A program made the position numbers and the translations under genes. The notes below the pieces were generated by a model. That model worked only from the letters and a program-made list of their open reading frames with translations. It made no database searches and was not told the DNA's origin. Source: Deltaproteobacteria bacterium (GTDB lineage: Bacteria; Desulfobacterota; Desulfobacteria; Desulfobacterales; Desulfosarcinaceae). From it: DNA of 64,000 nt. The stretch lies in contig JAHLLR010000016.1 in NCBI GenBank assembly GCA_020444075.1, positions 1 to 64,000 of the forward strand, given 5' to 3'. Below, piece after piece: positions 1 through 64,000 of the stretch (position 1 is its first letter; every line of letters begins with the position of its first letter).

Positions 1-305
1 AGCTCCTGGATGAAATCCACGGGCACGAGATCCGGGCGGGTGGAGAGAATCTGACCCATCTTGATGTAGGTGGGACCAAGCTCCTCGATGGCCAGCCGCA
101 CCCGCACCGCCCGCGAGAGCCGTTCCACGCGCTCGCCGCGCTTGCGGGAGATCATCTGGAGACCGATCTCGATGTATTGATCGATCTTCAGCAGTTCCAC
201 GATATCATCGAAACCGTATTTGAACAGCACCGCCAGGATCTGGCGGTAGCGGTTCAGGTTTCGATAGGTGCGGCCGATCACACCGATTTTGCGTATGCTG
301 ATCAT
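1..305 (-). CDS. ubiB: UbiB/AarF (ABC1) family atypical kinase, N-terminal part only
   Basis: The minus strand reads from an ATG at 303-305 and runs off the window after about 101 codons, so only the N-terminus is present. The translation includes GPTYIKMGQILSTRPDLVP, the KxGQ signature of the ABC1/ADCK/UbiB family of protein-kinase-like proteins linked to quinone synthesis and lipid homeostasis. The segment before it is helical and basic, as usual in the family. It starts 10 bp after the stop of the phasin-like gene and is likely co-transcribed with it. The kinase core with its catalytic residues lies outside the window, so its integrity cannot be judged. Confidence 0.85.
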   Translation of the reverse strand, partial: MISIRKIGVIGRTYRNLNRYRQILAVLFKYGFDDIVELLKIDQYIEIGLQMISRKRGERVERLSRAVRVRLAIEELGPTYIKMGQILSTRPDLVPVDFIQE

Positions 306-315
306 CCGTGCCGTA

Positions 316-633
316 TCAGGGCTTTCCCTCTTCGGCCTGGCTGCTGATCAGCTTCTTCAGGTCCCGGATCTCTTTTTTCAACCCCTTGAGTTCATCCTGG
401 GTGACCACGTCGGCCTTCTTGAGCAGTTCCTTGACGCTCTTCTCCACCCGCTCCTCCAGTTTCTTCTGGGCGTCTTCGTAACGATCCTGCAGCTCGTCAA
501 TAAACTTGCGGCCTTCCTTTTCCGTCATCTTGCTCTGCTCGGCCACTTCCTTGGCCAAATCCTCCACCTCGTCCCAGGCTTTGAGGGCGAGGCCGACGCC
601 GGCAAGCATACTCTTTCTGACCAGATCAAACAT
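316..633 (-). CDS. Phasin-family / PHA-granule-associated-like coiled-coil protein
   Basis: This 105-residue protein is highly charged and almost wholly helical. An amphipathic start (MFDLVRKSMLAGVGLALKA) is followed by a long Lys/Glu-rich coiled coil (about residues 20-95) with heptad spacing. This build is typical of the small phasin or poly(hydroxyalkanoate) granule-associated proteins often found beside ubiB in Desulfobacterota and Geobacter relatives. A clear Shine-Dalgarno sequence (AAAGGAG) sits six bases before the ATG. No polymer synthase gene is in view, so a storage-granule role is only inferred. A membrane or UbiB-associated role is equally possible. It precedes ubiB by 10 bp on the same strand. 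Confidence 0.75.
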   Translation of the reverse strand: MFDLVRKSMLAGVGLALKAWDEVEDLAKEVAEQSKMTEKEGRKFIDELQDRYEDAQKKLEERVEKSVKELLKKADVVTQDELKGLKKEIRDLKKLISSQAEEGKP

Positions 634-679
634 CGGTGTCTCCTTTAGATTGAAGGAAAGATCGTAATCAAAACGGCAA

Positions 680-700
680 CCGCGGACACCGTGTCCGCGG
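680..700. repeat. Perfect 10-bp inverted repeat in the gene-free stretch 634-1121
   Basis: CCGCGGACAC, a single central C, then GTGTCCGCGG forms a perfect palindrome upstream of the minus-strand phasin gene, followed on the plus strand by a short A/T stretch. It could be an operator or a hairpin. Nothing else was recognised between 634 and 1121 except the Shine-Dalgarno of the next gene at about 1105-1110. An 82-codon open frame here has no family features. Confidence 0.5.
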
Positions 701-1121
701 ACTGCAAATTTTTAGGTGATGTCTCATGACGGGTCCGGGCCGATCGGAAAGCCAGGCAACCGGCCTCATCATCGGATCGGAGAAACGACAGCTGGAATTT
801 ACCACAAGGCCCCTTTCTTAGCAAGGTGTTTGCTTTACACCAGATTCAGGCATTCGGCCCGGGAAACCACTAAACCGATGGCGGTGGAACGGGACGATTT
901 TTCGATCCCGGGAAATGCCTGTCGCCGGGAAAAAACAATCCGGGATAAACGGATTCCCGCGTAAGGGGATGGTCGCGGTTGCCGCAGCCATCGTTCTTTT
1001 TACGGGACCGCCAACTTAGATCCTTGACTGTTTTCCCCAACTGGCTTAATGATTTATGGGTTTGCCGGCGACGATTGGCCGCCCTGACATGAATTTCAAT
1101 TGCAAAAGGGAGTATACAAAA

Positions 1122-1871
1122 ATGCCCGTATCCATTGCCATGGCCGGAAAAGGCGGGACCGGAAAGACCACCGTCTCCGGCATGCTGATCAAATATCTGG
1201 TCAGCCGGGGCAAGTCCCCGGTGCTGGCCGTCGATGCCGATGCCAATGCCAACCTGAACGAAGTCCTGGGGCTGGAAGTGACCGAAACCCTGGGCAATGC
1301 CCGCGAGGAGATGAAAAAAGGCATCGTTCCCAGTGGCATGACCAAGGATGTGTTCATGTCCATGAAGCTGGAGCAGGCGGTCATGGAACAGCAGGGCTTC
1401 GACCTGGTGGTGATGGGCCAGCCCGAAGGCGCCGGCTGCTATTGCGCGGCCAACACCCTGCTGACCGGATTCCTCGAGCGCCTGTCCGGCAACTACCCTT
1501 ACGTGGTCATGGACAACGAGGCGGGAATGGAGCATTTGAGCCGGCTCACCACCAAGAATGTGGATGTCCTGCTCATCGTCACCGACACCTCCCGCCGGGG
1601 CCTGCAGGCGGGGCTCCGCATCCACAAACTGGCCCAGGACCTGAACATTGGTGTGGATAAAAGCTACATCATCATCAACCAGGCCAAAAGCGATCCGGCC
1701 GAGGTGGTCAAGGAGATGATCGACAGCAACGGCCTGGAACTGGCAGGCGTCATCCCGGAGGACAAACAGGTGTATGAATTCGATATGGAGGGCCGTCCCA
1801 CCATCGACATCGATGAAGACAACCCGGCCCTGAACGCAGCCTATTCCATCTTCGACAAAATCATCCCCTGA
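1122..1871 (+). CDS. cooC: CooC-like CO dehydrogenase maturation ATPase
   Basis: 249 residues from the ATG at 1122, chosen because AAAAGGG lies just upstream; an in-frame codon at 1056 would only add a non-conserved leader. The deviant Walker A loop GKGGTGKTT is at residues 8-16, as in MinD/CooC/NifH P-loop ATPases. A GAGCYC segment carries the Cys-x-Cys pair that in CooC binds metal in the dimer, and a DNEAG segment follows as Walker B/switch. CooC proteins insert nickel into the C-cluster of CO dehydrogenase or acetyl-CoA synthase. No cooS or acs gene is in the window, so this copy is unlinked to its presumed client. It is about 100 bp upstream of the AcuC-like gene. Confidence 0.8.
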   Translation: MPVSIAMAGKGGTGKTTVSGMLIKYLVSRGKSPVLAVDADANANLNEVLGLEVTETLGNAREEMKKGIVPSGMTKDVFMSMKLEQAVMEQQGFDLVVMGQPEGAGCYCAANTLLTGFLERLSGNYPYVVMDNEAGMEHLSRLTTKNVDVLLIVTDTSRRGLQAGLRIHKLAQDLNIGVDKSYIIINQAKSDPAEVVKEMIDSNGLELAGVIPEDKQVYEFDMEGRPTIDIDEDNPALNAAYSIFDKIIP

Positions 1872-1973
1872 ACGGGCGAACGATCGTGAGGCATTCGGCG
1901 CCCGTATTAAACCGAACCGGCAGTTTGAACCGCTTGCAAACCCTAAACCCGGTCCAACCGAACGAGGACGCCT

Positions 1974-2924
1974 ATGAAAAGAACCGGCTATTTGCATGAC
2001 AACAGGTATCTGCTCCACGACACGGGACCCTATCACCCGGAAATGGCAGACCGGCTCATCGCGGTGTACAACGGTATCAAGGACGCCGGCCTGCTGGACC
2101 AGGTGACCCTCATCCCGGCCGTGCGCGCCGACATCAAGTGGATCAAAGCCGTCCACGACCCTAACTACATCCGGCGCTTCGAGGAGATCTGCCTGTCCGG
2201 CAACCGGACCTTTGACTATCCCGACAACCAGATGTGCGTGGACACCTATGAAACCGCTTTCCTGGCAGTGGGAGGCATCCTGGACGTCGCCCGGCGGATC
2301 ATGGAAGGTGAACTCGACAACGCTTTCTGCGCCGTCCGTCCTCCCGGCCACCATGCCGAGCGGGACCAGGCCATGGGATTCTGCTACTTAAACAATGTCG
2401 CCATCGCCGCCCGCTACCTTCAGATGGAGCACGGCATCCAGCGGGTGGGCATCATTGACTCCGACGTTCACCACGGCAACGGCACCCAGCATATATTCGA
2501 AAAGGACCCCACCGTATTCTATTACTCCATTCACCAGCACCCCTCCTTCGCCTTTCCGGGAACCGGCCGTGAATTTGAAGAAGGCTCCGGGGAAGGCCGG
2601 GGGTTCACGAAGAATTCACCGGTATTGCCAGGCCAGGGTGACGACGTCTACGAACGGCTCATCCAAAGCGATCTGCTGCCGGCTTTCGAGCGATTCAAAC
2701 CGGAAGTGATTATCGTCTCCACGGGCTTTGACGGTCACCGGGACGACGACATGTCGGACGTCACCCTCTCCACCGAGGGATATTCCTGGATCATGGAAAC
2801 CATCATGAAACTGGGCAATCGATATGCCGCCGGCCGGGTGATTTCGGTGCTGGAAGGCGGCTATTGCCTGGAGCGGCTGGGTGAACTGGCCGCCAACCAC
2901 GTCAGGATTCTGCTCAATGGATAG
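1974..2924 (+). CDS. acuC: Histone deacetylase / AcuC family deacetylase
   Basis: 316 residues, normal for bacterial class I/II-like HDACs. Signatures in order are RPPGHHAERD with the catalytic His pair, GFCYLNNVAIAA, the zinc-ligand motif DSDVHHGNGTQ, and GFDGHRDD with the second zinc Asp. A C-terminal LEGGYCLE closes the active site. It should be a cytoplasmic zinc amidohydrolase removing acetyl or acyl groups from lysines or small amides; in Bacillus the homologue AcuC deacetylates acetyl-CoA synthetase. The next gene is AcuB-like, so the pair resembles acuBC. No AcuA-type acetyltransferase was found nearby. A GAGGA Shine-Dalgarno precedes the ATG. Confidence 0.88.
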   Translation: MKRTGYLHDNRYLLHDTGPYHPEMADRLIAVYNGIKDAGLLDQVTLIPAVRADIKWIKAVHDPNYIRRFEEICLSGNRTFDYPDNQMCVDTYETAFLAVGGILDVARRIMEGELDNAFCAVRPPGHHAERDQAMGFCYLNNVAIAARYLQMEHGIQRVGIIDSDVHHGNGTQHIFEKDPTVFYYSIHQHPSFAFPGTGREFEEGSGEGRGFTKNSPVLPGQGDDVYERLIQSDLLPAFERFKPEVIIVSTGFDGHRDDDMSDVTLSTEGYSWIMETIMKLGNRYAAGRVISVLEGGYCLERLGELAANHVRILLNG

Positions 2925-2987
2925 ACCTTAAATGCCGGTGCGCAGTTTTCGGCACAACTTTTTATTACCGATTGCTTGGAGGATAAC

Positions 2988-3665
2988 ATGTTTGTCAGCC
3001 GATCCATGGTTTCACAAGTCATCACCATCGATAAGGATGCGTCCGTTTTTGAGGCCCAGGAAAAAATGGCCGCCAACGGCATTCGTCACCTGCCCATCGT
3101 TGACGCCGACAACCGCCTGATCGGCATCGTCACCGACCGGGATATCCGCAGTGTCATGCCCTACCGCCTGATCAAGGAGAAAGGCATCGCCGAGGAGCGG
3201 GAGAAAGTAGCCCACCTGAAAGTCGAAGATATCATGACCCGCAACCCCAAGACCATCTCCCCCATGTACACCATTCAGGATGCCTTGCTGATGATCCAGA
3301 AGGAGAAAGTGGGTGCCTTTCCCGTAGTGGACGACGAGGGCAAGCTCCAGGGGATTCTATCGGTTCGGGATCTGCTGCGGGCGTTCATCAACGTGCTGGG
3401 CATCGGCCAGCCCGGGACCCTGGTGGGCATCGAAGTGGAGGAAAAGATCGGGCAGATGAAAAAGATTGTGGACGCCATCACCGAAGAAAACATCTCCTTC
3501 GGCAGCGTTCTGGTGGCCCGGACCTGGGATGAGGGCAAACGGGCGGTGTTTCCCTATCTGCTCACCAACAACGTGTCCAAAGTCAAGAAGAAGCTGTCCG
3601 CGATGGGATACAAACTGATCAATCCTATGGACTGGTACCTGGACAAGCTGCCGAAAAAACCGTAG
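2988..3665 (+). CDS. acuB: CBS-pair and ACT domain protein, AcuB-like
   Basis: The start was set at the ATG at 2988 because GGAGG (2978-2982) sits just before it; an in-frame TTG at 2976 would place the Shine-Dalgarno inside the gene. Two CBS motifs (residues about 1-60 and 75-135) show the typical DRDIR and VRDLL ends and should bind adenine nucleotides. A C-terminal region of about 75 residues has ACT-like character. This matches AcuB, the CBS/ACT protein of acetoin-utilisation operons. It follows the AcuC-type deacetylase by 63 bp and precedes prmA by 13 bp, suggesting one transcript. Its likely role is sensing energy charge or an amino acid; the target is unknown. Confidence 0.82.
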   Translation: MFVSRSMVSQVITIDKDASVFEAQEKMAANGIRHLPIVDADNRLIGIVTDRDIRSVMPYRLIKEKGIAEEREKVAHLKVEDIMTRNPKTISPMYTIQDALLMIQKEKVGAFPVVDDEGKLQGILSVRDLLRAFINVLGIGQPGTLVGIEVEEKIGQMKKIVDAITEENISFGSVLVARTWDEGKRAVFPYLLTNNVSKVKKKLSAMGYKLINPMDWYLDKLPKKP

Positions 3666-3678
3666 GCGATCCGCAAAG

Positions 3679-4512
3679 ATGACACCCGCACCCGTTGAGG
3701 CCAATCCGTACCAGGACCTTTATATCTACTACCTGTCCGGACGGTTCCGGCCGGGACGGGGCTTTAAACCGGATCACTATATCGGCAGCTGGGAAGAGGG
3801 AGAATTCTCCTTTCTATTTTTCACCCGGCCGAACATGGCCCTGGTGGAGGCGACCGTTGACCGTCTGGATGGTCTGGAACTGCTGGACCACTACCACATG
3901 ACCTATGACCAGTGGCAGGGCGGCGACATCGTGCCCTGCCGCATCGGCCGATTTACCATCTCCCCCCCGTGGTTTGCGGTGGACAAGCACAACACCGATA
4001 CCACGATCATCCTCGACCCGGGCGTCGTTTTCGGCACGGGCACCCACCCCACCACCCGTGACTGTCTGGAAGCCCTCCAGCTGGTTTTTGAAGATCAGTC
4101 CATCCGCCATGCATTGGACCTGGGTACGGGCACCGGCCTGTTGGCCCTGGCGGCGGCCAGGATGGGCTGCCCGAAAGTCCTGGCCGCGGACCTGACCCTG
4201 CTGGCCGCCCGGACCGCGCAAAAGAATGTAAGGCTCAACGGACTGTCGGAACGGATACTCGTGGTACAGGGGGATGCCGAGAAATTTATGGACTTTACGA
4301 GCGATCTTGTGGTATCGAATATTCATTACGACGTCATGAAAAACCTAATTCGCACCTCGGGTTTTCTGAAGAAAAAACGCTTCATTCTGTCCGGGCTGAT
4401 GCGCAGTGAGGCTGTACGCATCGAATCGACGCTGGCCGAACTTCCGGTGAAAATTATTCGCCGATGGGACCAAAACGGCATCTGGCATACCTTCTACGGT
4501 GCATCGTACTGA
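3679..4512 (+). CDS. prmA: Ribosomal protein L11 methyltransferase-like protein
   Basis: 277 residues. FGTGTHPTT and the SAM-binding LDLGTGTGLLALAAA form the PrmA signature, with VVSNIHYDV in place of the usual Asn-Ile-Leu motif IV and WHTFYG at the end. The N-terminal 100 residues correspond to the L11-recognition domain, with aromatic WFAVDKHNTDTTIILDPG leading into the catalytic core. PrmA trimethylates lysines and the N-terminus of L11 in the cytoplasm. The altered motif IV means another substrate cannot be excluded. It lies 13 bp after acuB and 25 bp before the MBL gene. Confidence 0.82.
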   Translation: MTPAPVEANPYQDLYIYYLSGRFRPGRGFKPDHYIGSWEEGEFSFLFFTRPNMALVEATVDRLDGLELLDHYHMTYDQWQGGDIVPCRIGRFTISPPWFAVDKHNTDTTIILDPGVVFGTGTHPTTRDCLEALQLVFEDQSIRHALDLGTGTGLLALAAARMGCPKVLAADLTLLAARTAQKNVRLNGLSERILVVQGDAEKFMDFTSDLVVSNIHYDVMKNLIRTSGFLKKKRFILSGLMRSEAVRIESTLAELPVKIIRRWDQNGIWHTFYGASY

Positions 4513-4537
4513 CATGCGGAGATAAAAAGGACTGATC

Positions 4538-5377
4538 ATGGTCATCACGTGCTGGGGCTCCAGAGGGTCCATACCCGTCTCCGGAAAAGAGTACATCAAG
4601 TACGGCGGTGATACCACATGCATAGACATCCGGACCCACAGCGACGACATCATTATCGTGGACGCCGGCACCGGCATCAGGCGGCTGGGCAATCACCTCA
4701 TCGATCAGGACCGCTACCGTTACAACTTTCTGCTCACCCACGGCCACTGGGACCACCTCATGGGGTTTCCCTTCTTCAAGCCCCTGTTTCTCAGCCGGAC
4801 CGAAATTCACATGCACCGGGCACCGTTTCACAAAAAATTCATGGAAAGCATGTTCTCCAAAGTCATGGCACCGCCTAATTTTCCGGTACGATACTCGGAC
4901 CTCAAGGCCAAGATCGTCTGGGAAGAGGGCCACCCGGCCGAGTTTCAGATCGGGTCGGCAACCGTGGTGCCCACCCCCATCAGCCACCCCAATACCGGCA
5001 AGGGCTACAAGTTCATTGAAAACGGGAAAGCCTTTGTCTTCCTCACCGACAATGAATTGGGATTCGTTCATCCCGGTGGACTTCCTTTTCAGAAATACGT
5101 TGATTTCTGCACCGGGGCGGACTTGTTGATTCACGACGGTGAGTACACCGAGACCGAGTACCGCAAACTCGCCGAATGGGGGCACTCTTCCTACACCGAC
5201 GCCTTGCGGCTGGCGTTTGCGGCAGGGGTCGGGCGCCTGGGCCTGTTCCACCTGAACCAGGAACGCACCGATGACCAGATGGATGCGATCGTGGACCACT
5301 GCAGACAGATCATCGCCAAAGAAGGCCGGACCCTGGAATGCTTCGCCGTAGGCCGGGATATGCGGTTTACGTTATGA
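4538..5377 (+). CDS. MBL-fold metallo-hydrolase (PhnP/cyclic phosphodiesterase-like)
   Basis: 279 residues with GSRGSIPVSG at the N-terminus, a GGDTTC segment, the metal-binding LTHGHWDHLMGFPFF and a later HDGEYTETEY with the metal-bridging Asp. This order resembles the RNase Z/PhnP-like branch of metallo-beta-lactamase proteins that hydrolyse phosphodiesters or cyclic nucleotides. It carries no signal peptide, so it is cytoplasmic. The substrate cannot be deduced. It is in the same transcription direction as prmA and cobB with short gaps (25 and 71 bp). Confidence 0.8.
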   Translation: MVITCWGSRGSIPVSGKEYIKYGGDTTCIDIRTHSDDIIIVDAGTGIRRLGNHLIDQDRYRYNFLLTHGHWDHLMGFPFFKPLFLSRTEIHMHRAPFHKKFMESMFSKVMAPPNFPVRYSDLKAKIVWEEGHPAEFQIGSATVVPTPISHPNTGKGYKFIENGKAFVFLTDNELGFVHPGGLPFQKYVDFCTGADLLIHDGEYTETEYRKLAEWGHSSYTDALRLAFAAGVGRLGLFHLNQERTDDQMDAIVDHCRQIIAKEGRTLECFAVGRDMRFTL

Positions 5378-5448
5378 AGTGTTAAGCCCATTCAAAAAAA
5401 CTTCTCTTTAAACTCACGACTTAATACTTAGCACCGAATAAACTCACC

Positions 5449-6204
5449 ATGATCCAACCGATCGAGCATGCCGCCGAGATTCTGAGCACCGCCAGACGTG
5501 CCGTGGCCCTGACCGGCGCCGGCATCTCCGTGGAAAGCGGTATCCCGCCCTTTCGGGGCAAAGGCGGCCTGTGGGAAAAGATCGACCCCATGAAAGTCGC
5601 CCATATCGATGCTTTTCTGAAAGATCCGGAGACGGTGTGGAAGCTGCTGATCAAGGACATGAAACGCTTACTGGACACGGCCCGGCCCAATCCCGGGCAT
5701 TCCGGTCTGGCCGATCTGGAACGGCTCGGCATCCTTAAAACCGTCATTACCCAGAATGTGGACGGCTTGCATCAGATGGCGGGAAACAGCGACGTCATTG
5801 AATTTCATGGTAATTTTGCCTGGCAATCCTGCCTGGACTGCAACCGGAGCATCGAAACCTCGCAGGTGGATCTGACAACCCTACCGCCGCGATGCAGCTG
5901 CGGCGGCATCCTTCGACCCGACTGTGTCTTTTTCGGGGAATTGATCCCCCAAAAAGCGTTAATCCGCTCCCAGCAGGTGTCGGCGGCCTGCGATGTGATG
6001 CTGGTGATCGGCACGTCGGCCATGGTTCAGCCGGCAGCCACCATGCCCTTCATTGCCAAGGACAACGGCGCCTTTATCATCGAAATCAACCCCGAAGCCA
6101 CGCCGCTTACCTCGCGTATCAGCAACCTGCCCCTGCTGGGCGATGCCGGCAGCATCATGCCCCGCCTGCTGAAGGCGCTCCGGCGGCGCCTGGCAACCCC
6201 CTGA
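5449..6204 (+). CDS. cobB: NAD-dependent protein deacylase, sirtuin (Sir2/CobB)
   Basis: 251 residues, normal for bacterial sirtuins. Signatures in order: GAGISVESGIPPFRG (NAD loop), TQNVDGLHQMAG (catalytic region), FHGNF with the catalytic His, four zinc cysteines as CxxC and CxC (CLDCN, CSCGG), GTSAMVQPAA and the ribose-binding INPE. It removes acetyl or longer acyl groups from lysines using NAD+. With the AcuC-type deacetylase at 1974 this makes two mechanistically different deacetylases within 4 kb. No Tyr/Arg pair typical of desuccinylases was assigned, so acyl preference is left open. Confidence 0.92.
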   Translation: MIQPIEHAAEILSTARRAVALTGAGISVESGIPPFRGKGGLWEKIDPMKVAHIDAFLKDPETVWKLLIKDMKRLLDTARPNPGHSGLADLERLGILKTVITQNVDGLHQMAGNSDVIEFHGNFAWQSCLDCNRSIETSQVDLTTLPPRCSCGGILRPDCVFFGELIPQKALIRSQQVSAACDVMLVIGTSAMVQPAATMPFIAKDNGAFIIEINPEATPLTSRISNLPLLGDAGSIMPRLLKALRRRLATP

Positions 6205-6241
6205 CCGCATCCAGCCGACTCATGAAAAGGCAGGACAATCC

Positions 6242-7801
6242 ATGACACGAACGCAGGACCATCGCTGGGTTGAAACCGTCACCCTCTCACCGCCTTCACT
6301 GGGGGACAACACCGCCGATGCCGACCGGCTGGAGGCAGCGTTGAAAAAGGCGCTGGGCACCCGGACCGTGCACCTGGACCTGAATCTGTTGAAACAGCTG
6401 CCCGAACGGCTGCGGGAATGGAATTACCGGGCCACCGCCGTGATGTTCAAAGATTGCAGCGGCACCGGCATCCTGGTCCACCTGGCCGCGCCTGACGCTA
6501 TCGATGCCCTGTGCGGCCTGGCCGTGGATCTTGGCACCACCCGGGTGGTGCTGCGAATCATCGATCTTTGCACCGGTCAGCATCGGGGTGAATCGGTTTT
6601 CGACAACCCCCAGCTCAGCGTGGGCCCCGATGTGCTGGCCCGCATCCACCACGTGGAAAAAACCGGCGGCCTGAGCCAGCTCAACCGCCTCATTATCGAC
6701 GGCATCAACCATGAGCTGCAGGACCTGTGCAACCGGTGTGGCATTTCTCCCGAGAATATCCACCTGATGTCAGTTGCCGGCAACACGGCCATGACCCACC
6801 TGCTGCTGGGCCTCAATCCCCGCTGGATGATCCGGGAGCCCTATATCCCGGCGGTGAACCGGCCCGGCGTGGTCACGGCAGTCGAACTGGGCATCCACGT
6901 TCATCCCACCGCACGGGTGCTGGTCTTTCCCAATGTGGGCAGCTACTTCGGCGGCGACCTGATTGCGGGCATCCTTTACTGCGACCTGGACCAGCGGGAG
7001 GAGACGGCCATCCTGGTGGATGTGGGCACCAATGCGGAAGTGGTCCTGGGAAACCGCAACTGGATGATGGCCTGCGCCGGTGCGGCCGGGCCTGCGCTGG
7101 AAGGAGGCGTGACCCGCATGGGCACCACGGCCGGCCCGGGAGTCATCGACCGCATTACCATCGATCCGGTTTCCATGGCGCTTGACATCCACACCATCGG
7201 GGATCAACCGCCCCGCGGCATCTGCGGCTCCGGCGTTATCGACCTGGCGGCGGCCCTGTTCCGGTCGGGGATGATCGACATCCGGGGAAAACTGCTGCCC
7301 GAGCGCTGCGGGGATCGTTTTCACCTGAAAGACGGGTTGGGACACCTGACCCTCGTGCCCGCCGGCCAGTCGGCCACCGGCGAAGACCTCGGCGTGACCC
7401 AGGCGGACCTGGACAGCCTGGTCCGCTCCAAAGCCGCCATGTACACCATCCTGGAAACGATCACCGGCAGCGTGGGCATGCAGCAGCAGGATCTGGAGAC
7501 CTTTTTCGTGGCCGGCACCTTCGGCGCCTTCATCGATCCCGCATCCGCTATCACCATCGGCATGATCCCGGACCTCCCCCTGGAGCGCTACCACAGTCTG
7601 GGCAACAGCTCCCTGGGCGGCGCCACACGGGTGCTGGAAAATTCCGGGTGCTTCGACCGGGTCAATCAGATCCGCGACGGCATCACCTATCTGGAGTTGA
7701 ACGTCAACCAGGACTTTATGAACCGCTTCTCAGCGGCCAAGTTTCTGCCCCACACCGACATCTCGCGTTTTCCTTCGGTTCGGTGGCCCGCCGACCCTTG
7801 A
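6242..7801 (+). CDS. ASKHA-domain corrinoid activation protein (RACo/DUF4445-like), no ferredoxin domain
   Basis: 519 residues. The N-terminal 95 residues contain the linker-like SPPSLGDNTADADRLEAAL. An ASKHA ATPase core follows with GLAVDLGTT, SVAGNTAMTHL, VDVGTNAEVVLG, CAGAAGPALEGG and GICGSGVIDL, ending in the FVAGTFGAFIDP segment of DUF4445 proteins. Characterised relatives (RACo, RamA) reductively reactivate Co(II) corrinoid methyltransferases with ATP and carry an Fe-S domain. Here the N-terminus has only two cysteines and no plant-type ferredoxin motif, so the electron entry must come from another protein or the role differs. It starts 37 bp after cobB. With CooC at 1122 it hints at C1/Wood-Ljungdahl metabolism. 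Confidence 0.8.
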   Translation: MTRTQDHRWVETVTLSPPSLGDNTADADRLEAALKKALGTRTVHLDLNLLKQLPERLREWNYRATAVMFKDCSGTGILVHLAAPDAIDALCGLAVDLGTTRVVLRIIDLCTGQHRGESVFDNPQLSVGPDVLARIHHVEKTGGLSQLNRLIIDGINHELQDLCNRCGISPENIHLMSVAGNTAMTHLLLGLNPRWMIREPYIPAVNRPGVVTAVELGIHVHPTARVLVFPNVGSYFGGDLIAGILYCDLDQREETAILVDVGTNAEVVLGNRNWMMACAGAAGPALEGGVTRMGTTAGPGVIDRITIDPVSMALDIHTIGDQPPRGICGSGVIDLAAALFRSGMIDIRGKLLPERCGDRFHLKDGLGHLTLVPAGQSATGEDLGVTQADLDSLVRSKAAMYTILETITGSVGMQQQDLETFFVAGTFGAFIDPASAITIGMIPDLPLERYHSLGNSSLGGATRVLENSGCFDRVNQIRDGITYLELNVNQDFMNRFSAAKFLPHTDISRFPSVRWPADP

Positions 7802-8145
7802 CCGCCGGGCAAACCATTGACGGAATGCCGCCCTGCAGGGTTTCATCATGACTGGCGGCATCCGCATGTGTGCCTCCGGGTTCAGTCCCGACGACCTTCC
7901 GGATTGGAAAACCATAGAATCGGCGCCTGTCCACCGGCCTTGCCGGGGAGCATGCAGACCCGACGGCCGATGACCAAAAGCGCCGGTTTTCTCAACCTTT
8001 AAAACGCCAATTTTGTATTCTTTTCAGCATGTTGCTTCCCGCCAAATAAAGCCTTGAAAGGTTTTGTGCATTATGATAGTCGATGTGTTGATTTTTTCTA
8101 CCCACGTGTAAATCACAACCCAACTCCAAAAAGGATCGAGACCAC
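7802..8145. other. Gene-free stretch upstream of the cytochrome/rnf cluster
   Basis: About 340 bases without a convincing coding frame. It holds a small GC hairpin (CCGGC...GCCGG near 7935-7950) and then turns AT-richer from about 8000 to 8110, where the rnf promoter should lie. No promoter with good spacing was found. c-di-GMP (GEMM) and cobalamin riboswitch cores were looked for by eye and not seen. Confidence 0.5.
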
Positions 8146-8592
8146 ATGACGTCGAAGAAACAGTTGCTGTTTGCTTACGGTCTGGCAATCCACCTGTTGC
8201 TTATCGGTATTATCTGTTATGCCGCCTTCCCGGCCAAAGCGCCGGATGAACCCATTCGGATCATGTACCAGACCAATGCGGGAAAAGTCCTTTTTGACCA
8301 CCACACACACACTGCAGCCTCCGGATACGGGGCAACCTGCTTCGACTGCCACCATCATCCCAGCGATGATGACAGCGCGCTGATTGCCTGTGGGGAGTGT
8401 CATCAGGCGCCGGCCGAAGACGGTTCCAAGCCGGAACGCTGTCTGGATTGCCACGATGAGAGCGACATTGAAGATACGGAAATAGTGTCCCGGGCGGACG
8501 CGTTCCACCAGCAGTGCACCGAATGTCACGAGCAGTTTGGCAAAGGCCCGCAGTCCGGCTCGGAAAACTGCTCCAAATGTCACGTCCTCTAA
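8146..8592 (+). CDS. Membrane-anchored pentaheme c-type cytochrome associated with Rnf
   Basis: 148 residues. A basic start and one hydrophobic segment (about residues 6-27) form an uncleaved anchor or signal peptide, so the rest faces the periplasm. Five CxxCH haem sites are present at C65, C82, C99, C124 and C142. Several further histidines (HHTH, HHH) can act as distal ligands, and the spacing resembles class III cytochromes c3, which usually have four haems. It is the first gene before rnfC (74 bp gap) and should exchange electrons with the Rnf complex, probably via RnfG or RnfD, and with periplasmic or quinone pools. Multiheme cytochromes beside rnf are also known in Methanosarcina (MmcA) and some Desulfobacterota. 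Confidence 0.9.
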   Translation: MTSKKQLLFAYGLAIHLLLIGIICYAAFPAKAPDEPIRIMYQTNAGKVLFDHHTHTAASGYGATCFDCHHHPSDDDSALIACGECHQAPAEDGSKPERCLDCHDESDIEDTEIVSRADAFHQQCTECHEQFGKGPQSGSENCSKCHVL

Positions 8593-8666
8593 TCGAGGCA
8601 GGTAGCGTTCATGGATCTGTTTCGACGGTATCATTTATCACCGCGGCCCTAACAAAAGGTTGAGCT

Positions 8667-9950
8667 ATGCGAAAACGATCATTCTTCGGTCTGTCCAAAC
8701 CTTGCTTCCACTACGAACTGGCCACCGGCGCTCTTACCGATCCGACGGCCATCCCGACACCGGAAACGGTTACGGTTTATATCAAGCAGGAACTCAAGCG
8801 AACCAGCAGCAGCCTGAAAGTGGGCACGCCGGTAAAAACCGGGCAGCGCCTGGTGCTCAACGAAGGCGATGACATCTGCGCCATCTCGTCGGTTACCGGA
8901 ACCATCTGTGCCATCGCCCCTTTCCTGGCCGATTACGGTCGGGCATGGACCGCCGTCACCATTAAAACCGAAGGAAGCGACACACCGGATACCGACTTTG
9001 CCGAAGCCAGCCAGGCACCGACCCTGGAAACGCTTAACCGCTATCTGGCCGCCTGTCCCGGCGAACCGGACATCGGCCCGCTGATGGACGAGCGCAATCC
9101 CGTGCACACCATCGTCATCACCGGCGGCAATGCGGACCTTCTCATCGACACCAGTCTGTATGTTCTCAAACAGAGCGCCGAAGCGGTCAATGCGGGCATC
9201 GAAGTTCTCAGGAAAGCCACGGGCATCGAAGAGATCGTTATCGTGGTCCCGGAAGAGAGCGTACAGAACTACTCCGGCCACCTGGACGCCCGGATCCAGT
9301 CGGTTTCCTCCCAATACCCCTATGCTCAGCCGCTCATGATCCTGCACCACCTGACCGGACGGCTGCCCGATGAAAAGGGCATGGCATCCATGGGTATCTA
9401 TTTCATCCGTGCGGAAGCCGTGGCCGCGATCGGTCAGGCTTTCTCGACTGGCCGCCTGCCCGTTGAAAAGACGGTTGCCGTCATCGACAAGCGCGGAATC
9501 AAGCATCTGGCCCGGGCGCGGATGGGTACACCCGTCGGCACGCTGCTCAAAGCTTTTGACGTCCCGATCAACGACAAAGACAAGATTATTTTCGGCGGCC
9601 CCATGACCGGCAACGCCATCTACAGCGAAGACCTTCCCATCGGGCCGGACACAGACGCCATCCTGGTTCAGGACAAAAGCGTCATTCCCCTTTACAGCGA
9701 CTATCCGTGCATCAACTGCGGCGATTGCGTGCGCATCTGCCCGGCCAACGTACCGGTCAACCTGCTCGTCCGCTTTCTGGAAGCCGGACAGTATACCGAA
9801 GGCGCGGACCTGTATGACCTTTACTCGTGCATCGAGTGCGGCCTGTGCAGTTACGTCTGTGTATCGCGCATTCCCATCTATCAGTATATCAAACTGGCAA
9901 AATACGAAATCGGCCGGATCACATCTGCGGAGGAGATGAATGAACAGTAA
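8667..9950 (+). CDS. rnfC: Rnf complex subunit RnfC, lacking the NADH/FMN loop
   Basis: 427 residues. The C-terminus has two [4Fe-4S] motifs at C348/C351/C354/C358 and C388/C391/C394/C398. The RnfC N-terminal barrel (about residues 20-100), the MGTPVGTLL SLBB-like region (285-295) and GGPMTG (310-315) are recognisable. What is missing is the NuoF-like glycine-rich loop (GGAGFPT in other RnfC) and the following AECEPY...D.R segment: the corresponding stretch reads LAACPGEPDIGPLM and ITGGNADLLIDTSLYVL. These elements bind FMN and NADH, so this RnfC probably passes electrons through its clusters only. It overlaps rnfD by 11 bp. Confidence 0.92.
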   Translation: MRKRSFFGLSKPCFHYELATGALTDPTAIPTPETVTVYIKQELKRTSSSLKVGTPVKTGQRLVLNEGDDICAISSVTGTICAIAPFLADYGRAWTAVTIKTEGSDTPDTDFAEASQAPTLETLNRYLAACPGEPDIGPLMDERNPVHTIVITGGNADLLIDTSLYVLKQSAEAVNAGIEVLRKATGIEEIVIVVPEESVQNYSGHLDARIQSVSSQYPYAQPLMILHHLTGRLPDEKGMASMGIYFIRAEAVAAIGQAFSTGRLPVEKTVAVIDKRGIKHLARARMGTPVGTLLKAFDVPINDKDKIIFGGPMTGNAIYSEDLPIGPDTDAILVQDKSVIPLYSDYPCINCGDCVRICPANVPVNLLVRFLEAGQYTEGADLYDLYSCIECGLCSYVCVSRIPIYQYIKLAKYEIGRITSAEEMNEQ

Positions 9951-10902
9951 GAAAACGCTAATTGTATCCCACGCACCGTTCTGGCATGACGGCAGCGGGA
10001 TTCCCGAGCGAAGCTATCACACCATCATCGCCGCCCTTCCCGCAGCAATTGTGGGAATCGCCTTTTACGGCACTCCGGCGCTGGGCGTCATCAGCCTGGC
10101 CATCTCATCGGCGATTCTTTGGGAGCTTCTGCTCAATCGCGCCATGCGGCAGCCTCCTACCATCGGCAACGGCAATGCCGCGCTGGTCGGTCTGTTGCTG
10201 GCCATGGTGCTTCCCGCATCGACTCCCTGGTGGATCGTACTCATCGGGACCTTTCTGGCCATCGTCATCGGCATGCAGATTTTCGGAGGTATCGGCGCCA
10301 ACCCGTTCAACCCGGTAGCCCTGGCGTTTGCCATTCTCATGGTATCCTACAAGAACCACCTGGATTTCGATGCCGGACTGGTCAACTTTACATTGAGCTT
10401 TCCCTCATCGACGGACCCGCTGGCGGCCCTGAAGGCCTTCGGTCCTTCTGCCGTGGAGGGCCTGAATTACATGGACCTGTTTCTGGGAAAACAAGTCGGT
10501 GCCCTGGGCAGCACCTGCGGCCTGGCCCTTGTTCTGGGTGGGCTCTACCTGATCCTTCGTGGTTTTATCCGCTGGGAAATCAGCGTCTCTTTTCTGGCCG
10601 GGGTCTTTGTGACGGCCGCCCTTTTCAACATGGCCGACCCGGCCCGCTTCGCCCCGCCGGCGTTTCACCTGCTCACCGGATTCACCATGATCGGTGCCTT
10701 CTTCCTGGCCACCGAGACCTCCTCCTCACCGGTCAATTTCGTTCCCATGCTCATCTACGGCGCCCTGGGCGGCGTGATGACCGTGCTGATTCGAAACATC
10801 GGAGCCTATGTCGACGGGGTGATCTTCGCAATTCTTCTAATCAATCTGATAAACCCGCTGGTCGACAAGATCAGACCCAAGGCGATTGGAAAGGTAGCGT
10901 AA
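9940..10902 (+). CDS. rnfD: Rnf complex subunit RnfD
   Basis: 320-residue integral membrane protein of the RnfD/NqrB family with about ten hydrophobic segments. The segment FLGKQVGALGSTCGLAL corresponds to the covalent-flavin region, and the Thr that carries FMN in homologues is kept. FLATETSSSPVN matches the later conserved loop. RnfD is part of the membrane core that couples electron flow between ferredoxin and the acceptor to Na+ or H+ transport. It overlaps the end of rnfC and is followed by rnfG after one base, so translation is coupled. Confidence 0.95.
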   Translation: MNSKKTLIVSHAPFWHDGSGIPERSYHTIIAALPAAIVGIAFYGTPALGVISLAISSAILWELLLNRAMRQPPTIGNGNAALVGLLLAMVLPASTPWWIVLIGTFLAIVIGMQIFGGIGANPFNPVALAFAILMVSYKNHLDFDAGLVNFTLSFPSSTDPLAALKAFGPSAVEGLNYMDLFLGKQVGALGSTCGLALVLGGLYLILRGFIRWEISVSFLAGVFVTAALFNMADPARFAPPAFHLLTGFTMIGAFFLATETSSSPVNFVPMLIYGALGGVMTVLIRNIGAYVDGVIFAILLINLINPLVDKIRPKAIGKVA

Positions 10903-10903
10903 T

Positions 10904-11497
10904 ATGGGCGAAATGATAAAAATGGTGGTTGTCCTCACCGTATTGAGCGTCATCTCGGGAGGCGGCCTTTCCTGGTTGAAAGACTTTACCGCGCCAAAAA
11001 TCGAAAATCAGGTGATGAATCTGGTCAAAGGACCGGCCATCCGGCAAATGCTCAAGGATGCCGACAACGATCCTGTGGCGGACCGTTTCAAGATTCAGGA
11101 CGGCGACGTCGAACGCACCATTTTTGTCGGTGTATTCGGCGAGAAACCCGACACGGTCGTAATCGAATCCAGCGCCAATGGTTTTGCAGACAAAGTGGGA
11201 CTGGTGGTGGCAATCAACATGGCCAATGACACCCTTCGCGGTATGGCCGTGACCACGAGCAAGGAAACCCCTGGATTGGGAGCCCGTGCCAAGGATGATC
11301 CCGCCTTTGCCGCCCAGTTCGCCGGCAAGCCGCTGACAATTCCCGTCAAGGTGACTCAGGATGGAGGAACCATCAACGCCCTGAGCGGAGCCACGATCAC
11401 CTCCAGAGGCGTGTGCGTCGGCGTCACCAAGGCCATCGAGACATACAACCACCTGAAGCCGCAGTTGGAAGAAAAAATCAAAAGCATGGGCAAATAA
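10904..11497 (+). CDS. rnfG: Rnf complex subunit RnfG, covalent FMN protein
   Basis: 197 residues with one N-terminal membrane helix (about residues 6-24) and a periplasmic FMN_bind domain. The flavinylation motif SGATITS sits at about residues 160-166; the first Thr carries FMN through a phosphoester bond added by ApbE in characterised members. ETPGLGARA is the second conserved motif of the family. It is a likely docking point for the periplasmic cytochrome encoded at 8146. No apbE gene is in the window. Confidence 0.95.
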   Translation: MGEMIKMVVVLTVLSVISGGGLSWLKDFTAPKIENQVMNLVKGPAIRQMLKDADNDPVADRFKIQDGDVERTIFVGVFGEKPDTVVIESSANGFADKVGLVVAINMANDTLRGMAVTTSKETPGLGARAKDDPAFAAQFAGKPLTIPVKVTQDGGTINALSGATITSRGVCVGVTKAIETYNHLKPQLEEKIKSMGK

Positions 11498-11512
11498 AGG
11501 AGCTTACCACCA

Positions 11513-12136
11513 ATGGCCAAATCACTCGTTGCTGAATTTACCAAAGGCCTCTGGAAAGAGGTTCCGCCATTCAGACTGGTCCTCGGTCTCTGCCCTACCC
11601 TGGGTGTGACCACCTCCATGAAAAACGGCATCGGCATGGGACTGGCTACCACCTTCGTTCTGGTCTGCTCGAACATTCTGGTCGCCCTGCTAAGAAAAGT
11701 GATCCCGTCCAAGGTCCGCATTGCCTGCTTCATCATCATTATCGCCACCTTCGTCATCGTTGTCGAACAGCTCATGCAGGCATATGCCTATACGCTTTTC
11801 ATCGATTTAGGGGTGTTCATCCCACTGATCGTGGTCAACTGCATCGTACTGGGCCGGGCCGAGGCCTTTGCTTCTAAAAACGGAGTCGTTTTTTCCACCG
11901 CAGACGGGCTGGGCATCGGTATCGGTTATACCTGTGCCTTGGCTGTATTGGGTGCCATCCGCGAACTTTTGGGAACCGGCGGACTGAAAGGCGACGTCTT
12001 CGGATTGCTCCCTTACAGCTTCCCGAACCTTTTCGGCGCTTCCTTCGAACCCTTCGGCTTTGCGGTTCAGGCACCGGGGGCCTTCGTCGCTCTGGGCTTG
12101 ATGCTCTGTGCCATGAACCTTATTCCCAGCAAATAG
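11513..12136 (+). CDS. rnfE: Rnf complex subunit RnfE
   Basis: 207-residue polytopic membrane protein with six hydrophobic segments. The conserved GLCPTLGVT and VVNCIVLGRAEAFA motifs hold the cysteines that, together with those of RnfA, coordinate the intramembrane [2Fe-2S] cluster in Rnf/Nqr structures. It lies 15 bp after rnfG and 14 bp before rnfA. A GGAG Shine-Dalgarno precedes the ATG. Confidence 0.96.
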   Translation: MAKSLVAEFTKGLWKEVPPFRLVLGLCPTLGVTTSMKNGIGMGLATTFVLVCSNILVALLRKVIPSKVRIACFIIIIATFVIVVEQLMQAYAYTLFIDLGVFIPLIVVNCIVLGRAEAFASKNGVVFSTADGLGIGIGYTCALAVLGAIRELLGTGGLKGDVFGLLPYSFPNLFGASFEPFGFAVQAPGAFVALGLMLCAMNLIPSK

Positions 12137-12150
12137 TGTAAGGAGTCACC

Positions 12151-12723
12151 ATGGAATATATTGAGCTAATTATTGCCACCATCTTCGTCAACAACATCCT
12201 GCTGGCGCAATTTCTGGGTAACTGCCCGTTCCTGGGTACATCCAAAAAGATGGAAACGGCCGCGGGCATGGGCATGGCAGTCATCTTCGTGCTGGTCATG
12301 GCCGGCGTGATGACCTGGATCATCTACGAATGGCTGCTGGTGCCATATAAATTGGAATTTCTGCGCACCATCGCCTTCATTCTGGTCATCGCCTCGCTGG
12401 TGCAGTTCGTCGAGATGTTTCTTAAAAAAAGTATTCCGGCCCTGTATGCGGGCCTTGGCATCTTCCTGCCCTTGATCACCACCAACTGTGCGGTCTTCGG
12501 TGTCTGCGTGCTCAACATCGACAAGGAATACAACTTCCTTCAGTCGCTGGTGGCCTCCTTCGGCTACGCCGCCGGCTTCGGGCTGGCCCTGGTTCTTTTC
12601 GCCGGTGTGCGTGAACGCATCCTGTTGGCGCGGGTACCCAAACCGTTGCAGGACACGTCCATCGCCCTGGTCACCGCCGGTATTTTTTCCCTGAGTTTTT
12701 ATGCCTTCCGGGGAATGGTATAG
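12151..12723 (+). CDS. rnfA: Rnf complex subunit RnfA
   Basis: 190-residue membrane protein, pseudo-symmetric partner of RnfE. FLGNCPFLGTSKK and TTNCAVFGVCVLN carry the cysteines for the shared intramembrane iron-sulfur centre, and FGYAAGFGLALVLFAGVRERI is the usual C-terminal signature. Six hydrophobic helices are evident. Shine-Dalgarno AAGGAG lies before the ATG at 12151. It precedes rnfB by 20 bp. Confidence 0.96.
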   Translation: MEYIELIIATIFVNNILLAQFLGNCPFLGTSKKMETAAGMGMAVIFVLVMAGVMTWIIYEWLLVPYKLEFLRTIAFILVIASLVQFVEMFLKKSIPALYAGLGIFLPLITTNCAVFGVCVLNIDKEYNFLQSLVASFGYAAGFGLALVLFAGVRERILLARVPKPLQDTSIALVTAGIFSLSFYAFRGMV

Positions 12724-12743
12724 ATTGATTCAAGGAGGTTTTT

Positions 12744-14837
12744 GTGACCATCGCTATCCTCGTTATGCTGGGCATTGGCGCAACCTGCGGCATCATCCTC
12801 AGTGTTGCCTCCAAAGTCTTTTATGTCTATGAAGACCCCCGCATCGGACAGGTCGAGTACTTTCTCGCCGGTGCCAACTGTGGCGGATGCGGATTCGCCG
12901 GATGCAGTGCCGCGGCCGTGGCCATCGTCGAAGGCAAGGCCAAACCGGGCGTCTGCGTAGCCGCAGACACTGAAGCCGCCGTCAATATCGCTGGGGTGAT
13001 GGGCGTCGAACCGGGAACCGCTGAACCGCTCAAGTCCCTCAACCCGTGCAGCGGTGGGGACCGGGCAGAAGACAAATTCATCTACAACGGAGCCATGACC
13101 TGTGCGGCCATGACGGCGCTCTACGGTGGCAAACGGGTTTGTTCCATCGGCTGTCTGGGCATGGGCGACTGCATCCGGTCGTGTCAGTTCGACGCCATCC
13201 ACATGGGCCCCCAGGGATTCCCGGTTATTGACGAATTCAAGTGTGTCGGCTGCGGTGCCTGCGCGACGACCTGCCCGAAGGACCTCCTCTCCGTCAAAAC
13301 CATGTCCCAGCGCCTGCTGGTTTTCAACCAGGAAGATCACGCGCTGGCCCCCTGCCAGCAGACCTGCCCGGCAGAAATCGACATCCCCAAGTACATCCGC
13401 CTGATTAAGGAGGGCGACTACGAGGGAGCCGTCAACACCATCCGCGAGCGCAACCCGCTGCTGCTCTCCTGCGGCCGGGTCTGCCCCCACCCTTGCGAGA
13501 ACCACTGCCGCCGCGAAATCGAAGATGAAGCGGTTTCCATCAACCAGCTCAAACGCTTCGTGGCCGACTACGAAATGAACAGCGGCAGGCGCTTCCCCAT
13601 CGCCTGTGCACCGGATACCGGCAAACGCGTGGCCGTCGTCGGCGGCGGCCCGGCAGGCGTCAGCTGCGCCTATTTTTTGCGACGGCTGGGCCATCATCCC
13701 ACCATATACGAAGCCATGCCCAAACTGGGCGGCATCACACGATATGGTATTCCGGAATACCGGTTGCCCGACAAAGTGCTCGACTGGGAAATCGAGGGCA
13801 TTTTAAACTTGGGCATCGACGTCCGTTACAACACCGTTATCGGCCGGGATTTCACCATCCAATCTCTGCGTGAAGAAGGTTATGAAGCCATTTTCATGGG
13901 CATCGGGGCCTGGAAAGATTACAAACTCGGCATCAAGGGTGAAGATTTGAAGGGTGTCTCCCAGGGCATCAGTTTCCTCTCATCCGTGGCCAGTTCGCCC
14001 GACAAGAAAGTTCCTATCGGGAAACGGGCAGCGGTCGTGGGCGGCGGCAACTCGGCCATCGACTGTGTGCGTACCCTGCTGCGCCTGGGGTGTGAAGAGG
14101 TCTATATCGTCTATCGCCGGACCCGCAAAGAGATGCCCGCCAATGCAGTCGAGATCGAAGCCGCCGAGCATGAAGGCGTCAAATTCCAGTTTCTGGCCGC
14201 CCCCACCCAGGTCATCGATGACGGCCAGGGCAATGTCAAAGGGCTGGAGTACCTGCAGATGAAGCTGGGTGAACCCGACGCCAGCGGCCGTCGTCGCCCG
14301 GTGCCCATCGAGGGGTCGGAGACGGTTCTCGACGTGGACATGGTTATTTCCGCCATCAGCCAGCAACCGGACATCGGCTTCATGGAGGGAGAGCCGGAGA
14401 AGGAGAACATCACCATCACCCGCTGGAACACCTTTGACAACGACCCGGAAACCCTGCAGTGCAGCGTTCCCTATCTGTTTACCGGCGGCGATGTCGCCAC
14501 CGGTCCTTCCCTGGTGGTGGATGCCATCGGCGGCGGACGGCGGGCAGCCCGCGCCATTCATCAGTACATCACCGGCGAGGAGGTCAAAGGAACCCCGAAA
14601 TCCCTGCGCAAGCGGCATATCCCCGAATCCCTGTTCGCAACCGTTCCCGGCGTAGTCAAATCCCCCAGAACACCCATGCCCGAACTGCCCGTGGCCGAAC
14701 GGATCGACTCCATGATCGAGGTGGATCAGGTCATCACTGAAGCCGACGCCAAACACGAATCCAGCCGCTGCCTCAACTGCTGCCGGATTTGCTACAACCC
14801 GGACGTAATCGATCAGAAAGACCAGAACGCCGCCTGA
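12744..14837 (+). CDS. rnfB: RnfB fused to a GltD/NfnB-like FAD-NAD(P)H oxidoreductase module
   Basis: 697 residues, far longer than ordinary RnfB. Residues 1-26 form the membrane anchor; C46/C49/C54/C71 form the RnfB four-Cys cluster domain. Two ferredoxin clusters follow (C133/C137/C143/C147 and C167/C170/C173/C177). From residue 204 the chain continues without a break into a glutamate-synthase small-subunit-like module: Fe-S domain cysteines 204, 208, 243, 247, 251 and 255; FAD loop GGGPAG at 300-305; second dinucleotide loop GGGNSA at 433-438 with [11 protein letters not shown] behind it, whose Arg pair favours NADPH in GltD relatives; and [14 protein letters not shown] at 581-594. A C-terminal CLNCCRIC (676-683) may hold another cluster. 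It likely links ferredoxin, NAD(P)H and the Rnf core. Confidence 0.93.
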
Positions 14838-14863
14838 AATTCTCCTTCCCAAAAACAATCAAC

Positions 14864-14896
14864 GGTGCTGCCTATCCGGCGGCACCGGTTTTTTTT
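14864..14896 (+). terminator. Rho-independent terminator of the rnf operon
   Basis: GGTGCTGCC (14864-14872), loop TATCC, GGCGGCACC (14878-14886), two G and then eight T. The stem has nine pairs with one G-T. It lies 26 bp after the rnfB stop. The rest of the stretch to 15165 shows only a GC hairpin near 15119-15134 on the side of the J-domain gene and no coding frame. Confidence 0.92.
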
Positions 14897-15165
14897 CCCC
14901 GTTCGTTGCCCACTGCCGACGTTAGCGCAAAATGCATAGCTGCCGGGCCCCACGGCCATCACTTCGCCTTCCTGGGGTTTTTCTTTGGCGGTGTCGGGGA
15001 TAATGATTCCCCCGGCCGTCTTGGCCTCTTTTCCACACGTTTTACGAGCACCCTGTCATTCAATGGTCTGATTTTTATATTTTCCCTCCTTATTTTCTGA
15101 TTTGCTCGCCCCACCCTTTCGTGGGGGGTCCGTCAACGGTCGGTTTCTCTAATTTTGATTCAATG

Positions 15166-15546
15166 TCAGTCGACATCTCTGTGAGTAAAATTATCCCACA
15201 ACCAATCGAAGATCTCGTCAAAGAATGGTGAAAACGTTCCAAAGGGACGAACGGGAAAAATTCCTCCCCTATCGAAAAACTTGTCCTCAGGAATCAGGGG
15301 TTCGGGTTTGGACGTGGCCTCTGGAGCCCTTCTAACCCGCACGTTCAAAAGAGATTTTTCATAGGCCTTTCTTCTGGCAGGGTTTCCTAAAACGGAATAG
15401 GCTTCCTGGATTTGTCGAAACGGTTCACTGCCGCCCCCGTAATGATCCGGGTGAAACGCTTTGGCCAATCGACGATAGGCCGAATGCACTTCATCGGGTG
15501 TTGCCTCCGATGTCACCTCGAGAATAGTGAAGTAGCTTTTCGCCAT
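15166..15546 (-). CDS. J-domain protein (DnaJ-like co-chaperone)
   Basis: 126 residues. The J domain fills residues 4-65 with the essential HPD tripeptide (AFHPDHYGGG) and QEAYSVLGNPARRKAYE. There is no Gly/Phe-rich region, zinc-finger domain or C-terminal substrate-binding domain, so this is a class III J protein that would stimulate an Hsp70 such as the DnaK at 30106 for a special client. The remaining 60 residues have no known motif. An AGGAGG Shine-Dalgarno precedes the ATG. Its neighbours are small heat-shock genes, which supports a proteostasis role. Confidence 0.88.
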   Translation of the reverse strand: MAKSYFTILEVTSEATPDEVHSAYRRLAKAFHPDHYGGGSEPFRQIQEAYSVLGNPARRKAYEKSLLNVRVRRAPEATSKPEPLIPEDKFFDRGGIFPVRPFGTFSPFFDEIFDWLWDNFTHRDVD

Positions 15547-15784
15547 ACGAAACCTCCTATGCTAATTCATAGAGCGGGGGCGAGGATTGGAAAGGCCCAA
15601 ATTCACCAAATCGGCAATCAAAGCGGTACCGGCACACATCACCGTAGACGCAGGTGTACAGGGACTGGCAACCGTTCTCTTTAGGAAGGAAATTCACGCC
15701 TGTTCGACCGCTGTTGCAAGAGGTGTAAAGGGGAAACGAGTTCCTGGAGTGTGTTTTCCGCAGGTTTGCACTTGTTGTTCACCG

Positions 15785-16408
15785 TTACCAGTCATCCTGT
15801 TGCAAGGATTCAATCGGGAAATTGGCTATTCGTTTGCCTTTGTTGACAAGTGTTTCAATGTCGGCGAAGGCTTTTGCATATGATCGCATCACCGCTTGGA
15901 ACGATTGGTAAAGCGAATCCTCCTTTCCCACCAGTCGCCTGATTTCATGCATAAGCGGTTTCCCCTGGTTGAAATGTTTCTTGATTTTGGCCAATGCATT
16001 CTCACGCTTGCCTTGTCGCCTGCGCTCTTTTTCGAAAACAGGCAGCAGGCGGTGTATCAACCGTTCAACGATGTCGTCCAGCGATGTGGAAGACTGTTCG
16101 GCCGCTGCCTTCAGTGCAGCCAGGGATTTTTGGCTGAGCATCAATGTTTTTCGAACGCGTTTGGCCTTGTCAAAACGTCCGGGTCCTGACGCTCTGGTAA
16201 TCGCATGCAGTGCATTCACATCTTCCATCAGATAGTCGAACAACGATTTCTGCTTGATACCCAGTTGAGTGGACAGGATGCTGAGGACCGATATCACTTC
16301 CGGTCGCAGCCGAAACGTGGCCTTTACCGATTTTTTCCCCAGCAGATCCTCAAAATTGTTTGATTGTAATGGTGCGCCGTTCCTGTCTTCAAATTTTGCT
16401 TCGTTCAT
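15785..16408 (-). CDS. Unrecognised protein with two ribbon-helix-helix-like segments, putative DNA-binding regulator
   Basis: 207 residues, no family recognised. Residues about 28-68 (KATFRLRPEVISVLSILSTQ...LFDYLMEDV) and 88-122 (VRKTLMLSQKSLAALKAAA...IVERLIHRL) each look like a beta strand followed by two helices, the arrangement of ribbon-helix-helix DNA-binding proteins. The rest is basic and helical. Its promoter region holds an inverted repeat (16427-16461) that could be its own operator. It is transcribed away from three Hsp20 genes, so it is a candidate regulator of that operon. The DNA-binding role is inferred from pattern only. Confidence 0.6.
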   Translation of the reverse strand: MNEAKFEDRNGAPLQSNNFEDLLGKKSVKATFRLRPEVISVLSILSTQLGIKQKSLFDYLMEDVNALHAITRASGPGRFDKAKRVRKTLMLSQKSLAALKAAAEQSSTSLDDIVERLIHRLLPVFEKERRRQGKRENALAKIKKHFNQGKPLMHEIRRLVGKEDSLYQSFQAVMRSYAKAFADIETLVNKGKRIANFPIESLQQDDW

Positions 16409-16426
16409 CAGATCCGCCCCTGAATT

Positions 16427-16461
16427 ATATTACTAACTATAAATAGTAATTTTAGTAATAT
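16427..16461. promoter_or_regulatory. Inverted/direct repeat cluster, putative operator
   Basis: ATATTACTAA (16427-16436) and TTAGTAATAT (16452-16461) are perfect inverted repeats. Inside, the heptamer TAGTAAT occurs at 16444-16450 and again at 16453-16459, nine bases apart, with its complement ATTACTA at 16429-16435. It lies 19 bp before the start of the minus-strand ribbon-helix-helix-like gene, in an AT-rich gene-free stretch (16409-16767). Short repeated half-sites of this kind are typical operators of such regulators. Confidence 0.55.
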
Positions 16462-16695
16462 AAATGAATAAAGCAGATTTTTGCATTTTCAAGATTTAAA
16501 GACGCCTACCGACAAGCAAATTTTACCATATTATTATAGTTGGCAAGAGGTATCGTGCACTTTTTTTTAGCCAGCCTCACATAACGCATCCTTAATAATG
16601 GGCACTCCATTTCCTTGTTTCCAGAGGTCTCAATTAGATTAAAGATATACAATATCAATTGGGTGAAATTTTTTTTGGAATATGACGTATCCTCC

Positions 16696-16723
16696 TTGAC
16701 AGTCTTTTATTATACATTACTAT
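16696..16723 (+). promoter_or_regulatory. Candidate promoter of the hsp20 operon
   Basis: TTGACA (16696-16701) and TACTAT (16718-16723) are 16 bases apart, 44 bp before the first Hsp20 start. The -10 element overlaps ATTACTATT (16716-16724), the exact complement of AATAGTAAT in the operator cluster at 16442-16450, so the same regulator could act on both promoters. Confidence 0.5.
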
Positions 16724-16767
16724 TTGACTAAAAAATTTTTAATAATTGTTAATAAAGGAGGAGCGCC

Positions 16768-17334
16768 ATGGACATGAAAAAGTGGATACCGTGGAACTGG
16801 TTCAAAAAGGAAGAAGAGGAGGCCGGCAAGGCAGTGCCAATTAAGCGGCCGTTGGCACGGACTCAGAACCAAGATCTCAGTGGATCATTAGCCCGGTTTC
16901 ATCAAGACATCGACCGCCTTTTCGACCATGCCTTTCGTGGGTTCGACCTTGCACCGTTTAGTTTCTATCGGCCGCAACTGCCGGCTATGAACGATGGGAT
17001 GCTCAAACCGACCTTGGATTTGAGTGCCACCGACAAAGCCTACACCATTGCAGTTGAGGTGCCCGGTGTGGACGAAAAGGATGTCAAAGTGGAGCTCGTC
17101 AACGATACCCTGACCATTCGGGGCGAAAAGAAGCATGAAAAGGAGGATAACGGAAAAAATTACTATCGCATGGAGCGCAGTTACGGCGCGTTTCAACGAG
17201 TACTGTCGCTACCCGATGATGCCGACCAGGAGGGGGTAGCAGCGATCTTTAAAAATGGCGTATTGTCGGTCACCATTCCCAGGATGGCCGAGCAAAAGGC
17301 CAATGTGCGGCAAATCGAAGTGAAAAGTGCTTGA
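16768..17334 (+). CDS. Hsp20/alpha-crystallin small heat-shock protein (first copy)
   Basis: 188 residues. The N-terminal 80 residues are variable and include a charged KKEEEEAGK segment and an aromatic FYRPQLPAM. The alpha-crystallin domain (about 85-175) has LDLSATDKAYTIAVEVPGV, the TIRGEKK strand and FQRVLSLP; the GVLSVTIPR motif corresponds to the conserved GxL of the family. It should form oligomers holding unfolded proteins for Hsp70. AAGGAGG precedes the ATG. First of three tandem Hsp20 genes in one operon. Confidence 0.93.
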   Translation: MDMKKWIPWNWFKKEEEEAGKAVPIKRPLARTQNQDLSGSLARFHQDIDRLFDHAFRGFDLAPFSFYRPQLPAMNDGMLKPTLDLSATDKAYTIAVEVPGVDEKDVKVELVNDTLTIRGEKKHEKEDNGKNYYRMERSYGAFQRVLSLPDDADQEGVAAIFKNGVLSVTIPRMAEQKANVRQIEVKSA

Positions 17335-17412
17335 TCAACGATACTTCATTCGTTCAATGGGCACGATCCCATTTTTGAAAACCATCACTATCAATAGAAG
17401 GAGAAATGAGCC

Positions 17413-17874
17413 ATGTATGCAAGAAGACTGTTCGATTTCCCGTCAATGGGCTGGCAGTATCCATTTAACGGTCTGGAACGCATGTCCCGCCAGATGGATC
17501 GGCTGACACAGGCCGTAATGGGTAGACCGGGGATGCATTGGCTAACGGCGAGGGTATTTCCAGCGGTCAATCTCACCGAGGACAAAGACAAGTACTATGT
17601 CCGCGCCGAGCTCCCGGGTATCAAGGCAGACGCGCTAAATATACAGGTTGACGGCAGAAACCTGGCGATTTCGGGCGAGCGCACGATTCCGTCCGAGGGT
17701 GAGAACATTCGGTATCATCGGAAGGAGCGTGAAGCCGGAAAATTCTCTCGGGTAATCGGCCTGCCCGGTGATATCGATGCGAGCCATGTTAAGGCAAAAA
17801 TGGTCAATGGCATGTTGATGGTCACCATTGACAAATCGGAGGCATCCAAACCGAAACAGATAACCGTCAATTGA
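17413..17874 (+). CDS. Hsp20/alpha-crystallin small heat-shock protein (second copy)
   Basis: 153 residues. A short N-terminal arm (MYARRLFDFPSMGW) leads into an alpha-crystallin domain from about residue 48, with VRAELPGI, AISGERTI, FSRVIGLPGDID and the conserved GMLMVTI. It is shorter and clearly diverged from the first copy, so this is an old duplication and not a recent one. Shine-Dalgarno AGAAGGAG precedes the ATG. The gap to the first copy is 78 bp and to the third copy 29 bp. Confidence 0.93.
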   Translation: MYARRLFDFPSMGWQYPFNGLERMSRQMDRLTQAVMGRPGMHWLTARVFPAVNLTEDKDKYYVRAELPGIKADALNIQVDGRNLAISGERTIPSEGENIRYHRKEREAGKFSRVIGLPGDIDASHVKAKMVNGMLMVTIDKSEASKPKQITVN

Positions 17875-17903
17875 TATCTGTTTGTGTAAAGGAGGAATGA
17901 AAA

Positions 17904-18308
17904 ATGGCTGAATCCAAAGAACTTCAGGTAAAAGAAAAACATGAAGTGGCCGGTCCTGCCGAGCAAACCAGACCCGGCGCTGTCTTCACGCCAGAGGTGG
18001 ATATTTTTGAAAACGACCGTCAGATCAACCTGTTGGCGGATATGCCCGGGGTGGCTCCCGGCGATGTCAAGATCGATTTGGACGACGGTCTGCTGACCAT
18101 TTCCGGAGAAGTGAAACCGTTTGAAGGCAAAGATGAATCCGATGTGCTCATCGAGTTTGAAATCGGGCGGTATTACCGACAGTTCACCCTGTCCGAGGTA
18201 GTCGATCAGGGTAAGATCGAAGCCAAGCTTGAGGACGGGGTTCTGCGACTGACCCTGCCCAAAGCGGAAAAAGCGATCCCCCGCCAGATTACGGTTACCG
18301 CCGGATAA
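17904..18308 (+). CDS. Hsp20/alpha-crystallin small heat-shock protein (third copy)
   Basis: 134 residues, mostly the alpha-crystallin domain: FTPEVDIFENDRQINLLADMP, LTISGEVKP, YYRQFTLSEVVDQ and the conserved GVLRLTLPKAEK at the C-terminus. The N-terminal arm is very short, which in this family gives smaller oligomers. Strong AAAGGAGG Shine-Dalgarno. Different arm lengths among the three copies suggest mixed oligomers or different clients. Confidence 0.93.
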   Translation: MAESKELQVKEKHEVAGPAEQTRPGAVFTPEVDIFENDRQINLLADMPGVAPGDVKIDLDDGLLTISGEVKPFEGKDESDVLIEFEIGRYYRQFTLSEVVDQGKIEAKLEDGVLRLTLPKAEKAIPRQITVTAG

Positions 18309-18320
18309 TTTCTTGCGACC

Positions 18321-18353
18321 GGGAGACCCGAGTTAATCGGAATCGGGTCTCCC
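18321..18353 (+). terminator. Hairpin after the hsp20 operon
   Basis: GGGAGACCCGA (18321-18331) and TCGGGTCTCCC (18343-18353) form an 11-bp perfect stem 12 bp after the last Hsp20 stop. It lacks a T run, so it may protect the mRNA 3' end or terminate weakly. Confidence 0.6.
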
Positions 18354-18480
18354 CTCCAACTGCATATGAGAACGTCTATGGTGCAAAATCTGCTTAAGTC
18401 CCAAGACGATTGCGTTACCGCCCTAAAATATTCGGTGTGGCATTTTCGATAAAGTGTGAAGATCGAGTTTGATGACGTTC

Positions 18481-19494
18481 TTAAACATCTTGGAACCGAA
18501 AGGTACCGTCACCATCGTTCGTTGATGATATTTCCCTGAATCGGTCGATCACGCCGGCCATGTCCGAAGGCATCGTCGCTTCCGCAGTCATCCGCTCGCC
18601 GGTCACCGGATGAGTAAACGATAGCTGCCAGGCATGCAACATTTGACGATCCAGTGCCATGATCGCCTGACTCAACTCGGGTGAAATCGAAGCCAGCCTT
18701 CTTTTATCACCACGGTTGCCATATACCGGGTCCCCGATGACCGGGTGCCCCATGGTTTTGCAATGTACCCGAATCTGATGGGTTCGGCCTGTGCGGATGT
18801 CCAGTTCCAACAAAGATGCCCCCGGAAACTTCTCGAGTGTTCGCCATTTGGTGAGCGCCGAACGTGGTGTGTGGGTGGTTGTGGACATCTTTTTCCGGTC
18901 CTCCGGGTGACGGCCGATGGGGCTGTCAAGGCTTCCCGCATCTTTGCCCGGAACTCCATAGACCAGTGCCAGGTATTTTTTTCGAACCTCTCTTGACTTG
19001 AACTGAGCGGCCAGATGATGCATGGCGCGGGTATTCTTTGCCACCACCAGCACCCCGGATGTATCCTTGTCCAGCCGATGGACAATGCCCGGTCGAAGGC
19101 TTCCGGAAATTCCCGTTAAATTCGGGCAGTGGTACATCAGTGCATTGACCAGGGTTCCTCGGCTGTGCCCGGGAGCCGGGTGTACAACCATGCCGGGCTG
19201 CTTGTTTACCACCAGTAATTCAGCGTCCTCATAGAGGATGTGAAGGGGAAGGTTCTCCGGAAGAAAGCTTGACACCTCCGGAGTGGGTACCTTTCCTGAG
19301 ACGGTCTCTCCGGGTTTTACCGGGTAGGCGGGTTTTTTCACCGACCCGTCGACGGTGATGCATCCCTGCCGGATCAGCGTGGCGGCAAATGAGCGTGAGC
19401 AACAATCAATTTCGGTGGCAACCAGGGAGTCTAAGCGGCCCCCCGCCTGCGCCTGACCGACGCAAAAGGAAAACGACGAAGGTGGGTTGGACAT
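18481..19494 (-). CDS. rluD: RluA/RluD family 23S rRNA pseudouridine synthase
   Basis: 337 residues. An S4 RNA-binding domain (about residues 17-70, GRLDSLVATEI...LIRQGCITVDG) precedes the catalytic domain with HRLDKDTSGVLVVAKN, whose Asp is the catalytic nucleophile. RTGRTHQIRVH and HPVIGDPVYG follow. It converts uridines of helix 69 of 23S rRNA to pseudouridine if it is a true RluD; the RluA/C/D branches cannot be told apart with certainty here. It follows carD by 12 bp on the minus strand. Confidence 0.9.
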   Translation of the reverse strand: MSNPPSSFSFCVGQAQAGGRLDSLVATEIDCCSRSFAATLIRQGCITVDGSVKKPAYPVKPGETVSGKVPTPEVSSFLPENLPLHILYEDAELLVVNKQPGMVVHPAPGHSRGTLVNALMYHCPNLTGISGSLRPGIVHRLDKDTSGVLVVAKNTRAMHHLAAQFKSREVRKKYLALVYGVPGKDAGSLDSPIGRHPEDRKKMSTTTHTPRSALTKWRTLEKFPGASLLELDIRTGRTHQIRVHCKTMGHPVIGDPVYGNRGDKRRLASISPELSQAIMALDRQMLHAWQLSFTHPVTGERMTAEATMPSDMAGVIDRFREISSTNDGDGTFRFQDV

Positions 19495-19506
19495 GGGGTG
19501 AAAGGC

Positions 19507-20052
19507 TCAGGCATCATCGGATTTGAACAACGCTTCAATTTCGTTGATAATGGACTTTTCGTTTTTGTTCTTGGCCGTGGACAGCTCTTTGACAAGCAGG
19601 TTCTGTGCGGTGTCGTAAAGTTTTCGCTCCCCAAAAGAGAGGTCTTTGGTCAACTTCAGCAGAGACAGATCCCTGTAAACCTCGGCTACCTCGAACAGAG
19701 AACCGGTTTTAATCTTTTCCATATACTCGCGGTAACGCCGGTTCCAGGTCTGGTTGTCAATCGGCTGTTCCTGCCGGGAACGCATCACATCGAAAATTTT
19801 CGGAATATCCTTTTTTTGGATCACGTCCCGCAGACCGACCGACTCTACATTCCAGGTGGGGATCATGATCACCATGGAATTTTCGATGACCTTCATAATA
19901 TAAAAGTCGTGTTCTTCACCGTTTACGACCTTGGTTTCGATGGATTCGATCCGCCCGACGCCGTGGGCCGGATAGACGGCAAGATCACCAACCTTGAACC
20001 GTTTCACGGATGCTGTATTTTTCGGGATGTCCTTGGCCGATTTATCTGACAT
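19507..20052 (-). CDS. carD: CarD/CdnL family RNA-polymerase-binding regulator
   Basis: 181 residues. The N-terminal domain (about 16-80) is the RNAP-interaction module: FKVGDLAVYPAHGVGRIESIET then FYIMKVIENSMVIMIPTWN. The C-terminal half is helical with YREYMEKIKTGSLFEVAEVYRDLSLLK and LSFGERKLYDTAQNLLVKEL, typical of the CdnL DNA-interacting domain that stabilises open complexes at rRNA and other promoters. The size is normal for the family. It is followed by rluD within 12 bp. Confidence 0.92.
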   Translation of the reverse strand: MSDKSAKDIPKNTASVKRFKVGDLAVYPAHGVGRIESIETKVVNGEEHDFYIMKVIENSMVIMIPTWNVESVGLRDVIQKKDIPKIFDVMRSRQEQPIDNQTWNRRYREYMEKIKTGSLFEVAEVYRDLSLLKLTKDLSFGERKLYDTAQNLLVKELSTAKNKNEKSIINEIEALFKSDDA

Positions 20053-20241
20053 GTGGGTACCAGTGATCAGGGGTTAAAACCACCTTGAGCGGGGTTGCTC
20101 TCCCGGGACGAAAACCGGGGATAACAGGCGATCAGTTTAGCATTGAATTCCGTAGGGGGAGGCCCCCCGCCGCCTGCTGGGGGAGCAAATAATAACCATA
20201 TGGAATAGCAAAATATACCACTGCGACCGCCAATAATCAAT

Positions 20242-20278
20242 AAAAAAAGGATTGGCGCCGGTTGGCGCCAATCCTTTT
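20242..20278 (-). terminator. Strong terminator downstream of hppA
   Basis: AAAAGGATTGGCGCC (20245-20259) and GGCGCCAATCCTTTT (20264-20278) form a 15-bp perfect stem with a four-base loop. On the minus strand it ends in a run of T, 40 bp after the hppA stop. By symmetry it can also act on plus-strand transcripts. Confidence 0.92.
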
Positions 20279-20317
20279 AAAACGAACGGTATTTGCGGAT
20301 CAGACCCGCCGTTGTGA

Positions 20318-22327
20318 CTACATCAGGAACGGAACCATCAGCAGGGCCACCACGTTGAGGATCTTGATCATCGGGTTTACGGCCGGGCCGGCGGTATCTT
20401 TGTAGGGATCGCCGACGGTGTCGCCGGTAACGGCGGCTTTATGGGCATCAGAACCCTTTCCGCCCAGGTGACCGTCTTCAATGTATTTCTTGGCATTGTC
20501 CCAGGCAGCGCCACCGGTGGTCATGGACAGGGCCACGAAGACACCCGTAACGATGGAACCGATCAACAGGCCGCCCAGGGCGACTTTACCCAGCAGGAAA
20601 CCTACCAGCAGCGGGGCAATCACGGGCAGCAGGGCGGGAATCAGCATCTCTTTCAGGGCGAACTTGGTGACGATGTCCACGCAGGCACCATAATCAGGTT
20701 TGGCGGTACCTTCCATGATCCCGGGAATCTCGCGGAACTGCCGGCGAACTTCCTCGACAACGGCGCCACCGGCGTTGCCGACGGCCTTCATGGCGATGGA
20801 GGCGAACAGGTAGGGCAGCAAGCCGCCGATGAACAGGCCAATAACCACGTTGACATCGGACAGGTCGAATTTGATCGCTTTTTCAGCGCCCTGCATCTGG
20901 AACTCCATGACATAGGCGGCAAAAAGCACCAGGGCGGCCAGACCGGCGGAACCGATGGCGTAGCCCTTGGTAACGGCCTTGGTGGTGTTGCCGACGGCAT
21001 CCAGCGGGTCGGTAACGGCGCGGACGCTGTCGTCCATTCCGGCCATCTCAGCGATACCACCGGCGTTGTCGGTGATGGGTCCGTAGGCATCGATGGCAAT
21101 GACCATACCGGTCATGGAGAGCATGGACATGGCGGCCATGGCGATGCCGTAGAGGCCGCCAAACTTGTGGGCCAGGAAAATGGCCAGGCAGATGCTCAGA
21201 ACCGGCGCCGCAGTCGCCTGCATGGAGACGGCCAGACCAGAGATGATATTGGTACCGTGGCCGGTGGTGGATGCATCGGCGATACCTTTAACCGGACCGT
21301 AAATGCCGGTGTAGTATTCGGTGATGATGACGATCACGACGGTCAGGATCAATCCGATCAGGGTGCAGTAGTAAATATTCATGGCGGAGATGCCGGGCAC
21401 GTCAGCCATGAATTTCGTACAGGCGTAGTAAAAAGCCACTGCGGCGATGATGGCGGAACCGAACATGCCTTTATAGAGGGCGCCCATGATGTAGCCGCCA
21501 CTGCCCAGACGGACGAAGAAAACGGCGATCATGGAGGCGATGATGGAGATGGCGCCGAGAATCAGCGGGAACTCAGTAGCCATAAGGACTTTGGGGAACA
21601 GCAGGTGGCCGATCAGCATGGCGGCCACGGCGGTGACGGCATAGGTCTCGAACAGGTCGGCGGCCATACCGGCGCAGTCACCCACATTGTCGCCCACGTT
21701 GTCGGCGATGGTGGCGGGGTTTCTGGGGTCGTCTTCAGGAATACCTGCTTCGACTTTACCCACCAGGTCGGCGCCCACGTCGGCGCCCTTGGTGAAGATA
21801 CCACCGCCCAGACGGGCGAAGATGGAGATCAGGCTGCCGCCGAATCCGAGGGCGACCAGGGCAATGACATCATGGGTGGCGGTATAGTAACCGGCCACGG
21901 AGGTCAGAGCCAAACCGGCAACGATCATACCGGTAACACTGCCGCCTTTGAAGGCCATGGAAAGTCCGGCAGCCATGCCCTTTTTGGCAGCCTCGGCCGT
22001 GCGCACGTTGGCCAGCACGGAAACCCGCATGCCGATATATCCGGCCATGAACGAGGCGACGGCGCCAATCATGAACCCAAAGGCGGTCTTGGCACCCATG
22101 GTCACAAAAATAACACCAAAAATGATGATGCCGGCAATACCCATGCTTTTCAACTGGCGGTTCAGGTAGGCAATGGCGCCTTCCTGAATGGCGCCGGCGA
22201 TGGCCTGCATTTTCTCGTTTCCGGCAGGAGCACTTTTAACGATTCCCGCAAGGATAATCGAAAAGAAAACCCCAGCAACACCGACCAACGTACACACGAG
22301 CGGTATGTTGTTCATTACAACGTCCAT
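20318..22327 (-). CDS. hppA: Membrane-bound proton-translocating pyrophosphatase
   Basis: 669 residues from the ATG at 22327, which has GGAGG five bases upstream; a further in-frame ATG at 22339 overlaps that site. About 16 membrane helices. The PPi/Mg-binding loop reads [16 protein letters not shown], followed by [18 protein letters not shown]. The segment [15 protein letters not shown] has Lys and Thr at the two positions that distinguish K+-independent H+-pumping enzymes from K+-dependent ones (Ala and Gly). It should couple cytosolic PPi hydrolysis to H+ export, saving energy from sulfate or fatty-acid activation. It ends in a strong terminator. Confidence 0.95.
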
Positions 22328-22357
22328 TCTTTCCTCCATTCAGTGATTAGCGTGAAA

Positions 22358-22939
22358 TCAAGGTTTGCGGTTAAACCGATTCATGGCATCCTTTGCTCCC
22401 TCACAAAGGATCGCTACAACAGCCTCGATGGCCCGTGATAGAAAGAGTTCCAGTTTCATTCTCTGACTGGCATCGAATTCCCCCAGAACGTAATCCACCA
22501 CCCCAATGTCGCCTTCGGGCCGCCCGACGCCCATTCGCACCCTTACGAAATCATCGGTCCCCAGGGCATCAATCAGGGACCTCAGTCCATTGTGTCCTCC
22601 ATCCCCCCCTTTCTCTTTGATTTTCAATCTTTCATAAGCAAGGTCAATGTCATCGTGGATGACGACCATATCCTCGCATGGAATCCCGTGGGTTCGAATG
22701 ATGCTGCTCACCGGGTCGCCGGACCGGTTCATATATGCCATCGGCCTGGCGACAAGTACCGGAACGCCGGCGACATCCCCCTGGGCGATCTCCGCGTTGA
22801 TCCGGCTGCGGCAGGTGGTCAGCCCAAATTCCCGTATCATCCGGTCTGCGGCCATGAACCCGATGTTGTGGCGGGTCGACGCATATTCCTGGCCCGGATT
22901 GCCCAGCCCGACGATCAGATGCCGTCTGATTTCAACCAT
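22358..22939 (-). CDS. pth: Peptidyl-tRNA hydrolase
   Basis: 193 residues from the ATG at 22939; an in-frame TTG at 22966 would add nine non-conserved residues. LIVGLGNPGQEYASTRHNIGF holds the conserved Asn and catalytic His, VIHDDIDLAYERLKIK the conserved Asp, and GGHNGLRSL the tRNA-binding loop. It releases peptides from prematurely dropped peptidyl-tRNAs in the cytosol. It sits in the conserved order prs-rplY-pth, 53 bp after rplY, with hppA 30 bp downstream. Confidence 0.95.
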   Translation of the reverse strand: MVEIRRHLIVGLGNPGQEYASTRHNIGFMAADRMIREFGLTTCRSRINAEIAQGDVAGVPVLVARPMAYMNRSGDPVSSIIRTHGIPCEDMVVIHDDIDLAYERLKIKEKGGDGGHNGLRSLIDALGTDDFVRVRMGVGRPEGDIGVVDYVLGEFDASQRMKLELFLSRAIEAVVAILCEGAKDAMNRFNRKP

Positions 22940-22992
22940 CGCGCAGCTGGCGCACCGTGCCGACAATCGAAAGAATGGCCGTCACAACTAGT

Positions 22993-23637
22993 TTACTCGG
23001 CTGAGGATTCTTCAGCAGCTTCCGCACCTTCCTCGGCCACCCCTTCCTCTTCGTCACCCTCCGCTTTCTCTTCTTCCGCCTTCGTGCTGAGGATGGTCAG
23101 GATGGTGAAGTTGACGTCGGCAGGAATCTCAACTTCTCCTTCCAGCGCGAGGTCTTCGACATGAAAGGAATCGCCGACATCAAGGTTGGTGATGTCGATA
23201 ATAATTTTCTCTGGAATCCGATCGGGCAGACAGAACACTTCCAGTTCCCGGCGAATAAGCTGCAGCATGCCGCCCATCTCCACGCCCACGCTCTTGCCGG
23301 TTGTGACCACAGGAACCATAACCTTGATCTTGTGGTCCATGCTCACCTCATAAAGGTCCAGGTGAAGCAGGTTGTGGGAGACCGGATGCCGCTGCATCTC
23401 CTTGATCATGACGTTGCGGGTATCGTCGGCACCTTCGATCTGCAGCTTCAACAGCTTCTGAGCCACGGCACCGGACTTAAAAATGGGTTCGAGCTCCAGC
23501 TTGTCGATGGACAGCTTAATGGGTTCGGTATTGGGGCCATACAAAATGGCGGGAATCTTTCCGTCACGCCGCAGAACTCTTGAAGATCCGTTTCCCACGG
23601 CTTCCCGTTGACTTGCTTTCAGGTTCATTATTTCCAA
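22993..23637 (-). CDS. rplY: 50S ribosomal protein L25/Ctc (long form)
   Basis: 214 residues. The N-terminal L25 domain (RVLRRDGKIPAILYGPN, RHPVSHNLLHLDLYEVS) binds 5S rRNA. The beta-rich TL5/Ctc C-terminal domain follows (IPEKIIIDITNLDVGDSFHVEDL), and the tail after about residue 180 is almost purely acidic and Ala-rich. The start is best taken as the TTG at 23637, because AAGGAGG lies nine bases before it; the ATG nine bases further in would be 18 bases away. In the conserved prs-rplY-pth operon, 24 bp after prs. Confidence 0.93.
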   Translation of the reverse strand: MEIMNLKASQREAVGNGSSRVLRRDGKIPAILYGPNTEPIKLSIDKLELEPIFKSGAVAQKLLKLQIEGADDTRNVMIKEMQRHPVSHNLLHLDLYEVSMDHKIKVMVPVVTTGKSVGVEMGGMLQLIRRELEVFCLPDRIPEKIIIDITNLDVGDSFHVEDLALEGEVEIPADVNFTILTILSTKAEEEKAEGDEEEGVAEEGAEAAEESSAE

Positions 23638-23661
23638 CGATCTTTTCCTCCTTAAAGAATA

Positions 23662-24612
23662 TTACACGAACAGGGACGTTACCGAATCCCCCGTGTAGCT
23701 TCTGATAATGGCTTCCCCCACCAGGCTGGAGATGGAAAGCACCTTGATTTTGTTGCAGGCAGCCGCCTTCTCGTTAAGCGGAATGGTATCCGTACAGACG
23801 ACGCTGGTAATAGGTGAGGCATTGATACGGTCCACGGCAGGCCCCGACAGCACCGGATGGGCACAGCAGGCATGGACTTCCCGCGCGCCTCCTTCCATGA
23901 TCACGTTCACGGCTTCGGTCAGGGTACCGGCGGTATCAATCATGTCGTCTTGAATAATGACGGTCTTGTCCTTCACATCACCGATAATAGCCATGGCCCG
24001 GGCTTTGTTGGGCGCCGACCGTCGTTTGTCCACGATGGCCAGTCCGGCATTGAGGCGTTTGGCAAAGGCACGCGCGCGCTCCACGCCGCCGGCATCAGGC
24101 GACACGATGACCAACCCTTCATTGAAGTTGGATTTGATATATTCCAGGAGAACCGGTGCCGCGTAAAGGTTATCCACGGGAATGTTGAAAAAACCCTGAA
24201 TCTGCCCTGCGTGAAGGTCCATGGTAATCACACGAGTGGCCCCGGCAGTCGTCAGCAGATCGGCGATCAGCTTGGCGCTGATAGGCACGCGGGGTGCCAC
24301 TTTTTTGTCCTGGCGGGCATAGCCGTAATAGGGAATCACGGCGGTGATCCGGCGGGCCGAGGCCCGTTTCAGGGCATCCACCATAAGGAGCAACTCAACC
24401 AGGTTGTCATTGACCGGATGGCAGGTGGATTGAATGACAAAAACATCTTTGGTCCGTACGTTTTCATCGATCTCGATCTGAATCTCACCGTCACTGAATC
24501 GCTTGACGACGGCGCCACACAGGGGCATCCCCAAGTATTCGCCAATCTTACATGCCAGATCCGGATTGGAATTGCCTGTAAAAACGCAGAACTTTTGTTT
24601 TTTCGTTGTCAC
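23662..24612 (-). CDS. prs: Ribose-phosphate pyrophosphokinase (PRPP synthetase)
   Basis: 316 residues, the normal class I length. [35 protein letters not shown] (ATP-binding loop), [12 protein letters not shown] (catalytic and metal-binding) and the PRPP loop [13 protein letters not shown] are all intact. It makes PRPP for nucleotide, His, Trp and NAD synthesis. The gene follows the tRNA-Gln by about 30 bp and precedes rplY by 24 bp, an arrangement common in Desulfobacterota. Confidence 0.97.
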
Positions 24613-24642
24613 TTTCTGAACGCCACTCCTGTTCGATGTGAT

Positions 24643-24717
24643 TGGCTGGGGCGGGAGGATTCGAACCTCCGAATGCAGGAACCAAAATCCTGTGTCTTAC
24701 CGCTTGACGACGCCCCA
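24643..24717 (-). tRNA. tRNA-Gln (anticodon UUG)
   Basis: 75 nt with the CCA encoded. The acceptor stem pairs TGGGGCG with CGCCCCA and the discriminator base is G. The anticodon arm CAGGA-TTTTGGT-TCCTG gives anticodon UUG for Gln codons CAA/CAG. The T arm GGAGG-TTCGAAT-CCTCC is intact. It lies between ispE and prs on the same strand and is probably processed from their transcript. Confidence 0.97.
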
Positions 24718-24766
24718 GCAGAAAAATGCCGGTGTCCTGAGCCCGGACTACGGCAACAACCGGCAC

Positions 24767-25639
24767 TTAGATCAAAAGATCCGCGACATAAAGCGTCCAG
24801 TTTTGATTTAGCTGATTGTCACGCAAGGCTGTACAAACTGAAATGGCTCGCTCGGCGTCCGCAAACAATCCGAACACCGTTGATCCACTACCGGACATCA
24901 TGGCCCCGGCCGCTCCATGTTCCAGCAGCAAGCGCTTTATTTTCTTGATGACCGGAAACGCCATTTCTGTCACCGGTTCCAAATCGTTGACCAGATGCTC
25001 ATCGACGTTGAAAAATCGGCCATCAAAGTGGAATTTACTAAGTTTTTTTTCGTCTTTTGTCAATCTTAAATTCAGATTTTTGTAGACCCAGGCGGTGGAT
25101 ACCGCCTCGTTGGGATAGACCAGCAACGCCGTCCATGGCGTCAGGTGGGCAAAGGGATCGAGCCGGTCACCGATTCCAGTCGCCAGCGCCGGTGCACCCA
25201 GGATAAAAAAAGGAACATCGGCACCGATTCGCGTGCCCAAAGCCATGAGTTTTTGCGTGGAAAGGGGCTGCCCGAAGTAGTTGTTCAAGGCCTTCAGGAC
25301 GGCGGCAGCATCGCTGCTGCCACCGCCAAGCCCGGCACCCACGGGGATTTTTTTATCTATATGGATGGTGAGACCGGGAACCGGAGGAGCCTTGTCCGCG
25401 AACACGGTCTCAAAAAAAAGGCGTGCCGACCGGGCCGCCAGGTTGGATGCATCTTCCGGGACACCGGGATGGTCGCAGATGACGACAATTCCTTTCCCGC
25501 CCACGTTCAGGGTCAGGGTGTCGTACAAGGCCAATGGGCATATGAGGCTATACAACTCATGATAGCCGTCGGGTCGTTTCCCGGTGACGCGAAGAAACAG
25601 GTTGATCTTCGCCGGCGCCTTTACGCGAAACGGTTCCAT
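24767..25639 (-). CDS. ispE: 4-diphosphocytidyl-2-C-methyl-D-erythritol kinase
   Basis: 290 residues, GHMP kinase family. The N-terminus has APAKINLFLRVTGKRPDGYHEL with the catalytic Lys; the ATP loop is KKIPVGAGLGGGSSDAAAVL, and GAMMSGSGSTVFGLF is the C-terminal GHMP motif 3. It phosphorylates CDP-methylerythritol in the MEP isoprenoid pathway. It is directly upstream of tRNA-Gln and prs, 22 bp after the DUF1844 gene. Confidence 0.96.
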   Translation of the reverse strand: MEPFRVKAPAKINLFLRVTGKRPDGYHELYSLICPLALYDTLTLNVGGKGIVVICDHPGVPEDASNLAARSARLFFETVFADKAPPVPGLTIHIDKKIPVGAGLGGGSSDAAAVLKALNNYFGQPLSTQKLMALGTRIGADVPFFILGAPALATGIGDRLDPFAHLTPWTALLVYPNEAVSTAWVYKNLNLRLTKDEKKLSKFHFDGRFFNVDEHLVNDLEPVTEMAFPVIKKIKRLLLEHGAAGAMMSGSGSTVFGLFADAERAISVCTALRDNQLNQNWTLYVADLLI

Positions 25640-25661
25640 GTCAGGTGACAGCCGCGTTCGG

Positions 25662-25982
25662 CTACCCCTTCTCTTTCACGTAAAGGATCCGCAGGTCGTA
25701 AAGGATGTTCTTGAGCATCGCCGCCTCATCGGCATCCAGGTTTCCCCTCGTCTTTTCTTCGAGCATGGAAAGGATGTCTATGGTCTGTTTGGCCAGCGGC
25801 AGGTTTTTGGTTTTCTCGCCGGTCATCGGGTCTTCCATCATTCCCAGTTGAACCAGGGCCGATGAATTGAGCGAAAAGATAAAGGTCGCAAAATTGAGGG
25901 TCGGCAGGGATGCTTTTGCAGCGGATTTGGGTTGGCCGCCCGACCCCGCTTTGCCGGTATTGTCCTGCTTTTCGTCTGTCAT
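25662..25982 (-). CDS. DUF1844 family protein
   Basis: 106 residues. A Lys/Gly/Ser-rich, probably disordered N-terminus (1-28) is followed by LNFATFIFSLNSSALVQLGMM, PLAKQTIDILSMLEEKTRGNLD and MLKNILYDLRILYV, the DUF1844 signature. Function is unknown. The family is typical of delta-proteobacteria and acidobacteria, where it lies beside isoprenoid or translation genes as here. It starts 63 bp after serA ends and overlaps no other gene. Confidence 0.85.
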   Translation of the reverse strand: MTDEKQDNTGKAGSGGQPKSAAKASLPTLNFATFIFSLNSSALVQLGMMEDPMTGEKTKNLPLAKQTIDILSMLEEKTRGNLDADEAAMLKNILYDLRILYVKEKG

Positions 25983-26045
25983 GGCGAACGCTCCTTAAAA
26001 GATAGAAATAGCCCCTGCGCCGACGGCGAGATCGACCGGACGGTC

Positions 26046-27626
26046 TTAAAATTCCAGCGGTGTAACGGTCTTGACCAGAGAGAGGTGCCGCATTTCCTCA
26101 ACCACCTCCTCAGGGATTGGGGTGTCGGTGGTCAGGAAAATGATATTGCGATCCCCTTCCTCCTCCTGGCCGACCTGCATTCTGCCGATATTGATGTTGT
26201 ATCGGCCCAGGGTGGTGCCGATTTCCCCGATGGAACCGGGCTTGTCAATGTTCTGGATCAACGCCATGTGGCCGTGTGGAATCATCTCCAGCCGGAACTT
26301 GTTGATCTTGACAATCCGCGGGTCCTTTTTACCGAAAATCGTACCGGACACGACACTTTCCATCTCGGTGGTAATCGCGCGGACGGTGATCTGGTTCACG
26401 TAATAGTCCGACTCGGCGCTGCTGGTTTCGGTCACCTTGATTCCTCGCTGCTGGGCCATGACCTGGGCATTGACAAAATTTACGTCATCTTTGACCACGG
26501 GCGTCAGGATGCCCTTGAGCACCGCCGTTGAAACAGGAGAGAGATCCAGATCTTTGAAATCACCGTGAAATTCAACGACCACCTCCTTGATGGGGCCTTG
26601 AACCAACTGGGCCTGGAGGCATCCCATGCGGTCGGCCAGGGTAAGGTAGGGGCCGATCTTTTCCAGCGCTTCGCCGGTTACCGAAGGCATGTTAACCGCA
26701 TTGGACACCGTACCGGCAGTCAGGAAATCGATGATCTGCCGGGCGATGGCCACGGCCACATTGGTCTGGGCTTCCCGGGTGGAAGCCCCCAGGTGGGGCG
26801 TACAGATCACCCGTTCGTGAGTGATGAGGGGGGACTGGCCCGGCGGTTCGGTTTCAAACACATCCAGCGCCGCTCCGGCCACTCTGCCGGAGACGATGGC
26901 ATCGTAAAGGTCACTTTCATCGACGATCCCGCCCCGTGCGCAGTTGATCACCATCACCCCGGGTTTCATCTTGTCGAAGGCATCTTTGTTGATCATCCCG
27001 ATGGTATTTTTCAGCTTGGGCACATGCACGGTAATATAGTCGGCCCGCTGGTAGAGGATGTCCAGATCCACGCTCTCGAATCCCGCCTTTTGAATCTGGT
27101 CCGGTGTGACAAAGGGGTCGTAGATAATCACGTTCATCTTCAGCCCACGGGCCCGGTCCGCCACGATAGCACCGATCTTACCGTACCCGATGACACCCAA
27201 CACTTTGTTAAAGATCTCCCGGCCCTGGAGTTTCTTTTTCTCCCACAGGCCTTCCCGCAGAGAAGCCGTTCCCGTGGGAATGTTACGGGTCAGGGCCAGC
27301 ATCATGGCAATCGCGTGCTCAGCCGTCGTTACCACGTTGCCCGTGGGCGTATTCATCACCACCACTCCCCGTCGGGTGGCTGCCGGAATATCCACATTGT
27401 CCAGTCCGATACCCGCCCGACCCACCACCTTCAGCCGCGAGGCCGCCTGCAACAGCTCTTCGGTCACCTTGGTGGCACTTCGAATCACCAGCGCGTCGTA
27501 ATCGGCAATGATCGCCTTGAGCGCCTCCGGATCCAGGCCGGTCTTCACATCCACATCGATACCCGGGGCCTCCTGAAGCATGCGAATTCCATCTTCACCC
27601 AGATTGTCACTGACCAGCACCTTCAT
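26046..27626 (-). CDS. serA: D-3-phosphoglycerate dehydrogenase
   Basis: 526 residues from the ATG at 27626, which has AAGGA eight bases upstream; another in-frame ATG lies nine bases earlier. The order is substrate domain, NAD-binding fold (LGVIGYGKIGAIVADRARG), the catalytic Arg in NCARGGIVDE, and the catalytic His in CTPHLGASTREAQ. An intervening (ASB) domain and a C-terminal ACT domain (HMALIQNIDKPGSIGEIGT) complete the long form, usually inhibited by serine. It begins serine synthesis from 3-phosphoglycerate. First gene of the serA-DUF1844-ispE-prs-rplY-pth run. Confidence 0.96.
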   Translation of the reverse strand: MKVLVSDNLGEDGIRMLQEAPGIDVDVKTGLDPEALKAIIADYDALVIRSATKVTEELLQAASRLKVVGRAGIGLDNVDIPAATRRGVVVMNTPTGNVVTTAEHAIAMMLALTRNIPTGTASLREGLWEKKKLQGREIFNKVLGVIGYGKIGAIVADRARGLKMNVIIYDPFVTPDQIQKAGFESVDLDILYQRADYITVHVPKLKNTIGMINKDAFDKMKPGVMVINCARGGIVDESDLYDAIVSGRVAGAALDVFETEPPGQSPLITHERVICTPHLGASTREAQTNVAVAIARQIIDFLTAGTVSNAVNMPSVTGEALEKIGPYLTLADRMGCLQAQLVQGPIKEVVVEFHGDFKDLDLSPVSTAVLKGILTPVVKDDVNFVNAQVMAQQRGIKVTETSSAESDYYVNQITVRAITTEMESVVSGTIFGKKDPRIVKINKFRLEMIPHGHMALIQNIDKPGSIGEIGTTLGRYNINIGRMQVGQEEEGDRNIIFLTTDTPIPEEVVEEMRHLSLVKTVTPLEF

Positions 27627-27735
27627 TACGGGCATCCTTGATTTAAGGGTTGTTGTTGGATGCGCATTTTAGTGAAAACCGATTGAACATTCAACCCATA
27701 TTTTGGTGACCGGCAGTTAACCAATCATGAAGCTT

Positions 27736-28125
27736 TCAACACCAGGGCTCCACGGCAGCCTGCTCGTTTTTCAAGATGGGCCTCCAGGTAACGCTATAAT
27801 GAATGTCCGCCTCCTGGTACCGAGGGGTAAAAACCGCCACGTAGAGAGCACCGGGAAGGTCGGGGAACGCCTCGACCCAAAGCACGTCATCCACATTGAG
27901 ATCGAAATCCATGCAAATCCGCTTTCCCATACTTTCGGCACAGCTGGTTTTGAATATGCCACCCTCCTTGCGAAAAGCCAGCAAGGCATAGGGACGGATG
28001 TGAGGATGCATGGGATCGCCGGATGAAAAATCAATGATCTTCACGTGCCAGGTGCAGGCATGGGCGGGGCTCGCCCCCGGGTCCTCTTTTCGTTCAAGCA
28101 TGTAAGAACCGTCAAAGATAATCAT
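27736..28125 (-). CDS. Hypothetical protein
   Basis: 129 residues, not recognised. The start is supported by AAGGGAG seven bases before the ATG. The sequence is a mix of short strands (TWHVKIIDFSSGD, YALLAFRKEGGIFKTS, ICMDFDLNVDDVLWVEAFPD, LYVAVFTP), suggesting a small beta-rich cytoplasmic domain without signal peptide or membrane segment. It has no metal-binding cysteine pattern. It lies upstream of serA on the same strand with a 109-bp gap and divergent from the acyl-CoA synthetase. Confidence 0.6.
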   Translation of the reverse strand: MIIFDGSYMLERKEDPGASPAHACTWHVKIIDFSSGDPMHPHIRPYALLAFRKEGGIFKTSCAESMGKRICMDFDLNVDDVLWVEAFPDLPGALYVAVFTPRYQEADIHYSVTWRPILKNEQAAVEPWC

Positions 28126-28382
28126 GCCGTCTCCCTTTTTGCCAATGGTGAGCCAGATAACAGTCTAAAGAATCAAACGGCTGACGGCAAACGTTTTTTC
28201 ACGACACCCCGGTCGTCCCCCGGCTTTGGCGGCAATCGCAGGGGCGGTGATTGACAATGGCGGTCATCGGGCTGCCGGCTTGACCATCCGCCGGCATTCT
28301 GTTATCTCCCCCCCCTTGGTTGATCAACACCCGCTACGCTGATAAATTACACGTCACCATCGAAAAACTAAGGATGACCACC

Positions 28383-29957
28383 ATGCTGATCACAGAGATT
28401 CTGGCCAGAAACGCCAGAATGTACGGCCGGGAAACCGCCCTTATCGAACGGGAACCGGAAAAAAATCGCCGTGTCGAAATCACTTGGAAAATCTTCGACG
28501 ACCAGGCCAACGCCATTGCCCAGGCGCTGATGGCCAGGGGCGTCAAAAAAGGGGACCGCGTGGTGCACCTGATGACGAACGGCATCCAATGGCTGCCCGC
28601 CTATTTCGGCATCCTCAGAACCGGTGCCTGGGCAGTTCCCTTGAATTTCCGTTTCGTCGCAAAAACGATCGCCAATTGCACCCACACCGCCGAGGCAAAG
28701 GCTTTCATCTTCGGCGAGGAGTTTATCGACCGGGTGACGGAAATCCGCGCCGACATTGAAAAAAGCGTCCGGACATTCATTTTTGCAGGACCGGAGAACA
28801 AGCGTCCCGTGTGGGCGGAAGCATTAGACCGGCTCATCGCCGATCATCGGGCCGAAGACCCGGAAGTGGCCATAGACATCTGCGATGATGCGGCCCTTTA
28901 CTTCACCTCCGGCACCACCGGCATACCCAAGGCCACCCGGTTGACGCACCGGAACCTGGAGCACGCCTGTTATGTGGAAAATCGCCACCACAACCAGACC
29001 CACAGAGACAATTTCCTTTGCATCCCCCCCCTGTATCACACGGGCGCCAAGATGCACTGGTTCGGCAATTTCGTCATGGGCGCAAAGGCGGTCATTCTCA
29101 AGGGCATCGAACCGCGGTGGATATTGGAAACCATCTCCGAGGAAAAGGTGACCATCGTCTGGCTGCTGGTGCCCTGGGCCATGGACCTGCTGCTGGCCAT
29201 CGAGAGCGGTGAACTGAAATTGAAAAACTACCAGTTGGACCAATGGCGGCTCATGCATATCGGGGCCCAACCGGTCCCCTCGAGCCTGATCAGGGAGTGG
29301 CGCAAAATTTTCTCCAACCACCAGTACGATACCAACTACGGTCTCACGGAAAGCACCGGTCCCGGCTGCATCCATTTGGGGATGGAAAACATGCACAAGG
29401 TGGGTGCCATCGGGGTTCCCGGTTTTGATTGGGAATTTCAGATTGTCGACGACCAATCGAACCCGGTTCCCCGGGGTAACCCGGGCGAACTGATCATCAA
29501 AGGACCCGGCGTCATGAAGGAGTATTACAAAAATCCGGAGGCCACGGCCGCTGCCATCGTAAACGGCTGGCTGCTCACCGGCGATGTGGCCCGGCAGGAT
29601 GAGGACGGTTTCATCTGGCTGGTGGACCGGAAAAAAGACGTGATCATCACCGGAGGAGAGAACATCTATCCGGTAGAGATCGAGAATTTTCTCGCGGGCC
29701 ATCCAAAGATTCAGGATGTGGCGGTCATCGGCCTGCCCAGTCTCAGGCTGGGAGAAATCACCACCGCGATCATCAAGGTTAAGAGCGGCTGTGACATGAC
29801 CAAATCGGAGGTGGAGGATTTCTGTGGTGCCCTGGCCCGCTATAAGCGTCCACGCAAAATCATTTTCGGCGACGTGCCGCGAAACCCCACGGGTAAGATC
29901 GAAAAGCCTGCACTGCGACGACGGTATGCCGGGCAAACGGAAAGATTTTCCATCTGA
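28383..29957 (+). CDS. AMP-forming acyl-CoA synthetase / ligase
   Basis: 524 residues from the ATG at 28383, which has AAGGA eight bases before it; earlier in-frame codons lack such a site. Adenylate-forming motifs are present in order: YFTSGTTGIPKAT (P-loop), TNYGLTESTGPG (A5), LLTGDVARQDEDGFIWLVDRKKD (A7/A8) and NPTGKIEKPALRRRY with the catalytic Lys. It activates a carboxylic acid, probably a fatty or aromatic acid, to its CoA thioester. It stands alone between divergent and convergent genes, so the substrate cannot be deduced. Confidence 0.88.
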   Translation: MLITEILARNARMYGRETALIEREPEKNRRVEITWKIFDDQANAIAQALMARGVKKGDRVVHLMTNGIQWLPAYFGILRTGAWAVPLNFRFVAKTIANCTHTAEAKAFIFGEEFIDRVTEIRADIEKSVRTFIFAGPENKRPVWAEALDRLIADHRAEDPEVAIDICDDAALYFTSGTTGIPKATRLTHRNLEHACYVENRHHNQTHRDNFLCIPPLYHTGAKMHWFGNFVMGAKAVILKGIEPRWILETISEEKVTIVWLLVPWAMDLLLAIESGELKLKNYQLDQWRLMHIGAQPVPSSLIREWRKIFSNHQYDTNYGLTESTGPGCIHLGMENMHKVGAIGVPGFDWEFQIVDDQSNPVPRGNPGELIIKGPGVMKEYYKNPEATAAAIVNGWLLTGDVARQDEDGFIWLVDRKKDVIITGGENIYPVEIENFLAGHPKIQDVAVIGLPSLRLGEITTAIIKVKSGCDMTKSEVEDFCGALARYKRPRKIIFGDVPRNPTGKIEKPALRRRYAGQTERFSI

Positions 29958-30026
29958 TCGAGATAGGCGGATCGAGTCACCACGACCGGGGTAACCGGAA
30001 TCACCCGGCGTTGGTTTTCCATACAG

Positions 30027-30060
30027 AAAAACCCGCAACCTTAACAGGTGCGGGTTTTTT
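30027..30060. terminator. Bidirectional terminator between the acyl-CoA synthetase gene and dnaK
   Basis: AAAAACCCGCA (30027-30037) and TGCGGGTTTTT (30049-30059) form a stem with A-run and T-run flanks, so it can stop transcripts from both convergent genes (ends at 29957 and 30106). Confidence 0.93.
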
Positions 30061-30105
30061 AATCTCGAAAGCGAGAACTTACCTCTCCTTCAAAATGGTA
30101 CAGAC

Positions 30106-32034
30106 CTACTTTTTGTCTTTCACCTCTTCGAAATCGGCATCCACCACATCGTCATCCGCGCCCTTCCCCCCGGCATCCGCCGCACCGGCATCCGGCCCGG
30201 GATCGCCCGCACCGCCGGCACCCGCTTCGGAGGCCTGCTTATACATGGCTTCAGCGACCTTGTGGGATGCCTGGGTCAGCTCTTCACTCAGCCGTTGAAT
30301 CTCCTTGACATCGTCGCCTTCCATGGCCTTCTTGAGGGCCGTCGAGGCGGCTTCGATTTTACTGCGAGTTCCGGCATCCACCTTCTCGCCAAGGTCCTTC
30401 AAGGACTTTTCAGTCGAATAGATAAGCGTATCGGCGTGATTTCGGGCTTCAACCAGTTCCTTTTTCTTCTTGTCCTCATCCGCATGCAATTCGGCATCTT
30501 TGATCAGGTTGTCGATCTCGGCTTTGGAAAGGCCGCTGGACGCCGTAATCTGAATGGACTGTTCCTTGCCCGTAGCCATATCCTTGGCGGAGACATTGAC
30601 GATGCCGTTGGCATCGATATCAAACGTCACCTCGATCTGGGGAACACCGCGGGGGGCAGGAGGTATGCCAACCAGCTCAAACCGTCCCAGCGTCTTATTG
30701 CTGGCAGCCATCTCCCTCTCGCCCTGGAGCACATGGATGGAAACCGCCGGCTGGCTGTCCGCCGCCGTGGAGAAGACCTGGCTCTTGCGGGTCGGGATGG
30801 TGGTATTCTTCTCGATGAGCCGCGTCATGATTCCTCCCAGGGTTTCGATTCCCAATGAAAGCGGTGTGACATCCAGCAGGAGCACGTCCTTCACATCGCC
30901 CTTGAGCACGCCGCCCTGAATGGCCGCACCCAGCGCCACCACCTCGTCGGGGTTGACGCCCTTATGGGGTTCTTTTCCGAAAAGCCGTTTGACCCGCTCC
31001 TGGACCGCCGGCATCCGGGTCATGCCACCGACCAGAATGACTTCGTCGATTTCCCCGGTGGAAAGGCCGGCATCCTTGAGCGCAGTCCGGCAGGGAGGCT
31101 CCAGTTTGTCCAGCAGATCGGCAACCAGGCCTTCCAGCTTGGCCCGGGTGATCTTGATATTCAAGTGTTTGGGACCACTGGCATCGGCAGTGATGAAGGG
31201 CAGATTCACATCGGTTTCCATGGATGAGGAGAGTTCCATCTTGGCCTTTTCGGCCGCTTCTTTGAGCCGCTGCAGCGCCATTTTATCACTTCTCAGGTCG
31301 ATGCCCTGGTCCTTTTTGAACTCGTCGGCCAGAAAATCGATGATCCGCAAATCGAAATCCTCACCGCCCAGGTGGGTGTCACCGTTAGTGGCTTTAACTT
31401 CAAAAACGCCTTCGCCGATTTCCAGAATGGAAATATCGAAAGTTCCGCCGCCTAGGTCGAATACGGCTATCTTCTCCTCTTTGCGTTTATCCAGGCCGTA
31501 GGCCAGTGAAGCAGCCGTGGGCTCGTTAATGATGCGGAGTACATTGAGGCCGGCAATTTTTCCGGCATCTTTGGTGGACTGACGCTGGCTGTCGTTGAAG
31601 TAGGCCGGTACGGTGATCACCGCATCCGTCACCGGTTCTCCCAGGTAGTCCTCGGCATATTTTTTGATATATGCCAGGATGAACGATGAAATTTCCGCCG
31701 GGCTGTGGAGTTTCCCCCTTAAATCGATGCGAACATCGCCGTTTTCGGCCTGTTTGACGTGGTAAGGGAGGATTTTGGTGTCTTTTTGAACCTCGGGAGA
31801 TGAAAATTTTCTGCCGATCAATCGTTTGACTGCAAAAACCGTGTTCTCCGGGTTGGTGATGGCCTGTCGCTTGGCGATCTGTCCCACCATTCGCTCACCG
31901 CTTTCGCTGACAGCCACAATGGAAGGTGTCGTTCGCCCGCCTTCCGGGTTGGTGATCACTTTGGCGTCGCCCCCCTCCATGATGGCCACACAGGAGTTGG
32001 TGGTCCCGAGATCAATTCCGATAATCTTGCCCAT
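30106..32034 (-). CDS. dnaK: Hsp70 chaperone DnaK
   Basis: 642 residues. [13 protein letters not shown] (phosphate 1), [15 protein letters not shown] (phosphate 2) and [13 protein letters not shown] (adenosine loop) define the ATPase. The linker [19 protein letters not shown] leads into the substrate-binding domain, and the C-terminus ends in a Gly/Ala-rich stretch and an acidic EEVKDKK tail. It works with GrpE (48 bp upstream) and J proteins; no full-length dnaJ follows, and only the J-domain protein at 15166 is in the window. Confidence 0.98.
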
Positions 32035-32081
32035 CTGATGTTCCTCCTTACCTTCGACTTATCCTTGAAAATAGTGATGAA

Positions 32082-32714
32082 TTATGCGTTGGTATCAACC
32101 GATCTTTCAGCTGGTTGCCCGTTCTGGACGGCCTTCGAGACCACCACCATGGCAGGGCGGAGCAGCCGGTCATGAATCAAATATCCCTTTTGAAATTCCT
32201 GGACCACCGTGTTGGGCGGCTGGTCGGTACTCTCCTCTTGACACATGGCCTGATGAAAGGCCGGATCAAAGGATTCTCCCAATGCCTGGATGGGGCTGAC
32301 GTAATGCCTTTCGAGAATTTTGTTGATTTCAGCCAGGGTCAAGGACACCCCGTCAACCAGACGCTGGTCGTTTTCGTTCTCCGGAGCGGCTGAGGCAATG
32401 GCCCGTTCCAGATTGTCCACAACGCTGAGCAATTCCCGAATCAGGTTCTCGGTGGCATACTTTCTGATATCGTCCAATTCACGGGCAGAGCGCTTTTTGA
32501 AATTTTCGAGCTCGGCCGCCATCCGAAGCATGCGGTCGCGATTTTCATCGGCTTCAGCCTGCGCTGCGGTTAGTTTTTCTTCAAGATCCTTCAGTGGATC
32601 AACGGACTCTGCCGGTTCATCAGTTGCATTGCCCGGGTCCGGAGTCGTTGATGGGGGTTCTTGTGGTGTTGTATCGTTCTCGTCATCAATCACAATCTTT
32701 GTCTTTTTTGCCAT
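32082..32714 (-). CDS. grpE: Nucleotide exchange factor GrpE
   Basis: 210 residues. The N-terminal 40 residues are acidic and Pro/Thr-rich; a long coiled coil (about 45-110) leads to the compact beta domain with GESFDPAFHQAMCQEES and VVQEFQKGYLIHDRLLRPAMVVVSK, the GrpE signature. It speeds ADP release from DnaK. The operon is grpE-dnaK. The Shine-Dalgarno is AGGAG close to the ATG. Confidence 0.97.
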   Translation of the reverse strand: MAKKTKIVIDDENDTTPQEPPSTTPDPGNATDEPAESVDPLKDLEEKLTAAQAEADENRDRMLRMAAELENFKKRSARELDDIRKYATENLIRELLSVVDNLERAIASAAPENENDQRLVDGVSLTLAEINKILERHYVSPIQALGESFDPAFHQAMCQEESTDQPPNTVVQEFQKGYLIHDRLLRPAMVVVSKAVQNGQPAERSVDTNA

Positions 32715-32835
32715 CAGCTCCTGTGTCTCCTGGTTTCACTGGATTTTCTTATCTTCACGGCCGGTGGGTTCCCGGTCGGTCCGAAACGCTTGAAATTTAA
32801 GCGGTTGACTACGACCAGGTCCGCAAAGTTGATAA

Positions 32836-32863
32836 AAAATAAGACCAGATGGTGGCTTGTCAA
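32836..32863 (-). promoter_or_regulatory. Candidate sigma-70-type promoter of grpE-dnaK
   Basis: Read on the minus strand, TTGACA (32863-32858) is followed after 16 bases by TATTTT (32841-32836), about 120 bp before grpE. No CIRCE repeat or sigma-32 consensus was seen. Confidence 0.4.
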
Positions 32864-32940
32864 GGACAAGTCCGGCCTTCTCCAACTAATAATAATTAAT
32901 TGTAAATCTGATGGGTTGGACAGATACTAGCAGAAGAGAT

Positions 32941-33189
32941 GGTTGTGCACCCCCCGTCGAGCTGATCCGAAAAATCGGAGCCACAACATGACCGGGATCG
33001 ATCCACGACACAGACCGCATCCCTTATCGCTGCTTCCTTCCGGACCTGACGAGGTTCGAGACCGTCTGTTGCGCGGCGGCCGGTCAAAATGACCTGATTT
33101 TCTCGGGATCAACCCTGAGGGGGGAATTCAGCCCCGCATGAAGCGGATTTCGGGTATAGGGCACCGCTGGCTCCCCGCCTAGCACAACC
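32941..33189 (-). ncRNA. ffs: Signal recognition particle RNA, large type with Alu domain
   Basis: On the minus strand, GTCAGGTCCGGAAGGAAGCA (helix 8 and the GGAA tetraloop that bind Ffh) is unmistakable at about 33030-33051. The 5' part reads GTGCTAGGCGGGGAG then AGCGGTGCCC, the Alu-domain core seen in the Bacillus scRNA. The 5' end GGTTGTGC (33189-33182) is complementary to the 3' end GCACAACC (32948-32941). Inner helices GACCGG/CCGGTC and ACAGAC/GTCTGT close the S domain. The RNA is about 250 nt, more than twice the E. coli 4.5S RNA. Several short frames overlap it and are not genes. Confidence 0.92.
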
Positions 33190-33198
33190 GGAGCCCCT

Positions 33199-33225
33199 AT
33201 AGTATGATCCTTGCTTCTTTTACAA
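33199..33225 (-). promoter_or_regulatory. Candidate promoter of the SRP RNA
   Basis: On the minus strand TTGTAA (33225-33220) and TACTAT (33204-33199) are 15 bases apart, placing the start at about 33192-33197 (GGGGCTCC), just outside the terminal helix of the RNA. Confidence 0.5.
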
Positions 33226-33499
33226 GAGATAAGTGCAGATCTTTTTCATCCGGCAGGACTGAAACCACCTATGCACCGCAGGTTGAATTTTAATTCGAGT
33301 GGTCTGCGTCCCTTCATGCGACATTCTGCATCGGGCCGTTGACAATGCATGCAATGCAGCCATTCAAATCGTCCATGAAACGCATCGCCAGGAACTGCCC
33401 GGCCGGCTCTGCGGTATTGACTTCTCTTTAGCCATGCAATAGAGCAGGAGTTACACGTTGTTGAGAACAACCCTTACCACAGATTGGGAGGTACCGATA

Positions 33500-33889
33500 A
33501 TGGCACGAACCATTACTGCGATCACCTTGTTGTCTGCCCTGCTTTTCACAGCAGGCTGTGCCGCCATTGTTGTTGGCGCCGGGACCGGGGCCGGTGTTTA
33601 CACCTGGGTCAAAGGAGAATTGATCCGCTCCTACGCGAAAGACTTTACCCACACCGAAAACGCAACTCTCCAGAGCCTGAACTACCTGAAAATCACTATT
33701 GAGGAGAAAACCCAGACAGGCAGTGAAACCACGATCAAGGCACGCCAGAGCGACGGCTCCCCGGTGACGGTAAACATCCGGACCGTCCGCTATGACATGA
33801 CCGAAGTTGCCGTCAGATGCGGTTATGTCGGCTTCTGGGATCGGAAAAACGCCGAACTGATTCATGCCACCATCCTCAACACCATCTGA
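33500..33889 (+). CDS. DUF3568 family lipoprotein
   Basis: 129 residues from the ATG at 33500, set by GGGAGG eight bases upstream. A lipoprotein signal (MARTITAITLLSALLFTAGC) has its lipobox Cys at residue 20; it is followed by a Gly-rich AAIVVGAGTGAGVYTWVKGEL and a beta domain (SLNYLKITIEEKTQTGSETTIKARQ...VNIRTVRYDMTEVAVRCG) as in DUF3568. It is anchored to the outer or inner membrane in the periplasm; function unknown. Its last 26 bp overlap the start of tilS. Confidence 0.82.
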   Translation: MARTITAITLLSALLFTAGCAAIVVGAGTGAGVYTWVKGELIRSYAKDFTHTENATLQSLNYLKITIEEKTQTGSETTIKARQSDGSPVTVNIRTVRYDMTEVAVRCGYVGFWDRKNAELIHATILNTI

Positions 33890-35336
33890 CCCGAATAACC
33901 TTCTGTCCACGGTTGAACAAACGCTGGCCACCCACCATATGATTGATCCGGGAGACCGGGTGCTGGTGGGGGTTTCCGGCGGGCCGGATTCCATGGCACT
34001 GCTGCACCTGCTGAGCCGGCTGGCAAACGATCTAAAGGTTGGGATCGGTGTGGCCCATCTGAACCATTGCCTGCGGGGAGCATCGGCTGCCAGAGATGCC
34101 GAGGTGGTGCGTCGGGCAGCGGCAGGATTACGATATTCCTGCCATATCGGCCATGCCCGTGTATTAAAGGTAAAACAGCAGCTGGGGCTCTCCCTGGAAG
34201 AGGCGGCCCGCCGGATACGCTACGCCTTTTTCAATAAAACCATGGCCAACGCCGGTTACAACAAGCTGGCACTTGGCCACCAGTCGGATGACAACGCCGA
34301 GCAGATGCTGATGGCCTTGTTGCGTGGAACCGGACCGCGAGGGCTTTCGGGTATCTCCCCGGTGCGGGAAAAACACATTATCCGTCCCCTGATCAATGCC
34401 CGCCGCTCGCAGATCGAAACGTTCATTGCACAAGAAGGTATCCCCTGCGTTCTGGATGCATCCAACGATGACCTCCGGTTTATGCGCAACCGCATCCGGC
34501 ACCGCCTGCTGCCCCTTCTGTCATCCGAGTACAACCCGCGCATTGAAACGCATCTGAACCAGCTCGCCGATGTGATGCGTACTGAAGAGACATGGATTGA
34601 CGGGCTGGTGGCGGCCGAATACGAACACGCCTTGATCAATCACGAGAAGGGAACCATCACCCTCTCCGTCGATGCCGTGATTCTGGCCCACCCCGCCCTG
34701 GCCCGCCGCCTGGTGCGAAAGGCCATCGAGGAACTCACCGGCACCCTGCGCCGGATCACTTTCTCCCACGTCCAAGCCGTGCTGCACATGCTGACGGACG
34801 GATGCGGTGAAAAAGGGCTGCATCTGCCCGGCGGTATCCGTGCCCGTCGAACCGGTGACCGGCTGATGCTGGTAATAGCACCCGGACGTTGCCGGAGCGC
34901 CGTCGATCCAGCGATTGAAGGGAAAGCGGTATCGACGAGGGTAATTGCCCCGCCATTTCCTCCTACCGTTAAAATCCAGGCAATGGATATCGGTCTGCGA
35001 TTTTCCACCTGCCGGCCAGACCAGTTGCCCCAGTGGTCCGATGTAGGACGGAACCAGGCCTATTTCGATCTGGCGCGGCTATCCCTTCCATTGACGGTCC
35101 GCCCGGCGATTCCCGGTGACCGGTTCACGCCCCTGGGTGCCGCCGGTTCCCAAAAATTGAAAAAGTTCTTCATCGATCACCGGATTCATCGGCAGTGCAG
35201 GGTCATGGCCCCGGTGCTGGCGGACAAACAGCGCATCATCTGGCTGGTGGGGCAGCGCATCGATGATCATGTGAAAGTGACCGCGGATACATCTGAAGTC
35301 CTCTGCGTTGAATTTTTCTTGATTGACACCCGATGA
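33864..35336 (+). CDS. tilS: tRNA(Ile)-lysidine synthetase
   Basis: 490 residues. The PP-loop VGVSGGPDSMALLHLL binds ATP, VAHLNHCLRG and LALGHQSDDNAEQMLMALLRGTG are the N-type ATPase motifs, and RFMRNRIRHRLLPLL precedes the middle domain. The C-terminal TilS_C domain (TVRPAIPGDRFTPLGAAGSQKLKKFFIDHRI) is complete. It converts C34 of tRNA-Ile(CAU) to lysidine. The start overlaps the lipoprotein gene; a later in-frame ATG at 33939 is less likely because it would drop conserved helix 1. Followed by ftsH, a common arrangement. Confidence 0.94.
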   Translation: MPPSSTPSDPNNLLSTVEQTLATHHMIDPGDRVLVGVSGGPDSMALLHLLSRLANDLKVGIGVAHLNHCLRGASAARDAEVVRRAAAGLRYSCHIGHARVLKVKQQLGLSLEEAARRIRYAFFNKTMANAGYNKLALGHQSDDNAEQMLMALLRGTGPRGLSGISPVREKHIIRPLINARRSQIETFIAQEGIPCVLDASNDDLRFMRNRIRHRLLPLLSSEYNPRIETHLNQLADVMRTEETWIDGLVAAEYEHALINHEKGTITLSVDAVILAHPALARRLVRKAIEELTGTLRRITFSHVQAVLHMLTDGCGEKGLHLPGGIRARRTGDRLMLVIAPGRCRSAVDPAIEGKAVSTRVIAPPFPPTVKIQAMDIGLRFSTCRPDQLPQWSDVGRNQAYFDLARLSLPLTVRPAIPGDRFTPLGAAGSQKLKKFFIDHRIHRQCRVMAPVLADKQRIIWLVGQRIDDHVKVTADTSEVLCVEFFLIDTR

Positions 35337-35410
35337 TGGTTAATATGATCCTAACAGAAAATCCGGAAACCGCTTACCATGCCTGAAGCATCGCGAGGAG
35401 GAAATCACTT

Positions 35411-37378
35411 TTGAATCCATTCTACAAGAACTTGGCCCTGTGGCTGGTCATCACCTTAATGATGGTCATGCTCTATAATCTTTTCAATCAGCAGCAACTC
35501 GCGCAAAACGACATCAGCTACTCGGAATTTCTGGCCATGGTTGAGGCCGACCGGGTATCGGAAGTCACCATCCAGGGCCAGGAGATTCGGGTTACGGACC
35601 TCAACCGCAGCCATTTTAAGATTTATGCCCCCCAAGATCCCGCGTTGATTCAACGATTGAAGGACAAGGGGGTCACCATCATTGCCAAACCGCCGACCGA
35701 ATCTCCCTGGTACATGTCGGTTCTGGTTTCGTGGTTCCCCATGATCGTGCTCATCGGTGTATGGATCTTTTTTATGCGCCAGATGCAAAGTGGCGGCGGC
35801 AAGGCCATGTCTTTCGGCAAAAGCAGGGCACGCCTGCTTTCCGACCAGCAGGAAAAAGTCACCTTCGCGGACGTTGCCGGCATCGATGAAGCCAAGGAGG
35901 AGCTGGAGGAAATCGTCGCTTTCCTGAAAGATCCGAAAAAATTCACACGATTGGGAGGGCGCATTCCCAAGGGCGTTCTGCTCATGGGCCCCCCGGGCAC
36001 CGGCAAGACCCTGTTGGCCCGGGCCATCGCCGGTGAGGCGGGGGTTCCGTTCTTCAGCATCAGCGGATCCGATTTTGTGGAAATGTTCGTCGGGGTGGGA
36101 GCCTCCCGGGTGCGGGATCTTTTCGTACAGGGCAAGAAAAACGCGCCATGCATTATTTTCATTGACGAGATCGATGCAGTCGGACGCCACCGCGGCGCAG
36201 GGCTGGGCGGCGGCCACGACGAACGGGAACAGACCCTGAACCAGTTGCTGGTGGAGATGGACGGATTCGAATCCAACGAGGGCGTCATTCTCATCTCCGC
36301 CACCAACCGTCCTGATGTGCTGGACCCAGCACTGCTGCGTCCCGGGAGATTCGACCGCCAGGTGGTGGTGTCGCTGCCGGACATCAAAGGTCGCGAAAAG
36401 ATTCTGCGGGTACACATGAAGCGCACCCCCATCGCTTTGGACGTGGATCCGGTAGTCCTGGCCAAGGGCACCCCCGGATTTTCCGGCGCTGACCTGGAGA
36501 ACCTGGTCAATGAAGCAGCCTTGCTGGCCGCCAAACGGGACAAGGAGCGGCTGGATATGATGGATTTCGAGGACTCCAAGGATAAGGTCTACATGGGTCT
36601 GGAAAGGAAATCCAAAGTGATCAGGGAAGAGGACCGACTGACCACGGCATACCATGAGGGCGGCCATGCCCTGGTGGCCCGTTTCATCCCCGGCACCGAT
36701 GTGGTCAACAAGATCACTATCATCCCCCGGGGACGGGCCGCCGGCGTGACCTGGTTTTTGCCCGAAGAACGGGACTTCCGCTACAAGGATCAGTTGGAAG
36801 CCGAACTGGCCATTGCCTTCGGTGGACGGGTGGCCGAGGAGATCGTCTTCAACCGCATCAGCACCGGAGCCTCCAACGACATCAAAAAAGCCACGGAGCT
36901 GGCCCAGCAGATGATCCGCAGCTGGGGCATGAGTGAGACGCTAGGGCCGCTCTCTTTCGCCAAGGATGAAGAACAGGTGTTTCTGGGCAGGGAAATCGCC
37001 CAGCACCGCGACTACTCGGAAGAAACCGCCCGGAAAATCGATTCAGAGGTCAACCGATTGGTCATGCGCTCCTATGAGCGTGCTCAGGCCGTTTTGACCG
37101 AACACCTTGATGTGCTTCACAAACTGGCCGAGCAGCTTCTGGAAAAAGAAACCATTATGGGCGCCGAGTTGGATGAAATAATCCGCCAGGTGCGGCCAGG
37201 CATCCAGCTTCCGGAAAAACCCGCCGACAAGGAAGAACCTCCGGAAGGCACTTCCACCTCGGCTCCGGCAGCATCCGAAGCGACGCCGGCAGAGAACACG
37301 GATGCAGAGCAGGCGGATGACGCCGATGGCAGCGCAACGCAGGAGATGGACTCGGGAGACGATACTGAACTACGATAA
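35411..37378 (+). CDS. ftsH: ATP-dependent zinc metalloprotease FtsH
   Basis: 655 residues. Start is TTG at 35411 with GAGGAGG eight bases upstream. Two membrane helices (residues about 7-24 and 112-130) flank a periplasmic domain. AAA module: GPPGTGKT (Walker A), IIFIDEID (Walker B) and RPGRFDRQ (SRH). Protease module: HEGGH zinc site at about 417-421. The final 55 residues are Glu/Ala/Ser/Thr-rich and low-complexity, longer than in many homologues. It degrades misfolded membrane proteins and regulators. Next gene is folP, as in many bacteria. Confidence 0.97.
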
Positions 37379-37458
37379 CGAACCACATGCCAATCGCGGC
37401 CATCGGGGTGCCACGGAAACCACACCTCCGATACCCTGAAATTCAAAAGATCGGTGCC

Positions 37459-38325
37459 ATGCCATCCTACACAATCACCTGCGGACCACAAACCCTGGCG
37501 CTGGGGCAGCGAACCCTGATCATGGGTATTGTCAATGTCACGCCCGACTCTTTTTCGGATGGCGGCCATTTTTTCTCGACGGACCGCGCCATTGACCAGG
37601 CCATGCAATTGGTCGAAGAGGGAGCGGACATCCTGGACATCGGCGGAGAATCCACACGCCCCTTTTCTGACCCGGTGGGCGAATCGGAAGAGATGGACCG
37701 TGTATTGCCGGTCATCGAAGGCATAGCGAGCCGTGTAGCCATTCCCCTCTCCATTGACACCACCAAGGCATCAGTGGCCCGGAAGGCCGTGGCGGCCGGG
37801 GCGACCCTGATCAATGATGTCAGCGCCCTGCGATCGGATCCGAAGATGGCTGTTACGGCCGCCCGATGCCGGGTGCCGATTATCCTCATGCACATGAAAG
37901 GCACCCCAAAAACCATGCAGGTGGAACCGGTCTACGACGACCTGATTACCGACATCATGGCCTTTCTTTCCGACGCCATGAACCGGGCCGTTGCCGCCGG
38001 CGTGGAACGCTCCGCCATTATCCTCGACCCGGGGATCGGGTTTGGCAAGACCATTGGCCACAACCTTCAACTCATCCGCGACCTTGACCGGTTTCACGAT
38101 CTGGCCGCCCCATTGCTGATTGGCCCGTCGCGAAAGATGTTCATCCGCCACCTGCTGAAAAATCCGTCCCAGAAAGACATGGATCCGCTTTCTGTGGAGG
38201 TGGCCCGGGGCACCCAGGCAGCCGTTGCCGCCGCAGCCATGAAAGGCGTCCACATTGTCCGGGTTCATGATGTCGCCCGAACCCGCGCCACGCTTGCCAT
38301 AGTCAACGCCATCACATCTGTGTGA
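37459..38325 (+). CDS. folP: Dihydropteroate synthase
   Basis: 288 residues from the ATG at 37459, which gives the usual distance to MGIVNVTPDSFSDGG; an in-frame ATG at 37387 would add 24 weakly conserved residues, and neither start has a strong Shine-Dalgarno. DIGGESTRP, SIDTTKASVARKAV, LINDVSAL, ILMHMKGTP and DPGIGFGKT are in the expected order. It joins p-aminobenzoate to the pterin in folate synthesis. It lies directly after ftsH and is followed at once by the YbbR gene. Confidence 0.94.
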   Translation: MPSYTITCGPQTLALGQRTLIMGIVNVTPDSFSDGGHFFSTDRAIDQAMQLVEEGADILDIGGESTRPFSDPVGESEEMDRVLPVIEGIASRVAIPLSIDTTKASVARKAVAAGATLINDVSALRSDPKMAVTAARCRVPIILMHMKGTPKTMQVEPVYDDLITDIMAFLSDAMNRAVAAGVERSAIILDPGIGFGKTIGHNLQLIRDLDRFHDLAAPLLIGPSRKMFIRHLLKNPSQKDMDPLSVEVARGTQAAVAAAAMKGVHIVRVHDVARTRATLAIVNAITSV

Positions 38326-38330
38326 TCCCC

Positions 38331-39263
38331 ATGACATCATTCGTTCCTTCGAAAAAGCACGCACGCGGCACCTGCCTCCGGTGGCTGATCCTTTCCCTGC
38401 TTCTGGGTGCGGCGACCATGGCACTGATCTCCCGAACCGAAAAACAGGAGCGAGAAATCGCCCTTGCCGTCACGTTCGGCAACCTTGCCGACAACCTGCT
38501 GCTGATCGATGCCCCACGCCACTCGGTCAGGCTTTTGGTTTCGGGCACCACCCGCGCCCTCCAGACGATCAATACCCATGAAACCTCCTGTCGAGTGGAT
38601 CTGTCCGGTCTGGGGGAAGGAACACATACCCTCCCGGTGCGTCCGGCGGATATCTTCCTGCCCAAGGGTATCGATCTCCTATCGCTGTTAACCCCGTCGC
38701 TGACCATCAGGCTGGAAACGGTGTCCCAAAAAACAACGGGAGTCATTGCGGTACTGGAGGGACAACCGGCACCGGGCTTTGCGGTAACAGCCGTTTCCCT
38801 GAAACCGGACCATATCCTTCTCAAGGGAACGGCGACCATGCTGGCCGATATCGAATCAGTCAGGACCCTGCCCATCAATCTGGAAGACGCTTCGGAATCC
38901 TTCAAAAAAGAGGTGCCCCTGAACCTGCCGGAGACCATTGCGGTGGACCCGCCCCTTCGTATTGTGGTGGCGCAAATCGAGGTAAAAGAACGCATCATCA
39001 CGCGGGTGTTGGAAAACGTTCCGGTTTTGGTTAAGGGAACATCCGCGGCCCATCAGATCCACCCCGAGGCCATCACTTTGACCGTCAAAGGTCCGGAGGT
39101 TATCATCAACACGATCGAAGCCAACCCGGCCTTTGCCGTCACCTTGGATCTGACCGATCTGACAACGGGGAACCATTCCCTCAAGGCCGCCATCAATCTA
39201 CCGCTCAGAACCACACTGGTCTGCACCAGTCCGGAACGTTTTTCCGTAACCATCAGCAAATAG
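38331..39263 (+). CDS. YbbR/CdaR-like domain protein
   Basis: 310 residues from the ATG at 38331; a GTG at 38322 overlapping the folP stop is an alternative start. One N-terminal membrane helix (about residues 16-35), then extracytoplasmic repeats of about 80 residues, each with beta strands typical of YbbR domains (KPDHILLKGTATMLADIESVRTLPI, HPEAITLTVKGPEVIINTIE). In many bacteria YbbR (CdaR) is the regulator of the diadenylate cyclase CdaA encoded just before it. Here no cyclase lies between folP and this gene, and coaX follows instead of glmM. Confidence 0.85.
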   Translation: MTSFVPSKKHARGTCLRWLILSLLLGAATMALISRTEKQEREIALAVTFGNLADNLLLIDAPRHSVRLLVSGTTRALQTINTHETSCRVDLSGLGEGTHTLPVRPADIFLPKGIDLLSLLTPSLTIRLETVSQKTTGVIAVLEGQPAPGFAVTAVSLKPDHILLKGTATMLADIESVRTLPINLEDASESFKKEVPLNLPETIAVDPPLRIVVAQIEVKERIITRVLENVPVLVKGTSAAHQIHPEAITLTVKGPEVIINTIEANPAFAVTLDLTDLTTGNHSLKAAINLPLRTTLVCTSPERFSVTISK

Positions 39264-39276
39264 GGTGGAGGCAATC

Positions 39277-40056
39277 ATGCTGCTTGTCATCGATGTGGGA
39301 AACACCAATACGGTCATGGGTATCTATCGCGATGAAACGCTGGTCAAGGACTGGCGGATCCGAACGGAACGAAAAACGACGGAAGACGAATTCAACGTCA
39401 TCGTCACCAGCTTGTTCGCCATCGGCGGCATCGATGCCGGAGGCATCCGGCAAACCGTCATTTCCTGTGTCGTCCCCCCCATGGTGACCATTCTGGATTC
39501 CTTTTGCAGGAAATACCTGGGCCACGTCCCCCAGTGGGTGGATGCCCGTTCCTATACGCACATGCCCATTTTGATCAACAACCCTTCTGAACTGGGAGCG
39601 GACCGTATCGTCAATTCCGTGGCGGCCTATCACAAGTACGGCCAAAGCCTCATCATCATTGATTTCGGCACAGCCACCACCTTCGACGTGGTTTCGGAAA
39701 AAGGGGAATACCTGGGGGGTGCCATCAGCCCGGGTATCATGATCGCCTCCGAGGCCCTGTTTCGTGAAGCATCCAAATTGCCACGGGTGGAGATCTTCGA
39801 GCCACCGGAAAACGTGGTGGGCAAGGATACCGCCGGCAGCATCAAATCTGGAATCATATTCGGCTATGCCGGTCTGGTGGACGGGATTGTGGGCCGCATT
39901 AAGTCACAGATGGACACTGTGCCCATGGTGCTGGCCACGGGCGGTCTGGCGCCCCTGATGGCCAATGTGGCCGAATGTATCGAAAAGGTCGAGTCCTCCC
40001 TGACCCTGGAGGGGCTTCGCATCATCAGCGCCAGCCTCAACAAGACCCGACGATGA
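39277..40056 (+). CDS. coaX: Type III pantothenate kinase
   Basis: 259 residues from the ATG at 39277 behind GGAGG (39267-39271). ASKHA fold with DVGNTNTVMGIY (phosphate-binding), NPSELGADRIVNSVAAYHKYG (pantothenate and metal site), IIDFGTATTFDVV and GGAISPGIMIASEAL. It phosphorylates pantothenate, the first CoA step, is insensitive to CoA feedback and needs a monovalent cation. It ends 15 bp before a convergent MBL gene. Confidence 0.96.
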   Translation: MLLVIDVGNTNTVMGIYRDETLVKDWRIRTERKTTEDEFNVIVTSLFAIGGIDAGGIRQTVISCVVPPMVTILDSFCRKYLGHVPQWVDARSYTHMPILINNPSELGADRIVNSVAAYHKYGQSLIIIDFGTATTFDVVSEKGEYLGGAISPGIMIASEALFREASKLPRVEIFEPPENVVGKDTAGSIKSGIIFGYAGLVDGIVGRIKSQMDTVPMVLATGGLAPLMANVAECIEKVESSLTLEGLRIISASLNKTRR

Positions 40057-40070
40057 ATTCATAATCAGCG

Positions 40071-41000
40071 CTATTCATCGGTTTGGTTATCGTTGCGTTC
40101 CAGGCTGGCCAGGTAGCCGGCAAATCCCTTGACGCTGTTGCTCAGAAATACCCGCTCCCGCACCTGTACATCAGGTGACAGTTGTGAAAACCCGTGGAGC
40201 AGCGGATCCGCTGCCAGGAGCAGGTCCACCCACCGATTGATATAACCGTCGCCATCCATGCCTTCGACGGCCAGCGTTTTTTTCCAGAAGAGCAGCTGCT
40301 CCCGATGCCTGGCCAGCATGTTCATGCCATCCGGTTGCATACCGAAGTGCCCGTAGCACAAACCCTCGGGACGGGTTGCCATGATCCGGTCGATGCTGGA
40401 CAGGGAGGTTTCCAGAAAGAACCGGGGCGGGGTTGCCGGACGCAGGTAGAGGCCTCCCGAAGGCAACGGCAGACATACGCCGCCCGCTTCGCCGGCAAAC
40501 AGATAGCCGTCGGCGGCAATGGCATAATGGTGCGGTGAATGGCCTGGCGTGTCCAGCAGTTGAAAGGGCGCCGATGCCAGTTGTTCCTCGGTGGCGATCC
40601 GCGACGGGTCCACCGGCAGCATCGGCCCGTAGGCGCGGCCGGTCTCTCCCAAGGTCTTCACCGTACCTTGCCACAGGCGTTCAGGATCTAACAGATGGGG
40701 TGTGCCTTTGGGATGGCACACCACCGGTGTGCCTGGAAACTGTCTGGCGATATGGCCCACGGCGCCGGCATGGTCGATGTGAATATGGGTCAGGCAGATA
40801 TAATCCAGGCGATCCACACCCAGCGCGGCGATTGCCTCGACGAGCTGGGTTGCAGTCGCCGCCGGCCCGACATCCACCAGATAGACCGCATCCGGCCCGA
40901 CCATCAGCCAGGCACCGATAAAATTCTGGAACCCGCTGATGGGGGGAGCTAAAACGATCAGGTAAAGATGAGGGGCAACATGATCAACGGTGGCGGCCAC
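40071..41000 (-). CDS. MBL-fold metallo-hydrolase (glyoxalase II-like)
   Basis: 309 residues. ICLTHIHIDHAGAVGHIA is the HxHxDH zinc site; further ligands are in DTPGHSPHHYAI and YLFAGEAGG and in YGHFG. The C-terminal 90 residues are helical, as in glyoxalase-II-like or SoxH-like enzymes. There is no signal peptide. The thioester or other substrate is unknown. It is the last gene of the yggT-divIVA-pilT run and starts 3 bp after the small gene at 41004. Confidence 0.8.
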   Translation of the reverse strand: MAATVDHVAPHLYLIVLAPPISGFQNFIGAWLMVGPDAVYLVDVGPAATATQLVEAIAALGVDRLDYICLTHIHIDHAGAVGHIARQFPGTPVVCHPKGTPHLLDPERLWQGTVKTLGETGRAYGPMLPVDPSRIATEEQLASAPFQLLDTPGHSPHHYAIAADGYLFAGEAGGVCLPLPSGGLYLRPATPPRFFLETSLSSIDRIMATRPEGLCYGHFGMQPDGMNMLARHREQLLFWKKTLAVEGMDGDGYINRWVDLLLAADPLLHGFSQLSPDVQVRERVFLSNSVKGFAGYLASLERNDNQTDE

Positions 41001-41003
41001 GGG

Positions 41004-41219
41004 TCAGTCCATCCCCATCTGCTGCTCCAGTTCACGGATTTTGGCGGCAATATCCATCCGTTGGGCTTCCGGCAGGCCCGGATCTTCGAGCTGCCGTTTC
41101 AAGCCCAGCAGAATCATCTCTTCGCGGTATTCCATGCAGGTATATTTTCCGGCGGGTTTCATGAAGTCCTGTTGCAAAATCGGCGTTACGGATTGGTTGG
41201 GAGGAAACGAATCAGGCAA
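41004..41219 (-). CDS. Small hypothetical protein
   Basis: 71 residues, not recognised. The start ATG overlaps the last 8 bp of the preceding gene, a sign of coupled translation. The C-terminal half (REEMILLGLKRQLEDPGL...MDIAAKIRELEQQMGMD) is a charged helical hairpin. The N-terminal 25 residues are polar. No cysteines apart from one, and no membrane segment. The tight packing on both sides argues that it is real. Confidence 0.6.
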   Translation of the reverse strand: MPDSFPPNQSVTPILQQDFMKPAGKYTCMEYREEMILLGLKRQLEDPGLPEAQRMDIAAKIRELEQQMGMD

Positions 41220-41868
41220 GACAGTCCCTGTATGCCTGATAGAAAATACCGAAGTCAGCCATGCCCCGTCTCAGAATCTTATCGAAATCGGCAATGTTGT
41301 CCACATTTACAATCATGTTCACACTTTTTTGGAAAGCCGCCATGTTGTCCATGGTTCGAAAGCGGCGCGTGATCATGGTCAGGAAGATGTTGCGGCGCAC
41401 GGCCATATTGAGACGTTCCAGGTAAATCAGCACCCCGTTGGCATCCGGGTTTTTGGCATCGAAATATTCGTTGACCACGATGAGGTCATAGTTGTGGTAA
41501 CGCATGTTTTTTAATGCCTCACGGCTGTTCTTGGCCTCTGTGATATGGTATTCGAGAACATCCAGGACCGGCGTGATGGTCTTGGTGATCATAGGGTCGG
41601 ACTCGCACAAAAGTGCGGTTTTACCCTCCTCCTCCACAAAGTCAAAGGGCTTGTCCGACGATTCGTAGCCGTCGCTTTCATCCTCATCAAACGAAAAAAA
41701 ATCCTCCTCGAGATCAGGCTTGTCGGCGCCGTCGGCACCTTTTGAAAGCGGCGGTACACTGATGCGGTTCTGACATTTGGGGCATTTCAGGAATGCCGTC
41801 TTATCCTTGGGCAGCTTTTCATCGGCAATCCTGAATTTGCTTTGGCAGCTTTCGCAGATAATTTCCAT
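41212..41868 (-). CDS. MJ0042 zinc-ribbon protein with a degenerate receiver-like domain
   Basis: 218 residues. An N-terminal zinc ribbon (ICESCQSKFRIADEKLP...LKCPKCQNRI) is followed by an acidic linker (about 50-80) and a CheY-like fold starting ALLCESDPMITKTITPVLD. In a true receiver the phospho-acceptor Asp ends strand 3; here the strand reads YDLIVVNEYFDA, with Asn/Glu at that point, so phosphorylation is unlikely. The domain could be a protein-protein adaptor. It lies downstream of pilT and the PilU-like gene, so a link to twitching or surface sensing is possible. Confidence 0.75.
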   Translation of the reverse strand: MEIICESCQSKFRIADEKLPKDKTAFLKCPKCQNRISVPPLSKGADGADKPDLEEDFFSFDEDESDGYESSDKPFDFVEEEGKTALLCESDPMITKTITPVLDVLEYHITEAKNSREALKNMRYHNYDLIVVNEYFDAKNPDANGVLIYLERLNMAVRRNIFLTMITRRFRTMDNMAAFQKSVNMIVNVDNIADFDKILRRGMADFGIFYQAYRDCLA

Positions 41869-41918
41869 GGTTTTTTAACCGATCCTTTCCGTCACGCAGG
41901 CAACCGAACTTGCTGCTA

Positions 41919-43082
41919 TCAGGCTTTATCGTAATGGCGGTCTATCTCAAGGTTATCGATATCCGTGGTGGATTCGCCCCTAGCGCTCTTCACCTTGTCA
42001 ATGCCGCGACCGGCCACACCCTTGTGCGACGCATATGCCAGCGCGGTCTCCTGGGTAATCAACCCCTGCTCGTACAGCCCGACGATATGGTCGTCGAACG
42101 TGGTCATGCCGAACGGTCGGCCCACCTCCATGATTTCATAAAAGGTTTTGCCTTCGGACTCGCCGTTGAGGATGGCGTCCTTGACCCGCAGGTTGGTGCC
42201 CAGGATTTCGAAGGCGGCCACCCGACCCCCGCCGATTTTCGGCAGCAGCCGCTGGCCGACGATCCAGCGCACCGTATCGGCCAGGCGGATGCGGATCTGT
42301 TTCTCCTCTTCGTTGGGAAACATGCCCAGGATTCGGTTGATGGTCTGCCCGGCGTCCACGGTATGCAGCGTGGTCAGCACCAGATGGCCGGTTTCCGCGG
42401 CATTCAGCCCGATTTCCACCGTTTCCCGGTCACGCATTTCGCCCACCAGAATGACCTTGGGGGCCTGTCGCAGGGCTGCCCTGAGGCCATTGGCAAACGT
42501 ATCGTAATCGGCACCCAGTTCCCGCTGATTGAAGGTGGCCTTCTTGTGGGGGTGCTGATATTCGATGGGGTCCTCCAGGGTCACCACATGAACCGATCGG
42601 GCTTCGTTGATCTCCTCCAGAATCGCCGCCAGGGAGGTGGTCTTGCCCGAACCGGTGGCACCGGTGACGAAAACAATGCCGTTGAGCTCTTTGGCAATTT
42701 TATAAAAGGTATCCGGAAGGTTCAGATCACGGATCGTGGGGATTTTGGATTCCAGTTTCCGCAGGACGATGGAGTAGTGCCCCGTCTGCGAAAAGATGTT
42801 CACGCGGAACCGGGCCTTGCCGGGCAGCGAGTAGGAAAGGTCACAGGATCCGCTCTTGATGAGGGTCTCGGTAAGACGGCGGTCCTGGCTGATCAGGTTC
42901 AAGGCGAAAGACTCGGTCTGGAAGGGGGTCAGTTCCTTGATGTCCGGTTTGATTTCAACGGGCACCAGCTCACCGGCGCTTTCCACCTGAAGCGGCTTTC
43001 CCACGGTGAGATTGAGGTCGGAAACGTTGCTGTGGGAATCCAGCATCCGGGTCAGGATATGATCGACTTCCTGCTTTTTCAT
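41919..43082 (-). CDS. Type IV pilus retraction ATPase, PilT/PilU-like
   Basis: 387 residues. N-terminal PAS-like domain, then Walker A FVTGATGSGKTTSLAAILEE, Asp box VVTLEDPIEYQH, Walker B PKVILVGEMRDRETVEIG and His box TGHLVLTTLHTVDAGQTI. The C-terminal 40 residues are extended and polar, as in PilU. It forms hexamers at the pilus base and drives retraction or assists PilT. It follows pilT by 45 bp. Calling it PilU rests on its second position and on divergence from the neighbour. Confidence 0.9.
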   Translation of the reverse strand: MKKQEVDHILTRMLDSHSNVSDLNLTVGKPLQVESAGELVPVEIKPDIKELTPFQTESFALNLISQDRRLTETLIKSGSCDLSYSLPGKARFRVNIFSQTGHYSIVLRKLESKIPTIRDLNLPDTFYKIAKELNGIVFVTGATGSGKTTSLAAILEEINEARSVHVVTLEDPIEYQHPHKKATFNQRELGADYDTFANGLRAALRQAPKVILVGEMRDRETVEIGLNAAETGHLVLTTLHTVDAGQTINRILGMFPNEEEKQIRIRLADTVRWIVGQRLLPKIGGGRVAAFEILGTNLRVKDAILNGESEGKTFYEIMEVGRPFGMTTFDDHIVGLYEQGLITQETALAYASHKGVAGRGIDKVKSARGESTTDIDNLEIDRHYDKA

Positions 43083-43127
43083 GTTCTCCCTCTATTTTCG
43101 GTCATCAATGCCTGAATCATGATCGCA

Positions 43128-44210
43128 TTAGGCCTCGGTGAAATCCGTTGGCGGCGATTTGAGCAGCGGCCGGAATCGCCCCTTGTCATTGGCTTTGGTG
43201 TATGCGTCCTCGGCAGAAATCCGCCCCTTGTTGTAAAGGTCCATAATGGCGTCGTCGAGAAGCTGCATGCCGTACTTTTTACCTGTCTGCATCATGGAGG
43301 GCAGTTGATGAGACTTGGATTCACGGATCAGGTTGCGCACGGCCGGAGTGGCGATCAGGATCTCCATGGCCGGTACACGCCCTTTTTTGTCGATGCGTTT
43401 GAACAGCGTCTGGGAAATAATCGCCCGGATGCCGTCTGCCAGGGTCGAACGGATCTGAGCCTGTTCCTGGGCGGGAAACACCTCCACAATCCGGTCCACG
43501 GTTTTGGGGGCACTGGTGGTATGCAGGGTCCCGAACACCAGATGTCCGGTGGCACTCGCCTCAATGGCCAGGGAAATCGTCTCCAGGTCCCGCATTTCGC
43601 CAACCAGGATAATGTCCGGGTCCTCGCGAAGGGCGCCGCGCAGGGCAGCGGAAAAGGACTTGGTGTGCAGCCCCACCTCCCGATGATTCACCAGGCATCC
43701 CCTGCTTTTGTGAACAAATTCGATGGGGTCCTCCACGGTAATGATGTGGTCGCTGCGGGTCCGGTTGGCCACATCGATAATAGCGGCCAGGGTGGTGGAT
43801 TTACCCGAACCGGTGGGGCCCGTAACGATGACCAGCCCCCGGGGCAGCGATGCCAGCTTGGAGATCACCGGGGGCAGGCCAAGCTGTTCAGCAGTCATGA
43901 TGGTACTGGGAATTTCTCGAAATACCGCACCGATGCCGTTTTTCTGCATGAAATAATTGGCCCGATAGCGAGCCAGGCCGGGGATTTCGTAACCGAAGTC
44001 CACATCGCCGGTCTCTTCAAAGGTTTTTACCTTGTCTTCGGAAGTGATCTCGTAAAGCATGGCGCGAAGGTCGTCGTTGTCCAGCACCTTGAATTTTACC
44101 CGCTCGATGTCACCGTGGATGCGCAGCGCAGGGGGCTGGCCGGAAATCAGGTGAAGGTCCGAGGCATTCTGTTCGTGCATGAGCTTGAAAAAGGCATCGA
44201 TCTTGGCCAT
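43128..44210 (-). CDS. pilT: Type IV pilus twitching motility ATPase PilT
   Basis: 360 residues from the ATG at 44210, which has an AGGAGA site seven bases upstream; an in-frame TTG at 44270 gives a leader unlike PilT. Residues: DLHLISGQPPALRIHGD (N-domain), IVTGPTGSGKSTTLAAIID (Walker A), ITVEDPIEFVH (Asp box), DIILVGEMRDLETISLA (Walker B) and TGHLVFGTLHTTSAPKTVDR (His box). It powers pilus retraction. Co-oriented with divIVA, yggT and the PilU-like gene. Confidence 0.94.
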   Translation of the reverse strand: MAKIDAFFKLMHEQNASDLHLISGQPPALRIHGDIERVKFKVLDNDDLRAMLYEITSEDKVKTFEETGDVDFGYEIPGLARYRANYFMQKNGIGAVFREIPSTIMTAEQLGLPPVISKLASLPRGLVIVTGPTGSGKSTTLAAIIDVANRTRSDHIITVEDPIEFVHKSRGCLVNHREVGLHTKSFSAALRGALREDPDIILVGEMRDLETISLAIEASATGHLVFGTLHTTSAPKTVDRIVEVFPAQEQAQIRSTLADGIRAIISQTLFKRIDKKGRVPAMEILIATPAVRNLIRESKSHQLPSMMQTGKKYGMQLLDDAIMDLYNKGRISAEDAYTKANDKGRFRPLLKSPPTDFTEA

Positions 44211-44327
44211 AAACGTCTCCTGGTGGTTGATAGGGGTCAGGACCCGACAATCTGGCGGCACCGGAAGCAAAAATATGCTGGGGGCTGTCCGGAACCAGAT
44301 AATAACGGCGAAGTTTGAATCGTTGGG

Positions 44328-44825
44328 CTACTTGTTCAACACCTTGATTTTGGTATCTTCCGCGTCCAGAGCATCCATTCCTTCCATACCGATCTCCAGC
44401 AGTTTGGTGTGGGCATCGATAATTGAACGGATCTGCACTTCGATCTGCACCCGCTGGCGCTTGAGTTCGGCGATGTCTTCGTGAAGCTGGGAAAGGCGGC
44501 TATGGGCCCGGTTGAGAATTTTTTCCGCCTTGACTTCGGCGTCGGCAATGATGATCTCCGCCGATTTACGGGCGTTGTCCTTCATCTGCTCGAGGACTTT
44601 CTGGGAATTGAGCATGGCCCGCTTGAACGTCTCTTCCCGCTCCTTGTAACCCTGCTTTTCGAGCTTCAGTCGGCGAATCTCCTCCTCCTGACGCTTCGTG
44701 GTTTCCTGAATGGCGGTAAAGGCGTCGGCGGTCTGCTCCAGAAACCGGTCCACCTCCCGCACATCGAAACCACGGAATCGGACTTTGAATTGCTGCTGCT
44801 GAATATCCAACGGCGTTAATTTCAT
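44328..44825 (-). CDS. DivIVA-domain cell pole / division protein
   Basis: 165 residues. The start MKLTPLDIQQQQFKVRFRGFDVREVDRFLEQ (about 1-30) is the membrane-binding DivIVA head with its exposed Phe/Arg loop; residues 30-150 are one long coiled coil rich in Glu, Lys and Gln. Such proteins mark curved membrane at poles or septa and recruit partners. In Gram-negative delta-proteobacteria the gene is usually beside yggT, as here (24 bp). The division partner is unknown. Confidence 0.9.
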   Translation of the reverse strand: MKLTPLDIQQQQFKVRFRGFDVREVDRFLEQTADAFTAIQETTKRQEEEIRRLKLEKQGYKEREETFKRAMLNSQKVLEQMKDNARKSAEIIIADAEVKAEKILNRAHSRLSQLHEDIAELKRQRVQIEVQIRSIIDAHTKLLEIGMEGMDALDAEDTKIKVLNK

Positions 44826-44849
44826 ATCAGGTTTCCTGTCTTTGGAAAA

Positions 44850-45215
44850 TTATATGAGCGAGGCAGCTATTCGCATCAGGCTGTTCACGACAAACGTCCG
44901 CAAAAAGATAACGACGAGAAAAACGACGATGGGAGAGAAATCAATCCCCCCGAAGTTGATCGGCAGTTTCGACCGGATCGGGTAAAGCACCGGCTCGGTG
45001 ATGTTGTTGATGAAACGGACAATGGCATTGTAAGGGTCCGGGTTGACCCAGGAGAGGATGGCCCGGGCAATGACCACCCACATGAAAAAAAGCAGCACGA
45101 CATCCATGACCTTGGCCGCTGCCATCAGAAAGTAGCCTACAATATACATTGAAAAATAATCCTCGGCGCTAAAGGGTTGGCCCTGCATGACCATAGGCGG
45201 CTGGGCCCATGACAT
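44850..45215 (-). CDS. YggT family membrane protein
   Basis: 121 residues with two to three hydrophobic segments: YFLMAAAKVMDVVLLFFMWV, and IVVFLVVIFLRTFVVN near the C-terminus. SWVNPDPYNAIVRFINNITEPVLYPIR is the YggT signature. Members influence osmotic tolerance or envelope shape and occur in cell-division clusters. The N-terminal 20 residues before the first helix are unusual in being polar and Met/Gln-rich; a later start is possible. Confidence 0.9.
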   Translation of the reverse strand: MSWAQPPMVMQGQPFSAEDYFSMYIVGYFLMAAAKVMDVVLLFFMWVVIARAILSWVNPDPYNAIVRFINNITEPVLYPIRSKLPINFGGIDFSPIVVFLVVIFLRTFVVNSLMRIAASLI

Positions 45216-45311
45216 GGGAAAAGTACGACCTTTTGCTCGGATAAGTCAAGGTTTTTCATGGGGTTGGAAGGACTTCAAAAAAACGCTCGGACAGTTTCAG
45301 GTCGTATAAAA

Positions 45312-45352
45312 CCCATGCCGCCAGCAGTTTGAAAAACCGCTGACGGCATGGG
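45312..45352 (-). terminator. Terminator after the AOR/MoaD operon
   Basis: CCCATGCCGCCAGC (45312-45325) and GCTGACGGCATGGG (45339-45352) form a 14-bp stem with one mismatch; on the minus strand it is followed by TTTTAT, 25 bp after the sulfur-carrier gene stop. Confidence 0.9.
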
Positions 45353-45376
45353 TAAAGGCCGGATACGCAAGGCCTG

Positions 45377-45574
45377 CTACCCGCCGGCGATCATGGGGAT
45401 AAGCGTGACCCGGGCACCGTCGGGAACCGGCGTGATGTTGAAATGAGGCCGGGATACCAGCCTGCCATCCAGTTTGACCACAGCATAGATGTGGCCGTCC
45501 TTGAGTCGAGCGAGCAGCGTGGCCACGGTCAAGCCTTCCTGCCAGGGAAGTTCTTGGTCGCCGACGGTGATCAT
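45377..45574 (-). CDS. MoaD/ThiS-like ubiquitin-fold sulfur carrier
   Basis: 65 residues ending in AGG, so the C-terminal Gly-Gly needed for adenylation and thiocarboxylate formation is present. GLTVATLLARLKDGH and VKLDGRLVSRPHFNITPVPDGARVTLIPMIAGG match the beta-grasp fold. Its start is directly behind the AOR stop (no gap). MoaD-like proteins of this size near AOR genes supply sulfur for the bispyranopterin cofactor; a ThiS role is less likely because no thi genes are nearby. Confidence 0.82.
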   Translation of the reverse strand: MITVGDQELPWQEGLTVATLLARLKDGHIYAVVKLDGRLVSRPHFNITPVPDGARVTLIPMIAGG

Positions 45575-47713
45575 CTATTTTACGCCATTTTTGGCCAGCA
45601 CCGCCATGACCTCGGGAAAATCGATACCCAGCCGTTTTACGGTGGCGACAGTGGGTATCCCGTCGGCGGTCCATCCGCGTCGTTCGTAAACCGCGTCCTT
45701 CAGGGTTTCGTACTGGGCTTCCCTCCTCTTTCTGAGCGCAGCCACTTTCCACGCCGTATCCTTGCCCGTGATGTCAATACTGTATTTTTCCTTGAGTTCG
45801 GTGTCGTATCGATCTTGCCGGGATTCGTATTCCTCCACGGTAACCGGTCCCACGGCACGGTAAGGCAGGGTGTCGTGATCCCGGGTGCCGTAGCCCATTT
45901 TCAGGTTAAAGATGCGCTGGAAATTGTAAACGGCCTCACTCATGGTGATGAGGTCTTCGGGGGTGGCCGGGTTGCCGGTGACCGCCGTGTAATAGTCGGC
46001 GTACCAGTTCACATGCTTCATGACCTTGGCCGGTTCGAGCGTATCCTTGTTGTCCTCGGGAACGATGTCGTTCCAGGGCAGCTTGCACAGGCCGCACAGG
46101 CCGAACCAGGTACGGAACATGGGAAACCAGTGCAGCGCCTCGGCCTTCTGCTCGAAAGTGGGCATGAAGTTGTGAACCATGTCCAGAAAGATCAGCCAGG
46201 CTTCGTCATGCTGGGGGCCTTTGAGGGCCAGGCCGTATCCGCCTTGCTGGGCCAGGGATTCCTTGGTCATGTATTCGGAAAACTCCAACCCCTTGGACTC
46301 CATGCCGATATCCTGCAGCATGGCCGGGTCGGCGCCGAACTGATCGGCAAAAATTCCCTTCATGCGGCGGATGCCCTGACCGGCAATGGCGCCGAATCCC
46401 TTGCCCGCAGCCATCTGGTGAACCAGTTCCAGGGCGTTGACACGGTTGCCGAAAGACAGGTCCATGCCGCCGGTGTGGTTTGTGTTGATCAGTCCCCGCT
46501 CGAAGCACTCCATGACGAAGGCGATGCCCGTACCCACGCTGATGGTATCCAGGCCGTAGGCATCACAGTAAAAGTTGATCTCCAGAATGGTGAAGGGGTC
46601 GAAGATCCCCAGGTTGGAGCCGCAACCGGCAATGGTTTCGTATTCCGGGCCATCCACGAAGACTTTCTTTCCTTTATACTTACCGGTATAGGGTACGAAA
46701 TCCTTGACACCGTGGGCGCAGGCCACGGTGCAGCCTTTCCAGCAGCCGTCGTAACCCGGGTCGAAAAGCTTTTCAAAGGCCTCCCGTCCGATGAGCGAAG
46801 CCCCCGGATGGGAACCGTACTGGAAGTTGTGGGTGGGCAGCAGGTCAAAATCGTTCATGATCGGCACCAGGTGGACGGTACCGAGACGGGCCATTTCGTT
46901 CTGCTTGGGATCCAGTTCCACAATTTCCCTGGAGTGGCACCTGGCCACAGCCTTCAGTGCCTCCAGATCGGCGGGGTTGTTGGTTTTCAGCGATACCTGC
47001 TCCCAGCGGGCCACTACGGCCCTGATGCCCTTGTCGGCAAACACCGTCCCGATACCCCCTCGCCCCGCCTGTTTGTAACGCACCCGTTTGCGGGCATTGT
47101 CGTACCAGGAAAAATTCAGGCAGCCGATGCGGGTGTTGGCCGCGCCCGGCCCGGCGGAGATCACCGAGATCCCCACCTTCTTGCCTTGGGAGAAGTGGTC
47201 TGTCAACACGTCGGACAGCGCATAGGCATCCTCAGGCAGTCCGGGGATCTGGAGAATTTCGATCTTTTCTTCGATGCCGTCGATAACCACCACCGTATCG
47301 CCTTGAGCCTTTCCGGTGATCCGGAGGGCATCGAAACCGGAAAACTTCAGATAGGGACCGAAATAGCCGCCTACGTTGGAATCGATCACCGAACCGGTGA
47401 GCGGAGAAATCGAGGTCACGATGCTTTTCCCCGAGCCGGGATAGGCGGGTGTGCCCCCCATGGGCCCCGAGGAGATGCAGACGGCATTCCGGGGATCGTC
47501 CCATTTGTTTTCGCCTTTGACGGCGTCCCACAGCAGCCACAGGTCGAAACCTTTTCCGCCGATGAAGGTCTTCTTTATCTTTTCCTCAACGGTGCCAACA
47601 GAGATGGTTCCGGCCGACAGGTCCACATCCAGATACTGGTTGGTATAGCCTTTGTCGACATCACGCCGCTGGTAGGCCAAGGTCTTGAGTGTAGTGGTTT
47701 TCATTGTGGTCAT
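45575..47713 (-). CDS. Tungsten-type aldehyde:ferredoxin oxidoreductase
   Basis: 712 residues. The N-terminal domain (LDVDLSAGTISVGTVEE, FIGGKGFDLWLLWD) binds the bispyranopterin; the [4Fe-4S] cluster is held by CWKGCTVAC and a later CGLCKLP. AGRGGIGTVFADKGIRAVV and FVDGPEYETIAGCGSNLG are standard AOR motifs. The reaction is oxidation of an aldehyde to its acid with two reduced ferredoxins. It follows the DAO subunit gene by 35 bp and abuts the sulfur-carrier gene, in a FadR-type operon. An AGGAG site precedes the ATG at 47713. Length is above the 605 residues of archaeal AOR, as in several bacterial members. Confidence 0.94.
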   Translation of the reverse strand: MTTMKTTTLKTLAYQRRDVDKGYTNQYLDVDLSAGTISVGTVEEKIKKTFIGGKGFDLWLLWDAVKGENKWDDPRNAVCISSGPMGGTPAYPGSGKSIVTSISPLTGSVIDSNVGGYFGPYLKFSGFDALRITGKAQGDTVVVIDGIEEKIEILQIPGLPEDAYALSDVLTDHFSQGKKVGISVISAGPGAANTRIGCLNFSWYDNARKRVRYKQAGRGGIGTVFADKGIRAVVARWEQVSLKTNNPADLEALKAVARCHSREIVELDPKQNEMARLGTVHLVPIMNDFDLLPTHNFQYGSHPGASLIGREAFEKLFDPGYDGCWKGCTVACAHGVKDFVPYTGKYKGKKVFVDGPEYETIAGCGSNLGIFDPFTILEINFYCDAYGLDTISVGTGIAFVMECFERGLINTNHTGGMDLSFGNRVNALELVHQMAAGKGFGAIAGQGIRRMKGIFADQFGADPAMLQDIGMESKGLEFSEYMTKESLAQQGGYGLALKGPQHDEAWLIFLDMVHNFMPTFEQKAEALHWFPMFRTWFGLCGLCKLPWNDIVPEDNKDTLEPAKVMKHVNWYADYYTAVTGNPATPEDLITMSEAVYNFQRIFNLKMGYGTRDHDTLPYRAVGPVTVEEYESRQDRYDTELKEKYSIDITGKDTAWKVAALRKRREAQYETLKDAVYERRGWTADGIPTVATVKRLGIDFPEVMAVLAKNGVK

Positions 47714-47748
47714 GGTCTTGCTCCTAATGATAATCGTTGAATTTGACC

Positions 47749-48903
47749 CTATTTCAGTTCCTCACGGACTCCGGAAAATTGCCGGGCCGGTGAAAAAACA
47801 GCAATGGCCGCCTTGTCCAGCTCGGAGGGCCTGCCAGCAATCATCCGAGCGGCGAGTTCACCCATGCCCGGCCCAAGCATGAAGCCTTGACCGCACATGC
47901 CGGTGATATGAAACAGACCCTTTAATTGTGGGCTCCAGCCGACGATAGGCGATCCGTCAGGGCTCATGGGGTAGCACCCCCGCCACACCCGCCGCACCCG
48001 CAGGGCTTTCAACCGGGGGATCAGGGACACCATGCGGGCGGCCACCTGGGGTAGAAATACCGACGTTTCCCGGGTATCGGTGCCGACAATGGGCGGGTCC
48101 GGAGTAATGCAGAACACGACCTGGCCGTGACTGTTCTGGTAAAAATAGTAATTCTTCGATCCCGGCCCCGGACGCAGATCCACCACCATGCAAGAGAACA
48201 TTCGGGCCACCGGCTCGGTAATGGCGCCCTCGTGGGAATCCGGAAACACAGGGAGGTCCACGCCGGCAGTCGCGCACAGAGGCCGGGAATAGGCACCGGC
48301 CGCATCCACGACCACCGGTGCCCGGTATCGCCCCTTGTCCGTCTGAATGCCCACCACCCGGCCCTTTTCCACCATCAGGGTGTTGATCCGTTCATTAAAG
48401 TGGAATCGGGCACCGTTTTCAAGGGCTTTTCGTGCGAAGGCATTGACGGCCAGAAGGGGCGAGGCCGAGCCGTCGTCCGGGGAAAAAGTGCCGCCCCGGA
48501 GGCCATCGGGATCGATGCCCGGTATGATCCGGCGCAACTGCTCAGGATCGATGAAGTCGATGTTCAGGCCGAATTGCTGCTGCAGCGGCAACAGCTTCTT
48601 CAAGGCCTGCTCTTCCTGCTCCCGGTAAACCGGGAAGAGATAGCCACCCTTGAGCCACTCGATGTTGTCTCCGTGAATCGTGGACCAGGTGGAAAAAATC
48701 TCCAGGGACCTCAGGCCGACCTGAATTTTGGCCGGGTCCGAGTGGGTGGCCCGGATCCCACCGATGGCCCGTTTGTTGTCACCCTGGCCCGGCGACGGGT
48801 TACCGTCCACCACCAGGGTCTTCATCCCCAGAGCTCCGAGGGCCATGGCCGTGGGGACACCCACCGAACCGGCGCCGACGATAATGACATCGATGTTATC
48901 CAT
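47749..48903 (-). CDS. DAO-family FAD oxidoreductase, HcnC / amino-acid dehydrogenase beta subunit-like
   Basis: 384 residues from the ATG at 48903, which overlaps the end of the upstream gene by 8 bp. DVIIVGAGSVGVPTAMALGALG is the FAD loop; YPMSPDGSPIVGWSPQLKGLFHITGM and GQGFMLGPGMGELAARMI are the C-terminal signature of glycine/sarcosine/proline-type dehydrogenases. It should oxidise a C-N bond of a small amino or imino acid and pass electrons to the fused partner encoded just upstream. Soluble, no signal peptide. Confidence 0.87.
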   Translation of the reverse strand: MDNIDVIIVGAGSVGVPTAMALGALGMKTLVVDGNPSPGQGDNKRAIGGIRATHSDPAKIQVGLRSLEIFSTWSTIHGDNIEWLKGGYLFPVYREQEEQALKKLLPLQQQFGLNIDFIDPEQLRRIIPGIDPDGLRGGTFSPDDGSASPLLAVNAFARKALENGARFHFNERINTLMVEKGRVVGIQTDKGRYRAPVVVDAAGAYSRPLCATAGVDLPVFPDSHEGAITEPVARMFSCMVVDLRPGPGSKNYYFYQNSHGQVVFCITPDPPIVGTDTRETSVFLPQVAARMVSLIPRLKALRVRRVWRGCYPMSPDGSPIVGWSPQLKGLFHITGMCGQGFMLGPGMGELAARMIAGRPSELDKAAIAVFSPARQFSGVREELK

Positions 48904-50986
48904 CCCGTTCGCCTTTCCTTTCACCGGCGAGGATCCCCAGGGCGACCTCCACGAAAAGTGGACGGTCCACCCGGTCGGTGACCGATTCCAGATCCACCCC
49001 CTCTTCCTGGAAAATCCGCCGGATCATGGGCCGGCAGGTCTTGGACCCGCAAGCCCCCATACCGGCACGGTTCAACGCTTTCATCTGGTTCATGTCCCTT
49101 ACCCCGCTGCGGATGCTGGATCGGATCTCACCGGCAGTAATGCGCTCGCAGCGGCAGATCACGGCCTCGTCGGGCAGGGGGGCCTTTTCATAGACGGTGG
49201 AGGGATCCACCTGGACCTCCTGGACCCGGATGCCGATGGCCTGCTTGGCCGCGGCCCGTTCCAATTTTACCTGGACCAGCAAGGTGCCCGGGTATCTTTT
49301 GGGGTTGGTTACGACCCGCTGTACCGGGTAATAGCCGAGGATGGCCCCATCGCGGTCGGTCACCGGCACCCGCTGCCCCTTTTTCACCCGATCCCGCCAG
49401 ATCTCGTATGGCAGGGTCACCGTGGGATGATCCGGATCCTTGCGATAATCAACCAGAGTCACGGCCAGTCCCGGGCAGATGGCCACACAGGCCATGCATC
49501 CTTGACAGGTGGCGCCTTTCACCAGGTAGGGCAGCCCGGTGATCCTATCATCCTCGGTGCGGATGGCCTTTTCCGGACATACCGACGTGCAGGGATTGCA
49601 GGGCACTTCCTGTTGGCAATGGAAGATCGGCATTACCCCTTCCTCACCCGGCGGCGGCTCGCGATGCACCGGGGCCCCGGGCCTCGATTTGAGAATGGTG
49701 GCCTTTTCGTCCCATTCGGCCGGGATCTCACCGGGGTAGCGTTGCAGGTCCTTGGCGATCTTCAATCCCTCGATCTTGCCGGTAAACATGGCTGCCGATG
49801 CCTCGGCGATTTCCTGGGCATCCCCGGCGGCGTAAACGTCCATTCCCCACTGCCTGGCTTTCAAAATAAATTCGTTCACTTCGGCCAGGCCGACGGCAAT
49901 CAACACGGTGTCCACGGCAAAGGATTTTTGAGAGCCGGGAATAATCTGCCACCCCTCGTCCAGCGCGGCAATCGTGATGCCTTCCACATGGGCGTCGCCA
50001 TGGGCGGCCACCACCGTATGCCGGGTGTAAATGGGAACCCCCAACCGCATTAACTTGTCGGCATGGACCTTGTAGCCGCCCACCCGGGGAAGGGCCTCGA
50101 TGAGCGCCACGACCTGAATGCCGGCCTGGATGGCATGGTACCCGGCAATCAGTCCCACATTGCCTCCGCCCACGATGAGCACACGTTCCGAAGATTTGAT
50201 CAGGTCCCGATTGACCAGGGTCTGGAACGCCCCTGCACCGTATACGCCGGGTAGGGTGTTGCCGGGAAAGGAGAGCATCTTCTCACGGGCACCGGTGGTC
50301 ACCAGCAGTTTTTCGGGCCGGATCTTCCGATACACGTTTTTTTGAACCACCCCCACGATGCCGTCGGAAAAGACGCCCACGGCAGTGGCCTCCAGCCAGA
50401 TCTGCACCGAGGGTAATGATAGCAGCTGCGCCTCCAGAAGGGTCCCTATCTCAAACCCCCGGGTACCGGCATGGGAGTCTTCCACGGAGCCGAAGAACTT
50501 ATGGGTCTGCAGAACCAGTTTGCCCCCCAGACGATCCTTGTCATCAATGATCAGTGTTTCTATGCCCAGCTTACCAAGTTCGATGGCGGCGCTCAGCCCC
50601 GCGGGCCCGCCGCCGATGATCAACACCGCCACCGATTTTTCCACTGGCGGTTCAAGGACGGGCTTGTCGGCGACCTCCGGCAAACGGGGAAGCCCTTCCA
50701 CAGACTGCACCGCCATCTTTTTTTTCAGCGGTGTCATGCAGGCTTTGACGGGAACGCCGTCGGCGATAACCAGGCACTGGGAGCACTGGCCATTGGCACA
50801 GAACAATCCCTGGGGACTGCCGTCCTTGTAATGGTGACCAAACACATGAATATCATTGGCGAAAAGGGCTGACGAGATCATTTCCCCATCCCTGCCGGTC
50901 AACGGGGTGCCATTCCAGGTAAACGGAACCTCAGCATCAGTCGGCACATTCAGAATCGGATGGGATTGAATTCGCTTAATCGACAT
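48896..50986 (-). CDS. Fused HcnA/HcnB-like FAD oxidoreductase with three Fe-S modules
   Basis: 696 residues. Domain order: [2Fe-2S] domain with C63, C68, C71 and C83 (HcnA-like); FAD/NAD-type reductase with LIIGGGPAGLSAA near 123 and VLIVGGGNVGLIAG near 270; two [4Fe-4S] motifs (CNPCTSVCP and CQGCMACVAICP); then a BFD-like [2Fe-2S] region with CRCERITAGEIR and GACGSKTC. This is one polypeptide for what is often several subunits (HcnA+HcnB, opine or L-proline dehydrogenase alpha, sarcosine oxidase alpha). It probably gathers electrons from the DAO partner. It starts 5 bp after the regulator stop. Confidence 0.88.
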   Translation of the reverse strand: MSIKRIQSHPILNVPTDAEVPFTWNGTPLTGRDGEMISSALFANDIHVFGHHYKDGSPQGLFCANGQCSQCLVIADGVPVKACMTPLKKKMAVQSVEGLPRLPEVADKPVLEPPVEKSVAVLIIGGGPAGLSAAIELGKLGIETLIIDDKDRLGGKLVLQTHKFFGSVEDSHAGTRGFEIGTLLEAQLLSLPSVQIWLEATAVGVFSDGIVGVVQKNVYRKIRPEKLLVTTGAREKMLSFPGNTLPGVYGAGAFQTLVNRDLIKSSERVLIVGGGNVGLIAGYHAIQAGIQVVALIEALPRVGGYKVHADKLMRLGVPIYTRHTVVAAHGDAHVEGITIAALDEGWQIIPGSQKSFAVDTVLIAVGLAEVNEFILKARQWGMDVYAAGDAQEIAEASAAMFTGKIEGLKIAKDLQRYPGEIPAEWDEKATILKSRPGAPVHREPPPGEEGVMPIFHCQQEVPCNPCTSVCPEKAIRTEDDRITGLPYLVKGATCQGCMACVAICPGLAVTLVDYRKDPDHPTVTLPYEIWRDRVKKGQRVPVTDRDGAILGYYPVQRVVTNPKRYPGTLLVQVKLERAAAKQAIGIRVQEVQVDPSTVYEKAPLPDEAVICRCERITAGEIRSSIRSGVRDMNQMKALNRAGMGACGSKTCRPMIRRIFQEEGVDLESVTDRVDRPLFVEVALGILAGERKGERDG

Positions 50987-50991
50987 TAAGG

Positions 50992-51720
50992 TTATTTCTC
51001 CCGATTTTCCATATAGTGGTTGAATCGCAACACATGGGCCTCGGCCAACTGCCTTGCCCCGTCCACATCCTTTCTTTCGACGGCATCGATGATGCTGCCC
51101 AGATCGGTATAATTTTCCTCCATTTCCCGCTGCTTCATGACCAAAAAAGCCTCATAGTAATGGTCGATGTTGTCATGAACCGTGTGATGCAGGGAGATGT
51201 AGACCGGATTTTCCGTAATTTCCGCCAGGGCCAGATGAATCTGCTTATCCACCTCCACGAACTCCTTTTGGAAATCGCTGCCCTTTTCGGCGAACTGGTG
51301 AGCCTGTTCCAGCAGGGATTTGAGACGAAAGACATCCGCCGGTGTGGCCCGTTCCGCGGCCAATGCCGACACCCGGCCCTCCACGCCCACGCGAAACTCC
51401 GAAAGGTGCCGCAGTGAAACCTTCTGATATCTGATCAGCAGGGCCAGGCTTTCGTTGATCTGGTCGTAGCTGACATCCTGCACCACGGCACCACCGCCCA
51501 CCCCCAGTTTGATCTCGATGAGGCCCTTTTGCTCCAGCACCCGCAACGCCTCTCTCAACGTCCCCCGACTCACCTGGAGCATCTCTTTGAGTTCTCTTTC
51601 GGAAGGAAGTATTTCACCAGGTTTGAGCTTACCCGCAATTATAGTCTCCTGGATCTGCTCCACCACATCCTGGAAAATTCGACTCTGTTTGGCCGCTTTA
51701 AACATGGCGCCTACCCTCAT
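50992..51720 (-). CDS. FadR-subfamily GntR transcriptional regulator
   Basis: 242 residues; an in-frame ATG at 51705 behind GAGGG is an equally good start. Winged helix-turn-helix at about 12-80 (LPSERELKEMLQVSRGTLREALRVLEQKGLIEI), then an all-helical FCD effector domain with metal-binding His residues (KQIHLALAE, HHTVHDNIDH, AEAHVLRFNHY). FCD proteins bind small carboxylic acids. It is the first gene of the operon and very likely controls it from the palindromic site at 51803-51842. Confidence 0.92.
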   Translation of the reverse strand: MRVGAMFKAAKQSRIFQDVVEQIQETIIAGKLKPGEILPSERELKEMLQVSRGTLREALRVLEQKGLIEIKLGVGGGAVVQDVSYDQINESLALLIRYQKVSLRHLSEFRVGVEGRVSALAAERATPADVFRLKSLLEQAHQFAEKGSDFQKEFVEVDKQIHLALAEITENPVYISLHHTVHDNIDHYYEAFLVMKQREMEENYTDLGSIIDAVERKDVDGARQLAEAHVLRFNHYMENREK

Positions 51721-51802
51721 TCATCCCGCATACCCTTGCATTATCGCCATCGGCATGCTTCCGACGCAGATATGGATGGAAGGCCTGTGGCAGGGAGATT
51801 TG

Positions 51803-51842
51803 GTAATGGTTTAACCATTCAAAAGAATGGTTAAACCATTAC
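51803..51842. promoter_or_regulatory. Double-palindrome FadR/GntR operator
   Basis: A perfect 40-bp palindrome. It contains two sites, TGGTTTAACCA (51807-51817) and TGGTTAAACCA (51828-51838), each fitting the TGGTNNNACCA pattern bound by FadR-type regulators, with centres 21 bp or two helical turns apart. It lies 83 bp upstream of the regulator gene and 174 bp upstream of proC, so it could act on either side. Confidence 0.8.
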
Positions 51843-52015
51843 AATTTTCGGCCCTGGATGTCAAGCCCCATGCTGCAAGCCGGTGGAACAACCTGACGCT
51901 TTTTGGGATGCTGGTTAAGCCCACGTGCCGGCTGCATGATTTCCCTTGACACGATAAAGGTATAGAACGTAGGTGAACTATCTCGATGATGCCAACTCAA
52001 AAGGAGATCGAATCC

Positions 52016-52870
52016 ATGTTGACCCACAAAAAAATAGGTATGATCGGAACCGGAAACATGGGCAGCGCCCTGATTGACGGATTGATCCGGTCCGGCGCGG
52101 CCCAACCCGAAAACATCATCTGTTCAGACGCCAGCGAACGGCAGTTGGCTGCCGTTCGGGAAAAATACAAGGTCGCCACCACCACTGACAATATCGAGGT
52201 GGTCAAGGCGGCGGATATCATTATCTATGCCATCAAGCCTCAAATTATGGCCAGCGTGCTCAAGGAAACGGCCGACTACCTGGACATGAGCAAGCTGATT
52301 ATCTCCATCGCCGCCGGTGTGCCGCTTCCAGCCATCGAATCACTGCTCAATAAAGACCTTCGTCTGATCCGGGTCATGCCCAACGTGGCCGTCGCGGTCC
52401 GTGAAGGCGCCACGGCCGTCGCGGCCGGCGGCCATGCGGATAAGGAAGACGTAAAGCTGGCCATGGCGATTTTCGATTCGGTGGGCAAATCCATTTTCCT
52501 CAAGGAAAATTATCTGATGGATGCCATCACGGGCCTCAGCGGCAGCGGTCCGGCCTATATCTTCATGATCGTCGATGCCCTGGCCGATGCCGGCGTCAAA
52601 GTGGGTCTTTCCCGGAAAGACGCCCTGTTCCTCGCCTCCCAGACTATCCTGGGTGCCGCCAAGCTGCTCCTGGAAACCAATGCCCATCCCGGTCAGCTTA
52701 AAGACTCGGTCACCTCTCCCGGCGGTACGGCCATCGCCGGCCTCCACACCCTGGAAAAAGGCGGACTCCGCACCACATTGATCAATGCCGTGGAAGCAGC
52801 CACCAACCGATCCAGGGAACTCGGGGAGGCCATGATCAAAAACTTTGCCAACGGCCAGACACAGCCTTGA
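52016..52870 (+). CDS. proC: Pyrroline-5-carboxylate reductase
   Basis: 284 residues from the ATG at 52016, set by AAGGAG nine bases upstream; two ATGs at 51986 and 51989 lie before that site. GMIGTGNMGSALIDGLIRSG is the NADPH loop, YAIKPQ and MPNVAVAVREGAT the middle motifs, and GLSGSGPAYIFMIVDALADAGVKVGL with DSVTSPGGTAIAGLHTLE the C-terminal signature. It reduces P5C to L-proline. It is divergent from the FadR-type operon, whose dehydrogenase could act on proline, which makes the neighbourhood suggestive. Confidence 0.96.
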   Translation: MLTHKKIGMIGTGNMGSALIDGLIRSGAAQPENIICSDASERQLAAVREKYKVATTTDNIEVVKAADIIIYAIKPQIMASVLKETADYLDMSKLIISIAAGVPLPAIESLLNKDLRLIRVMPNVAVAVREGATAVAAGGHADKEDVKLAMAIFDSVGKSIFLKENYLMDAITGLSGSGPAYIFMIVDALADAGVKVGLSRKDALFLASQTILGAAKLLLETNAHPGQLKDSVTSPGGTAIAGLHTLEKGGLRTTLINAVEAATNRSRELGEAMIKNFANGQTQP

Positions 52871-52939
52871 AGCAATACCCGATCATCCTGATCGATGCCC
52901 GTCCTTGCCGAATCCAGCTCGAATGGTTATAGTTGAGCG

Positions 52940-53425
52940 ATGGTATCACTGACTTCAGCCGGGGGTGAACATCTGGAACCGCTTCGATCAACCGCTGTCA
53001 AAAACGTCACATTGATTGTCCGGATCATTCTGGGGGCGGTTTTCCTGTTTTCCTGCGCCGGCAAAATTGCCGACCCGACGGCCTTTGCAGCAATTGTGGC
53101 CAACTACCAGTTGCTTCCGCCGCCACTGGTCGCAACCACAGCGGTGATTTTCCCCTGGATTGAGGCGTTGTGCGGCTTGGCACTGGTTGTCGGCCGGTTT
53201 GAAAAGGGTGCGGCCCTGCTGGTAAGCCTGATGATGGTGGTCTTTACCGGACTCATTTTTTATAACGGCTATCGTGGATTGAACATCGCCTGTGGTTGTT
53301 TTTCGCTGTCTGCCAAAGCGCCGTCGAATATCGCCGTGAACACGCTGCGCAATCTGTCTATTCTGGCGGCAGGAGCATGGGTCCTCGTCTCTCCGAAACG
53401 CCAGCGTCTGACATCCGCCCGATAA
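52940..53425 (+). CDS. MauE/DoxX-family membrane protein
   Basis: 161 residues with four hydrophobic helices (about 22-42, 64-84, 90-112 and 130-150). FLFSCAGKIADPTAFAAIVANYQLLP and NIACGCFSLSAK match the MauE/DoxX pattern in which a CxC pair sits at the membrane face. MauE helps disulfide formation in methylamine dehydrogenase; other members serve thiol redox balance. It precedes ccdA and a thioredoxin-like gene, so a periplasmic thiol-transfer role is likely. Confidence 0.78.
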   Translation: MVSLTSAGGEHLEPLRSTAVKNVTLIVRIILGAVFLFSCAGKIADPTAFAAIVANYQLLPPPLVATTAVIFPWIEALCGLALVVGRFEKGAALLVSLMMVVFTGLIFYNGYRGLNIACGCFSLSAKAPSNIAVNTLRNLSILAAGAWVLVSPKRQRLTSAR

Positions 53426-53526
53426 GGGGAACGCATTTATTGTAACCCGATACGGTTCCGGCGGCTCACCAGAAAAGACAGTCGCCGTTTCATGACGCCA
53501 ACAATGCTACAGGATTGACCGGACGC

Positions 53527-54285
53527 ATGTTCACAGAATCGATTTCGTATTCCGCAGCCCTGATTGCAGGGTTGCTCTCGTTCTTCTCTCCGTGTATCTT
53601 TCCGTTGATACCGGCCTATTTTACCTTTATCACCGGACTTTCCCTGGATGAATTGACCGAGGCCCGGTACACCCGAATCCGTGCGCAGATTATCCTTGGA
53701 TCTAAACCCGACTTTGAAAAACTGAATGGAGTCGGTATCCGTGCACGGGTGGTTCTGTCGACATTGAGTTATGTTCTGGGTTTCTCACTGGTCTTCATCC
53801 TCATGGGAGCGTCTGCCTCCTTCGTCGGAGGCGCCATATTCAAATACCGCGACTGGATACGGATCATCGGCGGTGTGGCAATTATCCTTTTCGGTATTCA
53901 TATGACCGGGCTGTTTCGCTTCAGGTTCCTGGAATTCGAACGGCGACTGCATATGGAAAAGAAACCCCTCCATTTTCTGGGAACCTTTGTCGTGGGGATG
54001 GCTTTCGGGGCGGGTTGGAGCCCGTGCATCGGTCCGCTGCTGGGCTCGATCCTGATCGTGGCGGGGAACCAGGATACGGTGGGCCAGGGCATTGGCCTCC
54101 TCTCGGTATATGCCGCGGGGCTGGCGATCCCATTTTTAGTAATTTCAATTTTCGTCGATTCATTGTTGGCCTTGATTAAAAAGGTATCCTGGTCGATAAG
54201 GTATATCAACATGACCGCAGGTGCGTTATTGGTGATCCTCGGCTTGCTGTTGCTCACCAACAAACTGAATCTGATCAGCACATAG
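53527..54285 (+). CDS. ccdA: CcdA-type cytochrome c biogenesis / thiol transporter
   Basis: 252 residues from the ATG at 53527 (an in-frame TTG at 53515 is less likely). Six membrane helices. The two redox cysteines lie in FFSPCIFPLIPAYF and GWSPCIGPLLGS, each followed by Pro, as in CcdA/DsbD beta. It moves reducing power from cytoplasmic thioredoxin to the periplasm for haem attachment to apocytochromes. The following gene encodes a periplasmic thioredoxin-like protein that can receive it. Confidence 0.93.
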   Translation: MFTESISYSAALIAGLLSFFSPCIFPLIPAYFTFITGLSLDELTEARYTRIRAQIILGSKPDFEKLNGVGIRARVVLSTLSYVLGFSLVFILMGASASFVGGAIFKYRDWIRIIGGVAIILFGIHMTGLFRFRFLEFERRLHMEKKPLHFLGTFVVGMAFGAGWSPCIGPLLGSILIVAGNQDTVGQGIGLLSVYAAGLAIPFLVISIFVDSLLALIKKVSWSIRYINMTAGALLVILGLLLLTNKLNLIST

Positions 54286-54297
54286 GAATAAACCACT

Positions 54298-54786
54298 ATG
54301 AAAAATTATTGCAGATCCACGGCGATGCTCCTGATCGTCCTGATCGAATTGATCGCCTCGATATCCGGTGTAGTTCGGGCCAACGCCGCCCAGTCCACTG
54401 ACGGCGGCATCCAGTGGCTCTCCTATGCCGAGGGCCGTCAGCGGGGAGAGGCCGAAAACAAGAAAGTGTTTCTGGTCTTTAATGCCGACTGGTGCCGCTA
54501 TTGTCAGCAAATGGAAAAGGAAACGTTTCAAAATCCCACGGTCGTCGCCTACGTCAACCGCAACTTCGTACCCATCAGCGTCAACTCGGACAGAGAGCAG
54601 GACATTGCTGCCAAGTACAGTGTCAGGGGGCTGCCCAGCACGTGGTTCATTTCTGAAAATGGGGACAGAATCGGCAATCGCCCCGGGTATATTTCTGCGG
54701 ATGAGATGCTTAAGATCCTCAAATATATCGGCTCGGACAGCTACCTGTCCATGAGTTTCAAGGCATTTGTGGAAAAGGAAAAATAA
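54298..54786 (+). CDS. Periplasmic thioredoxin-like protein (DsbD gamma-like)
   Basis: 162 residues. Signal peptide at about 1-30 (LLIVLIELIASISGVVRANA), then a thioredoxin fold with the active site ADWCRYCQQME, the cis-Pro in GLPSTWFIS, and VNRNFVPISVNSDREQDIA. The CxxC spacing and YCxxME context match DsbD gamma or thioredoxin_7 domains. It starts 12 bp after ccdA, so both are translated together and likely act as a split DsbD. Confidence 0.9.
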   Translation: MKNYCRSTAMLLIVLIELIASISGVVRANAAQSTDGGIQWLSYAEGRQRGEAENKKVFLVFNADWCRYCQQMEKETFQNPTVVAYVNRNFVPISVNSDREQDIAAKYSVRGLPSTWFISENGDRIGNRPGYISADEMLKILKYIGSDSYLSMSFKAFVEKEK

Positions 54787-54818
54787 GGCGGGCAGACACC
54801 CCGACATCAATCAGCGTT

Positions 54819-55079
54819 TCAGATTGACCTGGACGAACCTCTCCTGAGCAGGCGGATGAGCGTAGAAATGGTGATGACCAGTGACAGGATCCCCAAGAGA
54901 CAGGGAACCCAGATGTAGGCATGGTAGCTGGGCGTATCCACGGATGCGGCAACGCCGGTGATGCTGAACAGCAGCACCACTAAGGCAAAGGCCAGGGTGA
55001 GCATCATGGCCAGCTCCGTGTCGTACCACGGGATAAAGGCCTTGCGGAAAAGCAACTCAGTTTTGAATTTCACTTTCAC
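54819..55079 (-). CDS. Small two-helix membrane protein
   Basis: 86 residues. The start is GTG at 55077-55079 with GGAGG five bases before it, and this sets the true N-terminus; longer in-frame extensions overlap the ChaN gene on the other strand. Sequence: a basic VKVKFKTELLFRKAFIPWYD head, then two membrane helices (about 24-44 and 54-74) and an Arg-rich tail. No family recognised. It diverges from the ChaN-like gene, whose start is 22 bp away. Confidence 0.6.
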   Translation of the reverse strand: MKVKFKTELLFRKAFIPWYDTELAMMLTLAFALVVLLFSITGVAASVDTPSYHAYIWVPCLLGILSLVITISTLIRLLRRGSSRSI

Positions 55080-55101
55080 GCCGACCTCCGGAAGGTGCGC
55101 A

Positions 55102-56073
55102 ATGGTCCTGTTCTGCAAAAATGAACGAACTGGTCTTGAACTGCGACGGTTATACCGGCGGCTGATAGTGCCGGTTGTCGCGCTGACGATACTTTTTGTC
55201 GGTGGTTGTGCCGTGACCCCGAAGACACTCTCCATCAAGGACGAACCGACCCGTTTGATGGAAAACACCATATTGAAAACCGCCACTGCATCGGTGGTAT
55301 CCCGGAAACAGCTGATCACCGATCTGGCCGATGCCGATGTGGTCTATGTGGGAGAAAGCCATACCAACCCCTCCCACCATGCCATCCAGCTGGAAATCAT
55401 CGAAGCCCTTGCGCAAACCACAGACCATCTGGTCATCGGCATGGAGATGTTCGATCACACCTACCAGCCGGTGCTGGACCAGTGGACGGCCGGAGCGCTC
55501 GATCAGAATGCGTTCATCGCAAAAACCCACTGGTACGCCAACTGGCGCTTCGATTTTGGTCTGTACCGCGATATCCTGGAATTTGCAAAGGAAAAAGGAC
55601 TTCGGATCATCGCCCTCAATGTGCCTTTTTACATCCCTTCCAGAATAAGGGTGGGGGGGCTCGCCAGCCTGTCGGAGGCGGACCGACGGCATCTGCCGGA
55701 CAGTATCGATACCACCGATGCCGACCACCGGGCCTATCTGGAAGCGATCTTCAATCAGCATACCTTCAGCGGCAGCGACACCTTCGATTTTTTTTACGAA
55801 GCCCAGTGCACCTGGGAAGATGCCATGGCCGAAGCTGTCGCCAGAAACAGGGGATCGGGAAAAATGGTGGTGCTGGCGGGAAACGGGCACATCATCCGCA
55901 AGTTCGGCATCCCCGACCGGGCCTTTGCCCGGTCGCCCGCCCCCTTCAAGACCATCTACCTGGCGCCGGTGGGCAGCGAGGCCGAACTGTCCTGGGCCGA
56001 CTACCTGTGGGTCACCCCGGATCTGCCCATGTCCCGCCACGCGATGATGGGAAGTGTTAAGAAAAAGAACTGA
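55102..56073 (+). CDS. ChaN/TIKI-family haem-binding-uptake lipoprotein
   Basis: 323 residues from the ATG at 55102 behind GGAAGG. A lipoprotein signal VALTILFVGGC places the lipid Cys near residue 36. YVGESHTNPSHHAIQLEIIEAL, IGMEMFDHTYQPVLDQW and MVVLAGNGHIIRKFGIPDR are the PF04187 (ChaN) motifs, whose His and Glu residues bind haem or metal. It should sit in the periplasmic face of a membrane. With ccdA and thioredoxin-like genes next to it, haem handling for cytochromes is a reasonable idea, though unproved. Confidence 0.85.
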   Translation: MVLFCKNERTGLELRRLYRRLIVPVVALTILFVGGCAVTPKTLSIKDEPTRLMENTILKTATASVVSRKQLITDLADADVVYVGESHTNPSHHAIQLEIIEALAQTTDHLVIGMEMFDHTYQPVLDQWTAGALDQNAFIAKTHWYANWRFDFGLYRDILEFAKEKGLRIIALNVPFYIPSRIRVGGLASLSEADRRHLPDSIDTTDADHRAYLEAIFNQHTFSGSDTFDFFYEAQCTWEDAMAEAVARNRGSGKMVVLAGNGHIIRKFGIPDRAFARSPAPFKTIYLAPVGSEAELSWADYLWVTPDLPMSRHAMMGSVKKKN

Positions 56074-56131
56074 TCGCTTACACCTTCCTAAAAAGGCGCA
56101 AGCTGCAAAAACGGCAGGGCCTGCCTATTGC

Positions 56132-56288
56132 CCGTTAAAAAATGGTAGATTTTGGTTCAAGTCAAGGCCGCAGCGATGTTGAAACCGGAAACGTAGCGGC
56201 GCTACGTCGAGGATAGCGCTGAAGTTTCACTAGGTGCTCAACTGAGCGAGAACGCAGGCTTGGGCCAAAAGATGCCACTTCTAAACGG
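56132..56288. repeat. Imperfect long inverted repeat (possible MITE/REP-like element)
   Basis: The left arm (about 56132-56160, GTTAAAAAATGGTAGATTTT) and the right arm (56258-56288, read in reverse GTTTAGAAGTGGCATCTTTT) are complementary over about 30 bases with a few mismatches. In the centre, ACGTAGCG and CGCTACGT (56191-56207) form a perfect smaller hairpin. It fills the gap between the convergent ChaN and nrdJ genes. No coding frame. Confidence 0.6.
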
Positions 56289-56293
56289 CCAAT

Positions 56294-58774
56294 CTATCCG
56301 CACTTGGTGAACCCGCAGAAATGACAGGTCATGCAACCCTCCTCGAAGCTGATGGTCTGGCTGCACTCCGGGCAGACTTCGCCCATCAGGCTCCCCCCCT
56401 GCCTTTTCATTTTCTCATCCTTGAGATAATGCTGTTCCAGGACCCGGGCGATCGCATCGGGGATGGAGAGCACCAGCCCCCCGTTCTGAAAGATGGGATG
56501 TTCGCCGCCGATCCCCTTGAGCTGCTCCACGACCTTGTCCACGGTGACGCCGGACCGGAAGGCCAGGGAGACCAGCCGTCCGATGGCCTCGGTCTTGGCG
56601 GTGGTGGACCGGCCCGACTTGCCGATGGTGGCAAAGACCTCGAAGGGTTTGCCGTTGTAATCGGTCACCGTCACGTAGAGTTGTCCGAGTCCGGTCTTCA
56701 CCCGGGTGGTGAAGCCATTCAGGGTGTCGGGCCGCTTGCGAACGGCGGTCATGAAAGCGTCCTCCTCCTTTTTGGCCGCTGAAAAGGAAAGCACCTGGTT
56801 CTCCTTGCTGCCGTCCCGGTAGATGGTAACCCCCTTGCAGCCCAGTTCCCAGGCCAGGTCGTATATCTTCTGCACATCAGCCACCGTGGCATCCCGGGCC
56901 AGGTTGACGGTCTTGGAGACAGCGTTGTCCGTGTGTTTTTGAAAGGCCGCCTGCATGCGCAGGTGCCATTCCGGCGAGATGTCGTGCGCCGTGACGAACA
57001 CCTGCTTCACCGCATCCGGAATATCCCCCATGTGGGCGATGGTTCCGGCTCCGGCAATGGCTTCCATGAGCGCCTCCGAATAAAATCCCTGCCGTCTGGC
57101 CGCAGCCTCGAAGTGGGGATTGACCTCCGTGAGCTTGTCGTTGTCCATGACCGTACGCACGAAACTCAACGCAAAAAGCGGTTCGATTCCCGACGAGCAG
57201 TTGCTGATGATGCTCAGTGTTCCGGTCGGGGCGATCGTGGTGGTGGTGGCGTTGCGGTAGGCCGACAGCTCGTCACCGCTGAAACGGCTTTGCTCATAAT
57301 TGGGGAACACGCCGCGCTGCTGGGCCAGGGCCAGAGACGCCCGGTGGGATTCGGCCTGAATAAATCCCATGATGTCCTCGGCCACGGCCAACGCCTTCTC
57401 GCTGTTGTAGGGAATGGCCAACTGGAACAGCAGATCGGCAAACCCCATGATCCCCAGACCGATCTTCCGATTTCCCTTGACCATCCGGTCGATCGCGTCC
57501 AGAGGGTAGCGCGACATGTCGATGGTATTGTCCAGAAAGCGCACCGAAGTCCACACGGTCTCTTTCAAGGCATCAAAATCGATTTTTGCCTCACCCTGAT
57601 CGTCGACCACGAACTTGGAAAGGTTGATGGATCCCAGGTTGCAGGCTTCCATGGGCAGCAGGGGCTGTTCCCCGCAAGGGTTGGTGCTTTCGATCTCACC
57701 CAACGCAGGCGTGGGGTTGTCCCGGTTGATCCGGTCGAGGAAAACGATGCCCGGATCGCCGTTTTTCCAGGCTTGTTCGATCAACGCCGAATAGACTTCC
57801 CGGGCATTGAGCGTCCCCACCGTCTGGCGACCCCGGGGATCCACCAGATCATACATGGCATCGGTTTTGACGGCTTCCATGAAGGCTTCGGTAATGCCCA
57901 CGGAAATGTTGAAGTTGTTCAGCTCGGTATTGGTGGACTTGCAGAGGATAAACTCCATGATGTCCGGGTGGTCCACCCGCAGGATCGCCATGTTGGCGCC
58001 TCGTCGGGTCCCCCCCTGCTTGACTTGTTCGGTGGCGGTATTGAAAATCTTCATGAATGAAATCGGGCCGGAGGCAATGCCGCCGGTGGTGCCCACCATG
58101 GAATTTTTCGGCCGCAGCCTGGAAAAGGAAAAGCCGGTGCCGCCACCCGATTTATGAATAATGGCGGCATTTTTCAGCGAGTCGAAAATGCCTTCCATGC
58201 TGTCTTCGATGGGCAGCACGAAACAGGCGGCCAGTTGCCCCAGGCGCCTGCCGGCATTCATCAGGGTCGGCGAGTTGGGCAGGAACTTGAAATCCGTCAT
58301 CAGGGCATAGAACTGCTCGGTAATTTTTCGGACATCGGCGTTCTCGTCATAAATTTTCTCCGCCTGGGCAATATGCGTGGCCACCCGATGAAACATCTGG
58401 GCCGGTGTCTCCTGGATTTTGCCGTCCGTATCTTTCTTCAGATAGCGCCGCTCCAGTACCGTTTTGGCGTTGGCAGAAAGATCGATACCGTTTCTGATGA
58501 ACATGTCCCGGGTCAATCGCACCGGCCCGTGGGCATTCAGACCGTATTCAGCCAGTTTGGCCTTCACCATCTCGTCCACCATCGGTGATGAAATGTGCCT
58601 CAGATCCATGCGATCGATGGTGGATCGAATGAATCGGGCGATCTCTTTGGCCTGGCTTTTATTGACGGCATTGGCGCCGATGAGGCTCTTGCAGAAAACC
58701 TGGTCATCCCAGACATGGGTATTCAGGTCCACATTTCCATCGTCCACGATGAGAATTTTCTCTTTCTGTGCCAT
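56294..58774 (-). CDS. nrdJ: Adenosylcobalamin-dependent ribonucleotide reductase (class II)
   Basis: 826 residues. An N-terminal extension of about 60 residues is followed by the barrel with AACFVLPIEDSMEGIF, NFNISVGITEAFM, ESTNPCGEQPLLPMEACNLGSINLSKF (active-site Cys and substrate-binding residues) and TTTIAPTGTLSIISNCSSGIEP. The C-terminal 25 residues hold a zinc-ribbon-like CPECSQTISFEEGCMTCHFCGF that resembles the TSCPD-linked tail of NrdJ. It makes deoxynucleotides with B12, working with or without oxygen. It diverges from nrdD; NrdR boxes lie upstream. Confidence 0.96.
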   Translation of the reverse strand: MAQKEKILIVDDGNVDLNTHVWDDQVFCKSLIGANAVNKSQAKEIARFIRSTIDRMDLRHISSPMVDEMVKAKLAEYGLNAHGPVRLTRDMFIRNGIDLSANAKTVLERRYLKKDTDGKIQETPAQMFHRVATHIAQAEKIYDENADVRKITEQFYALMTDFKFLPNSPTLMNAGRRLGQLAACFVLPIEDSMEGIFDSLKNAAIIHKSGGGTGFSFSRLRPKNSMVGTTGGIASGPISFMKIFNTATEQVKQGGTRRGANMAILRVDHPDIMEFILCKSTNTELNNFNISVGITEAFMEAVKTDAMYDLVDPRGRQTVGTLNAREVYSALIEQAWKNGDPGIVFLDRINRDNPTPALGEIESTNPCGEQPLLPMEACNLGSINLSKFVVDDQGEAKIDFDALKETVWTSVRFLDNTIDMSRYPLDAIDRMVKGNRKIGLGIMGFADLLFQLAIPYNSEKALAVAEDIMGFIQAESHRASLALAQQRGVFPNYEQSRFSGDELSAYRNATTTTIAPTGTLSIISNCSSGIEPLFALSFVRTVMDNDKLTEVNPHFEAAARRQGFYSEALMEAIAGAGTIAHMGDIPDAVKQVFVTAHDISPEWHLRMQAAFQKHTDNAVSKTVNLARDATVADVQKIYDLAWELGCKGVTIYRDGSKENQVLSFSAAKKEEDAFMTAVRKRPDTLNGFTTRVKTGLGQLYVTVTDYNGKPFEVFATIGKSGRSTTAKTEAIGRLVSLAFRSGVTVDKVVEQLKGIGGEHPIFQNGGLVLSIPDAIARVLEQHYLKDEKMKRQGGSLMGEVCPECSQTISFEEGCMTCHFCGFTKCG

Positions 58775-59083
58775 AGGGTGTCACAACTCCATAATGGGGT
58801 AAGGGGTTTTACTGAACGGTTGCCCGGATCCGGAACCAGGGTTCCGATTGATTCCTTTCGGGGGTAGGTCGGTCGGCATGCCTCTCGGCTGCCCACGAAA
58901 AAGAAGAACCCCGGCACCCGCACGTTGGTAGTGTCGGTGTTTCTCTGGTGTGGAAATCCTGCCCGAATCGGATTTAATGCCGGCACGACACGAGGGGGAA
59001 AAGGGGACCTGCCATACAGGGTTAACAAGATGGAAACAGTCAATACCGCAACCCTGCCGCACCAGCATGGAGATTAATTTCTC
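58775..59083 (-). other. Long nrdJ leader, no recognised element
   Basis: About 300 bases lie between nrdJ and its NrdR boxes. A cobalamin riboswitch would be plausible for a B12 enzyme, but the conserved B12-box core was not found. Small hairpins are present. The closest Shine-Dalgarno-like GGAG is 12 bases before the start codon. Confidence 0.4.
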
Positions 59084-59130
59084 ACACAACATATTGTATG
59101 TCAAGCAGCTTTTAGCACAACATATACCCA
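59084..59130 (-). promoter_or_regulatory. NrdR box pair upstream of nrdJ
   Basis: ACACAACATATTGTAT (59084-59099) and GCACAACATATACCCA (59115-59130) are 31 bp apart, i.e. three helical turns, the usual layout of paired NrdR boxes. On the minus strand a TTGACA (-35-like, 59104-59099) touches the first box, so NrdR binding would block the nrdJ promoter. Confidence 0.75.
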
Positions 59131-59250
59131 TAATAAAAAACAAGAAAAAACCTCCATTTTAAGTTGACCCATCAGGGGGAGAGATCCCGCCCGGATTGTT
59201 TTTTAAAGCAAACACAAAGCGTTGGCCGTCTCTGCGCCGACCGGCTAAAG

Positions 59251-59303
59251 CCACTACATATGGAAATTGAGCCTTGACAGACAACAACATCTTGTTGTAT
59301 TAA
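59251..59303 (+). promoter_or_regulatory. NrdR box pair and promoter upstream of nrdD
   Basis: Box-like CCACTACATATGGAAA (59251-59266) and CAACAACATCTTGTTG (59282-59297) are again 31 bp apart. TTGACA (59274-59279) and TATTAA (59298-59303) with 18 bases between form a promoter whose spacer is filled by the second box. Repression of nrdDG by NrdR with dATP/ATP is expected. Confidence 0.7.
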
Positions 59304-59452
59304 TCCCGTCACTACCCCGTCGTCCATAGGGCTGGAATTACAGCACATCCGAATTTGCCCGATGTGTCGCACACCCTGAAAAAATGCTGGCTGCGGTATT
59401 TTTTCGTCGTTCCAAACCACCAAAAACGAATGCTGCACCCGAGGAGAGACCC

Positions 59453-61675
59453 GTGATTGAACAGATCAAAAAGCGTGACGGCCGAATTGTCGAGTTTGCC
59501 CCATCCAAAATCACCGCAGCCATCGCCAAGGCCGGTCATGCCTCGGGGGAATTCGGTGAACGGGACGCCAAAAAGATGACCCTGCGGGTGCTGACCATGG
59601 CCCATGAGCTTCGCATGGGTTCCACCCCCGATGTGGAGGAAATTCAGGATATCGTGGAGCGGGTGCTGCTCGACTCTCCTTATTATAAAACGGCCAAGGC
59701 CTACATTATCTATCGGGAGCAGCATGCCCAGATCCGGCGCATTGCCACCGAGGCCCAGGTGGATCTGGTGGAGCATTACATCCGCAAGCTGGACTGGAAA
59801 ATTAAAGAGAACAGCAACATGTGCTACTCCCTCCAGGGCCTCAACAACTACATTTCATCGGACGTCACCGCGGAATACTGGCTCAACAAGATCTATCCGC
59901 CGGAGATTCGGCGGGCGCATGCCGACGGGGATCTGCACATCCACGACCTGAGCCTGCTGTCGGTCTACTGCGTCGGCTGGGATCTGACCGACCTCCTGCG
60001 CAACGGGTTCAAAGGCGTCGAGGGCAAGGTGGAAAGCGGGCCGCCAAAGCACCTGCGCTCAGCCCTCGGCCAGATCGTCAACTTCTTCTACACCCTGCAG
60101 GGAGAAGCAGCCGGCGCCCAGGCCCTGTCCAACTTCGACACCCTGCTGGCACCCTTCATCCGGTACGACAAGCTGAACTACTCCCGGGTCAAGCAGGCCC
60201 TTCAGGAGTTCGTCTTCAACATCAACATTCCCACCCGGGTCGGATTCCAGACGCCCTTCACCAATATCACCATGGATCTCTGTGTGCCGGGCACCTTGAA
60301 GGACCACCCGGTGATCATTGGCGGCAAGGACAAAAAGGCCACCTACGCTGAATTCCAGGAGGAGATGGACACCTTCAACCGGGCATTTGCGGAAGTGATG
60401 ATCGAAGGCGACGCCAAGGGCCGCGTCTTCACCTTCCCCATCCCGACCTATAACATCACCAAGGATTTCGACTGGGACAATCCCAACCTGGAGACCATCT
60501 GGCAGATGACCGGCAAATACGGCATTCCCTACTTCTCCAACTTCGTCAATTCGGACATGTCTCCGGAAGACGCCCGCTCCATGTGCTGTCGCCTGAGGCT
60601 GGACAACCGCGAACTGCTCAAGCGCGGCGGCGGCCTGTTCGGTGCCAACCCCCTGACCGGATCCATCGGCGTGGTAACCATCAACCTTCCGCGGATCGGC
60701 CATGTAGCCAACGACGAAACCGAATTTTTCGCCGCGCTCCAGGCCCGGGTGGACCTGGCCATTGAAAGCCTGACCATCAAACGCAAGGTGCTGGAACAGT
60801 TTACCGACAAGAACCTGTACCCCTATTCCAAGTTCTACTTGAGATCCATCAAGAACCGCTCCGGCGTTTACTGGAAAAACCATTTTTCCACCATCGGCAT
60901 CCTCGGCATGAACGAAGCCTGCCTGAACTTTCTGGGAGCGGACATCACCACCACCCGCGGCCAGGCCTTCGCCGTGAAAGTCATGGACGAACTGCGAGCC
61001 ATGATCACGGAGATCCAGGACCGCACCGGAGACATTTTCAACCTGGAAGCCACCCCGGCTGAAGGCACCTCCTACCGTCTGGCCATGATTGACAAGAAAC
61101 GCTATTCGGACATCCTGTGCGCCAACGAGGAAGACGTCCAGAAAGGCGCCGTTCCCTATTACACCAATTCCACCCAGCTGCCGGTGAATTATACGGACGA
61201 TATCTTCGAGACGCTGATGCTCCAGGACAACCTGCAGACCAAATACACCGGCGGCACCGTGCTTCACATGTTTTTAGGCGAGCAGGTCACCGATATCGAG
61301 ACAGTGAAGTCGCTGATTCGTAAAGTGTCGGATAATTACCATCTGCCCTACTTCACGCTGACTCCCACCTTTTCGATCTGTCCCTCCCATGGTTATCTCA
61401 CGGGTGAGCAGACCCGTTGCTCGCACTGCAACCGCGAAACGGAAGTTTACTCCCGGGTGGTGGGCTACCTGCGGCCGGTGAAGCAGTGGAACGACGGCAA
61501 ACAGGCGGAATACTGCCGCCGTCGGCCATTTAAAATCACCCTCGAGGAGCCGGGGGTAGCGGCGGCGGTGGCACTTAAGGAAGATGCCCCGTGCGATCCG
61601 CCGATGGACGACCCGACCGTAGCGATGGATCCGGTCTGCACCGATGATGCCCTGCGGCAAATGGGATCAGCATAG
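59453..61675 (+). CDS. nrdD: Anaerobic (class III) ribonucleoside-triphosphate reductase
   Basis: 740 residues from the GTG at 59453, chosen for GAGGAG six bases upstream; an in-frame ATG at 59384 has no such site and would lie closer to the promoter. N-terminal ATP-cone (IKKRDGRIVEFAPSKITAAI), barrel with NINIPTRVGFQTPFTNITMDL and CRLRLDNREL, zinc cysteines CPSHGYLTGEQTRCSHC and the glycyl radical SRVVGYLRPV with Gly near 671. About 45 residues follow the usual end of the family, an unusual Asp/Pro-rich tail. Forms the oxygen-sensitive dNTP route with NrdG, 6 bp downstream. Confidence 0.97.
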   Translation: MIEQIKKRDGRIVEFAPSKITAAIAKAGHASGEFGERDAKKMTLRVLTMAHELRMGSTPDVEEIQDIVERVLLDSPYYKTAKAYIIYREQHAQIRRIATEAQVDLVEHYIRKLDWKIKENSNMCYSLQGLNNYISSDVTAEYWLNKIYPPEIRRAHADGDLHIHDLSLLSVYCVGWDLTDLLRNGFKGVEGKVESGPPKHLRSALGQIVNFFYTLQGEAAGAQALSNFDTLLAPFIRYDKLNYSRVKQALQEFVFNINIPTRVGFQTPFTNITMDLCVPGTLKDHPVIIGGKDKKATYAEFQEEMDTFNRAFAEVMIEGDAKGRVFTFPIPTYNITKDFDWDNPNLETIWQMTGKYGIPYFSNFVNSDMSPEDARSMCCRLRLDNRELLKRGGGLFGANPLTGSIGVVTINLPRIGHVANDETEFFAALQARVDLAIESLTIKRKVLEQFTDKNLYPYSKFYLRSIKNRSGVYWKNHFSTIGILGMNEACLNFLGADITTTRGQAFAVKVMDELRAMITEIQDRTGDIFNLEATPAEGTSYRLAMIDKKRYSDILCANEEDVQKGAVPYYTNSTQLPVNYTDDIFETLMLQDNLQTKYTGGTVLHMFLGEQVTDIETVKSLIRKVSDNYHLPYFTLTPTFSICPSHGYLTGEQTRCSHCNRETEVYSRVVGYLRPVKQWNDGKQAEYCRRRPFKITLEEPGVAAAVALKEDAPCDPPMDDPTVAMDPVCTDDALRQMGSA

Positions 61676-61681
61676 CAGCCC

Positions 61682-62377
61682 ATGATCCTGGCCGGTCTCC
61701 AGAAAAACTCCTTTATCGACTTTCCGGGCAAGATCAGCTGCGTCCTGTTCACCACCGGCTGCAACTTCATATGCCCCTACTGCCACAACGCGGACCTGGC
61801 AAGGGGCGAATACCCGGCACGGTTCGAATTGGCGCAAGTGATTGATTTTTTAGAATCCCGCCGGGGCATGCTGGAAGGCGTTGCCATCACCGGCGGTGAA
61901 CCCACCCTGGACAGTGGCGTTGTAGACCTTTGCCGGGCCGTCAAATCACTGGGATATCCGGTGAAGCTGGATACCAACGGCAGTCGGCCCGCGGTGCTCC
62001 GTGGGCTTCTGGAACAGCACCTGGTGGATTTTATCGCCATGGACATCAAGGCGCCGCTGGACGACTACCACCCCTTCAGCCGAACCCCCGGGATCCATGA
62101 ACGGCTGACCGCAAGCATCCGCCTGATTATGGAATCCGCCCCCGCCTATGAATTTCGCACCACGTGTGCCGCCCCTTTTGTAAGCGAAACCACGATTGAG
62201 ACAATCGCCAGGACAATCGAAGGCGCCGCATGCTATGTGCTCCAGCCGTTCAACCGCCGTGCCGCGTGCCTCGATCCCGAGTTCAACCAACGACAAGATC
62301 CGACCATCTTTGCGGAAGAAATGAAGCGATTAATGGCCCTGGCCCAACCCTTTGTCAGGCGTTGCATCATCCGCTGA
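61682..62377 (+). CDS. nrdG: Anaerobic RNR-activating radical SAM protein
   Basis: 231 residues. FTTGCNFICPYCHNADL carries the CxxxCxxC cluster motif of radical SAM enzymes, ITGGEPTL binds SAM, and KLDTNGSRP and FIAMDIKAPL complete the core. It generates the glycyl radical on NrdD using reduced flavodoxin or ferredoxin. Longer than E. coli NrdG (154) and closer to the PflA-like NrdG2 type. It lies 6 bp after nrdD. Confidence 0.93.
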   Translation: MILAGLQKNSFIDFPGKISCVLFTTGCNFICPYCHNADLARGEYPARFELAQVIDFLESRRGMLEGVAITGGEPTLDSGVVDLCRAVKSLGYPVKLDTNGSRPAVLRGLLEQHLVDFIAMDIKAPLDDYHPFSRTPGIHERLTASIRLIMESAPAYEFRTTCAAPFVSETTIETIARTIEGAACYVLQPFNRRAACLDPEFNQRQDPTIFAEEMKRLMALAQPFVRRCIIR

Positions 62378-62562
62378 TCACCCCGGACACCCCTCCACCT
62401 TCCCGCCTACCCGATTACGTTTTTTGCGCTGCAGAATTGCCACCTATTTCCCACCGGGTTTGTTCTTACTATAACCCCCGGCCTGACCAAATCATCCATG
62501 ATAAAAATATTTGTTTAACAAATTCAGCCGTCTGAAACCCAATAGCCATGATTGTTGGCAAC

Positions 62563-62579
62563 CTGGCAGGCCAATTGCT
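62563..62579 (+). promoter_or_regulatory. Sigma-54-type (-24/-12) promoter
   Basis: CTGGCAGGCCAATTGCT fits YTGGCACGRNNNTTGCW with GG and GC 10 bases apart. A second, weaker match TGGCAATTCAGCTGC begins at 62587. Both face the surface-protein gene starting at 62653. No enhancer-binding site was identified. Confidence 0.65.
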
Positions 62580-62652
62580 CTGGAACTGGCAATTCAGCTG
62601 CCGGGCCGGTGTAGGTTTTTAGTTGTACAGAAATTGAACCAGGAGAATTGCC

Positions 62653-64000
62653 TTGATCATGAACGTGAAACCATCGCTCTTTAAAATTGCTTGCATCAGT
62701 TCCATTGTCGTACCCCTTTGTGTATTGTTGACAACCGTCGCCGCCGTGGCTGCCATTGTGTCACTTCGCTGGGATCCCAACATACCAAACCCCGACGGGT
62801 ACCGGGTGTTCGCCCGCACAAGCGACGGGGCTTATAATTTCAGTCAGCCCGACTGGGAGGGTACGTCCGCTTTCTGTACCCTCGACCATCTCGAAGGCCA
62901 GACCGGATACTCTTTCGTGGTCAGGGCCTACGATGGCAGCATCGAAAGTGCCGATTCCAATGAAGCCCATTATATTCCAGAAGTAACGGACAATGACGGC
63001 GATGGGATGCCCGATGACTGGGAAGGCCGTTTCGGGCTGAACCCCCAGGTCAATGACGCCGACGGTGATCTCGATCATGACGGCATCAGCAACCGTGACG
63101 AATTCCGCGCCGACCTGGAACCTAATGTTCCGGGCGTGGGGGCGGCCCCGGAGACGCCAGCGGCACTTTTCCCGGAATCCGATGCCGTGACGGAACGCAA
63201 TCCGCTCCTCGATGCCGGGGATTTTTCAGATGCCGACGGGGATGCCCATGTCGCCACCCAATGGCAGGTATACGACAGCGGTTCAGGAGACTGCCTGCTT
63301 GACGTGGTGACCAATCGCTGGCTCAACCTGCTGCGGGTGCCGCTTCTGCTGCTCAATGGGGACGGCGCCTATCACTGGCGGGCCCGTTTTCTCGACTCCG
63401 GCGGAATGGTGTCCGCATGGTCGGCCATGGCTTATTTCACCACGGAGACCGCAGCTGACGATCTTGATGGCAACGGCATTGAGGACGATCAACAAGGTGG
63501 CGCGGTTCAGGCCCAGGCGACCCGCTCCTTACTATCGCCCATCGTCAACTGCGAACCCACCGACCTCGTCGTCTCATCCGAAGACACCGTCGAAAAAATC
63601 GAGCAGATGACCCTGATCGATCCAGCCGAACTGGAAATCGACGAGACAACGCCGGACCGCCTGCCCTCAGCCATGCTGGCCTACAAGCTGCTGCTTTACC
63701 AGCCCGGTCAGCGGGCGCTGGTGACCGTCCACCTATCCGATCCGGCACCTCCCGGTGCTACATGGATCAAGTACGACGCGGTCAATGGCTGGCAGGATTA
63801 CTCCCATCACGCGGCGATCTCGGCAGACCGTCGATCGGTGATCGTCGAGGTCAAGGACGGCGGTTATGGAGATGCCGACGGTATTGCCAACGGCATCATC
63901 CTGGATCCGGCGGGGCTCTCTTTGGCAGCTGAGAGCACATCGGCGGGAACATCCGGGGGTGGTGGCGGCGGAGGCTGCTTTATTGCCACCATCCACAACG
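62653..64000 (+). CDS. Secreted FN3 / calcium-repeat / choice-of-anchor U-like surface protein (partial)
   Basis: The open frame runs off the window after about 449 codons. Start: TTG at 62653 has AGGAGA six bases upstream; the ATG at 62659 is an alternative. A signal peptide (about 5-35) is followed by a fibronectin type III domain (SLRWDPNIPNPDGYRVFAR...YSFVVRAYDGS), an Asp-rich calcium-binding stretch (DNDGDGMPDDWEGRFGLNP, then DADGDLDHDGISNRDEF), and from about residue 300 a segment like the choice-of-anchor U domain (LLLYQPGQRALVTVHLSDPAP...WQDYS). At the edge a Gly run and CFIAT begin, the start of a typical cell-surface sorting tail. The gene must continue for at least the sorting region. 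Confidence 0.8.
   Translation, partial: MIMNVKPSLFKIACISSIVVPLCVLLTTVAAVAAIVSLRWDPNIPNPDGYRVFARTSDGAYNFSQPDWEGTSAFCTLDHLEGQTGYSFVVRAYDGSIESADSNEAHYIPEVTDNDGDGMPDDWEGRFGLNPQVNDADGDLDHDGISNRDEFRADLEPNVPGVGAAPETPAALFPESDAVTERNPLLDAGDFSDADGDAHVATQWQVYDSGSGDCLLDVVTNRWLNLLRVPLLLLNGDGAYHWRARFLDSGGMVSAWSAMAYFTTETAADDLDGNGIEDDQQGGAVQAQATRSLLSPIVNCEPTDLVVSSEDTVEKIEQMTLIDPAELEIDETTPDRLPSAMLAYKLLLYQPGQRALVTVHLSDPAPPGATWIKYDAVNGWQDYSHHAAISADRRSVIVEVKDGGYGDADGIANGIILDPAGLSLAAESTSAGTSGGGGGGGCFIATIHN

Follow-up and report, generated by a model that had tools for sequence, protein, structure and literature searches.

Motifs for flavin binding are missing from both RnfC and RnfD in a largely cytochrome-associated Rnf clade of Desulfobacterota

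In schemes of sulfate reducer metabolism, the Rnf complex is commonly shown as a pump transferring electrons from ferredoxin to NAD+. In the canonical route, electrons pass from ferredoxin via RnfB, RnfA/E, the FMN of RnfG, the FMN of RnfD, and riboflavin to the clusters of RnfC, then to the FMN of RnfC, and finally to NAD+ (PMC9588780), and a 2025 review describes the cofactor set of the membrane core as strictly conserved (PMC12174285). A distinct type is known from Desulfobacula toluolica Tol2, where, as cited from the genome paper of this strain, a large RnfB of ~700 aa has NAD sites and RnfC is without the NADH-oxidoreductase and ligand-binding domains (PMC5109826). Desulfococcus multivorans, with a repertoire similar to that of Desulfobacterium autotrophicum, has the same type (“Rnf2”) in addition to a canonical Rnf1 (PMC5109826), and Rnf2 belongs to the core genome of Desulfobacteraceae (PMC11887813). 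In Desulfovibrio, the rnfCDGEABF genes are found with a decahaem cytochrome (PMC4841214). Similarly by description, the archaeal Rnf of Methanosarcina acetivorans is linked to the cytochrome MmcA and reported to work without NAD(P) (PMC4023990, PMC12174285), and cytochrome exchange has been proposed for it (PMC4023990).

Here we consider an Rnf operon from the window, that is, the whole analyzed stretch of 64,000 nucleotides from a member of the Desulfosarcinaceae; among named relatives, Desulfosarcina alkanivorans is the nearest (85% identity of RnfC). The gene order is cyt c-rnfC-D-G-E-A-B, i.e., a cytochrome gene followed by six rnf genes, all on the forward strand. The former (8146..8592) encodes a membrane-anchored c3-type multihaem cytochrome with five CxxCH motifs (PF02085, 46.8 bits) and lies directly upstream of rnfC, a position conserved at loop-less rnfC loci. 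RnfC (8667..9950, 427 aa) and RnfD (9940..10902) are followed by RnfG (10904..11497), which keeps the covalent-FMN motif SGATIT, aligned with Thr164 of 7zc6_G, and by RnfE (11513..12136) and RnfA (12151..12723), both with the conserved metal-site Cys. The last gene (12744..14837, GTG start, 697 codons) encodes an RnfB-GltD fusion consisting of the RnfB Fe-S part (residues 1–195) and a GltD/NfnA-like FAD/NAD(P) module (about 200–615) with intact FAD and NADP-type motifs, the latter starting with GGGNSAIDC (residues 431–466, 14034..14141). The NCBIfam subfamily cut-offs are passed by RnfD, RnfG, RnfE, and RnfA, while RnfC and RnfB are recognizable but score below them. The Rfam scan of positions 5000–17500 yielded zero RNA elements. 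A gene for a RACo/AcsV-like corrinoid activation protein (6242–7801) is located just upstream of the operon.

The complete rnfCDGEAB set, two [4Fe-4S] motifs of RnfC, and the covalent FMN site of RnfG identify the system as Rnf, and the FMN/NADH site of RnfC and the covalent FMN site of RnfD are absent. Compared to the canonical complexes from Acetobacterium woodii (9ERI), Clostridium tetanomorphum (7ZC6), and Azotobacter vinelandii (8AHX), it has the same six subunits, core fold, RnfA/E metal motifs, and RnfG FMN motif, whereas these two sites are lost and the cytochrome and the GltD module are added. The ~700-aa RnfB with an NAD(P) site and RnfC without an NADH site make the operon indistinguishable from Rnf2/Tol2-type systems, and thus this part of the finding is already known, whereas the loss in RnfD and the wider clade considered below do not feature in the descriptions of that type (PMC5109826, PMC11887813). 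Like D. multivorans, the studied genome also has a second, canonical Rnf; it lies on contig C52, its RnfC has every motif, its RnfB is not fused, and the FMN motif of its RnfD is intact. The Desulfovibrio Rnf shares with the window the upstream cytochrome and the clade on the trees of core subunits, and the sampled loci of this type have lost the RnfC loop and the RnfD FMN motif as well; in contrast to the window, their RnfB is plain (about 300 aa), and a nucleotide site is recognized in neither RnfB nor RnfC. As the operon includes a gene for a multihaem cytochrome c, it is a candidate cytochrome-linked system. NqrA of Na+-NQR is an RnfC homologue that has lost the nucleotide and flavin site (PMC4014512), but also the Fe-S clusters retained by the window RnfC. 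The C-terminal module of RnfB is close to the NfnA/GltD family (9N5U, 9BOV, 5JCA; E down to 1e-128), but is joined to the RnfB Fe-S part.

According to the alignment of the window RnfC with 8ahx_C, 7zc6_C, 9eri_C, and the canonical RnfC of the same genome (L059), all three FMN/NADH motifs of the solved structures are absent. The FMN-phosphate loop is deleted, with NRYLAACPGEPDIGPLM left of IVGxGGAxFPTxxK (residues 124–140, 9036..9086), ITGGNADLLIDTSLY replaces NGxECEPYLTxDxR (residues 151–165, 9117..9161), and YPYAQPLM replaces YPQGxEKQL (about residues 216–224, 9312..9335). The respective positions are conserved in 88–100% of canonical RnfCs vs. mostly 0–18% in the loop-less clade; given this low conservation and the same loss in relatives, the loss of motifs in the window RnfC is not due to chance. 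The original prediction, which had named the first two stretches, is supported here by the alignment with RnfCs of known structure, by relatives, and by the drop of the PF01512 (NuoF domain) score to 18 bits from 172 bits in the canonical RnfC of the same genome; the third motif is an addition. The [4Fe-4S] motifs had been expected to be intact, and both CxxCxxCxxxC patterns are indeed present, namely, CINCGDCVRICP (residues 348–358, 9708..9743) and CIECGLCSYVC (residues 388–398, 9828..9860). The SLBB-like part had been considered intact as well, which agrees with the fold in the AlphaFold model (pLDDT 88.6) but not with the Pfam scan of the window RnfC, where no SLBB match was seen and RnfC_N scored 20.3 at a cut-off of 25.6. 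The model matches whole RnfC structures (VIA Z 31–33 over 402–406 residues, Foldseek TM 0.77–0.80), other matches being full NqrA chains (Z 25–27) and NuoF-type chains (Z ~17), and thus the RnfC fold is predicted to be kept. We also considered the window RnfC as a fragment or a pseudogene and rejected this, as it is full-length, confidently modeled, and conserved in relatives. Hence, judging by the motifs, the window RnfC probably retains the Fe-S clusters only.

To compare the remaining subunits, columns conserved in canonical Rnf were matched to those of the loop-less clade, subunit by subunit. Almost every such position is kept in RnfA, RnfE, and RnfG, including the FMN motif of the latter, whereas the positions lost from RnfC and RnfD are clustered. 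One of them is the Thr of RnfD to which FMN is covalently bound (Thr153 in C. tetanomorphum, PMC9588780). The motif DxxSxAT is found in 111 of 117 canonical RnfDs under the strict pattern (of the remaining six, four keep Thr and two are truncated) and in none of the 93 RnfDs of the clade. In the window, SFPSSTDPLAALK replaces DxxSxATPLxxLK (RnfD residues 153–165, 10396..10434), so that Asp159 is aligned with Thr153; Thr is present one residue earlier and may be modified with FMN, though most relatives are without it. Moreover, the FMN-ring contact Glu185 is present in 111/117 canonical RnfDs vs. 4/93 in the clade, and Arg130, found in 93/117 canonical RnfDs, is not among the six commonest residues at this position of the clade. 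The riboflavin/Na+ acid Asp248, on the contrary, stays D or E in 92 of 93 clade members (Glu259 in the window). Taken together with the loss in RnfC, this means that the sites of both return-leg flavins are gone in the clade. No earlier report of the RnfD loss was found in the literature searched, which includes part of the Desulfovibrio literature; the one description of a missing RnfD-type site concerns a different Nqr/Rnf-like system, composed of two subunits (PMC10979944). Thus, as far as searched, both the loss in RnfD and its strict restriction to the clade seem not to have been reported before.

In order to see how the loop loss is distributed, we collected loci from 297 genomes of the phylum (using the window RnfC as a query), 119 genomes of the Desulfovibrio-type family (using RnfC of a relative), and 80 named loci from all bacteria. 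The decahaem gene order and the named locus L209 served to recognize the Desulfovibrio-type family; its label is based on the gene order, this one named contig, and the NCBIfam model RnfG_DVU2794, whose cut-off the window RnfG passes. The set of 231 classified rnfC loci, based on mechanical gene calls and biased by the search for similarity to loop-less RnfCs, comprises 126 loop-bearing and 105 loop-less ones, and both Fe-S motifs were found in all but one of the 121 RnfCs checked. Neither fused RnfB nor an upstream cytochrome occurs in any of the 126 loop-bearing loci. Among the loop-less loci, RnfB in cis is fused in 30, plain in 22, and absent from the fetched stretch, in many cases a short one, in 53. 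Conversely, all 30 cis RnfB-GltD fusions and all 74 operon cytochromes in the 231 loci are paired with loop-less RnfC, the upstream cytochrome being present in all 30 Desulfovibrio-type loci, which are the best matches to the loop-less query. Yet at least a dozen operons of the clade have no cytochrome in the locus, and hence strict pairing of the loop loss with the cytochrome was rejected as well: all cytochrome loci are loop-less, but the converse fails.

Plain RnfB beside loop-less RnfC is characteristic of the Desulfovibrio-type loci, and in the near-complete genome G072, also with loop-less RnfC, the sole RnfB found is a plain frame of 271 codons, fused RnfB being absent. Some operons without rnfB in cis are accompanied by a fused RnfB elsewhere in the genome (G232, G036, G208, G252, G275); a search for RnfB in G210 gave none convincing. 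The NAD(P) site of the fused RnfB is degenerate in L048, L049, L053, L055, L058, L065, L094, and L120, whereas the FAD and NADP-type motifs are retained in the window type. In one locus (L047, genome G254), the operon rnfB downstream of rnfA is eroded by an internal deletion: 92 codons of the N-terminus and part of the C-terminus are left, while the region between them is lost and the reading frame is disrupted. The full cyt-rnfCDGEA-RnfB-GltD arrangement was also observed on a contig labeled Neomarinimicrobiota (L260), due to either transfer or mis-binning. Two loci (L156, L157) contain a loop-less RnfC-like protein (about 360 aa) beside an RnfB-like gene (409–424 aa), with the membrane subunits absent.

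The order of events was reconstructed using trees of RnfD+E+A (184 rows), RnfE+A alone (mixture model, 62 rows), and, separately, RnfB. In both core-subunit trees, the main loop-less loci lie on one side of a single branch with 100% support, and thus the main-clade loop loss, as reconstructed from these alignments, is a single old event. In the RnfE+A tree, two further loop-less groups, L140–L151 (gene order GEAB-CD) and L159/L160, are separate, which yields three changes in total; the RnfD FMN motif is kept in nine out of nine RnfDs of these unrelated groups. Five of these loci (L140, L143, L144, L147, L151) combine the GEAB-CD order, loop-less RnfC, an intact RnfD FMN motif, and the absence of a cytochrome from the locus. 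Loci L159 and L160 (genomes G134 and G232) are Rnf/Nqr-like clusters, where the FMN motifs are missing from the RnfC/NqrA-type subunit, two [4Fe-4S] motifs are present in it, and no RnfB was seen in the locus. In the RnfB tree, all fusions form one group (support 91) adjoining the plain RnfBs of loop-less loci (support 97 for both together). Hence the fusion arose once and was not a prerequisite of the loop loss; in the Desulfovibrio-type lineage, the fusion either was never present or has been replaced.

These data allow us to reconsider the interpretation offered in the original prediction, namely, that the nucleotide site may have moved from RnfC to the fused RnfB, with co-occurrence of the loop loss and the fusion across genomes as the check, and that the loss alone would make RnfC a pure electron wire, as might suit a cytochrome-linked Rnf. 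The survey agrees with co-occurrence in one direction, as each cis fusion accompanies loop-less RnfC and none accompanies a loop-bearing one; however, the obligate co-occurrence is refuted by plain RnfBs in the Desulfovibrio-type loci and in G072. What holds of the relocation is that the RnfC site is gone and RnfB has an intact GltD/NfnA-like module; as a strict pairing, it is rejected given the plain RnfBs, the degenerate modules, and the tree order. The role of RnfC as a pure electron wire is doubtful, since RnfD is without the FMN that would feed it. The link to a cytochrome fares better, as the operon cytochrome is present and 74/74 such genes fit, although some loop-less operons have none in the locus; overall, cytochrome linkage fits the loop loss better than the RnfB fusion does.

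As the outward half of the route is kept and both return FMN sites are lost, the most straightforward interpretation is that electrons are exchanged between RnfG and a periplasmic cytochrome; the joint loss of three RnfC motifs with the Fe-S motifs kept agrees with it. Electrons would enter at RnfB from ferredoxin, or from NAD(P)H via the GltD module, which may serve as an NAD(P)(H) port in the studied genome and in lineages with an intact module. They would be carried across by RnfA/E to the FMN of RnfG and exchanged there with the cytochrome rather than returned via RnfD and RnfC to NAD+. The complex would then act as an ion-coupled ferredoxin/NAD(P)H:cytochrome c oxidoreductase, or could run backwards and drive electrons of the periplasmic cytochrome pool to ferredoxin/NADP+. 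RnfC would be retained as a structural subunit, its clusters serving the riboflavin of RnfD or a cytoplasmic partner. Judging from these motif patterns, we give even chances to the proposal as a whole, i.e., that this Desulfobacterota branch no longer reduces NAD+ at RnfC and exchanges electrons with a periplasmic cytochrome. Its extension to the entire branch including the Desulfovibrio type, as a one-way machine between ferredoxin/NAD(P)H and the cytochrome that has lost both return flavins and is not a ferredoxin:NAD+ oxidoreductase, is plausible, if somewhat tentative. Published data on D. alaskensis point both ways: vesicle assays for ferredoxin-dependent NAD+ reduction were unsuccessful (PMC4841214), which fits the cytochrome exit, but mutants in the decahaem cytochrome showed zero fitness effect on ethanol, formate, and H2 (PMC4841214), which counts against it. 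Moreover, conservation of the RnfC [4Fe-4S] motifs and of the riboflavin-site acid across the clade suggests that the RnfD–RnfC route is still used somehow, FMN could be bound non-covalently, and the conserved clusters and the operons without cytochromes are left unexplained by the cytochrome exit.

Three competing explanations were considered. RnfC might act as a wire between RnfD and the FAD in the GltD module of RnfB; the net reaction would then still be that of a ferredoxin:NAD(P)+ oxidoreductase, but with the nucleotide site located on RnfB. The exclusive pairing of the fusion with loop-less RnfC (30/30), the intact NADP-type motif in the window RnfB, the retained Fe-S motifs, and the RnfB–RnfC contact in the C. 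tetanomorphum structure (PMC9588780) speak for it; however, the shortest RnfB–RnfC carrier distance there is 25 Å (PMC9588780), the loss of FMN from RnfD leaves a gap in the wire, and the loop is lost also beside plain RnfBs and decayed GltD modules, so we consider this scheme unlikely. The same RnfD gap weakens the proposal that a separate cytoplasmic partner, such as ferredoxin, an Hdr/DsrC-type, or an NAD(P)-linked protein, takes electrons from the RnfC clusters in place of FMN. The near invariance of these clusters across the clade and the loci without cytochromes could be accommodated in this way, but an unsystematic inspection of the genes flanking the operons revealed no conserved partner, and we regard such a partner as rather unlikely. 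Finally, the system could be an ordinary Rnf with diverged pockets, whose RnfC and RnfD bind FMN through residues other than the canonical ones and which continues to reduce NAD+. The RnfC fold is kept, and some plain-RnfB members of the clade (L064, L070, L076) retain parts of the motifs, such as EP of ECEP and the loop lysine; on the other hand, in the window the loop is deleted outright and all three motifs are lost with the modeled fold intact, the covalent Thr motif of RnfD is lost in 93/93, and the ring contacts, in nearly all, making this explanation improbable.

If the flavin sites of both RnfD and RnfC are indeed absent, the ferredoxin:NAD+ drawing would be wrong for most of the sulfate reducers sampled, and the unsuccessful D. 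alaskensis vesicle assays would fit as well. The loss in RnfD makes the function of Rnf in sulfate reducers directly testable, and the canonical and loop-less complexes in one genome provide a natural comparison.

Outside the operon, the studied genome encodes a second RnfB-GltD fusion, an orphan of 684 aa whose NAD(P) site is degenerate (contig C150, L191:7986–11952, reverse strand). Its gene immediately follows that of a NuoF-like protein and is itself followed by an rseC-like gene; the NuoF-like protein (632 aa) has PF01512 and an N-terminal 2Fe-2S domain, and this neighbor recurs in L192, L172, L182, and L183. The orphan fusion and the NuoF-like protein together resemble an enzyme of the Nfn/Stn type anchored by RnfB.
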